Both the position numbers and the translations under genes were made by a program. Under the pieces are notes generated by a model. The model saw only the letters and a program-made list of their open reading frames with translations. It made no database searches and was not told the origin of the DNA. From contig JAQBYC010000039.1 of NCBI GenBank assembly GCA_027623205.1, positions 1-37,478 on the forward strand: a DNA stretch of 37,478 nt. Direction: 5' to 3'. Below are positions 1-37,478 of the stretch, piece by piece. Source of the DNA: Pseudomonadota bacterium. Lineage in GTDB: Bacteria > Pseudomonadota > Alphaproteobacteria > GCA-2731375. Every line of letters begins with the position of its first letter. The first letter of the stretch is position 1.

Positions 1-17
1 TGGAACGCTTCCAAAGA

Positions 18-67
18 CCGGACATATCGTCTGCTACAAAATCCGGACATATCATTCGCTACTGACA
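18..67. repeat. two tandem 25-bp imperfect direct repeats at window edge
   Basis: Two adjacent 25-bp units (18-42 and 43-67) both begin CCGGACATATC and share GCTAC at positions 16-20 of the unit; 17 of the first 20 bases match. A weaker third copy, CTGGACAAGTC, lies at 83-93. Repeats of this kind are found at the ends of some IS21-type insertion sequences, so this could be the terminus of an element that lies mostly outside the window. That reading is inference, because no transposase is visible. The repeats also sit just upstream of the VWA gene and could be regulatory. Confidence 0.5.
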
Positions 68-116
68 AAGGCCGCAACAACACTGGACAAGTCGCCATCG
101 CATACAATGTAATACG

Positions 117-839
117 GTGATGGCCTCAAAAAAGCGCAACATATCAGCAACCGACCGCGACAAGGGCGTTCAGGAATTCCTGAGTAAAATGGCCGCGACG
201 CCCACCGCCCATGCCGCAAAGACCCGTGGTCGCCTGCTGTTTGCCATGGATGCTACCGCATCACGGGAGCCGACCTGGGATACCGCCTGTCAGATCCAGG
301 GCGATATGTTCGCCCAGACGGCGACCCTGGGGGGCCTTGACGTACAGCTGGCCTATTACCGGGGCTACAAGGATTTTCGCGCCACGCCGTGGATTTCCAC
401 CTCGGCCGACCTGATCCCCTTTATGACCCGTGTGCGGTGCCTGGGCGGACAAACCCAGGTGGAGCGGTTACTACGCTATGCGGTGCGGGAAACCGCGAAA
501 CAGCGGATCAATGCCCTGGTCTTCGTTGGTGACAGTCTGGAAGAGGATATCGACCGGGTTTGCACCGTGGCCGGCGAGCTGGGCATGTTGGGGGTTCCGT
601 GTTTCCTGTTTCACGAGGGTTTTGAACCGACGGCAAGCCGGGCCTTCAAACAGATCGCGACGCTGACCCGGGGCGCCTATTGCCGCTTTGATGCCTCGTC
701 CGCGACGCAGTTACGGGATTTGCTTGCCGCCGTTGCGGTCTATGCCGCAGGCGGGCGCAAGGCGCTGTCGGATTTCTCCCAGGGCAAGGCCGCCACCATT
801 CTGCAGATCGCCCATCAGGTGGGTGCGCGGCGGTCATGA
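117..839 (+). CDS. VWA-like domain protein, partner of the downstream J-protein
   Basis: Soluble protein of 240 residues with a von Willebrand factor A-like fold. A MIDAS-type DATAS motif (D45, T47, S49) follows a hydrophobic strand. A conserved Thr in GGQTQVE and a later GDSLEED acidic loop fit the remaining metal-site positions. No signal peptide or membrane segment is seen, so it is probably cytoplasmic. The reading frame opens GTG-ATG; either codon (117 or 120) could be the start, and no strong ribosome binding site is visible. The stop overlaps the next start as ATGA, so it is translationally coupled to the membrane J-protein and probably works with it. The substrate is unknown; a metal-dependent adaptor or chaperone role is inference. 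Confidence 0.75.
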   Translation: MMASKKRNISATDRDKGVQEFLSKMAATPTAHAAKTRGRLLFAMDATASREPTWDTACQIQGDMFAQTATLGGLDVQLAYYRGYKDFRATPWISTSADLIPFMTRVRCLGGQTQVERLLRYAVRETAKQRINALVFVGDSLEEDIDRVCTVAGELGMLGVPCFLFHEGFEPTASRAFKQIATLTRGAYCRFDASSATQLRDLLAAVAVYAAGGRKALSDFSQGKAATILQIAHQVGARRS

Positions 840-1570
840 TCGGCTATTTCATTTTGGGGGTCTGTTTGTTGGGCGCATTGGGTCTGATTGGTAAATTGCT
901 GCTCACTGCGGACCCGGAATTTCTGGCAAAGGCTTTGCGCTTTAGCGCATTTGGCCTGTGCGCCGCAGTGGCGCTATTCCTCTTGCTTACCGGGCGGTTT
1001 GCCCTGGGCCTGCCACTGGCCTTCATGGCCGCTGCTTTTTTGCGCCGTTGGGCCTTGCCCAGGCTGGGACCGCGTATTGGCGGCGGGGCCCGCCCGTCCA
1101 CGGGGCGCAGTTCCAACGTGGAAACAGACTATCTACGCATGACACTGGATCATGATAGCGGCGCCATGCGCGGGGATATTCTGCGCGGCACCTTCGCGGG
1201 CCGCGATCTGAACGATCTGACACCGGAGCAACTGGTCGAATTGCTGGCCGAATGCCGCCGCCACGACGGCGAAGCGGCGCAGGTATTGGAGGCCTATCTG
1301 GACCGAACCCAGGGCAGTGACTGGCGCCGGAACGGAGACGGTTACGGCCAGCACCACGGCGGCCATGGCAATGCCAACCAACACGCAGGCAGGGGCGGCA
1401 TGAGTTTGGCGGAAGCGTGCGAAGTTCTGGGCCTGGAAGCCAATCCGTCACCCAGCGAGGTCCGCGAGGCCCATAAGCGCCTCATGCTGAAACTGCACCC
1501 GGACAAGGGCGGCTCTTCCTATCTTGCGGCAAAAATCAATCAGGCCAAGGATTTATTGCTGGGTGTGTGA
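836..1570 (+). CDS. membrane-anchored DnaJ-domain protein, Pam18/Tim14-like
   Basis: Protein of 244 residues with two hydrophobic segments near the N-terminus (about 2-24 and 36-70), a variable Gly/His-rich linker (about 160-185) and a short C-terminal J domain (about 188-244). The J domain carries the HPD motif at 221-223, in HPDKGGSSYLAAKINQAKDLL. This end closely resembles mitochondrial Pam18/DNAJC19 (HPDKGGS followed by AAKIN-AKD). J domains stimulate DnaK/Hsp70 ATPase, so it probably recruits DnaK to the inner membrane. It overlaps the VWA gene by four bases. The J domain lies at the C-terminus, unlike classical DnaJ, and there is no zinc finger or substrate-binding region. The client is unknown. 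Confidence 0.85.
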   Translation: MIGYFILGVCLLGALGLIGKLLLTADPEFLAKALRFSAFGLCAAVALFLLLTGRFALGLPLAFMAAAFLRRWALPRLGPRIGGGARPSTGRSSNVETDYLRMTLDHDSGAMRGDILRGTFAGRDLNDLTPEQLVELLAECRRHDGEAAQVLEAYLDRTQGSDWRRNGDGYGQHHGGHGNANQHAGRGGMSLAEACEVLGLEANPSPSEVREAHKRLMLKLHPDKGGSSYLAAKINQAKDLLLGV

Positions 1571-1665
1571 TGGCATGACTTGCGTGACCGCCCTGGCCAT
1601 GGCAGAAGCGCGTCACGATACCTAGACAGCTTTCGAACTGCATAAGGGTCAGGAAAGGTCCAATT

Positions 1666-2541
1666 GTGATGCGCGTACGCAAGGCGGTATTCCCCGTTGG
1701 TGGACTAGGCACGCGTTTTCTGCCGGCAACCAAGGCGCTGCCAAAGGAAATGCTGCCCATTGTTGACAAACCATTGATCCAGTATGCGGTGGAAGAAGCC
1801 CACGCGGCCGGGATAGAGGAGTTCATCTTCGTGACTGGCCGGGGCAAAACGGCGATTGAGGATCATTTTGATCACTCCTATGAACTGGAAGACCTGCTGT
1901 CGTCGCGCAACAAGTTGGAGGCCCTGGAAGCCGTGCGGGCGGTTGTGCCCGGCGCCGGCCAGATCGCCTATACCCGGCAGCAGGAACCCCTTGGTCTCGG
2001 CCATGCGGTCTGGTGCGCGCGAAAATTGGTGGGCAACGAGCCCTTTGCGGTCCTGCTGGCCGATGATCTCATTTTGAGCGAAAAACCCTGCCTTAAGCAA
2101 ATGGTGGAAGCCGTCGGCGAAACCGGAGGCAACATGGTAGCCGTAATGGATGTGCCCCGCGAACATACCTCCCGTTACGGTATTCTGGATGTCGGCAGCG
2201 ACGATGGCCGCCTGGCGGAGGTCCGGGGTCTGGTGGAAAAACCCCATCCGGAGGCGGCGCCCTCGACCTTGTCGGTCATCGGGCGCTATATCCTGATGCC
2301 CGAGGTGTTTGACCATCTGAGCGAGAATGAACCGGGTGCGGGCGGGGAAATTCAATTGACGGACGCGATGGCCAAAATGATTGGCGGACTGCCTTTCCAT
2401 GGATTGCGTTTTGAAGGCACTCGTTTTGACTGCGGCGACAAATTAGGGTTTTTGCAGGCGACGATAGCCTTTGGTCTATCCCGGGATGATTTACGGGAGG
2501 GTCTTGGTGATTATATTTCGACGATAGCCAAGGAGATCTAG
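1666..2541 (+). CDS. galU: UTP-glucose-1-phosphate uridylyltransferase
   Basis: Makes UDP-glucose from UTP and glucose-1-phosphate for cell-envelope polysaccharide synthesis in the cytoplasm. The N-terminal nucleotidyltransferase signature GGLGTRFLPATKALPKEMLPIVDKP (residues about 12-36) is intact, and GLVEKP and the GGEIQLTDA stretch typical of GalU follow. The length of 291 residues is usual. The frame opens GTG-ATG (1666/1669) behind an AGGAAAGG ribosome binding site at 1651-1658. It lies 45 bases upstream of ugd, which uses its product, and probably forms an operon with ugd and the hexose-phosphate mutase. Confidence 0.96.
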   Translation: MMRVRKAVFPVGGLGTRFLPATKALPKEMLPIVDKPLIQYAVEEAHAAGIEEFIFVTGRGKTAIEDHFDHSYELEDLLSSRNKLEALEAVRAVVPGAGQIAYTRQQEPLGLGHAVWCARKLVGNEPFAVLLADDLILSEKPCLKQMVEAVGETGGNMVAVMDVPREHTSRYGILDVGSDDGRLAEVRGLVEKPHPEAAPSTLSVIGRYILMPEVFDHLSENEPGAGGEIQLTDAMAKMIGGLPFHGLRFEGTRFDCGDKLGFLQATIAFGLSRDDLREGLGDYISTIAKEI

Positions 2542-2586
2542 AGACGTGAACCCAGACCTGAATGCCATAACAGGGCGTACCTAGCC

Positions 2587-3903
2587 ATGCATGTCACCAT
2601 GATCGGAACCGGCTATGTTGGCTTGGTATCAGGCGCTTGTTTCTCCGAATTCGGGCACACCGTTACCTGCGTCGATAAGGACACCGGCAAGATCGATGCT
2701 CTGCGAGCGGGCCGGATCCCGATTTTTGAACCAGGCCTTGAAAAACTGGTGGCGACCAACGTCGCCGCGGGCCGCCTGACCTTTACGACGGAACTGCAAC
2801 GGCCCGTGGCGGATGCCGATGCGGTATTTATTGCAGTCGGCACCCCGTCCCGCCGGGGTGACGGCCATGCCGATTTGACCTATGTCTTCGAGGCCGCGCG
2901 CGAAGTGGCGAAGGCGCTGGACGGCTATACCGTGATCATCACCAAATCAACCGTGCCGGTCGGAACAGGAGCGGAAGTGGCGCGGATTGTCGGCGAAGCC
3001 AGGCCGGATGCGGATTTTGATGTCGCCTCGAATCCGGAATTTTTGCGTGAAGGCGCGGCGATCAGCGATTTCATGCGCCCCGATCGCGTGGTTGTGGGCA
3101 CCGAAAGTGACCGGGCCCGCGAAGTCATCCGTGAACTATACAGATCGTTGTTCTTGAACGAGACGCCAGTAATGTTCACGTCGCGGCAGACGGCGGAATT
3201 GATAAAGTATGCCGCCAATGCGTTTCTCGCGACAAAGATCACCTTCATCAACGAGATCGCCAATCTGTGCGAACAGGTTGACGCAGATGTCCAGGATGTA
3301 GCCCGCGGCATCGGCCTCGATGGCCGCATTGGCAACAAGTTCCTGCACGCAGGTCCCGGTTATGGCGGCTCGTGCTTCCCCAAGGACACCTTGGCCCTGT
3401 TGCGCACGGCCGAGAGCCTCGGCCTGCCGCTGGACATCGTCAAGGCCACGGTGGCCGTCAATGGTCAACGCAAAAAGGATATGGCGCAAAAAATCATTGA
3501 TGCCTGTGGCGGCTCGGTTCAGGGGAAAACGGTCGCGGTCCTGGGCCTGACTTTCAAGCCGAACACCGACGATATGCGCGATTCCCCCAGTCTGGATATC
3601 ATCCCCGCCCTGCTGGCAGCGGGCGCCAGGGTCCGCGCCCACGACCCCGCGGGTATGGACGAAGCGCGTAAATTGTTGGCCGGGATCGAATATTGCGACG
3701 ACGCCTATGACACCCTGGTCGGCGCCCATGCCCTGGCGATCCTCACCGAGTGGAACGCCTACCGCGCGCTGGACATGCCTCGGGTAAAGGCGCTTTTGCA
3801 GGCGCCGGTTTTGATCGATATGCGCAATATCTATGACCCCCAGACCATGGGCAACTTGGGTTTTACTTATATTTCCATTGGCCGCCCCGCGGTCAGGCCC
3901 TGA
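2587..3903 (+). CDS. ugd: UDP-glucose 6-dehydrogenase
   Basis: Oxidises UDP-glucose to UDP-glucuronate with two NAD+. The Rossmann motif GTGYVG is at residues 7-12. The central sequence GPGYGGSCFPKDT holds the catalytic cysteine at residue 263, and the C-terminal UDP-binding domain has the typical GLTFKPNTDDMRDSPS. The length of 438 residues is normal for the bacterial enzyme. It follows galU, so UDP-glucose is both made and oxidised by this cluster. The product feeds uronic-acid exopolysaccharide, LPS or capsule, but no glycosyltransferase is in the window to say which. Confidence 0.96.
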   Translation: MHVTMIGTGYVGLVSGACFSEFGHTVTCVDKDTGKIDALRAGRIPIFEPGLEKLVATNVAAGRLTFTTELQRPVADADAVFIAVGTPSRRGDGHADLTYVFEAAREVAKALDGYTVIITKSTVPVGTGAEVARIVGEARPDADFDVASNPEFLREGAAISDFMRPDRVVVGTESDRAREVIRELYRSLFLNETPVMFTSRQTAELIKYAANAFLATKITFINEIANLCEQVDADVQDVARGIGLDGRIGNKFLHAGPGYGGSCFPKDTLALLRTAESLGLPLDIVKATVAVNGQRKKDMAQKIIDACGGSVQGKTVAVLGLTFKPNTDDMRDSPSLDIIPALLAAGARVRAHDPAGMDEARKLLAGIEYCDDAYDTLVGAHALAILTEWNAYRALDMPRVKALLQAPVLIDMRNIYDPQTMGNLGFTYISIGRPAVRP

Positions 3904-3919
3904 ACCGGGGACAGGACAA

Positions 3920-5305
3920 ATGATCCAAAATCACACCTTTCACGCCACGGTCCTGCGTGAATACGATGTGCGCGGCGTTGTCGGCGATACTCTGTCCATG
4001 GCTGACGCCTATGCGGTTGGCCGTTCATTCGGGTCCATTGTGGCGCGTGAGGCTGGCCGAAGGGTCGCTGTAGGCTACGATGGCCGCCTGTCCTCGATCG
4101 AAATGGCCGACCATCTGGTCCGAGGTCTGAACGACGCCGGGATTGATGCCTTGCGGATCGGTCGCGGGCCGACACCCATGCTGTATTTTTCGGTCTATCA
4201 TTTGCAGGCTGATGCGGGGGTGATGATCACCGGCTCGCACAATCCGGCTGAATATAACGGCTTTAAAATGATGGTTGGCGGCAAAGCCTTTTTTGGCGAT
4301 CAAATCCAGGAGCTAGGCCGCCTGGCCATGGCGGGGGCATGGGCCCGCGGCGAGGGCGGATCGAAGCATCACGATGTGCGCCCGGCCTATCTGGAAGAAC
4401 TGGTTGCAGCCTATACGACTGAAATTCCGCTTTCCGTCGCCTGGGACTGCGGCAACGGCGTGGCCGGCGACATTCTGCCTGATTTAATTGCCCGCCTGCC
4501 CGGCCATCATATCGCCTTGAACGAAGTAGTGGACGGCACCTTCCCGGCCCATCATCCCGATCCGACGGTGGCGGAAAATCTGGTGCAGTTGCAGGCGACC
4601 GTACGCCAGAACAATTTGGATATGGGGATTGGCTTTGACGGCGACGGTGATCGCATTGGCGTCGTCGACGGCCGGCAGCGGATTCTATGGGGCGATCAGT
4701 TGTTGGCCATCCTGGCCCGCGATGTCTTGGCGGAGCGGCCTGGCAGTACCATCATCGCCGACGTGAAAGCCAGCCAGGTGCTGTTCGACGAAGTTGCCCG
4801 CCTGGGCGGCAAACCCTTGATGTACCGCACCGGCCATTCCCTGATCAAAAACAAGATGGCGGAGACCGGCGCGCCCCTGGCCGGCGAAATGAGCGGGCAC
4901 ATCTTTTTCGCCGACAAATATTATGGCTTCGACGATGCCTTGTACGCGGCGGTACGGTTTCTGGATACCGTCGCCCGCTCCGGGCAAAGTGTCGCCGCGT
5001 TGCGCGACAACCTGCCACAAATGGTCAACACACCCGAAATACGCTTCGATTGCGACGATGCGCGTAAATTCAAGGTGGTGGACGAGGTGGTCGCCGAACT
5101 GCGGGCCCAGTGCGCTGAATTCTCCGATATCGATGGCGCCCGTGTTTCCACCCCTGATGGCTGGTGGCTGCTGCGGGCCTCCAACACCCAGCCGGCCCTG
5201 GTGGTCCGGTGCGAGGCCGGCGACGAGGCGGGCCTGGTACGCCTAAAGGAGGCGGTTACCACCGCATTGGCCCCTTGCGGCGTGACCCCGCCGGTGGATT
5301 CTTAG
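3920..5305 (+). CDS. phosphomannomutase/phosphoglucomutase (AlgC/ManB type)
   Basis: Alpha-D-phosphohexomutase of 461 residues that interconverts 1- and 6-phosphates of mannose or glucose. The phosphoserine loop TGSHNP has its serine at residue 106, the metal loop DGDGDR is at 240-245, the sugar-binding GEMSGH follows, and the C-terminal phosphate loop is RASNTQP. The ATG at 3920 is chosen because the frame upstream of it runs inside ugd and has no family similarity, and because REYDVRG then lies near the N-terminus as expected. It sits 16 bases after ugd and could supply glucose-1-phosphate for galU. Its stop overlaps the stop of the convergent reductase gene. Confidence 0.92.
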   Translation: MIQNHTFHATVLREYDVRGVVGDTLSMADAYAVGRSFGSIVAREAGRRVAVGYDGRLSSIEMADHLVRGLNDAGIDALRIGRGPTPMLYFSVYHLQADAGVMITGSHNPAEYNGFKMMVGGKAFFGDQIQELGRLAMAGAWARGEGGSKHHDVRPAYLEELVAAYTTEIPLSVAWDCGNGVAGDILPDLIARLPGHHIALNEVVDGTFPAHHPDPTVAENLVQLQATVRQNNLDMGIGFDGDGDRIGVVDGRQRILWGDQLLAILARDVLAERPGSTIIADVKASQVLFDEVARLGGKPLMYRTGHSLIKNKMAETGAPLAGEMSGHIFFADKYYGFDDALYAAVRFLDTVARSGQSVAALRDNLPQMVNTPEIRFDCDDARKFKVVDEVVAELRAQCAEFSDIDGARVSTPDGWWLLRASNTQPALVVRCEAGDEAGLVRLKEAVTTALAPCGVTPPVDS

Positions 5306-6717
5306 CCGAATTTGCTTAGAAACTTGACCATGGCACGGGTTCGGTCGGTGAACAGTTTCGGGATGAAATAGCTGCCAGCGGCACGGTGGCCAACCTCGCC
5401 AAAGGTAGGGTACGGCCAGATAACGCCGGCCATGGCGCCTATTTTCAAGCTCTGCGCCACCGCCATGACCCAGGGCTGGATCAACTCACCGGCGTGGGGA
5501 CCCACCATGGAGACGCCCAGCACCCGGCCATTCTTGGCGGTCACGATCTTGATCAGCCCGGTCGTGTCCCGCTCTGCCTGGGCCCGGTCATTTTCGGCGA
5601 AGGGGAAGCGCAATATACGGATCTCGCCAGCCTGGGCCCTGGCCTGGTCTTCGTGCAAGCCCACGTGGGCCAGCTCCGGGTCCGTATAGGTGACCCAGGG
5701 GATCGCCGTCTGTTTGGCCTTGGCGGGCAAACGAAACAGCGCATTGCGGATCACGATGCCCGCGTGATGTCCGGCCACATGGGTAAACTGCAAGCCGCCG
5801 GCCACATCACCAATCGCGAAAATCTTTTTGTTCGACGTGCGCAACCGTCGGTCCACCGCAATGCCCTTGGCCGAATAGTCGATACCGGCGGCTTCCAGGT
5901 TCAGGCCCGCCACATTCGCCTTGCGGCCAGCTGCAATCAGTAAATGGCTGCCCTCCACCACGCCGCCATTGTCCAACCGGGCGGCAACGCCGCCCTCCTT
6001 CCGGGCCAAGCTTTCGACCTTCACCCCGGTCAGGATCCGGACTCCTTCCCCGGCCAGGCGATCATGCACCACCTTGGCCATTTCACCATCGTCATTGGGC
6101 AACAGGCGGATCATTTCGATTACCGTCACCTGGCTGCCCAGACGCCGGTGGGCCTGGGCCATCTCGACGCCAATGGGACCGCCGCCGATAACGACCAGGT
6201 GCGCCATCGCCTGATCGCAATCAAACAACGTCTCGTTGGTCAGATAGGGCACATCATCCAGACCGGCGATCGGCGGCACCATCGGAGAGGAGCCGGTGGC
6301 GACGACAAAGCGGCGCGCCGTCACCAACTGCCCGCCGACGTCAATCTTGTCCGGTCCTACAAAGCTTGCCGAACCCTGGAGCACGTTGACGCCCAGAGCG
6401 CGAAAGCGTTCCACCGAATCTTGGGGTGCGATAGCGGCGATGACATCGCGGACATGTTGGCGCACGGCCGCCGGATCCACGGTCAAAGGGCCGGCAGCAA
6501 GCCCAAACCGGCCGGCGTTGCAAATATTGTGGGCGGACTTGGCAGCGGCCAACAAAGCCTTCGAGGGCACACAGCCAAAGTTCAGGCAATCGCCGCCCAT
6601 CAGGTGCCGTTCCACCAAGGCCACGGAGGCGCCAAGCTGGCTGGCCCCGGCGGCCACTGTCAGCCCGCCCGAACCGGCGCCGATGACGCAAATGTCGACC
6701 TTCAACTCCGCGCTCAT
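5302..6717 (-). CDS. FAD-dependent pyridine nucleotide-disulfide oxidoreductase (mercuric reductase-like)
   Basis: Flavoprotein of 471 residues in the dihydrolipoamide/mercuric/glutathione reductase family. It has the FAD-binding GAGSGG (13-18), a redox disulfide in GGDCLNFGCVPSK (C44, C49), the NAD(P)-binding GGGPIGVEMA and the second FAD motif AIGDVAGG. The C-terminal dimerisation motif reads WPYPTFGE; the usual catalytic His-Pro of lipoamide dehydrogenase (HAHPT-E) is replaced by Tyr-Pro, so this is probably not a true Lpd. No mercury-binding N-terminal domain or C-terminal Cys pair is present. It overlaps the upstream TVP38-family gene as ATGA, and the two families are also known as natural fusions. 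The physiological substrate is unknown. Confidence 0.88.
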   Translation of the reverse strand: MSAELKVDICVIGAGSGGLTVAAGASQLGASVALVERHLMGGDCLNFGCVPSKALLAAAKSAHNICNAGRFGLAAGPLTVDPAAVRQHVRDVIAAIAPQDSVERFRALGVNVLQGSASFVGPDKIDVGGQLVTARRFVVATGSSPMVPPIAGLDDVPYLTNETLFDCDQAMAHLVVIGGGPIGVEMAQAHRRLGSQVTVIEMIRLLPNDDGEMAKVVHDRLAGEGVRILTGVKVESLARKEGGVAARLDNGGVVEGSHLLIAAGRKANVAGLNLEAAGIDYSAKGIAVDRRLRTSNKKIFAIGDVAGGLQFTHVAGHHAGIVIRNALFRLPAKAKQTAIPWVTYTDPELAHVGLHEDQARAQAGEIRILRFPFAENDRAQAERDTTGLIKIVTAKNGRVLGVSMVGPHAGELIQPWVMAVAQSLKIGAMAGVIWPYPTFGEVGHRAAGSYFIPKLFTDRTRAMVKFLSKFG

Positions 6718-7484
6718 CCAGCCGTATCCTTGTGTTGCCTGCGCGCCCGAAAGAACTTGTACAACACGGGCAAGGCCGACAAAACCGCCAGACCAGTCAG
6801 CGCCGCCAGAACGTCGTTACTCAAAATCGAACGGACGGACAGTTCCTTGTTGCTGTCCAAAATACTGTCCAGGCCCATGCCGACCTGCGCAAAAACGAAG
6901 GTGCCCGGAATGATGCCGATGAAGGTCGCCAGCACAAAATCCCGCAACCTAACGCCCAAAAAGGCCGGCACCAGATTGACCAGAAAAAATGGGAACAATG
7001 GAATCAAACGCAAAATCAGCAGATAATTGAAGGCGTTCTCTCGAAATCCATCCTCCATTTTCAGCAAGGTCGGTCCAGCCCGGGCACGCAAGGGATCGCC
7101 CAGTGCGGTCTTGGCGATCAAGAATATTGCCGTGGCGCCGATTGTGGCGCCGACCACGACCAGGCCAGTGGCTGCAACGCTGCCGAAAAAAAATCCACTG
7201 GTCACGGTCATGAGCAACGCGCCGGGCAGGGAAAATGCCACCATCACCGCGTAGACTGCAAGAAAGCACAAAGCCATGACGATGGTATGGTCGGCAATGT
7301 ATGTGGCCAGGTCGTTGCGGTACAGACGCAGACTATCCAGGGTAAAATACGCATCACCGCCAACGGCCAGGAAGGCGGCCAAGCCGGCCACCAACAGCAG
7401 TAACGGCCACAACCGGCGCAATGAAAGCAACGGCGCACGCACGGCCACCTTGGCATCCCTTTCGCCCTGATTCTGGCAGCCCAT
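6714..7484 (-). CDS. TVP38/TMEM64 family inner-membrane protein
   Basis: Polytopic membrane protein of the TVP38/TMEM64 (DedA-related, SNARE-associated) family, 256 residues from the chosen ATG. A hydrophobic N-terminal segment (LWPLLLLVAGLAAFLAV) is followed by several more. The family hallmark region G-FFFG-----G-----GA-IG, then F---LILRLIPLFPFFLVN and the re-entrant-like PGTFVFAQVG, is clear. The ATG ending at 7484 is preferred because GGGGTG lies five bases upstream. A GTG at 7538 would add 18 unremarkable residues. It is first in a two-gene minus-strand operon with the FAD reductase and divergent from rpmH. Membrane redox or lipid-related roles are inference. Confidence 0.85.
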   Translation of the reverse strand: MGCQNQGERDAKVAVRAPLLSLRRLWPLLLLVAGLAAFLAVGGDAYFTLDSLRLYRNDLATYIADHTIVMALCFLAVYAVMVAFSLPGALLMTVTSGFFFGSVAATGLVVVGATIGATAIFLIAKTALGDPLRARAGPTLLKMEDGFRENAFNYLLILRLIPLFPFFLVNLVPAFLGVRLRDFVLATFIGIIPGTFVFAQVGMGLDSILDSNKELSVRSILSNDVLAALTGLAVLSALPVLYKFFRARRQHKDTAG

Positions 7485-7648
7485 GGCAACACCCCAAAAA
7501 TGTCTGATGGGGACTATAGCGTAATCCTTGCCTTGCACTAGGGCGGAAGCATTGCCAAATCGACATGCCCATCATGTTATCGTGATGACATGAGGTGGCC
7601 ATGCCGAGGCGCCCCGGCAGCACGGTTGAATTGACGGTCCTGGCGGCG

Positions 7649-7677
7649 TTGACTTCTCGTAATCGAAACCGTATACA
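7649..7677 (+). promoter_or_regulatory. sigma70-type promoter of rpmH
   Basis: TTGACT at 7649-7654 and TATACA at 7672-7677 are separated by exactly 17 bases, a near-consensus housekeeping promoter. Transcription should start near 7684, leaving a leader of about 47 bases before the rpmH GTG. The site drives rpmH and probably rnpA-yidD-yidC-yihA. It is a visual match only. Confidence 0.75.
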
Positions 7678-7730
7678 GCGCGTCTTGTTTTGGGTCCCTA
7701 ACGGGCCGAATTTTTTATGGAGGTTGAGGG

Positions 7731-7865
7731 GTGAAACGCACCTACCAACCAAGCAGACTGGTTCGCAAACACCGGCATGGCTTTCGTCACCGCATGGCGA
7801 CCGTTGGCGGTCGCCGTGTTCTGGCAAAGCGCCGGTCCAGGGGCCGCAAGCAACTTTCTGCATAG
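7731..7865 (+). CDS. rpmH: 50S ribosomal protein L34
   Basis: Ribosomal protein L34 of 44 residues, too short for many gene finders. It reads [20 protein letters not shown] and then [20 protein letters not shown], the canonical, very basic L34 sequence at full length. The start is GTG at 7731 behind a GGAGG ribosome binding site at about 7720; the usual L34 begins MKRTYQPS, which fixes the start. It heads the classic rpmH-rnpA-yidD-yidC cluster. Confidence 0.97.
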
Positions 7866-7903
7866 GATGATTCCGGCCCGAAATTACCGGGCGCGGGAAA
7901 ACT

Positions 7904-8344
7904 GTGTGTGATGAAATGAGGCATAGGGATTTGAAGCTTGTGCGCCTGAAAAGGCGCGCGGACTTTTTGCGTGTGGCCAAGTCCCGGCTCCACTTCGCGA
8001 CGCCCGGTCTTGTCCTGCAGGTCGCCGACCGGCAAGCTGGCTGCAATGGCATCACGGGGCCGCATTCAAGCGCGGACGAAGGATCGGAGGTTGCTGTGGG
8101 TATTGGTTTCACGGCCAGCAAAAAGGTCGGCAACGCCGTGGCGCGCAATCGCGCAAAGAGACGTTTACGGGCCGCCGTGGCGGAGGTTATGCCAGGGCAT
8201 GCCGCTGCGGGCCGCGACTATGTGCTGATTGGTCGCAAGGCGACCCTACAACGGCCCTATGCCGATCTGTTGACCGATTTGATGCGGGCGCTGCGACGCA
8301 CCAGCAGCTTGGCGCCGAACAGTGCGGAACTGGCATCATCATGA
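7904..8344 (+). CDS. rnpA: ribonuclease P protein component
   Basis: Protein subunit of RNase P, which removes 5' leaders from tRNA precursors. LKRRADFLRVA at the N-terminus and the RNR motif region GFTASKKVGNAVARNRAKRRLRA are diagnostic. The length is 146 residues from GTG 7904, or 142 from ATG 7916; the true start is uncertain because only a weak GCGGGAAA site precedes the GTG. A 5-bp stem (GCCCG/CGGGC) lies in the 38-base gap after rpmH and might attenuate expression. The stop overlaps the yidD start as ATGA. Confidence 0.95.
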   Translation: MCDEMRHRDLKLVRLKRRADFLRVAKSRLHFATPGLVLQVADRQAGCNGITGPHSSADEGSEVAVGIGFTASKKVGNAVARNRAKRRLRAAVAEVMPGHAAAGRDYVLIGRKATLQRPYADLLTDLMRALRRTSSLAPNSAELASS

Positions 8345-8658
8345 CTAATCTGGCAACGCTATTGCTGCGCGGGGCGATCCACGTTTATCGCCTTTGCCTG
8401 GCGCCCCTATTGCCCGGCCACTGCCGCTATTTGCCCAGTTGTTCCCATTACGGCCTGGAAGCATTGCAACGGCATGGACCCATTCACGGCAGCTGGCTGA
8501 CCCTGCGGCGGCTACTGCGCTGTCATCCCTGGGGCGGCCATGGCCATGACCCCGTGCCGCAGACCTATTTACCCCATTTGGCCCGTCCCTCGGCTGGCCA
8601 CCCGCTGGCGGCCCTCCGGCCAACCTATAAAACCGATAAAGCGACCCCACATGTCTGA
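8341..8658 (+). CDS. yidD: membrane protein insertion efficiency factor YidD
   Basis: Small protein of 105 residues of the UPF0161/YidD family, which helps YidC-dependent insertion of inner-membrane proteins. The family core is present: IHVYRLCLAPLLPGHCRYLPSCSHYGLEAL, then RRLLRCHPWG-GHDPVP. The N-terminal amphipathic helix associates with the membrane. The C-terminal 25 residues after the conserved core are variable and basic. It overlaps rnpA by four bases and yidC by eight, so translation of the three is coupled. Confidence 0.94.
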   Translation: MTNLATLLLRGAIHVYRLCLAPLLPGHCRYLPSCSHYGLEALQRHGPIHGSWLTLRRLLRCHPWGGHGHDPVPQTYLPHLARPSAGHPLAALRPTYKTDKATPHV

Positions 8659-10417
8659 TCAACGCAATCTTATCATCGCGATCGCCTTATCACTGGCGAT
8701 CCTGCTGGGCTTTCAATTCTTTTGGGAAGCGCCACGGCAACAGAAGCAACAGCAACAGGCCGAAAATCAGGCCGGGCAGGGTACCGGTGGATCAATGATC
8801 CCCGCCGCTCCAGGCGCCACGGGATCAGGCGTCGTAGGATCCATACCGGGGGCCCCCGCCACAACTGCGTTGCCGGGGGCGATGAATGCGGTCGCCAGCC
8901 GCGATGCCACGTTGAAACAATCACCGCGCATCGCCGTTAACGGCGCCCGGCTGGGCGGCTCCATTGCCCTAAAGGGCGCCCGCATCGATGATCTGACCTT
9001 GCTGGACTATAAAGCCACGATCGACAATGATAGCCCGGCCGTCATCCTGCTGTCGCCGCATGGCGCGGCGAACCCCTACTTTAGCCAATTCGGTTGGGTT
9101 CCCGTCGGCGAACTGAAAGTACCCGACGGCAATTCACTCTGGCTGGCCGACCGCCCGTCCCTGATCCCGTCACGGCCCCTGACCTTAAGCTGGGAAAATG
9201 GCCAAGGCGTACGCTTCATCCAGGTCATCGAGGTCGACGATGCCTTTATGCTGACGGTAACCCAAAGAGTTGAGAATAACTCCGGCAAGCCTATTTCATT
9301 CCACCCGTTTGGCCGAATTTCCCGCACACATACGCCGGAAACCCTAGGTTTTTATATCCTGCATGAAGGCCCGTTGGCGGTTTTCAACGATACCTTGAAA
9401 GAAGTCGACTACGACGACCTGCGGGATAGCTCCACTGATGCGACGAAAAGTGTGGGTGGTTGGATCGGCATCACGGACAAATATTGGCTGGCGGCCCTCA
9501 TCCCCGATCAAAAAGAACCTTTCGCCGGCACCTTCCGTTACAGCCAGCCCAACCAGCAGGACACTTATCAGGCGGATTTCCTGACCCAGACGCCGCAGGT
9601 CATCGCCTCGGGGGCGACGGCGCAAACCGTCAGCCACGTCTTTGCCGGCGCCAAGGAAGTTCACCTGTTGGACAAATACGAGACACAGCTGGGCATCGCG
9701 CGTTTTGATTTGGCGGTGGATTTCGGCTGGTTCTATTTCCTGACCAAGCCGCTGTTCTTCGTGCTGGACTATTTCTTCAAGTTACTGGGTAATTTCGGTT
9801 TGGCGATCCTGTTGCTGACCGTCTGCATCAAGGCGATATTCTTTCCGCTGGCCAACAAGTCCTACAAGGCCATGAGCAAGATGAAGGCCCTGCAACCGGA
9901 AATGACCAAGGTGCGGGAGCGCTTTGGCGATGACCGGACCAAGATGAACCAGGAAATGATGGGCCTTTACAAGCGGGAAAAGGTCAATCCGGCGGCGGGC
10001 TGTTTGCCGGTCGTAATACAAATTCCGGTGTTTTTCGCCTTGTACAAGGTCATGTTCGTGACCATTGAAATGCGCCACCAACCGTTCTTTGGCTGGATCC
10101 GGGACCTGTCGGCCCCCGACCCGATGTACATTTTTACTTTGTTCGGCGCCATTCCCTGGGACCTGCCACAGTTTCTGATGATCGGCATCTGGCCGGTATT
10201 CATGGGCGCCAGTATGTACATTCAACAATTGCTGAACCCCCAGCCGGCGGATCCTGTGCAGGCGAAGATCTTTCTGTTCATGCCGTTGTTTTTCACCTTC
10301 CTGTTGGGTAGTTTCCCCGCCGGTCTGGTGATCTATTGGACATGGAACAATGTTCTCTCCATCACCCAGCAATGGATCATCATGAAACGGATGGGCGTAT
10401 CGATTAAGCCTACGTAG
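8651..10417 (+). CDS. yidC: membrane protein insertase YidC
   Basis: YidC/Oxa1 insertase of 588 residues. The N-terminal signal-anchor NLIIAIALSLAILLGFQFFW is followed by a Gln-rich linker, the large periplasmic beta-sandwich domain (about 70-330) and the five-helix insertase core from FYFLTKPLFFVLDYFF onward. The core includes the cytoplasmic coiled-coil hairpin (KALQPEMTKVRERFGDDRTKMNQEMMGLYK) and the arginine-bearing EMRHQPFFGWIRDLSAPDP region. The start is ATG 8651, since the frame upstream of it lies in yidD and is unrelated. The yihA ATG directly follows its stop codon. Confidence 0.97.
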   Translation: MSDQRNLIIAIALSLAILLGFQFFWEAPRQQKQQQQAENQAGQGTGGSMIPAAPGATGSGVVGSIPGAPATTALPGAMNAVASRDATLKQSPRIAVNGARLGGSIALKGARIDDLTLLDYKATIDNDSPAVILLSPHGAANPYFSQFGWVPVGELKVPDGNSLWLADRPSLIPSRPLTLSWENGQGVRFIQVIEVDDAFMLTVTQRVENNSGKPISFHPFGRISRTHTPETLGFYILHEGPLAVFNDTLKEVDYDDLRDSSTDATKSVGGWIGITDKYWLAALIPDQKEPFAGTFRYSQPNQQDTYQADFLTQTPQVIASGATAQTVSHVFAGAKEVHLLDKYETQLGIARFDLAVDFGWFYFLTKPLFFVLDYFFKLLGNFGLAILLLTVCIKAIFFPLANKSYKAMSKMKALQPEMTKVRERFGDDRTKMNQEMMGLYKREKVNPAAGCLPVVIQIPVFFALYKVMFVTIEMRHQPFFGWIRDLSAPDPMYIFTLFGAIPWDLPQFLMIGIWPVFMGASMYIQQLLNPQPADPVQAKIFLFMPLFFTFLLGSFPAGLVIYWTWNNVLSITQQWIIMKRMGVSIKPT

Positions 10418-11113
10418 ATGGCAGAGACACCAGCCGGCGAAGACGATGGCGCAAAAGCCGCGGCGGACATTGAGAGAGGCCGGCTGCTTTTCACTCAGGA
10501 CTGCGAATTCGTCATGGGCGTCCGCACGGAAGCGGATTTGCCGCACCCGGAACTGCCGGAAGTTGCCTTTGCGGGCCGTTCCAACGTGGGCAAATCCAGT
10601 CTGCTGAACGCGCTGACCAACCGACGCTCACTGGCCCGCACCTCGAATACACCAGGACGCACCCGCGAGGTCAATTTCTTCCGTCTCGGCGGCGGGTTGA
10701 TGCTGGTCGATCTGCCCGGCTATGGCTTTGCCCGGGCCGGCAAGGAAGAGATCGCGCGTTGGAACAAATTGATCGAGGACTATTTGCGCGGCCGGGTCAA
10801 TTTGCGCCGGGTCTGCCTGTTGATCGACGCCCGGCGTGGCATCGGGGCGCCCGATCGGGCGGTGATGGAACTGCTGGACAAGGCGGCGGTCGTCTACCAG
10901 GTGGTTCTGACCAAGGTCGACAAGGAGAAGCCCAGCGCCCTGGCCAAAATACGGCAAGCGGTGGCGGAGGAAATTGGCCGCCACGGCGCCGCCTATCCGG
11001 AGATCCTGGCGACCTCCGCCGCCAAACGGTTTGGCCTGGAAGAGGCCCGGGCCAGTTTTGCCGCGCTGACGGAAAGTGCATTGTCGGAAAGTACCCTGGC
11101 GGACAGGGAGTGA
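10418..11113 (+). CDS. yihA: ribosome biogenesis GTPase YihA/EngB
   Basis: Essential TrmE-Era-EngA-type GTPase involved in 50S assembly, 231 residues. The G1 motif GRSNVGKS is at 53-60, G3 is DLPGYG, G4 is TKVD and G5 lies near ATSA. The switch I region TSNTPGRTREVNFF is typical of EngB. The first 35 residues form an acidic extension, common in alphaproteobacteria. Its ATG abuts the yidC stop (TAGATG), so it is in the same transcript; argB follows after 20 bases. Confidence 0.95.
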   Translation: MAETPAGEDDGAKAAADIERGRLLFTQDCEFVMGVRTEADLPHPELPEVAFAGRSNVGKSSLLNALTNRRSLARTSNTPGRTREVNFFRLGGGLMLVDLPGYGFARAGKEEIARWNKLIEDYLRGRVNLRRVCLLIDARRGIGAPDRAVMELLDKAAVVYQVVLTKVDKEKPSALAKIRQAVAEEIGRHGAAYPEILATSAAKRFGLEEARASFAALTESALSESTLADRE

Positions 11114-11133
11114 GTGGGATATAAGCCGGCACC

Positions 11134-12036
11134 ATGACCAATACGCTACAAGACGAACAATTGCACACTGCCCGGACCCTGTCCGAGGCGCTGCCTTACA
11201 TGCGCCGCTTCGCGGGTCAGACTTTCGTCATCAAGTATGGCGGTCATGCCATGGGCGATGCTGAACTTGCGGATAATTTCGCCCGGGATGTCGTACTGAT
11301 GAAGCAGGTCGGCATCAACCCGGTGGTGGTGCACGGTGGCGGCCCGCGAATTGGCGCCATGTTGGACCGCCTGAAGATCAAAAGTTCGTTTATCGACGGC
11401 CTCCGCGTCACCGACGCCGCAACCGTGGAAATTGTGGAGATGGTGTTGTCCGGCTCGATCAACAAGGCGGTGGTCACCGCCATCAACGGCGCCGGCGGCG
11501 TGGCCATTGGCCTGTCGGGCAAGGATGGCCGCCTGATCGAGGCGCGCAAATTACAGCGCACGACCCGGGATCCGGATTCCAATATCGAAAAAGTGTTGGA
11601 CCTGGGCTTTGTCGGAGAACCGGTGCGTATCAATCCGGACCTGCTGCAGATTTTTGCGCAATCCGATCTGATACCGGTAATCGCGCCCATTGGTGTCGGC
11701 GCCGGCGGGGAAACCTATAACATCAACGCCGATACGGTCGCAGGAAAGATCGCCGCCACCCTGCGGGCCGCCAAACTGGTGATGCTGACGGACATCGCCG
11801 GGGTCTTGGATGGGAATGGCGCGTTAATTTCGAAGATGACACCTGGCCAGGCCAATGATTTAATGAGTGAGGGGGTCATCACGGGCGGCATGATCCCAAA
11901 GCTGGAAACCTGCCTGAGCGCCGTGCAACAGGGTGTTGGCGCGGCGCATATTCTGGATGGCCGGCTGCCCCATGTACTGTTGTTGGAAGCCTTTACCGCG
12001 GCCGGCGTCGGCACCATGATCGAGGGCGGCGAATAG
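11134..12036 (+). CDS. argB: acetylglutamate kinase
   Basis: Phosphorylates N-acetyl-L-glutamate, the second step of arginine synthesis. The amino-acid kinase fold is recognised from [11 protein letters not shown] (N-terminal lysine and glycine loop), [11 protein letters not shown], then GLSGKDG and [30 protein letters not shown]. The length of 300 residues is normal. The extended N-terminal helix before FVIKYGG is the type that mediates hexamer formation and arginine feedback in the family, but sensitivity cannot be proved here. The yihA-argB order is common in alphaproteobacteria. It converges with a DUF2336 gene 29 bases downstream, with no clear intrinsic terminator between them. Confidence 0.96.
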
Positions 12037-12065
12037 GGCGGGCCAAGAGCTCCTTGAAATGGGCG

Positions 12066-13319
12066 CTACCGCAGCAGCTTCAATTGTTGTTCCAGTTCCG
12101 CCTTGCTGAGAGGATAATCGATCCCATTGCGGGCATTCAGAATGGATTGCGGACGCACCCGGGCGATGCGGAGCTGTAGCTGCATAGCCGTGCGCATGGA
12201 AAAATTGGCTTTCCAGGCCAGCGCGGTCACCGCCCGCGCGTTCGCTGAATCGAGCACGTCATCCACTACGTCGATCGGCAATCCGGTTTTCAAGGCAATA
12301 CCATGAACCACGAACTCCCGGTCGCCGTCACTTATCGCCTCCTGCAACGCGTCATCATTCAATCCGCCGGCGTTGAACAGTGCGGTCGCTGCATCCTTGC
12401 CGTCACCAATCTTCGCCCGCTCGCCATCCATCGCCGCGGCGCCATCGGAACGGATCCCTTCCCGCACGGCCTTGGCCAGATCGGCGGCAGTGGCTGCATC
12501 GATGTCGTTGCGGCTGCATAGGGTTTCCACCAACGACGCGGCCACAAAACCCGCAATCCGGCGGATCGCACCATTGGTCAGTGAGGGCCATTTCACCAGC
12601 GGCTTGTGCCAAGGCTCCACCGCCGCGGCATTGTCAATAATCCAATCCAGCGTATCCTCGCGCAACTGCGCACTATCGTTTGCCAACAAGGCAGCGACCG
12701 CCTTGGCATCCAGGGTCTGGGCTACCGCATCGGCGACATCACCGCCCAGGCCCCGGCGTTTCGCGACAGCGCTGAGGCTGCCGGCTTGCCGGCCGGCCGC
12801 GATGATTTCCAGCAGATCCTGGTCGTTTAAAAGAGGTGAGAATTGCAGGACCGGCGCGGCGACGATGACCTCCAGATCCCGCGCCAGTTGCAGGACGATA
12901 TCCTTGGGCACGTTCTCGGCCGATTTCAGATGCTCCGAGATGATCGCCCTGACCCTGGGCAATTGGTCCGTTGCCAGTTCGCGCAGCACCGTGATTGTCA
13001 GCGCCCCGGCCTTTTCCCGTTGCTCGACGGACCATTCAGGCACCAGACTGCCGATCTTGTCAGCCAATTGATAGCGGACCTCGTCATCACCGTCCTGTAC
13101 CAGTTTGGCATCCGCCTTGACCGGCGTCGAACGGTTGGAGGCAATGGCACGCCGCACTTCAGGCACATTGTCATCGGCGAGGTAGTACAGGACCTCTGGC
13201 TGGGTGTCTTCGCGCCTGGCCAGACGCAGGCGTTCCTTGGTATTATTCTGTTCCAGCGCGCTGCGCTGTTCTTCGTAGCTTTTCGGCTTTGAAATACGGC
13301 TAAGCAATGATTTCAACAT
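12066..13319 (-). CDS. DUF2336 protein, first of two paralogues (downstream copy)
   Basis: Protein of 417 residues in the uncharacterised alphaproteobacterial DUF2336 family. It is all-helical with HEAT-like repeats, seen as recurring segments such as QPEVLYYLADDNVPEVRRAIASN and DEVRYQLADKIG. Conserved blocks are PVLQFSPLLNDQDLLEIIAAG, RRIAGFVAASLVE and the C-terminal ALAWKANFSMRTAMQLQLRIARV. No catalytic motif, signal peptide or membrane segment is visible. The start ATG (13317-13319) overlaps the 3' end of the GGDEF gene by seven bases, with an AAGGAC ribosome binding site inside that gene. A scaffold or partner role for the cyclase is inference from the operon. Confidence 0.8.
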   Translation of the reverse strand: MLKSLLSRISKPKSYEEQRSALEQNNTKERLRLARREDTQPEVLYYLADDNVPEVRRAIASNRSTPVKADAKLVQDGDDEVRYQLADKIGSLVPEWSVEQREKAGALTITVLRELATDQLPRVRAIISEHLKSAENVPKDIVLQLARDLEVIVAAPVLQFSPLLNDQDLLEIIAAGRQAGSLSAVAKRRGLGGDVADAVAQTLDAKAVAALLANDSAQLREDTLDWIIDNAAAVEPWHKPLVKWPSLTNGAIRRIAGFVAASLVETLCSRNDIDAATAADLAKAVREGIRSDGAAAMDGERAKIGDGKDAATALFNAGGLNDDALQEAISDGDREFVVHGIALKTGLPIDVVDDVLDSANARAVTALAWKANFSMRTAMQLQLRIARVRPQSILNARNGIDYPLSKAELEQQLKLLR

Positions 13320-15220
13320 GTCGAAAAGTCCTTCGCATCCGGCGCATCCGGCGCATCCGGCGCATCGCCCTCAGCGCCACACCCTTCGGTGAGAACAACC
13401 AGACCTCGACCATTGCGCTTTGCCCGATAAAGCGCGCGGTCAGCTCGATGGATCAAACGCTCCAGGTCGTCATCGATATTGGGATCTATCACGGCGACAC
13501 CGATGGAAATGGACAGGGGATGTGCGGCATCGCCGGAAAAACGCCTTAAGCTGGCGGCGGTTGCCAGCAGTTCCTCCGCCTTGTGACGGGCGCCTTCCAG
13601 GCCGGTTTCTTCCAACCACACCACGAATTCATCACCGCCCAGCCGGCCAGATATGTCACTCTCGCGGCCCTTGCCGTTGCTCAGTAATTTGGCCAGGGCG
13701 ACCAGGGCCTCGTCGCCAATTTGATGGCCATGGGTATCATTGACGGATTTAAAATGATCCATATCGATGTATAGCAGCGCGCCGAAGCGCTTTTGCCGCT
13801 TGTGCTGGGCGATACGTTTACCGACGACGTCATGAAAGCCGCGACGGTTTAGCAGACCGGTCAATTCATCTACGCTTGAGAGTTCTTCCAACCGCTCCTG
13901 AACCTCTGCCTGGGCGATGGCTATGCCCAATTGCGAGGCGATATCCAGCAATGTTGTCGCCGCGTCTCCCACGGCGCCGACGTCATCCAGGGCAACCGCG
14001 ACGACACCCTTGGGCTGATAACGGAAAGGGCAGGGCACCAGCAAAAGTTGCTGTGCGCCCAGGGCCACGTGGCTGACCCGGTCAAGGTCCCCGCTGAAGC
14101 TCCGCGCGGCCTCTTCCAGAACATCGATACCCAGGGCATCGACGGCGATCCGTTCGGCGGCCAGTTTCAGGCCGCCGTTGATGCTATTCCGCAGGATCCA
14201 GACGTGCGAGGCCTTGATCGCCGTGGCGGTGGCGGCTGCAGCGGCCGAGAACATCTCGTTCGGAGTCATGGCGTCGCGCATGGAATCGACGATGGAGCGG
14301 CGCAATCGTTCGCGCTCCTGCGCGCGGACCAAGGCGGCTTGTTGCAGTGTATCCTCGGTGATATCGCGGCAGACCCCGCGTACGGCCTGCAAGGCGCCGG
14401 CATCATCAACCACCGGCAGACACGAGACGCGCACACAGGCCCGGGCACCATTCCGGTCCAGCAACCAACATTCGATCTCGTCTAAATGCGTTCGGCTTTC
14501 AAAGGGATTCGACCCGCCATCCCGGCCATCAGCCGCCACTGGATCTGCCAACAGATCCCGCGCCCGGCGGCCATTCAACTCGTCAGGGGTATAGCCCAAA
14601 AGGCCACCGCCGGAAACAAAAGCAAAGCAGCCCTCCGCGTCGGTCTCCCAAACGAAGTCGGTGGAGCAGGACACCAGATCCTTAAACAATTGCCGGGAAG
14701 CGACCAGGGCACGGCTGAAATTCACATCAAAGGTATTATCCCGCGCCAACAGCAAAATTCGCTTCGGTGTTTGGTTGGCACCGCCCGCGCCGTCGATGTC
14801 ATCGTCGCCCGCGCCTGTATCTCTTTCCGGTAGCAAGGTAATGTCGAAAACACCTACCCCGGCGGGTATGGGCAATTGGAAGCGTTTGGTACGCACGCCG
14901 CCACTATTTAGGACCTGATGCAACATGGCGCGAAGATCGCCGCCCGCGGGCCCGCGCAAGGCCGCCACGACGGGACCAGCAAGTGCGTTCGCCAGCAACA
15001 CCGTACCCGCCTCATCAAACAACGCCATCGGCCCATCATAGTCCGCCGTCAGATCGGTGGCCCGCAGCATCAGTGGCCCCATGCCGCCGGGTGCATCTAA
15101 TTGCGGACCTGCATCGGCGTCGCCAAATGCGGTGCGTTTTATAGGGATATTTACCACGTCGTCCGCTTTATCTTTGCCTTGCCTGATCCTCAGGTTTCCG
15201 AACAGGCACAACCTATCCAA
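13313..15220 (-). CDS. PAS-PAS-GAF-GGDEF diguanylate cyclase
   Basis: Multidomain sensor of 635 residues that should make cyclic di-GMP. It has a PAS-like region at about 60-150, a clearer PAS at about 183-295 (FKDLVSCSTDFVWETDAEG, then LGYTPDELNGR and a PAC-like end), a GAF-like region at about 310-455 and a GGDEF domain from VDELTGLLNRRGF. The active site GGDEF is intact at 528-532, and an inhibitory I-site RESD lies five residues before its RLGGDEF context (519-522). No membrane segment is seen, so it is cytoplasmic. The longest frame starts at TTG 15220 with weak support; ATG at 15082 (MGPLML) is a possible alternative. The tail holds an Ala-Pro-Asp repeat. Confidence 0.88.
   Translation of the reverse strand: MDRLCLFGNLRIRQGKDKADDVVNIPIKRTAFGDADAGPQLDAPGGMGPLMLRATDLTADYDGPMALFDEAGTVLLANALAGPVVAALRGPAGGDLRAMLHQVLNSGGVRTKRFQLPIPAGVGVFDITLLPERDTGAGDDDIDGAGGANQTPKRILLLARDNTFDVNFSRALVASRQLFKDLVSCSTDFVWETDAEGCFAFVSGGGLLGYTPDELNGRRARDLLADPVAADGRDGGSNPFESRTHLDEIECWLLDRNGARACVRVSCLPVVDDAGALQAVRGVCRDITEDTLQQAALVRAQERERLRRSIVDSMRDAMTPNEMFSAAAAATATAIKASHVWILRNSINGGLKLAAERIAVDALGIDVLEEAARSFSGDLDRVSHVALGAQQLLLVPCPFRYQPKGVVAVALDDVGAVGDAATTLLDIASQLGIAIAQAEVQERLEELSSVDELTGLLNRRGFHDVVGKRIAQHKRQKRFGALLYIDMDHFKSVNDTHGHQIGDEALVALAKLLSNGKGRESDISGRLGGDEFVVWLEETGLEGARHKAEELLATAASLRRFSGDAAHPLSISIGVAVIDPNIDDDLERLIHRADRALYRAKRNGRGLVVLTEGCGAEGDAPDAPDAPDAKDFSTC
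13335..13366. repeat. 9-bp tandem repeat (GCATCCGGC) in the GGDEF gene tail
   Basis: Three exact copies of GCATCCGGC (13335-13343, 13344-13352, 13353-13361) are followed by a partial fourth. On the minus strand they encode Ala-Pro-Asp repeats near the C-terminus of the GGDEF protein. They lie just upstream of the ribosome binding site of the overlapping DUF2336 gene. Changes in copy number would keep the reading frame. Confidence 0.9.
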
Positions 15221-15278
15221 TGGGCTCTTAACGGCGTCTTAATCACGGGAAATTTGCGCTGACGTTTTGCGCCAAACA

Positions 15279-16592
15279 TCACAGCTCCTTCACCAGTAAC
15301 GCCGCCATTTCCGCCGGTGTAAGGGGATAATCGGTGCCATGGCGGGCATTCAGCATTCTCTTCGGTGGAATACGGGCAGTACGGCTTTGCAACTGGATCG
15401 CCGTGCGCATGGACAACTTGGCCTTCCAGGCCAGGGCTGTCACGACCTTGGGCGAGGCGCCGGTTACGATCTTCCGCACTATTTCGGGGGGCAGTTCGGA
15501 ACGCAGGGTCAAGGCTTCCAGAACGAAATCGGTGCGCGCCGACAGGATCGCCTGCTCCATCGCCTCGTCGTCCAGCAGCATGCTTTGATCCAAAGCTCTG
15601 GCTTGTTCCTGTTCCTCTAGTTGCAACGCACCCTCGGTTTTATCGATCCGGGCCTTTAACCGCTTGCTCAAAAAACGAGTGGTGTCCCCATCCAGATCGT
15701 TGCGTTCCGCCAGCACCCGCAACAGTGAAGAGGCGACAAAGCCGGCCACGCGGCGCACGGCACGAATGGAAAGCTCGGGCCGCATCACCAGCGGTTCGTG
15801 CCAACGTTGCACCTCCGCCGCATTATTGGTGATCTTGTCCAGGGTCGCTTCCCGCACCGAAGCGTTCTTGTTGGCCAGCAGGGTCGCCACCGCCGGCACG
15901 TCAAATGTGGCGACCACCGCGTCCGAGACATCCTCCGAAACATGATCCCGACGGGCGATGGCGCACAGGGCTTCCTGGGCACAGCCCGCCGCAATCACCT
16001 CCATCAGATCCAAATCGCTCAACAATGGCGAGTATTCCAGCACCGGGGCCGAGACAATAACCGCGACATCCAGAGCCAGTTGCCGCACGATGGAGACGGG
16101 CACGCGGCGGCTGCTCTTCAGTTCCTCCGCCAACAAAGCCCGCACCCGGGGCAATTGATCAGAGGCCAGACGTTTGAGCATATCGAAGGTCAGTTCGCGC
16201 ACCTTTTCCTGCTCGTCGTGCGACATATCGGGCAACAGACGGGCAATTTTCAAGGTCAGGTCGCTGCGCACCTCTTCGTCGGCATCGTCGGCCAGCATCG
16301 CGTCTGCCTGCACCGGTGTCGCAGGATTGGCCGCCACCGCCTGCCGCACGTCGCCACTTTCGTCGCCGGCCAAATAGTACAGAATTTCGGGCCGCGTATC
16401 TGGCGAGCCAGCCAGTTGCAGGCGCGCCGCCAGATCCGACGCCGCCAGCAATTCTTTCTGGGCGCCGTACTCCATGCCGCCCTCGGCGGCCAACCCGGAC
16501 AAGAGCGCCGGAAGGCGCCCAGACGCTGGCGCCGGATTGGAAGAGGAACCGGCCGGCGGGGCCATTTTGCGTTTCAAAAGATTCTTGAGCAT
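15279..16592 (-). CDS. DUF2336 protein, second paralogue (first gene of the operon)
   Basis: Protein of 437 residues, clearly paralogous to the product of 12066-13319. Shared blocks include RPEILYYLAGDESGDVRQAVAANPATPVQADAMLADDADEEVR, PVLEYSPLLSDLDLMEVIAAG, RRVAGFVASSLLRVLAERNDLD and VVTALAWKAKLSMRTAIQLQ. The helical HEAT-like pattern is the same, with no enzyme motif. It has an extra Pro/Ala/Ser-rich N-terminal stretch (about 10-40). The start ATG ends at 16592; no strong ribosome binding site precedes it and the internal Met10 is an alternative. It lies 58 bases upstream of the GGDEF gene and is probably co-transcribed. It diverges from the HAD nucleotidase gene. Confidence 0.8.
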   Translation of the reverse strand: MLKNLLKRKMAPPAGSSSNPAPASGRLPALLSGLAAEGGMEYGAQKELLAASDLAARLQLAGSPDTRPEILYYLAGDESGDVRQAVAANPATPVQADAMLADDADEEVRSDLTLKIARLLPDMSHDEQEKVRELTFDMLKRLASDQLPRVRALLAEELKSSRRVPVSIVRQLALDVAVIVSAPVLEYSPLLSDLDLMEVIAAGCAQEALCAIARRDHVSEDVSDAVVATFDVPAVATLLANKNASVREATLDKITNNAAEVQRWHEPLVMRPELSIRAVRRVAGFVASSLLRVLAERNDLDGDTTRFLSKRLKARIDKTEGALQLEEQEQARALDQSMLLDDEAMEQAILSARTDFVLEALTLRSELPPEIVRKIVTGASPKVVTALAWKAKLSMRTAIQLQSRTARIPPKRMLNARHGTDYPLTPAEMAALLVKEL

Positions 16593-16704
16593 TGCACGAA
16601 AATTTTATCGACCGTTCATTAATGCGCTGTTAATGGCGGTGCCGGCGGGGCCGGCTGTGCTGGTATGGCTTGCCTTTCAGAGCGGATACACCCAGTTTAG
16701 TCAT

Positions 16705-17379
16705 ATGCAGGCAACAACCGCCCCAAATCTTCACAATATCGACGTTTGGATCTTTGATCTGGACAATACGCTCTATCCCGTGGGCTGCGACCTGGGCACC
16801 CAATTGGGGCGGCGGATGGGGGAGTTCGTGGCGCAATTTCTGGGTCTTCCCCTGGATCAGGCCCGGGTGGTGCAAAAGCAGTATTTCCACGCCCATGGCA
16901 CCACTCTGCGGGGACTGATGGTCGAACATGGCCTGGACCCGGGCGACTATCTGGACTATGTCCACGACTTGGACCTATCCGGCATACCCATCGACGAGCG
17001 CCTGGGTCAGGCCCTGGAAGCCTTGCCGGGACGTAAAGTGGTCTATACCAACGCCACCACCAAGCATGCCAGACGGGTGGTTGGCCATTTAGGTATACAG
17101 CATCATTTCGATGGGTTTTTTGACATCGTCGACGCCGACTTCATGCCCAAACCGAACCACAGTCCCTATGACGCCGTACTGGACCGCCATGACATCGATC
17201 CCACGACGGCCGTGATGGTCGAGGATATCGCACAAAACCTGATGCCGGCGGCCAATCTTGGCATGGCCACGGTCTGGGTTCGCGGCGGCCGCGGCCTGAC
17301 CCTGACGGCTGAGCAAATCCCCCATGTCCACCACGTCACCGACGATTTGCCGGGCTGGTTGTTGGATTTGCCGGGGTGA
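16705..17379 (+). CDS. HAD-family pyrimidine 5'-nucleotidase
   Basis: Haloacid-dehalogenase phosphatase of 224 residues resembling the Sdt1/YjjG-like pyrimidine 5'-nucleotidase group. Motif I is IFDLDNTLYP (D18 nucleophile, D20 acid/base), motif II is VVYTNATT, a lysine lies in FMPKPNHSPYD and motif III is MVEDIAQNL. ATG 16705 is chosen because it places motif I about 17 residues from the N-terminus as in relatives; longer frames overlap the divergent DUF2336 gene. The ribosome binding site is weak. A close upstream neighbour of dapD in some alphaproteobacteria, it is likely a housekeeping nucleotide phosphatase. Confidence 0.85.
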   Translation: MQATTAPNLHNIDVWIFDLDNTLYPVGCDLGTQLGRRMGEFVAQFLGLPLDQARVVQKQYFHAHGTTLRGLMVEHGLDPGDYLDYVHDLDLSGIPIDERLGQALEALPGRKVVYTNATTKHARRVVGHLGIQHHFDGFFDIVDADFMPKPNHSPYDAVLDRHDIDPTTAVMVEDIAQNLMPAANLGMATVWVRGGRGLTLTAEQIPHVHHVTDDLPGWLLDLPG

Positions 17380-17415
17380 GGCCTACATGATGCCAATGGG
17401 GCCTACCCTAAGGAG

Positions 17416-17443
17416 TTGACAGAAAGCTGCGCCGGGGTAGTTT
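17416..17443 (+). promoter_or_regulatory. possible promoter of dapD
   Basis: A consensus -35 hexamer TTGACA at 17416-17421 is followed after 16 bases by TAGTTT at 17438-17443, which keeps the most conserved -10 bases. Transcription would start near 17450, about 25 bases before the dapD start. The weak -10 makes this tentative. Confidence 0.4.
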
Positions 17444-17474
17444 GCCCACCGTTTGTAGCGGGGAGAGAGAGACA

Positions 17475-18305
17475 ATGAACACCAGCAGCCTAGAGACCAT
17501 CATCGACAACGCGTGGGAGGACCGCGATGGCATCAACCTCCATACCAAAGGCGAGGTGCGCGATGCCGTCGATGCGGCATTGGAGGCGTTGGACAAGGGC
17601 CAGCAACGGGTGGCGGAAAAAGGCGAAGATGGCTGGCGGGTCAACCAATGGCTGAAACGGGCGGTGTTGCTGTCGTTTCGCCTGAACGACATGACGGCGA
17701 TCGACGGCGGTCCCGGGTCGGGTACATCCTGGTTTGATAAAGTGCCGTCCAAATTCGAGGGTTGGGGCGACAACCAGTTTCGGGCCGCCGGATTTCGCGC
17801 TGTACCCAATTGCATCGTCCGCCGCTCCGCCTATATCGCGCCCAACGTGGTGCTGATGCCCAGCTTCGTCAACCTGGGCGCCTATGTGGACAGCGGCACC
17901 ATGATCGATACCTGGGCCACGGTGGGCAGCTGCGCCCAGATCGGCAAGAATTGTCATATCTCGGGCGGTGCCGGCATTGCCGGCGTTCTGGAACCCCTGC
18001 AGGCGGAACCGGTGATCATCGAGGACAATTGCTTCATAGGCGCCCGGTCCGAAGTCGCGGAAGGGGTGATCGTGGAGGAAGGCTCCGTCCTCTCCATGGG
18101 TGTATTCATCGGCGCCTCCACCAAAATCGTCAATCGGGCCACCGGCGAGGTTACCTATGGCCGTGTCCCGCCTTATTCCGTGGTTGTTCCCGGCTCCATG
18201 CCAGGCACAACCGGTGGCGTTAATCTCTACTGCGCGGTAATCGTCAAGCAGGTCGACGCCGGTACCCGGGCCAAGACGTCCATCAACGACTTGCTGCGCG
18301 ACTAG
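17475..18305 (+). CDS. dapD: 2,3,4,5-tetrahydropyridine-2,6-dicarboxylate N-succinyltransferase
   Basis: Succinylates tetrahydrodipicolinate in the succinylase branch of diaminopimelate/lysine synthesis, for peptidoglycan and protein. The protein has 276 residues: an N-terminal helical domain (IDNAWEDRD) and a left-handed beta-helix of hexapeptide repeats (about 100-230, for example [54 protein letters not shown]). This last stretch is diagnostic. ATG 17475 lies behind a GGGGAGAGAG ribosome binding site. dapE follows 19 bases later and acts two steps on in the same branch. Confidence 0.97.
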
Positions 18306-18324
18306 GCCGCCGGAGCTGCCCAGC

Positions 18325-19527
18325 ATGGCCGACAACAAACCCACGGATGCGGTGGAATTGACCCGCGCCCTGATCCGCTGCGCCTCTGTCACGCCCAATG
18401 ACGGCGGCGCCCTCGGCGTGACCTCCGCAGCCTTGGAGCGCCTTGGCTTCAGTTGTAACCGGATGACCTTTTCCGCCCCCGATACGGCGGACGTAGACAA
18501 CCTGTACGCCCGCCTGGGTGATAATGGCCCCAATTTCTGCTTTGCCGGCCACACCGATGTCGTGCCGGTAGGGGATGCGGAAGCCTGGAGTCTGGAGCCC
18601 TTCGCCGCCGATATCCGCGACGGTATCCTGTACGGCCGGGGCGCCACGGATATGAAGGGCGCGGTGGCTGCTTTTATTGCCGCCACCGATATCTTTCTGA
18701 CCAGGCGCGGCGGCCGGTTCAATGGCTCGATCTCGCTGTTGATTACCGGCGACGAGGAAGGCCCCTCCATCAACGGCACCCGCAAGGTGCTGGACTGGCT
18801 AGGGGAACGGGGCGAACGCCTGGATCACTGCCTGGTGGGCGAGCCGACCAACCCGGAAGCGTTGGGAGATATGGTAAAAATCGGCCGCCGCGGCAGCCTG
18901 ACCGGCAACCTTGTGGTGCATGGGGTCCAGGGTCATGTGGCATACCCCCATCTGGCGGACAATCCCCTGCCCCGCCTGACCGAAATTCTGCACCGGTTGA
19001 CCCAGCATACATTTGATACCGGCAACGAACATTTCTCGGCCACCAATCTGGAACTGGCAACCATTGACGTCGGCAATAGCGCCGCCAATGTAATCCCCTC
19101 CCAGGCCCGGGCGGTATTCAATATCCGCTTCAATACGGAGCAGACGGCCGACGGCCTGCAACAGTGGCTACGGCAGCAATGTGACGAGGTCGGTGGCCGT
19201 TATGATTTAAGCTTCCATCTGTCCGCCGAGCCGTTCCTGACCGCGCCGGGGCCTTTCACCGACCTCATTTCCCAGGCGGTCACCGACGTTACCGGGCAAC
19301 GGCCTGCCTTGACCACCACGGGAGGCACTTCGGACGCGCGCTTTATTCATCACCATTGTCCGGTAGCGGAATTCGGCCTGATTTCCGAGAGCATGCACAA
19401 GGTTGATGAACAGGCATCCGTCAGTGATATAGAGCAATTGGCCTTGGTCTATGCCCAAATTCTCGAATTGTATTTCGCCGACGGCGGGATTGGCGATGGC
19501 GTTGGAAATGGGACCAATGCTGCTTGA
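18325..19527 (+). CDS. dapE: succinyl-diaminopimelate desuccinylase
   Basis: Zinc-dependent M20-type hydrolase that removes succinate from N-succinyl-LL-diaminopimelate. Metal ligands and catalytic residues are visible: GHTDVVP (H76, D78), GATDMKG (D109), GDEEGPS (E144/E145), and near the C-terminus SESMHKVDEQ, whose His completes the site. The length of 400 residues is slightly long for DapE (about 375-380), the excess lying in the C-terminal tail after ELYFAD. That tail overlaps the start region of the next membrane-protein gene by about 30 bases, so the two are probably coupled. Confidence 0.96.
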   Translation: MADNKPTDAVELTRALIRCASVTPNDGGALGVTSAALERLGFSCNRMTFSAPDTADVDNLYARLGDNGPNFCFAGHTDVVPVGDAEAWSLEPFAADIRDGILYGRGATDMKGAVAAFIAATDIFLTRRGGRFNGSISLLITGDEEGPSINGTRKVLDWLGERGERLDHCLVGEPTNPEALGDMVKIGRRGSLTGNLVVHGVQGHVAYPHLADNPLPRLTEILHRLTQHTFDTGNEHFSATNLELATIDVGNSAANVIPSQARAVFNIRFNTEQTADGLQQWLRQQCDEVGGRYDLSFHLSAEPFLTAPGPFTDLISQAVTDVTGQRPALTTTGGTSDARFIHHHCPVAEFGLISESMHKVDEQASVSDIEQLALVYAQILELYFADGGIGDGVGNGTNAA

Positions 19528-20098
19528 AGCACGCCGTTCAATCCACGGCGCCTGGCGTATTGCCCGCCTGGATCCGGACGCGTTGGCCTATTTCAATGTG
19601 ACCGCAGATGGTTTTTGGCGCTCGTTCTCGGCGCTGATTTTGGTCATGCCGGTCTATATCGGCTTCCTGATTCTCAGCCATTCCCAGCAATCGGGGCCGG
19701 AACTGCCGGCTGGTCCCGTGAATTCCATGGCATGGCATGTCGCGGTAAAAGTGGTGGCGTTCGTGGCAAGCTGGCTGATCTTTCCTCTGATCATGGTCGC
19801 CATTTCCCGGTTGCTTGACCTGACGCAAAACTATGCCCAGTACATAATTGTCTGGAACTGGTCCAACGTACTGGAAATGGCCGTGACCCTGCCGGCGGTG
19901 ATGCTGTTTCTGTCTGGCGCGCTGCCGGGCCAGTCCGCCGCCATGATTCTGATGGCCGCCCATATTACCCTGTTGTTCTATGGTTATTTGGTCGTACGCA
20001 CCGGTCTGCTCTGCAAACCGGTCACCGGGATCGGTATCGTCGTCTTTAATTTTTTGCTGAGTTTGCTGTTCAACGGCCTGGCGGCCCAATTGCTTTAG
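19496..20098 (+). CDS. uncharacterised multi-spanning membrane protein
   Basis: Product of about 200 residues with five hydrophobic segments: roughly FSALILVMPVYIGFLIL, VVAFVASWLIFPLIMVAI, VLEMAVTLPAVMLFLSG, MILMAAHITLLFYGYLVV and IGIVVFNFLLSLLFNGLAAQLL. It looks distantly like a Yip1-type or similar inner-membrane protein, but no family is assigned with confidence. The start is uncertain: ATG 19496, 19508 or 19517 all lie inside the end of dapE. The overlap argues that it is co-translated with dapE. It converges with truA, leaving 42 bases that contain a CTAGAGCGTGT motif. Confidence 0.65.
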   Translation: MALEMGPMLLEARRSIHGAWRIARLDPDALAYFNVTADGFWRSFSALILVMPVYIGFLILSHSQQSGPELPAGPVNSMAWHVAVKVVAFVASWLIFPLIMVAISRLLDLTQNYAQYIIVWNWSNVLEMAVTLPAVMLFLSGALPGQSAAMILMAAHITLLFYGYLVVRTGLLCKPVTGIGIVVFNFLLSLLFNGLAAQLL

Positions 20099-20140
20099 AT
20101 GGGTTCCGGAATTACCTTCGCCAGCTAGAGCGTGTCGCGA

Positions 20141-20887
20141 CTAATCTGACGGGTAATCAACGGCCGTCAGATATAATCCTTCGGCTGGCGCCACCGCCCC
20201 GCAGCGGGTGCGGTCACGGGCCGCCAGCGCGGCCGCAAGGTCCCGCCCCGACCACCGCCCCAAACCCACCTGATGCAGACTGCCGACGATGGAACGAACT
20301 TGATGATGCAGGAAAGCGCGGGCCCGCGCCTGGACATGAATTTCACCATCCCGACGCGCCACCCGCAGTAAATCGAGTGTACGTAACGGCGATTTGGCCT
20401 GGCATTGGGCCGCCCGAAAGGTGGTGAAATCGTGCTTGCCCACGAGGCATTGCGCAGCCTCGTGCATGGCTGCCACATCCAGAGGGCCGCGCACATGCCA
20501 GGCCCTGCCGCGGCGCAAAGCCAGAGGGGGGCGCTGGTCGGCGATGCGATAAAGATAATGGCGCGCCACGGCGGAATGCCGGGCATCGAAATCCAGCGAA
20601 ACCTCCGCCGCCGAAAGTACCACAACCGGGTGTGGTCGCAGATGGTAGTTCACCGCGTCGCGCACATTGTCGGCAGGAAAGCTGCGCCGCAAATCGAAAT
20701 GCGCCACCTGACCCAGCGCATGCACGCCGGCATCGGTGCGGCCTGCCGCCCGCAATGTGACCGTCTCGCCGGAAAACCCTTGAATGGCCTCTTCAAGCGC
20801 CTGTTGTACGGCATAGCCGTTGGTCTGGCGCTGCCAGCCGACAAAATCCTTGCCGTCGTATTCTATGAGCAACCTGTAGCGCGGCAT
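20141..20887 (-). CDS. truA: tRNA pseudouridine(38-40) synthase
   Basis: Isomerises uridines 38, 39 and 40 in the tRNA anticodon arm, 248 residues. The N-terminus [33 protein letters not shown] and the catalytic-aspartate motif [19 protein letters not shown] (D52) are typical; [20 protein letters not shown] marks the C-terminal half. The start ATG at 20887 is chosen because the further upstream frame reads into the neighbouring aldo/keto reductase gene. It lies seven bases after that gene and probably shares its transcript. Confidence 0.96.
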
Positions 20888-20894
20888 GGCAGGC

Positions 20895-21902
20895 TCAATG
20901 GCGCGGCACGCGCCCGGCGATGGGATAGGCCGGGTCGTTATAGCCTGGCGTCGAGGGATGGCCCATGGGCACCAGACTGTCAACCAGGGCTTCATCCTCG
21001 CTGGTGAACTGATAATTCAGGGCGTCCAGGTTTTCCGTCCACTGGGCCATGGTTCTGGGGCCGGCAATGGCGCTGTGTACCAGGCGATTATGCAAAACCC
21101 AGGCAAGCGCGAACTGTCCGGCGGTGATGCCGCGTGCCTCCGCATGCCGGCGCAGGGTTTGAGCGATTTGCAGGGACTCCGGCCGCCATTCCGACTGCAT
21201 CATGCGGCGATCCTTGCGCCCCGCGCGGCTGTCCTCGGGCGGCGCGCTATCGGTCGCATATTTACCGGTCAACACGCCACGGGCCAAGGGGCTGTAGGGC
21301 ACCACGCCCAGGCCAAAATAATCGCAGGCCGGCAATTGCTCGACCTCCGGCATACGGTTCATGGCGTTGTAATAGGGCTGGCTGACAACCGGCCGGTCAA
21401 TACCCAGATCATCGCAGATATGGCAGATTTCAGCCAGCCGCCAGGAGCGATAGTTGGACAGTCCGAAATAGCGGATCTTGCCCTGGCGGATCAGATCGGC
21501 CAGGGCGCGCACGGTTTCCACCAGCGGGGTATCCGGATCCTCTTTGTGCAGATAATAAATATCAATATAGTCGGTGGCTAGGCGGGTCAGGCTGTCCTCG
21601 CAGGCCCGCAACAGCCATTTCCGCGACAAGCCGCGCTGATTCGGCCCATCGCCCTTGACGCCGGCAACCTTGGTCGCCAATACCCAATAATCCCGCTCTA
21701 CCGCGATGGCGGCCCCGGTCATCTGCTCGGCGCGGCCGTCCGTATATACATCGGCGGTATCGATGAAATTGACGCCTCTCTCCCGGCCCTGGCCGATGAT
21801 CCGTTCCGCCTCCGCCCGCTCCGTGCGGCCGCCAAACATCATCGTGCCAAGACAAAGCGGCGACACACGCAGGCCACTATGGCCAAGGGTCTGATAATTC
21901 AT
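20895..21902 (-). CDS. aldo/keto reductase
   Basis: NADPH-dependent oxidoreductase with a (beta/alpha)8 barrel, 335 residues. The N-terminus [23 protein letters not shown] is characteristic. The catalytic tetrad can be placed: Asp and Tyr in [14 protein letters not shown], Lys in VLATKVAG and His in [15 protein letters not shown]-terminal cofactor motifs ([17 protein letters not shown]) are those of the YajO/Tas-like group. The substrate cannot be inferred. It is the first gene of a two-gene minus-strand unit with truA and diverges from dapB; the 207-base intergenic region (21903-22109) contains an 11-bp direct repeat (CAGATCGGAA) just before dapB but no clear promoter. Confidence 0.92.
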
Positions 21903-22109
21903 GCTTCAATCCCTGTCAGTAGGCGCATTGCAGGCCCAACCGGCAGCATGCCGGTCTTCGCCATGCTTCGCCGTGGAAAGCCAAAAGTCATTTATAGGCC
22001 GAACGTTTGCCTGATCCAATCAAGCATTTAGAGATCGAATTGACCTGACGAACTGGCTAAGTTGGAGGGCAACAGCCCAGATCGGAACCAGATCGGAAAG
22101 GGACGAGAG

Positions 22110-22916
22110 ATGACGGATTTGCAAATTGGCGTGGTCGGCTGCGCCGGCCGCATGGGTATCAACCTGCTGCGGCAAATTACCGCCACGGCGGGCTGTGCCA
22201 TTGCCGGTGGCTCCGAGCGGCCGGGACATGAAGCCCTGGGCCGGGATCTGGGCGATTTGGCCGGCCTGGGCCGTCTGGATATGGTGGTTGAAGCCGATCC
22301 GCGGGCGATGTTCGAACGGTCGGCGGTGGTGCTCGATTTCACCGCGCCCGCCGCCACCGTGGCGCATGCCGCCCTGGCGGTAGAGACCGGCGCCAACCTG
22401 GTGATCGGCACGACGGGCATGTCAGCCGACGACGACGAGGCGATCAGTCAAGCGGCGAGAAAAATCGCCATCATGCGGGAAGGCAATATGAGCCTGGGCG
22501 TCAATGTCCTGGCGCAATTGACCAAGCGGCTGGCCAGCGTCCTGGATGATGATTTCGATATCGAAATTATCGAGATGCACCACCGCTATAAGGTTGATGC
22601 CCCTTCGGGCACGGCCTACCTTTTGGGTCGGGCGGCGGCAGCCGGACGCCAGGTCGCGCATGATGCCGTTGCCAAGGGTGGCCGCCATGGTTTCACCGGC
22701 GAGAGGCGCAGGGGCGACATCGGCTATGCCGCCCTGCGCGGCGGCAACGTGGTCGGCGAGCATACGGTGATTTTCGCGGCCGATGACGAACGTATCGAGT
22801 TGAGCCACAAGGCGGCAGACCGGGCCATTTTTGCCCGTGGCGCGGTGCGGGCCGCCCGTTGGCTGGCCGGCAAGGAAACCGGTTTGTATGGCATGGCCGA
22901 TGTTCTGGGCTTGTAG
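22110..22916 (+). CDS. dapB: 4-hydroxy-tetrahydrodipicolinate reductase
   Basis: Reduces the dihydrodipicolinate precursor with NAD(P)H in diaminopimelate/lysine synthesis, upstream of DapD. The protein has 268 residues. The Rossmann motif is VVGCAGRMG near the N-terminus; the signature EIIEMHHRYKVDAPSGTAYLLG carries the catalytic HH and Lys; RRGDIGYAALRGGNVVGEHTVIF follows. ATG 22110 is chosen because AAGGGACGAGA lies directly upstream and the frame before it has no similarity. It is separated from dapD-dapE by about 2.6 kb. Confidence 0.96.
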   Translation: MTDLQIGVVGCAGRMGINLLRQITATAGCAIAGGSERPGHEALGRDLGDLAGLGRLDMVVEADPRAMFERSAVVLDFTAPAATVAHAALAVETGANLVIGTTGMSADDDEAISQAARKIAIMREGNMSLGVNVLAQLTKRLASVLDDDFDIEIIEMHHRYKVDAPSGTAYLLGRAAAAGRQVAHDAVAKGGRHGFTGERRRGDIGYAALRGGNVVGEHTVIFAADDERIELSHKAADRAIFARGAVRAARWLAGKETGLYGMADVLGL

Positions 22917-22917
22917 A

Positions 22918-23463
22918 TTAGCCGCGGTGGAGGCGCTGCAATGCCAGACTAAGGGCATCGGCGAAGGACCGCCTCTCCGCCGCCGCCAGGAAACGGCCCA
23001 GGTGGACCCCTTGCCCGCGCGAACTGACCAGAACGCTGCCATGACCGCCGATTGTATCGCTATCATCACCGTGGTCCCCGGCATCAATGCCGCCGGGGCT
23101 GCCGATCGGGTCCACTTCCAAACTGACCCGCGTCCAATAAGGCTGAAAAGACCACTGGCGCCACCTACCGTTGGGGTGGATGCGATGGATCGACAATTCG
23201 TCCCCCGACAGTTTTACCGTCTCGGCCAGACGGCCGGAGCGGTAACTGAGGCGGAAGGCCAGATAAAGCGCCGCCACATCCAGTCCCAGAAAACCTACCA
23301 CTGGCCAGGCGCCCCGGAGATAAAAGGCCAACCCAGCCACCAGACAAAACAGGCCGACCGCCGCCATCAAAATGCGGAAGCCGGATGCGCTCAAACTGCG
23401 GTTGGGCCGCAATTCCGCAGCGAACAACAGCTCTCTTTCTCCAAGCCTGCTTTCAGTCCCCAT
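22918..23463 (-). CDS. DUF2244 family integral membrane protein
   Basis: Protein of 181 residues with the pattern of the DUF2244 family: a polar N-terminus with ELRPNRSLSASGFRILM, two close hydrophobic helices (about 31-49 and 52-70, LMAAVGLFCLVAGLAFYL and VGFLGLDVAALYLAFRL), then a cytoplasmic beta-rich domain. W-FQPYWTRVSLE and the ending VHLGRFLAAAERRSFADALSLAL are typical. An insertion rich in Gly/Asp (about 120-140) looks non-conserved. It diverges from nth across 17 bases and converges with dapB, which ends one base away. Function unknown. Confidence 0.8.
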   Translation of the reverse strand: MGTESRLGERELLFAAELRPNRSLSASGFRILMAAVGLFCLVAGLAFYLRGAWPVVGFLGLDVAALYLAFRLSYRSGRLAETVKLSGDELSIHRIHPNGRWRQWSFQPYWTRVSLEVDPIGSPGGIDAGDHGDDSDTIGGHGSVLVSSRGQGVHLGRFLAAAERRSFADALSLALQRLHRG

Positions 23464-23480
23464 AAGTAACAGTGTAGATC

Positions 23481-24116
23481 ATGAAAAAGGCCGAAATCGA
23501 GACCTTCTTTGCCCGCCTGCAAGCCGCCGATCCGGAACCCAGGGGCGAATTGAATTATTCCAACAACTACACCTTGTTGGTTGCCGTCGTGCTGTCCGCC
23601 CAGGCCACCGATGTGGGCGTGAACAAGGCGACTAAGACGCTGTTCGAAGTGGCCGACAATCCCGCCGCCATGCTGGCCCTAGGCGAGGCTGGCGTGAAGC
23701 AGCATATCCGCACCATCGGTTTGTTCAACACCAAGGCCAAAAACGTGATCGCCCTGAGCCGCCAGCTGCTGGACGATTTCGCTGGCCGGGTGCCGGCAAG
23801 CCGGGAAGAACTGGAAAGCCTGCCCGGCGTCGGCCGCAAGACTGCCAACGTGGTCTGCAATATCGCCTTTGGCCAGCCAACCATCGCCGTCGATACCCAC
23901 CTCTTTCGCCTGGGTAACCGCACCGGCCTGGCGCCTGGCAAAACCCCGCTGGAGGTCGAGCGCAAGCTGGAAAAGCGGGTGCCGAAGGCCTATCTGCAGC
24001 ACGCCCATCATTGGCTGATCCTGCATGGCCGCTATATCTGCAAGGCGCGCAAGCCCGATTGCCCGGCCTGTCCGGTCAACGATGTCTGCGGCTACAAGGC
24101 CAAGACCACGCTCTAG
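23481..24116 (+). CDS. nth: endonuclease III
   Basis: DNA glycosylase/AP lyase that removes oxidised pyrimidines in base excision repair, 211 residues. It has the helix-hairpin-helix LPGVGRKTANVV with the catalytic Lys, the catalytic Asp in VDTHLFRLGNR, and a C-terminal [4Fe-4S] loop with spacing C-x6-C-x2-C-x5-C (CKARKPDCPACPVNDVC). All key residues are present. Its start lies 17 bases from the divergent DUF2244 gene, so control signals must overlap coding sequence. Confidence 0.97.
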   Translation: MKKAEIETFFARLQAADPEPRGELNYSNNYTLLVAVVLSAQATDVGVNKATKTLFEVADNPAAMLALGEAGVKQHIRTIGLFNTKAKNVIALSRQLLDDFAGRVPASREELESLPGVGRKTANVVCNIAFGQPTIAVDTHLFRLGNRTGLAPGKTPLEVERKLEKRVPKAYLQHAHHWLILHGRYICKARKPDCPACPVNDVCGYKAKTTL

Positions 24117-24192
24117 CCATTTTTCACGCTCTCAACGGCGCGATATGTGTAAGCTGGCGCATGTTGCAATAGCTTGGTTGAGGGAGGCTTAA

Positions 24193-25176
24193 ATGCGTAT
24201 CGGCATGTTTACCGCGTCGCAATGGGGCGCGGACGAGGATCCCAAGACGGTGCTGGCCGACCTGCGCCAGCAAATACGAACCGCTAGGGACAACGGTTTT
24301 TCCACGCTGCTGTTGGGGCAGCATGTCGTGAGCGGCCCCATGGGCATGTTCCAGACGGTGCCGCTGCTGGGTCAAATCGCCGAAGATGCGGCGGGCATGC
24401 AGATCGGCCCGGGGGTTTTGCTGCTGTCCATGATGAACCCGGTGCTGGCCGCGGAAGAGGGCGCCACGATCGACTGGTTGTGCGATGGAAACTACGTCCT
24501 CGCTGCGGGCCTGGGCTATCGGGTGGAGGAGTTTCAGGCCATGGGTGTCGACATGAAGACCCGCGTCGGCCGCCTGACCGAGGGCCTGGAAATCATCAAA
24601 CGGCTGTGGACCGAGGAAACCGTTAGCCATGCCGGGCGCTACTTCCAACTGACCGAAGCCCGGGCCGGTGTGCGGCCGAAACAGCAGCCGCGCCCGCCAA
24701 TATGGCTGGGCGGCGATGTGGAAGCCGCCGTGCGCCGGGCCGCCCGCCTGGCGGATGCCTGGCTGGCCGCGCCGACCACGACATTCGACCGTGTAGCGGA
24801 ATTCGTTGGCGCCTTTCATGACGAGCGCAGAACGGCGGGTCTGGCGGCGGATGTCAAATGCCCCATCGTGCGCGAATGCTTCATCGGGCGGACCGCGGCC
24901 CACGCCCGGGAGATTTCACGCGGCCCCCTGTTGGCGAAGTATGCGGCCTATGCGTCCTGGGGGCAGGAAGGCGCCGCCACAGGCAATTTCGCGACCGCGT
25001 TCGATGCTTTCTCCGCCTCGCACTTCCTGATTGGCGACGCCATCGAAGTGCGTGACCGGCTGCAGCAATTCGCGGCGGCCACCGGCAGCGACCAATTCCT
25101 CATGCGGATCCATTGGCCGGGACTGGAACAGGCGGAAGCGCTGGCGAACATCGAACGCATCGGAAAGCTGATCTAG
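24193..25176 (+). CDS. LLM-class flavin-dependent oxidoreductase
   Basis: Luciferase-like monooxygenase family protein of 327 residues with a TIM-barrel flavin-binding fold. Family features are MRIGMFTASQW at the N-terminus, GPGVLLLSMMNPVLAAEEGATIDWLCDGNYVLAAGLGYRVEEFQAMG, and LTEGLEIIKRLWTEETVSHAGRYFQL, followed by PRPPIWLGGDVEAAVRRAARLADAWL. The flavin (FMN or F420) and substrate are unknown. A GAGGGAGG ribosome binding site precedes ATG 24193. It stands alone between nth and the convergent gcvPB gene. Confidence 0.9.
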   Translation: MRIGMFTASQWGADEDPKTVLADLRQQIRTARDNGFSTLLLGQHVVSGPMGMFQTVPLLGQIAEDAAGMQIGPGVLLLSMMNPVLAAEEGATIDWLCDGNYVLAAGLGYRVEEFQAMGVDMKTRVGRLTEGLEIIKRLWTEETVSHAGRYFQLTEARAGVRPKQQPRPPIWLGGDVEAAVRRAARLADAWLAAPTTTFDRVAEFVGAFHDERRTAGLAADVKCPIVRECFIGRTAAHAREISRGPLLAKYAAYASWGQEGAATGNFATAFDAFSASHFLIGDAIEVRDRLQQFAAATGSDQFLMRIHWPGLEQAEALANIERIGKLI

Positions 25177-25207
25177 ACCGGGTTCGGGATTGACCTACCC
25201 GGGGCGG

Positions 25208-26737
25208 CTATTCCGCGGCCGCCTGAAGCTCTCCCTGCCAGCGCAGGACCGGGTGGCGAGCCGCCTGGGTTTCGTTAAGGCGCCGGAATGGCGCCAGGTG
25301 GGGGGCGCTGGTGAAATAGTCCGCATCGCCCCGCTGGGCCCGTTCGGCCAGGTGCCGCATGGAGGCGATAAACTGATCCAGGCTGTCCTTGGATTCGGAT
25401 TCCGTGGGCTCGATCAGGATCGCGCCGGAGACGACCAGGGGGAAATACATGGTCATGGGGTGAAACCCTTCGTCGATCATGGCCTTGGCGAAATCCAGCG
25501 TGGAGACGCCGGTGTCCTTGAGGAACCGGTCGTCGAACAGGGCCTCGTGCATGCAGGGGCCGGGGAACGACAGCGACAGCAGATCCTGCAATCGGGCGAC
25601 AACATAATTCGCGTTCAGCACCGCATCTTCCGAAACCTGACGCAGGCCATCGGCGCCGTGACTTAGAATGAAGGCCAGGGCGCGGACAAACATGCCCATC
25701 TGACCGTGGAAACCCTTCAGACGGCCAAAGCTGGCTGCCGTGCCCCGGGCCGCTGATTTTTGCTCGACCAGCATCAGCCCATCACCGCTACGCTGGACCA
25801 TCGGCAGGGGCGCGAAGGGGGCCAATGTCGCGGCCAGAACCACCGGGCCGCTGCCCGGACCACCACCGCCGTGAGGGGTGGAAAAGGTCTTGTGCAGGTT
25901 CAAATGCATGCAATCGATACCCAGGTCGCCCGGCCGCACCTTGCCAACCAGAGCGTTGAAATTGGCCCCATCGCAATAAAAATAAGCACCCGCGTCATGC
26001 ACGGCCTGGGCAATCTCGATAATCTCATTTTCGAACAGACCACAGGTACTGGGGTTGGTCAGCATGATCGCGGCGACGTGGGGTCCCAGCTTTTCCCGCA
26101 ACGCGGACAGATCGACCCGGCCCCGGTCATCGGCCGGAAGCTGCTCGATGCGATAGCCGCAAATAGCGGCCGTGGCAGGATTGGTGCCATGGGCCGAGGA
26201 GGGCACCAATACCACCTCGCGCGCATCGCCCTTTGCCTCCAGCGCGGCCCGAATGCACATCAGGCCGCACAATTCACCATGGGCGCCGGCGGCCGGCGAC
26301 ATGGCAACCGCCGACATGCCGGTCAGGGCCAGCAACCACGCGGCGAGGGTATCGATCAATTCCAGCGCCCCCTGCACGGTTTCGATGGGTTGCATGGGAT
26401 GCAGATCTGCAAAGCCCGGCAGGCGCGCCAGTTTTTCGTTCAGGCGCGGATTATGCTTCATGGTGCAGGAGCCCAGGGGGTATAGCCCCGCATCGATGGC
26501 GAAATTGTTCCGCGACAGCCGCACGAAATGGCGTACGACCTGCGGTTCCGACAAACCGGGCAAGCCAATGGGTGCCTGCCGCTCCAGCCCGCCCAGGCGA
26601 TTATTTATCGGCCCGGGTTCCGGCAGATCGACGCCACAGCGGCCCGGACCATCCAGTTCAAAAATCAACGGCTCGGCCAGATCCAGGCCCCGATGGCCGC
26701 TGCTGGTCTCGATTTCATGGCTCTGATTCATGGTCAT
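25208..26737 (-). CDS. gcvPB: glycine dehydrogenase (decarboxylating) subunit 2
   Basis: C-terminal, PLP-bearing half of the split P-protein that decarboxylates glycine and passes the aminomethyl group to GcvH. The protein has 509 residues. The PLP lysine is K283 in [45 protein letters not shown] and [10 protein letters not shown] are further family blocks. The ATG overlaps the gcvPA stop by four bases. It is the last gene of the gcvT-gcvH-gcvPA-gcvPB operon and converges with the LLM gene. Confidence 0.97.
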
Positions 26738-28080
26738 GACAGCACCTCGCGCAGGGCATTGATGAATACCGCCACGTCCTCATCGCTATTTGTTTCGGTG
26801 GCGGCGACCAGCAATAGGTTGGCCAGTTCCGGGTCGTCGGGATACAGCCGGCTGACCGGCACCCCGGCCAGAACGCCGCGGCCGACAAGCGCCGCCACGA
26901 TGCCCGCCGCCGGTCGCGGCAGACGCAGCGTGAATTCGTTAAAAAAGCTGTCGTTTAACACGTCGACACCGTCCAATGCGGCCAGTTGATCCGCCAACTG
27001 CACGGCCCGGCCATGGTTCAGCTGCGCCAATCGGCGCAACCCCACCTCGCCCAACAGAGACAGGTGAATACAGAAGGCCAGGCAGCACAGACCAGAATTG
27101 GTACAGATGTTCGAGGTCGCCTTTTCCCGCCGGATATGCTGCTCCCGCGTCGACAACGTCAGCACATAACCTCGCCGGCCGTCAGCATCCACGGTTTCGC
27201 CGCACACGCGGCCCGGCATTTGACGCACGAACTTCTGCCGGGTGGCAAACAGGCCCAGGTACGGGCCGCCGAAATTCAGTGCATTGCCGATCGATTGGCC
27301 CTCGCCCACCACGATATCGGCGCCCATTTCACCCGGCGAGGACACCGCGCCCAGGGAGACGAATTCGGTCACCACGGCGACCAGCAAGGCCCCCTTGGCA
27401 TGCGCCGCGGCGGCCACAGGCCGGAGATCATGCAGGCGGCCGAACAGATCCGGCGTCTGCACCACGACACAGGCCGTATCCTCATCGATCAAGGCACACA
27501 GATCTTCCGCCACGGACGGCTTGGCCGGACGGGTATCGAGATCGAATTCAATGAACTGGGTCACGGTCGCCGTCGCATCGGCATAATGGGGATGCAGGCC
27601 GCCGCACAGCACCGCCTTGTTCCGCTTGGTCACCCGATGCGCCATCAGGACAGCCTCGGCACAGGCGGAGGCGCCGTCATACATGGACGCATTGGCCACT
27701 TCCATGCCTGTCAAAAGCGCCACCTGGGTCTGAAATTCGAACAGATATTGCAGGGTGCCCTGGCTGACCTCTGGCTGATAGGGGGTATAGGCCGTTAGGA
27801 ATTCCGAGCGCTGGATCAAATGGTCGACCGCCGCGGGTACGTGATGGCGATAGGCGCCGGCGCCCAGAAAACAGGCTGCCGCGCCTGCCGGCAGGTTGCG
27901 TCCCGCCATCGCCGCCAGACTTTGCTCCACCGCCATCTCGCCGGCATGGTTGGGCAGGTCCAGGGCTTCCGGCAACAGCGCCTGGCGGGGCACGTCGATA
28001 AACAGGTCATCGATCCGATCGACGCCTATGGCCGCCAACATGGCCTGGCGATCGGCCGGGGTATGGGGCAAGTAACGCAT
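26734..28080 (-). CDS. gcvPA: glycine dehydrogenase (decarboxylating) subunit 1
   Basis: N-terminal-type half of the split P-protein, 448 residues; it forms a heterotetramer with GcvPB. Recognised from [89 protein letters not shown] and [20 protein letters not shown]. There is no PLP lysine, as expected for this subunit. The start overlaps the gcvH stop by one base (TGATG), and the end overlaps gcvPB by four. Confidence 0.97.
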
Positions 28081-28457
28081 CAGTGCTGCCCAGCGGTCAG
28101 GGCTTCGTAGGTGGCCTTGTCCAACAAATCATCCAATTCCTTTGGGTCGCTCAAGCGTATTTTGAAAAACCAGCCATCGCCCATGGCGTCCGCGTTTATC
28201 CTGGCCGGATCATCGACCAGTTCCTCGTTGCTTTCGGTGATTTCACCGCTGACCGGCGCATAAATCTCGGACGCGGCCTTGACCGATTCCACCACCGCCA
28301 CTTCGTCACTCTGGGACACTTCCGTGCCCGGCTCCGGCAGTTCCACGTAAACGATGTCGCCCAGCTGTTCCTGGGCGAACTCGCTGATGCCGCAGGTGCC
28401 GATATCGCCTTCAACCTCGATCCATTCGTGGTCCTCGGTGTAGTAAATCTCGCTCAT
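28080..28457 (-). CDS. gcvH: glycine cleavage system H protein
   Basis: Lipoyl carrier that shuttles the aminomethyl group between P, T and L proteins, 125 residues. [14 protein letters not shown] at the N-terminus and the lipoylation site [19 protein letters not shown] (lipoyl lysine K60) are standard. The ribosome binding site AGGAGG lies about eight bases upstream of the ATG. A 36-base gap separates it from gcvT. No dedicated L protein is in the operon; the disulfide reductase at 5302-6717 lacks the Lpd His-Pro motif and is not a convincing candidate. Confidence 0.97.
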
Positions 28458-28493
28458 GGTCGTTTCCTCCTGTAATTGTCCGACAAATTTCCC

Positions 28494-29639
28494 CTAACCG
28501 CGATGATAGCGGGCAGGCACAAAGGGCATTTTGGCCACCTGGGCCGGAAGGGTCCTGCCGCGCACCACGAGGCCCAGGGGGGTGCCCTGCCCGGCATGCG
28601 GCGCGGCGACATAGCCCATGGCGAGGGGGCCGCCGAAACTGGGGCCAAAGCCGCCCGAGGTTATGGCGCCAATGGCCGCGCCCGCGCTGTCGAGGATCGC
28701 CGCACCTTCCCGCGCCGGGGCCCGGCCTTCGGGCAGAACGCCGACCCGTTTTCGGGCCGGGCCATCCCGCAATTGGGCCTGAATGACAGCGTCACCGGGG
28801 AAGCCGCCTTCGTCGCGCCGGCGCTTTTGGATTGACCAGTTCAGACCGGCCTCGACCGGCGTGGTCGTGGCGTCGATGTCATGGCCATGCAGGCACAGGC
28901 CGGCTTCCAGGCGCAGACTGTCACGGGCCCCCAGACCGATCGGTTCGACCGCTTCCGCCGCCAGCAACAGACGCGCCAGTTCCTCGGCCCGGGTGCCTGG
29001 CATGGCAATCTCAAAGCCGTCTTCCCCGGTATAGCCCGCGCGGGAAACATAGCAATCCACGCCACCAATGTTGATCGCCATTGCCGTCATGAACAGCAGG
29101 TTTTCCGCACCCGGGGCCAAACGGGCCATGACCGCCGCCGCGCCGGGGCCCTGCAGGGCCAGCAAGGCGTCGCCGCTGCGGTGTTCCACCGTGATGCCGG
29201 CCGGCAGGGCGGCCTCGATATGGGCCAGATCGGCCGCCTTGTTGGCGCCATTGACGACCAGCAACAGGCAATCGCCGGCATTGGTCACGATCAGATCGTC
29301 AATGATGCCGCCCCGGTCGTTGGTCAGTTGGCTGTAACGCATCGCACCGGGCGCCAGGCCGGCGATATCCGCCGGCAGCAGGCTTTCCAGGGCCGCCGCC
29401 CGGCCGGCGCCATGCAGGCGCAGCTGCCCCATGTGGGAGACATCGAACAGGCCGGCGACGGCACGGGTATGCTTGTGTTCGCCCAGGATGCCCAGGGGGA
29501 AATTCACCGCCATCTCATAACCGGCGAAGGGCACCATCTTGCCGCCCAGTTCCACCTGCAGGCCATGCAGCGGGGTTTTCTTCAGGGCCCCTTGCGGGTC
29601 CCCGCCGTCAGGCGCCTTCTGGTCAGGCGGGTTGCCCAT
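28494..29639 (-). CDS. gcvT: aminomethyltransferase (glycine cleavage T protein)
   Basis: Transfers the methylene group from aminomethyl-GcvH to tetrahydrofolate, releasing ammonia. The protein has 381 residues. Family blocks are MVPFAGYEMAVNFPLGILGEHKHTRAVAGLFDVSHMGQL, the NDRGGIIDDLIV loop and YTGEDGFEI; the C-terminal beta-barrel domain follows. The ATG ending at 29639 is chosen because GGAGG lies five bases upstream; the open frame beyond it runs into the riboswitch and has no similarity. It is the first gene of the operon and directly controlled by the leader. Confidence 0.96.
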   Translation of the reverse strand: MGNPPDQKAPDGGDPQGALKKTPLHGLQVELGGKMVPFAGYEMAVNFPLGILGEHKHTRAVAGLFDVSHMGQLRLHGAGRAAALESLLPADIAGLAPGAMRYSQLTNDRGGIIDDLIVTNAGDCLLLVVNGANKAADLAHIEAALPAGITVEHRSGDALLALQGPGAAAVMARLAPGAENLLFMTAMAINIGGVDCYVSRAGYTGEDGFEIAMPGTRAEELARLLLAAEAVEPIGLGARDSLRLEAGLCLHGHDIDATTTPVEAGLNWSIQKRRRDEGGFPGDAVIQAQLRDGPARKRVGVLPEGRAPAREGAAILDSAGAAIGAITSGGFGPSFGGPLAMGYVAAPHAGQGTPLGLVVRGRTLPAQVAKMPFVPARYHRG

Positions 29640-29684
29640 CCGATCCTCCAACAATATCCGGCGCGGCCTCCACCATGGAGTCCA

Positions 29685-29965
29685 CCGCCCCCAATCTGTC
29701 GTCGGACCTGAGAGAGTTCGTTCCACCCTGATCAGCCGGTCGTGACGGCCCATCAATCGGCAAAACCTTGCCCCTTCGGTGAGGCGCGTTTTCCGTGCCA
29801 GGGCGCATCCGCCCAGGGCACTTCCGTGGTCGCGCCTGCTTTCCAGAGTGACATCTCCCCGCGGTCCATGGGCCTGAGAGTTTGCGGGGTGCTTGCTCCT
29901 TCGGCGTCAAACCAACATCCAGGCAACCGACATGGACATTTTGTTTGAACTCTCCCGCGAGGTTC
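29685..29965 (-). promoter_or_regulatory. tandem glycine riboswitch in the gcvT leader
   Basis: On the minus strand, aptamer 1 runs from about 29963 to 29840: GCGGGAGAG, then GCCGAAGGAGCAAG, then AAACTCTCAGG and a closing CACTCTGGAAAG. Aptamer 2 follows, with ACCGAAGGGGCAAGG, then ACTCTCTCAGGTCCGACGACAG ending near 29690. These are the conserved elements of the glycine riboswitch, whose tandem form usually switches on gcv genes when glycine is plentiful. A small inverted repeat (CTCCA/TGGAG) lies between aptamer 2 and the gcvT ribosome binding site GGAGG and could be the expression platform. Ends are approximate; aptamer 2 has an enlarged, less regular internal arm. Confidence 0.88.
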
Positions 29966-30018
29966 ATCTGTCTGGCCGCCAGAACCGGCACCACAAGCCG
30001 GCCACGGGCGGTAACCGA

Positions 30019-30046
30019 ATGATAGGCGGACCGGACGGGGAGTCAA
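30019..30046 (-). promoter_or_regulatory. sigma70-type promoter of the gcv operon
   Basis: On the minus strand TTGACT (30041-30046) and TATCAT (30019-30024) are separated by 16 bases. Transcription would start near 30012, about 50 bases upstream of the first riboswitch aptamer, a sensible geometry. Visual match only. Confidence 0.7.
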
Positions 30047-30118
30047 CGGCGCATTGGCAAGGCCCATGCCTGCCGCCAAAATACCGCCTTCCGGGCCCCG
30101 CCGGATCGCGCGCTATTC

Positions 30119-30220
30119 GAGCAATTTTCAATCAATTGGATTCGCTTTAGCGATCCAAGCGATTGGTTCAATAGCTCTTTTCTTAAGAGTCCGGGCATGT
30201 TTAGAAGAAACATGCTCTAG
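30119..30220. repeat. about 100-bp compound palindromic extragenic element
   Basis: AT-rich segment with three nested stem-loops and related ends (GAGCAATTTT at the left, the complement of GAGCATGTTT at the right). The stems are GGAT-t-CGCT/AGCGATCC with flanking CAATC/GATTG (30129-30165), CTCTT/AAGAG near 30174-30188, and a perfect 8-bp GCATGTTT/AAACATGC at about 30195-30215. Its right end supplies the TAG stop of the lipoprotein gene, and the last stem may terminate that transcript. It resembles REP/MITE-type elements of alphaproteobacteria; only one full copy is present here. Confidence 0.55.
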
Positions 30221-30762
30221 TAGCCCTGGCCGCGATTCTGTTGCAGTTGCCGTTCGTTCAATTGCAAACCGACGATGATTTCATAGTCGGTCCCGCTTTC
30301 GTTGTCTTTCAGGAAGACGGTTTGCTCAATCTCCTCCCGCACGCCGGCCCGGCGGTTGGTTGCCGAAAACCTGATCTCGCTCTGAAACTCCTTCTTGGCC
30401 ATGATGTTCTGGGCCTTGTCAATAATGGCCACGAAGAACGGTACATTTGCGCCGCCCACCGTGAAGGCGGGACCACGTTGGGCCGCGAGATCGATCGCGG
30501 CCACCACGCGCACATAATTCTTGGCGTAACTGCAGGTCGTTTTAATGTCGAGAACCCGCGCCTCGAACAGCACGTCGGTCAAATCCCTGCCCGGCCCATC
30601 CTTGTACTCGGTCATCTTGGCGGCCTCGTTCAACAGGGAAACCCGGGGACAGTCCTTGGGGCTGCCGGTCTGGAACAGGGCGCAGCCCAAAAGCGTCACG
30701 GCGGCAAGGCCAAGCAGAACGGCCACCCTGACGGCATTGCGGAGTCGTTTCATGTTCATCAT
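30217..30762 (-). CDS. small exported lipoprotein, function unknown
   Basis: Protein of about 181 residues with a signal peptide (MKRLRN then [14 protein letters not shown]) and a lipobox LLGC (Cys27 from the ATG ending at 30762), so it is probably anchored in the inner or outer membrane facing the periplasm. The mature part is beta-rich, with [41 protein letters not shown] and [19 protein letters not shown]; the pattern looks like an immunoglobulin-like periplasmic domain, but no family is assigned. Three Met codons (30762, 30759, 30753) could start it. A larger open frame upstream is antisense to ispH and is not part of the gene. Divergent from ispH. Confidence 0.75.
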
Positions 30763-30800
30763 GCTAAATCGGAGGTCACTATGAATGTCCAAGCTGCAAT

Positions 30801-30828
30801 TTGTACCAGAGCTTATTCGGAGTATATA
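30801..30828 (+). promoter_or_regulatory. possible promoter of ispH
   Basis: TTGTAC at 30801-30806 and TATATA at 30823-30828 are separated by 16 bases, with start near 30836. This lies between the two possible ispH starts and therefore supports the downstream ATG at 30865. Visual match only. Confidence 0.5.
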
Positions 30829-30864
30829 GGGCCATTCGACGGCAACCTGGTCATCAAGGGCAAT

Positions 30865-31809
30865 ATGAGCAAACGAGCGGTCACAATACTGCTGGCGGCG
30901 CCGCGGGGCTTTTGCGCCGGCGTTGACCGGGCCATTCAAATCGTTGAACTGGCCCTGGAACGCTATGGGGCGCCGGTATATGTGCGCCATGAAATCGTCC
31001 ATAACCGTTATGTGGTGGAAGGTCTGGAGCGCCGGGGCGCGATCTTCATCGACGAGCTGGAGCAGGTGCCCGACGGCGGCAGGGTTATTTTTTCGGCCCA
31101 TGGGGTCGCAAAATCCGTCCCCGACGACGCCCGGCGCCGGGGGCTCGCTTTTCTGGACGCCACCTGCCCCTTGGTGACCAAGGTGCACCGCGAGGCGGAA
31201 AACCACCATGCCAAGGGCCGCCATGTGGTCATGCTGGGCCATGCCGGCCACCCGGAGGCCGTGGGCACCATGGGACAACTGCCCACCGGCGCCATGACCC
31301 TGTTGCAATCCGCCGCCGAGGCCGAGACCTTCCAGCCGCCTGCAGGCGCGCAAATCGCCTATATTACCCAGACCACCTTGTCCGTTGACGACACCGCCAG
31401 CGCCGTCGATGTCCTGAACCGGCGGTTTCCCGATCTGGCCGGCCCGCGCAAGGGTGACATCTGTTACGCCACGACCAACCGGCAGGCGGCGGTCAAGGCC
31501 ATAGCCGGCCGCTGTGACGGCCTGTTCGTCATTGGCGCGCCCAACTCGTCGAACTCCCGGCGTCTGGTGGAAGTGGCGGACGGCATGGGCTGCGGCTACA
31601 GCCGTTTGATCCAGCGGGCCGACGATATAGTCTGGGCCGATCTGGCGGACCGGCGCCGCATTGGCATTTCCGCCGGCGCCTCGGCCCCGGAAGTGCTGGT
31701 GGAGGAGGTCATCGCGGCGTTTCGCCAACGCTTTGAGGTCAGCATCGAACAGATCACCACGGCGAGCGAGGATATGGAGTTCAAATTACCGGCGGAACTG
31801 CGCGCCTAG
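30865..31809 (+). CDS. ispH: 4-hydroxy-3-methylbut-2-enyl diphosphate reductase
   Basis: Last enzyme of the MEP isoprenoid pathway, giving IPP and DMAPP; an iron-sulfur enzyme of 314 residues from this start. The three cluster cysteines are C17 ([12 protein letters not shown]), C101 ([11 protein letters not shown]) and C200 ([11 protein letters not shown]). Other conserved pieces are EIVHN and [16 protein letters not shown]. The ATG at 30865 follows AAGGGC and gives the usual length and N-terminus. An in-frame ATG at 30781 has a stronger GGAGGT site and would add 28 residues, but a likely promoter lies between the two. It heads ispH-thrB-rnhA, an order seen in alphaproteobacteria. Confidence 0.95.
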
Positions 31810-31837
31810 GCGGGCGCCAAATCGGGCAACGGTGGCC

Positions 31838-32803
31838 ATGGCGGTCTATACGGATATCGATGATGACGAGCTGCGTGACTTCGTGGCGGAATATGATATC
31901 GGCACGGTCACCGGGTGCAAGGGCATCGCCGAAGGGGTGGAGAACACCAACTACCTGCTGCAGACCGATCGGGGCAGCTTTATCCTGACAATTTATGAAA
32001 AGCGGGTCGACGCCCGGGACCTGCCGTTCTTCCTCGACCTGCTGGATCATCTCGCCGGCCGCGGGGTGCCCTGCCCGCCGACCATCCACGGCCGCGACGG
32101 CCGCGCCCTGCGCCAGGTGGCGGGCAAGCCGGCCGCCGTGGTGACCTTTCTACAAGGGATCTGGCCCAAGCGCCCGACGGCGGTGCATTGCGCGGAGGTC
32201 GGCGCCGCCCTGGCGCGCCTGCATCTGGCCGGACAGGATTTTACCCAAACCCGGCGGAATGCCCTGTCACTGGACGGCTGGGCGCAACTGGTCGAGGCCA
32301 CGGCGTCCCGGGCGGACGAGGTCGCCGCGGGCCTGGGCGCGGAAATCGAGCGGGAAATCGACGATCTGTCCCGGCAATGGCCAACCGATCTTGCCACCGG
32401 CGTGATCCATGCGGATCTGTTTCCCGACAATGTCTTTTTCATGGGCGACAAGCTGACCGGCCTGATCGATTTCTATTTCGCCTGTACCGATGCCCTGGCC
32501 TACGACCTGGCAATCTGTCTGAACGCCTGGTGTTTCGAGCGGAGCGCCGAGTTCAACAGTACCAAGGCCCGGCGCCTGTTGTCCGCCTATCGCCAGGTCC
32601 GCCCGGTCAGCGATGCGGAAATCGCCGCCTTGCCGCTGCTGGCCCGGGGCGCGGCCCTGCGCTTTCTGCTGACCCGCCTGTATGACTGGTTGAACCAGGT
32701 TGACGGCGCCATGGTCAAGCCCAAGGACCCACTGGAATATCTGCACAAAATGCGCTTTCACCGCCGCATAGACGGCCCCGGCGCCTATGGCCTGGATTAT
32801 TAG
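31838..32803 (+). CDS. thrB: homoserine kinase (APH-fold, ThrB type II)
   Basis: Phosphorylates homoserine in threonine synthesis, 321 residues. It belongs to the aminoglycoside-phosphotransferase-like homoserine kinases of alphaproteobacteria, not the GHMP type. Evidence is [50 protein letters not shown] (ATP-binding lobe), [13 protein letters not shown] (catalytic loop, D and N) and [28 protein letters not shown] (metal-binding D). ATG 31838 is chosen from this conserved N-terminus. It starts 28 bases after ispH; its stop overlaps the rnhA GTG start. Confidence 0.95.
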
Positions 32804-33249
32804 TGCCCATGGACAGGGTGGTGATCTATACCGATGGCGCCTGCTCCGGCAATCCAGGTCCGGGGGGCTGGGGTGCGCTGCTGCGGTTCGGCGCCCATGA
32901 GCGGGAATTAAAGGGCGGCGAGCCCGGCACCACCAACAACCGCATGGAAATGCTGGCCGCGATCGAAGCCCTGGAAGCCCTGAAACGGCCCTGCCGGGTC
33001 GACCTGCATACGGACAGCACCTACCTGCGCGACGGCATCACCAAATGGATTATCAACTGGAAGCGCAACGGCTGGAGAACCGCCGCCAAAAAGCCGGTCA
33101 AGAACGTGGACCTGTGGCGGCGCCTGGAAACCGCCATGGAACGGCACCAGATGACCTGGCATTGGGTCAAGGGCCATGCCGGCCACCCCGGCAACGAAGC
33201 CGCCGACGCCCTGGCCCGGCAGGGCCTGGATGCCTACGGCCGGTTGTAA
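32803..33249 (+). CDS. rnhA: ribonuclease HI
   Basis: Degrades the RNA strand of RNA-DNA hybrids, 148 residues. The four metal-binding acidic residues are present: D11 in [17 protein letters not shown]49 in [14 protein letters not shown]71 in [11 protein letters not shown] and D135 in [11 protein letters not shown]. The basic handle [19 protein letters not shown] is also there. The start is GTG 32803, overlapping the thrB stop (TAGTG), or ATG 32809. Downstream, 33250-33354 shows no gene. Confidence 0.97.
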
Positions 33250-33354
33250 TACCTAGCGATACACTTTGGGCATGGCTTCACCGGGCGGAGGGGACGGGCC
33301 TGCCCGGCTTTCGTTTGCTACGGTCCCAAACGTGCGCACGCACATAAGCGGGAG

Positions 33355-33487
33355 TCAGACCAGTTCGCCCAGAAATTTTCTTGCGCCTTTGACGACCAGC
33401 GCGTCCAACCTTTCGGTGAACCACTCTACGATGGGCGTGAGCACAGGCATATCCTGTGCTTTTTGCTGTCGCCCTTGATCTCGCCCC
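33355..33487 (-). pseudogene. remnant of a cyclase/ATPase-TPR protein C-terminus
   Basis: The minus strand encodes GRDQGRQQKAQDMPVLTPIV and then EWFTERLDALVVKGARKFLGELV before a stop at 33355. This resembles the extreme C-terminus (RDQGRR-EA, L-API--WFTEGFD, AK-LL-EL) of large class III adenylate-cyclase/AAA-ATPase TPR proteins common in alphaproteobacteria. Nothing upstream of RDQGR matches, and a neighbouring frame reads TLW just before it, suggesting a frameshift and deletion. The family match is from memory, with no search. The rest of the 295-base gap between rnhA and the beta-propeller gene contains no recognisable gene, only a CGTGCGCACG palindrome at 33331-33340. Confidence 0.4.
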
Positions 33488-33544
33488 ATAATGTCAGTTT
33501 TCCCATATACCCCATGCAGATACTCGATCTTCCTGGCCCGGCGA

Positions 33545-34735
33545 TCAATGCCCAGCCAGATGATTCCACGCTGGCAGAAGAACGATGCAGTTAGGGTTGA
33601 AGCCCATGTTTTTCAACGTATCCATGGACGCCACAACCTTTTGTGCCTGGAGATCCACAACGGAAACGGAGCCATCGCGCATGCCTGGCAGGTTGATGAA
33701 GGAATTTTGCACAAAGCCGTAACGGCCATCTTTGGTCAGGCCCACGTGGTGGGCGCCCTGGCCCGTCTTTATGGATTTGACCAATTTCGGTTTTGCCGGG
33801 TCGGCCGAGAGGTCAAAAATATGCAACTGACCCGGATTGGCGGTGGTGACATACATAGTCTTGCCGCCGTTCACGAAGTATATCTCCAGCGGGACACCAC
33901 CGTCGACCGGCGCCAGATTGAAGGCCTCGGCCACATCAAAGGACTTATTGCCGGGATTCCAAATGGCCGTCCACAAGGCGGCGCCGAACATGTTGGTTGT
34001 GTAGACAATAGCGGGATCAGAGCCGGGCACCCGCAATACTTCCACCGGCGCCACGCCGGAAGGAGATTTCTTGGTGGACATTTTCAGCCTGCCCACAACC
34101 TCGTTGGTGCTGGCCTTTATGACGATCAGTTCTTCCCTCGGCGTCTTTAGATCGCCCGTAATCGTGGAGGTCACCAACAGGCGGTCAATATCGCTTAAAA
34201 CCACCAGGCCGTGGGGATTGGCGCCGGGAATATCGATCAGACCGATAATTTTGTCCGTGGCCGTGTCACCCACGTAGACGTTGCCGGAGTTCATGCAGGT
34301 CAGATACCAGATGCGATTATCTTCCGAAAACACCACGTCTTCGCCCATCTCGCACTTTGGCACGTCAATGCGTCGTAGGCGGTAGGGGAATTCATCCATT
34401 TTGAAGACATGCAGCTCCGGTTTACCCAGGGCGGTGATGTAGGCTTTTGCCATGTTGCGGTCATAAAAAATATGGTGTGCGATCAGGTCGGCGGGCAAGG
34501 GAATATCCACGAGGATCTTGCCAAAACTCGGAGCTTTGGGATCGACATCGATGATGGCGATACCTTCCCGCCTCTCCCCGCTGCCCGTTAGTTTCAGCGC
34601 CTTGAGAGACTCCGCAGGTTTGCTTTCATAATTCATCATGGCCAGAATTTCGCTGTTCGCGGCGCCGGATAGTCCCGCCATCGCAATGATCGTGGCGATC
34701 AAGGCCATCGTCGAGCCGCCGATCGGTCGTTTCAT
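33545..34735 (-). CDS. exported YncE/YVTN-type beta-propeller protein
   Basis: Protein of 396 residues with a cleavable signal peptide (MALIATIIAMAGLSGAANS) and repeated blade motifs such as NSGNVYVGDTATDKIIGLIDIPG, LIVIKASTNEVVGRLKM, GKTMYVTTANPGQLHIFDLSADP and GSVSVVDLQAQKVVASMD. It should fold as a seven-bladed propeller in the periplasm. Several His, Cys and Met positions recur near blade ends (LIAHHIFYDRN, PKCEMGEDV, NPHGLVV, GAHHVGLTKDG, and the ending WNHLAGH), which might bind metal. The ATG ending at 34735 has a GGAGCGG site upstream. It diverges from a cupredoxin-like gene across 96 bases. The enzymatic or binding role is unknown. Confidence 0.8.
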   Translation of the reverse strand: MKRPIGGSTMALIATIIAMAGLSGAANSEILAMMNYESKPAESLKALKLTGSGERREGIAIIDVDPKAPSFGKILVDIPLPADLIAHHIFYDRNMAKAYITALGKPELHVFKMDEFPYRLRRIDVPKCEMGEDVVFSEDNRIWYLTCMNSGNVYVGDTATDKIIGLIDIPGANPHGLVVLSDIDRLLVTSTITGDLKTPREELIVIKASTNEVVGRLKMSTKKSPSGVAPVEVLRVPGSDPAIVYTTNMFGAALWTAIWNPGNKSFDVAEAFNLAPVDGGVPLEIYFVNGGKTMYVTTANPGQLHIFDLSADPAKPKLVKSIKTGQGAHHVGLTKDGRYGFVQNSFINLPGMRDGSVSVVDLQAQKVVASMDTLKNMGFNPNCIVLLPAWNHLAGH

Positions 34736-34831
34736 ATTTACCGCTCCGTCAAGTCTGCTAATTTTGCATGTTCAGAGTCCATGCGGGCTAAATTAGGTTG
34801 AATGCCTATTATTTCGAAATGAAAAAAGGTT

Positions 34832-35209
34832 ATGCCAACTATGACACCTATGATCGCCCGCCGTCATTGCCTTCGTGCCATCACCGCCTGTGTTGCCGTT
34901 GGCGCCATACCGTCCGCTATTGGTCTGGCGGCGAAGAAACGCCCGGTCATCAATCTTGAAATCCGTAAGCGCAAGGTAACCGCCGACGAAAAGACCATTC
35001 GACTAACCGAGGGCGAAGAGATCCAAATCGACTGGGTCACCGATGAAGCAGTGGAGTTGCATTTACATGGTTATGACATCTATGCCTTGGCTACCCCCGA
35101 CCGAAAGGTCAGCATGTCCTTCCGGGCTCATACGGCGGGTCGTTTTCCGATCTCGGCCCACCAGTTTGGTCATCGCACCGTGATCTATCTGGAAATCTAT
35201 CCAAAGTAA
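34832..35209 (+). CDS. Tat-type exported cupredoxin-like protein
   Basis: Protein of 125 residues. The N-terminus has a twin-arginine-like signal (ARRHCLRAITACVAVGAIPSAIGLA). The mature part is beta-rich and looks like an EfeO/plastocyanin-type cupredoxin fold: LTEGEEIQIDWVTDEAVELHLHGYDIYALATPDRKVSMSFRAHTAGRFPISAHQFGHRTVIYLEIYPK. His residues occur in ELHLHGYD and SAHQFGHR, but there is no Cys ligand in the mature part, so a classical blue-copper site is unlikely. ATG 34832 or 34841 could start it; AAAAAAGGT precedes both. Paired divergently with the beta-propeller gene. A periplasmic metal-related role is inference. Confidence 0.7.
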   Translation: MPTMTPMIARRHCLRAITACVAVGAIPSAIGLAAKKRPVINLEIRKRKVTADEKTIRLTEGEEIQIDWVTDEAVELHLHGYDIYALATPDRKVSMSFRAHTAGRFPISAHQFGHRTVIYLEIYPK

Positions 35210-35228
35210 CGCCACTGCAGGAGGCACG

Positions 35229-35290
35229 CAATACTTATATCGCTGCACTATTGCCAAATTCATTTCGTAAATGCACAAATATAAGTATTG
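35229..35290. repeat. 12-bp perfect inverted repeat with 38-base interior
   Basis: CAATACTTATAT at 35229-35240 and its exact reverse complement ATATAAGTATTG at 35279-35290 bound an AT-rich interior that itself contains a 5-bp stem (CATTT-CGT-AAATG, 35261-35273). It begins 20 bases after the cupredoxin-like gene and ends about 75 bases before the transposase remnant. It could be a transcription terminator, a binding site or a very small mobile element. No T-run follows, and the large loop argues against a simple intrinsic terminator. Confidence 0.8.
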
Positions 35291-35364
35291 TGTCCCCGCA
35301 ATTGCTGAAACTGGATCGACTTGCAACACAGGGTCAGTTCAACCCCGGGGCGGTTCAACGCTCA

Positions 35365-35726
35365 TTACCTACAGCGATACTCGAGCATTCGATTGATATC
35401 GAGTGCATTGCGCCGGAGGGCATTGGCGAGGTTGTTTTCACCGTTGGCGCGGAGGATATTGAGTGCGAAGCTGCGGGCTCTGGCGAAGATGCCGGGGTTT
35501 GTTCGGATGCGGCTGGCGTCTTCTAGAGCGTGTCGCGGACATGGTGGTTTCGGTTTTCGACGCCCCAGTGGCTTCGGATCGCCACGGCGGCTTGTTCGGC
35601 GGGTATGGCCGCCGAGCAGACATAGAATGAGATTTCCTTCCGACGGTCCCACATGCCGTCTTTGGCGCGGCGGGGATCTGGGATTTGCGATAAAGGTTCA
35701 GGAATTCCAACGACATGAGTACTCAT
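35365..35726 (-). pseudogene. 3' remnant of an ISAs1-family transposase, frameshifted
   Basis: On the minus strand the first part reads EISFYVCSAAIPAEQAAVAIRSHWGVENRNHHVRDTL and stops. A second frame continues EDASRIRTNPGIFARARSFALNILRANGENNLANALRRNALDINRMLEY to the stop at 35365. Together they match the C-terminal DDE region of ISAs1-type (H-repeat-associated) transposases (IR-HW-IENR-H-VRD, EDASRIR-NPG, RSFALNILR). The break between RDTL and EDASRIR is a small indel. The 5' two thirds are missing. CAGGGTCAGTTCAAC at about 35329 may be the element end. Clearly inactive. Confidence 0.85.
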
Positions 35727-35846
35727 TTATACGAATCACGCTCCGATCGATTCAGAAAAATGCCGACTTTAAAATTCCCCAATTTGATCTAAAGTTTTTT
35801 GCGTTGAACAGCCCTGAGCTCAACCCGACCGTACTCACCCAAAACC

Positions 35847-36554
35847 TCAATGCACTGTTGGTCCGCGCCCGCAGCACCGCTTGTATTTTTTTCCGGATCC
35901 GCAGGGGCAAGGCTCGTTGCGTCCGATTTTTCGATGCGGACGGACGAAAGTTTCGGTTTGAGCTGCGTATTCCCTGCCCTGACGGCGGTAGTAGGCATGC
36001 ATCCGCATGACGCCCGCGGCTGCGCCAATTATTAGCTCTTCGCGCTTCTTTTCATCAATGGGTAGAGTGTAGGGGCGCATATCAGCCTCTGGGTGGTGCT
36101 CGTAGGCGAGGGCCCAAATCGGCACCATCGAGCCGCCATGCTCCTCGCTGTTGATCAGTTCCGACCAGATGCCGTGGCGCATGTTAATCCCACACAGAAA
36201 GCCATTCGCCCAATCGTTGCCGCCATATGCCCCCGTCTCGTCTTCGCGCAGCAAAGGAAAATATACTGGGCTTTCGTTCAGCTGATAATGCACGTAATTC
36301 CAATGCTGGCTCACAAGGTCCATAAACCGCCGAGCATCGCCTAAATCATCGAACACCATGTCGCCGTCTTCGGTTTCGCCATTCTGGATGATGGGCATGT
36401 ATTCACTTGGCATGACCAAATCCGGACAGCAGGCCAGGGCCGCGAAAAAACCATCGAGAGCTTCAAAATTTGGTATTTTACCGCCAACCACCAGCGAAAG
36501 AGCGCGGTCGAGATCATCCAATTCCGCGTCGGTTAATTCAGCGGCGCTCGTCAT
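35847..36554 (-). CDS. UPF0149/YecA-family protein with C-terminal SEC-C zinc motif
   Basis: Protein of 235 residues. The N-terminal two thirds are helical and typical of the UPF0149 (YgfB/YecA) family: [22 protein letters not shown]-like ([27 protein letters not shown]) and [12 protein letters not shown]. The last 20 residues, [20 protein letters not shown], form a complete SEC-C motif, the zinc-binding sequence also found at the end of SecA. ATG 36554 is chosen because AGGG lies just upstream and the family start [11 protein letters not shown] fits; a longer frame to 36605 looks spurious. Function is unknown; ribosome- or SecB-related binding is known for some SEC-C proteins. The 210 bases to the next gene hold nothing recognisable. 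Confidence 0.85.
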
Positions 36555-36764
36555 ATCCCTAGCCCTGCCATGGCATATTGCCTGAGTATTCTTGGCCCAA
36601 GGCAAACAGCGCGGGCTTCGGCGCCAATAAGCCGAACATCAAGCATGCCCCTGTCATACAACGACAGCTGATCCGGCTCAATATGGAAACGCCGCGGACG
36701 GCAGGTGTTGCCTGGTGTGAATTGGCGCGATCGGGCTCTACCATCCGAGTACTTGCGGGCCGTC

Positions 36765-37478
36765 TCAGGCCGGCCCAGTCAGCCGCTCGCTCAAGGTTTT
36801 CAACTTCGCCCGCGCCCCGGCGTCGTAGGCCTGCGGATTGGCGCGCGCTTCCTCCAACCCGTTGAAGAAGCGGCCGCCTGCCGCGGCCGCTGGCGCCAGC
36901 GCCGCGTTGAGGATGGCCGCGGCGCCTTCTTCGACGGTGCTCCGGGGCTGGTGGCCGGCTCGCCGGACCATGGTGGTGTCCATGTAGGTCGCCGGGTGCA
37001 GGCTGTTCACGGAAACGCCGGAGAGCGCGAGCTCGGCATCCAGGTCGATGGCGAACATGATCTGCGCCAGCTTGCTCTGGCAATAGGCGCGGGTGCCGCT
37101 GTAGCCGCGCTCGATCATCGGATCGGCGAAGTCGATCGCCTGCTGGCCCAGCGAGGCGACCATGACGATGCGCGACGGCGCCGCCGCCTCGAGTGGCGGC
37201 AGCAGCAGCCGGGTCAGCAGGACGCCGGCCAGATAGTTGACCGCGAAGCGCAGCTCGTATCCGTCGATGCTCAGCTGGCGCCCACCGTCACCGCCGCCCG
37301 AGCCCACCCCGGCATTGTTGATCAGGATATCGAGCCGGCTGGTTGCCCCATTGACCGCGTCGGCCAGGCGGCGCACCTCGGCCAGGGACGCCAGGTCGGC
37401 CAGCAGCAGTTCGGCCACACCACCCGCCGCCTGGATCTGCTGCACCACGGCCTCGCCGCGCGCCCGGTCCCGGCCGTG
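36765..37478 (-). CDS. SDR-family oxidoreductase, 5' end outside the window
   Basis: Short-chain dehydrogenase/reductase cut off by the window edge; about 237 residues remain. The frame stays open to base 37478, reading HGRDRARGEAVVQQIQAAGG, so the GTG at 37448 is not the start; the TGxxxGxG cofactor loop must lie just outside. Visible motifs are LADLASLAEVRRLAD, LDILINNAGVG (NNAG), the catalytic Ser in IVMVASLGQ and YCQSKLAQ with catalytic Tyr and Lys. The extended type resembles retinol-dehydrogenase-like SDRs. The segment is visibly more GC-rich than its left neighbours, which may mark a change of origin or simply a return to core DNA. Confidence 0.9.
   Translation of the reverse strand, partial: HGRDRARGEAVVQQIQAAGGVAELLLADLASLAEVRRLADAVNGATSRLDILINNAGVGSGGGDGGRQLSIDGYELRFAVNYLAGVLLTRLLLPPLEAAAPSRIVMVASLGQQAIDFADPMIERGYSGTRAYCQSKLAQIMFAIDLDAELALSGVSVNSLHPATYMDTTMVRRAGHQPRSTVEEGAAAILNAALAPAAAAGGRFFNGLEEARANPQAYDAGARAKLKTLSERLTGPA

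What the first reader, a model, noticed from the sequence alone, without database searches (positions are those of the whole stretch)
12066..16592. Operon with a diguanylate cyclase flanked by two DUF2336 paralogues
Three same-strand genes run DUF2336 (15279-16592), PAS/GAF/GGDEF (13313-15220), DUF2336 (12066-13319), with a 58-base gap and then a 7-base overlap. The two DUF2336 proteins share long blocks (SPLLxDxDLxExIAAG, RRxAGFVAxSL, TALAWKAxxSMRTAxQLQ) and are helical-repeat proteins with no catalytic motif. The cyclase has an intact GGDEF and an RxxD inhibitory site. The module sits between argB and the 5'-nucleotidase/dapD genes, so it appears inserted in a housekeeping neighbourhood. A possible reading is a cytoplasmic c-di-GMP signalling complex in which DUF2336 proteins act as scaffolds or effectors.
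Basis: partly seen in the sequence, partly recalled or inferred. Interest (0 to 1): 0.62.

Follow-up and report, generated by a model that had tools for sequence, protein, structure and literature searches.

The report
CtrA-box cyclase operon with HEAT-repeat partners
Across many alphaproteobacteria, an enzyme that makes the signal molecule c-di-GMP is locked together with an uncharacterised helical-repeat protein at one fixed chromosomal site, often behind a switch element typical of the motility and cell-cycle regulator CtrA; this window shows a version in which the partner has been duplicated.

Summary
In detail: DUFa (15279-16592), PAS-PAS-GAF-GGDEF cyclase (13313-~15157) and DUFb (12066-13319) form a same-strand operon. 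It is not an insertion. In a survey of 192 alphaproteobacterial genomes, 58 of 61 cyclases of this type sit directly 5' of one DUF2336 gene. In most loci read, starts overlap stops and the pair lies between argB and a 5'-nucleotidase/dapD. DUFa is a tandem duplicate found only in this genus and its sister genus. Cyclase catalytic and inhibitory motifs are nearly always intact, but in a few lineages the GGDEF domain decayed or vanished while sensor and DUF2336 remained. DUF2336 genes also occur alone; such cyclases almost never do.

New finding: perfect CtrA boxes (TTAA-N7-TTAA) lie before the module in 50 of 122 loci (0.55 expected), essentially only at 7-base spacing. The window has two, one before DUFa and one before the cyclase. 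The genome has 29 in 5 Mb, others before ctrA/fliI, flagellin and cheZ.

Best reading: a CtrA-regulon c-di-GMP module. The DUF2336 HEAT-like solenoid is a dedicated protein-binding partner, probably of the sensor half. It is a paralogue of Caulobacter SpbR, not an SpbR. Conservation and boxes are shown; interaction, localisation and CtrA binding are inferred.

The parts
15279..16592 (-). DUFa: DUF2336 HEAT-like solenoid protein, 437 aa; lineage-specific extra copy, 5' of the cyclase
   Evidence: ATG start conserved in genus; monophyletic with the sister genus copy
13313..15157 (-). PAS-PAS-GAF-GGDEF diguanylate cyclase, probable GTG start at 15157 (ORF runs up to TTG 15220)
14354..14656 (-). 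Second PAS domain of the cyclase
   Evidence: Pfam PAS_9 residues 189-289
13406..13876 (-). GGDEF domain
   Evidence: Pfam residues 449-605
13655..13666 (-). RxxD inhibitory site (RESD)
   Evidence: present in 87 of 97 relatives
13625..13639 (-). GGDEF active-site motif
   Evidence: GGDEF/GGEEF in 96 of 97 relatives
12066..13319 (-). DUFb: DUF2336 HEAT-like solenoid protein, 417 aa, in the class-wide conserved position 3' of the cyclase
13313..13319 (-). 7-base stop/start overlap ATGTTGA, probable translational coupling
   Evidence: overlaps in 70 of 97 relatives
16619..16633 (.). CtrA box 1, TTAACAGCGCATTAA on the minus strand, 26 bases 5' of the DUFa ATG
15228..15242 (.). CtrA box 2, TTAAGACGCCGTTAA on the minus strand, between DUFa and the cyclase, 70 bases 5' of GTG 15157
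11134..12036 (+). argB, convergent neighbour marking the conserved site
16705..17379 (+). 5'-nucleotidase-like HAD gene, divergent neighbour, followed by dapD and dapE

Best explanation
The module is a CtrA-regulon c-di-GMP signalling unit. CtrA acts at boxes in front of DUFa and the cyclase to set expression alongside flagellar and chemotaxis genes (inferred from boxes). The cytoplasmic PAS-PAS-GAF sensor controls a catalytically competent, product-inhibited GGDEF domain (inferred from motifs). The DUF2336 protein, made by translational coupling in roughly equal amounts, is an alpha-solenoid that binds the cyclase, most likely its sensor half, and also binds at least one further cellular target. 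It thereby places or gates the cyclase so that c-di-GMP is made at a defined site or moment during the motile-sessile or cell-cycle switch. Given known c-di-GMP action on CckA/CtrA in Caulobacter, a negative feedback on CtrA is plausible (inference). In this genus DUF2336 was duplicated, so the cyclase has two diverged partners, with DUFa under its own CtrA box. Shown: module, synteny, duplication, domain make-up, boxes. Inferred: binding, localisation, feedback.
For: 58 of 61 such cyclases in 192 class genomes lie directly 5' of a DUF2336 gene (one exception is at a contig end, one a weak hit); genome co-occurrence 57 both / 15 DUF only / 2 cyclase only, Fisher p 5e-32, not corrected for phylogeny. 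Start/stop overlap in 70 of 97 pairs, a further 23 within 40 nt. Same argB-nt5-dapD site in most loci read. GGDEF/GGEEF 96 of 97, RxxD 87 of 97. Sensor kept with DUF2336 while GGDEF degenerated or was lost in L101, L102, L155 and L169. CtrA box at N7 in 50 of 122 loci vs 0.55 expected, shuffles mean 0.62 (max 3), other spacings 0-5. 29 boxes in 5.0 Mb: two here, others before ctrA/fliI, flagellin and cheZ. CtrA binds TTAA-N7-TTAA across Alphaproteobacteria (PMC9437464; PMC7200025). DUFb model all-alpha, pLDDT 92.8, best matches PP2A-A and alphaRep HEAT scaffolds. Paralogue SpbR is tied to cell-pole development in Caulobacter by the title of its paper.
Against: No interaction data and no complex model. 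DUF2336 persists without the cyclase in 15 of 72 genomes, so it must also work without it. Box absent from more than half the loci. Rate covariation of DUF2336 with cyclase domains (partial r 0.32-0.47) is no higher than some housekeeping controls. Foldseek hits to HEAT proteins show a fold, not a function.
Confidence: 0.6

Rival explanations
1. DUF2336 is the downstream effector: it binds the c-di-GMP made by its neighbour (or the I-site bearing GGDEF domain) and passes the signal on.
For: Fixed pairing with an active-looking cyclase; in L102 the GGDEF motif is lost but the RxxD site is kept.
Against: DUF2336 is kept in genomes that lost the local cyclase and is kept with sensors that lost GGDEF entirely (L155, L169). 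The model is a plain HEAT-like solenoid and no c-di-GMP-binding domain was matched.
Confidence: 0.15
2. The DUF2336-sensor pair is the primary device, for example a PAS/GAF-gated polar or motility regulator, and c-di-GMP synthesis is a secondary output that is lost easily.
For: Loss series in one clade: degenerate GGDEF (L101), GGDEF absent (L155), cyclase gone (L137), DUF2336 always kept. Rate covariation is highest with PAS1/PAS2 and lowest with GGDEF.
Against: In 96 of 97 intact cyclases GGDEF/GGEEF is strictly kept, so catalysis is under selection in most lineages. The covariation test does not exceed its controls.
Confidence: 0.2
3. Ordinary operon neighbours: the two genes share a promoter and a syntenic site but have no joint function.
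For: The site itself is syntenic and rarely rearranged.
Against: Pairing is also kept in loci away from the argB/nt5 site (e.g. L050, L064, L065, L176); stop/start overlap is kept through large divergence; SpbR-type DUF2336 genes show no such pairing, 0 of 20.
Confidence: 0.05
4. The TTAA-N7-TTAA boxes serve the divergent nucleotidase gene, not the module.
For: In most loci the box lies in the divergent intergenic region.
Against: In this genus and its sister a second box lies between DUFa and the cyclase, far from the nucleotidase, and is kept in all 11 genomes aligned. L050 has a box with no nucleotidase detected in the 15-kb stretch.
Confidence: 0.06

Closest known systems
SpbR of Caulobacter (NCBIfam NF052659; Wang and Bowman 2019, cited in PMC12700997)
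   Same: Same DUF2336 superfamily; both outer window proteins hit the SpbR model at 130-144 bits.
   Different: Far below the 400-bit equivalog cut-off. The genome has a separate, much closer SpbR-like protein at another locus (312 bits). SpbR loci lack a GGDEF neighbour, 0 of 20.
PleD-PopA-CckA/CtrA c-di-GMP circuit of Caulobacter
   Same: A diguanylate cyclase tied to CtrA control of motility and cell cycle (as summarised in PMC7200025).
   Different: The cyclase has PAS/GAF sensors instead of receiver domains; its coupled partner is a HEAT-like solenoid; it is encoded at argB-dapD; no pathway link has been tested.
CtrA-controlled c-di-GMP genes of Hyphomonas neptunium (PMC7200025)
   Same: CtrA directly controls six predicted c-di-GMP metabolism genes there.
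   Different: The main text does not mention GGDEF, DUF2336 or argB; whether any of those genes is this module was not tested.
HEAT-repeat scaffolds such as the PP2A A subunit and designed alphaRep proteins
   Same: Predicted alpha-solenoid fold, Z about 13-14 over residues 1-304.
   Different: About 15% identity, high rmsd, no shared function implied.

Membership tests
DUF2336 (PF10098) | Profile score above gathering cut-off 34.6 bits | tested here: met
   139.6 and 168.7 bits
SpbR equivalog (NF052659) | Score of at least 400 bits | tested here: not met
   130.1 and 143.7 bits; true SpbR loci elsewhere score above 400
SpbR equivalog (NF052659) | Cell-pole location and role | not testable with these tools
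   A DUF2497 (PopZ-type) gene exists in the genome; location untested
Diguanylate cyclase | GGDEF domain with intact active-site motif | tested here: met
   GGDEF E 1.8e-40, motif GGDEF
Diguanylate cyclase | RxxD product-inhibition site five residues before GGDEF | tested here: met
   RESD
Diguanylate cyclase | Enzyme activity | not testable with these tools
   Sequence only
CtrA regulon | TTAA-N7-TTAA in the promoter region | tested here: met
   Two perfect boxes in the window; enriched at this promoter across the class
CtrA regulon | CtrA orthologue encoded in the genome | tested here: met
CtrA regulon | CtrA binding and CtrA-dependent expression | not testable with these tools
   Needs ChIP-seq or a ctrA mutant
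HEAT-repeat scaffold | Alpha-solenoid of paired helices | tested here: met
   Model pLDDT 92.8, all helical, Foldseek and VIA-align matches to HEAT solenoids; HEAT Pfam hit just above cut-off for DUFa, just below for DUFb

The most novel reading that the evidence does not exclude
An old, class-wide CtrA-controlled device in which each PAS-GAF-GGDEF cyclase has its own HEAT-solenoid partner that confines c-di-GMP production to a subcellular site and feeds back on CtrA; the DUF2336 superfamily, SpbR included, would then be a family of c-di-GMP/polarity adaptors.
Probability: 0.3. Interest if true: 0.78.

Novelty: new variant of a known kind. Interest (0 to 1): 0.6.

Why it matters
No held paper mentions DUF2336 or COG5330, and Pfam gives it no function. 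This work ties one of its subfamilies to a named partner enzyme, a fixed locus and a named regulator, which makes its function directly testable. It also suggests a dedicated partner protein as an answer to how one cyclase among several acts specifically. PMC12700997 notes SpbR as one of only two of 26 dimorphic-development regulators not yet linked to c-di-GMP; the DUF2336-cyclase pairing offers a lead for that link.

Tried and rejected
Recent insertion: rejected, same site across the class. Window DUF2336 as SpbR: rejected by score and by a separate SpbR-like gene. Sequence search for solved relatives of DUFa: none at E up to 1. Mirror-tree test for which cyclase domain co-evolves with DUF2336: weak, not above housekeeping controls. 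Natural GGDEF-DUF2336 fusion to model the interface: none seen among the loci read; long overlapping ORFs (L054, L055, L125) are alternative frames, not fusions. First degenerate search with the 17-row alignment failed for lack of conserved stretches and was replaced by an 8-row one. Direct coupling analysis was not run: too few pairs (about 90).

Full report
Observation. The three ORFs are at the stated places on the minus strand. Pfam gives DUF2336 for both outer proteins and PAS plus GGDEF for the middle one. The DUF2336 pair is 48% identical over 396 aa. GGDEF and the RxxD site are intact. Alignment with relatives places the cyclase start at GTG 15157 rather than TTG 15220. A model of a homologue (L053, pLDDT 84) shows PAS, PAS, GAF-like and GGDEF domains in order.

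Recurrence. In 61 related genomes the DUFa-cyclase-DUFb triple is found in the window genome, in nine of the ten other species of the genus sampled (one split over two contigs, one with the cyclase ORF broken in two) and in the sister genus. Other families carry the cyclase followed by one DUF2336 gene. A scan of GTDB contigs gave 79 loci, most with the same pair, in Sneathiella, Kordiimonas, Zavarzinia, Iodidimonas, Eilatimonas, Oceanibacterium and many MAGs. In most of them the order is argB - DUF2336 - cyclase - nucleotidase - dapD - dapE, so the module is an old resident and not an insertion.

Asymmetry. In a class sample of 192 genomes, module-type DUF2336 occurs in 72, the cyclase in 59, both in 57; 58 of 61 cyclases are directly 5' of DUF2336. 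The unpaired ones are a contig end (G128), a weak hit (G189) and a second copy in G109. DUF2336 occurs alone in 15 genomes. A separate deep clade of solo DUF2336 genes is neither at argB nor next to GGDEF. SpbR-type paralogues have no GGDEF within 1.5 kb, 0 of 20. In a phylum-wide sample of 299 genomes all matches listed were in the same class.

Catalysis and decay. Of 97 paired cyclases, 96 keep GGDEF/GGEEF and 87 keep RxxD; 70 of 97 pairs have overlapping stop and start codons. In L102 GGDEF has become HDALF with RVGD kept; L101 is degenerate; L155 has lost the GGDEF domain cleanly yet keeps the 7-base overlap; L169 is similar. L101, L155 and the cyclase-free L137 form one supported clade. 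The retained sensor plus DUF2336 suggests that these two parts work with each other; this is an inference.

Duplication. DUFa and DUFb form separate clades (98-100% SH-aLRT), each including the sister genus, so the duplication predates that split. The DUFb stem is longer than that of DUFa although DUFb keeps the conserved position. Another tandem pair, 3' of its cyclase, occurs in L140.

CtrA boxes. Aligning the intergenic regions of the genus exposed two strictly kept TTAA-N7-TTAA elements. The window holds exactly two such sites, at 15228 and 16619, out of 29 in the 5.0-Mb genome. Across 122 module promoters, 50 carry a perfect site against 0.55 expected from the rest of the same loci; dinucleotide shuffles give a mean of 0.62 and a maximum of 3; other spacings from 3 to 13 give 0 to 5; 40 different spacer sequences occur. 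Loci are related, so these are not independent trials. The genome has a CtrA orthologue whose own promoter, shared with a fliI-like gene, carries a box; flagellin, cheZ-like and histidine kinase genes carry others. TTAA-N7-TTAA is the CtrA consensus conserved across the class (PMC9437464; PMC7200025). Module-bearing genomes have flagellin in 65 of 72 cases against 48 of 120 without the module; genome size and ancestry confound this.

Structure and mechanism. DUFb is modelled as an all-alpha solenoid (pLDDT 92.8, pTM 0.78) resembling HEAT scaffolds, with no matched catalytic or c-di-GMP-binding domain. The best reading is a protein-binding partner that places or gates the cyclase. The genome has 7 GGDEF and 5 EAL domains and one PopZ-type gene, so a specificity factor for one cyclase is plausible. 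Binding, location and feedback to CtrA are inferences. A co-evolution test was not decisive.

Novelty. No held paper mentions DUF2336 or COG5330, or a diguanylate cyclase together with argB and dapD. CtrA control of c-di-GMP genes is known in general (PMC7200025). The specific class-wide cyclase-DUF2336 module and its CtrA boxes appear undescribed in the open papers searched; subscription papers were not searched.

Noticed in passing
L040 (G004:C21), about 7064-7777: A species of the same genus has only a broken DUFa remnant away from the argB site and no other relative at the cut-off used: apparent loss of the module within the genus (MAG, 7% contamination).
   Followed up: partly
L140:5963-10260: Tandem DUF2336 duplication 3' of the cyclase in another lineage, apparently independent of DUFa.
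   Followed up: partly
L173:5546-7189: A second cyclase of this type lies next to engB without an adjacent DUF2336 gene in a genome that also has the normal pair.
   Followed up: no
L142:5543-13181: Locus with extra GGDEF-matching genes on both sides of the module, one between argB and engB.
   Followed up: no
L205, L206, L210, L212: 4 of 28 non-module (mostly SpbR) DUF2336 promoters also carry a perfect TTAA-N7-TTAA, so SpbR itself may belong to the CtrA regulon in some lineages.
   Followed up: partly
L235:1614-3131 (G000:C128): A class III adenylate/guanylate cyclase-like gene with a CtrA box upstream, a few hundred bases from an EAL gene on the same contig.
   Followed up: no
L045:5237-7042: The cyclase ORF is broken into two pieces in one genus member (G008): assembly error or decay.
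   Followed up: no
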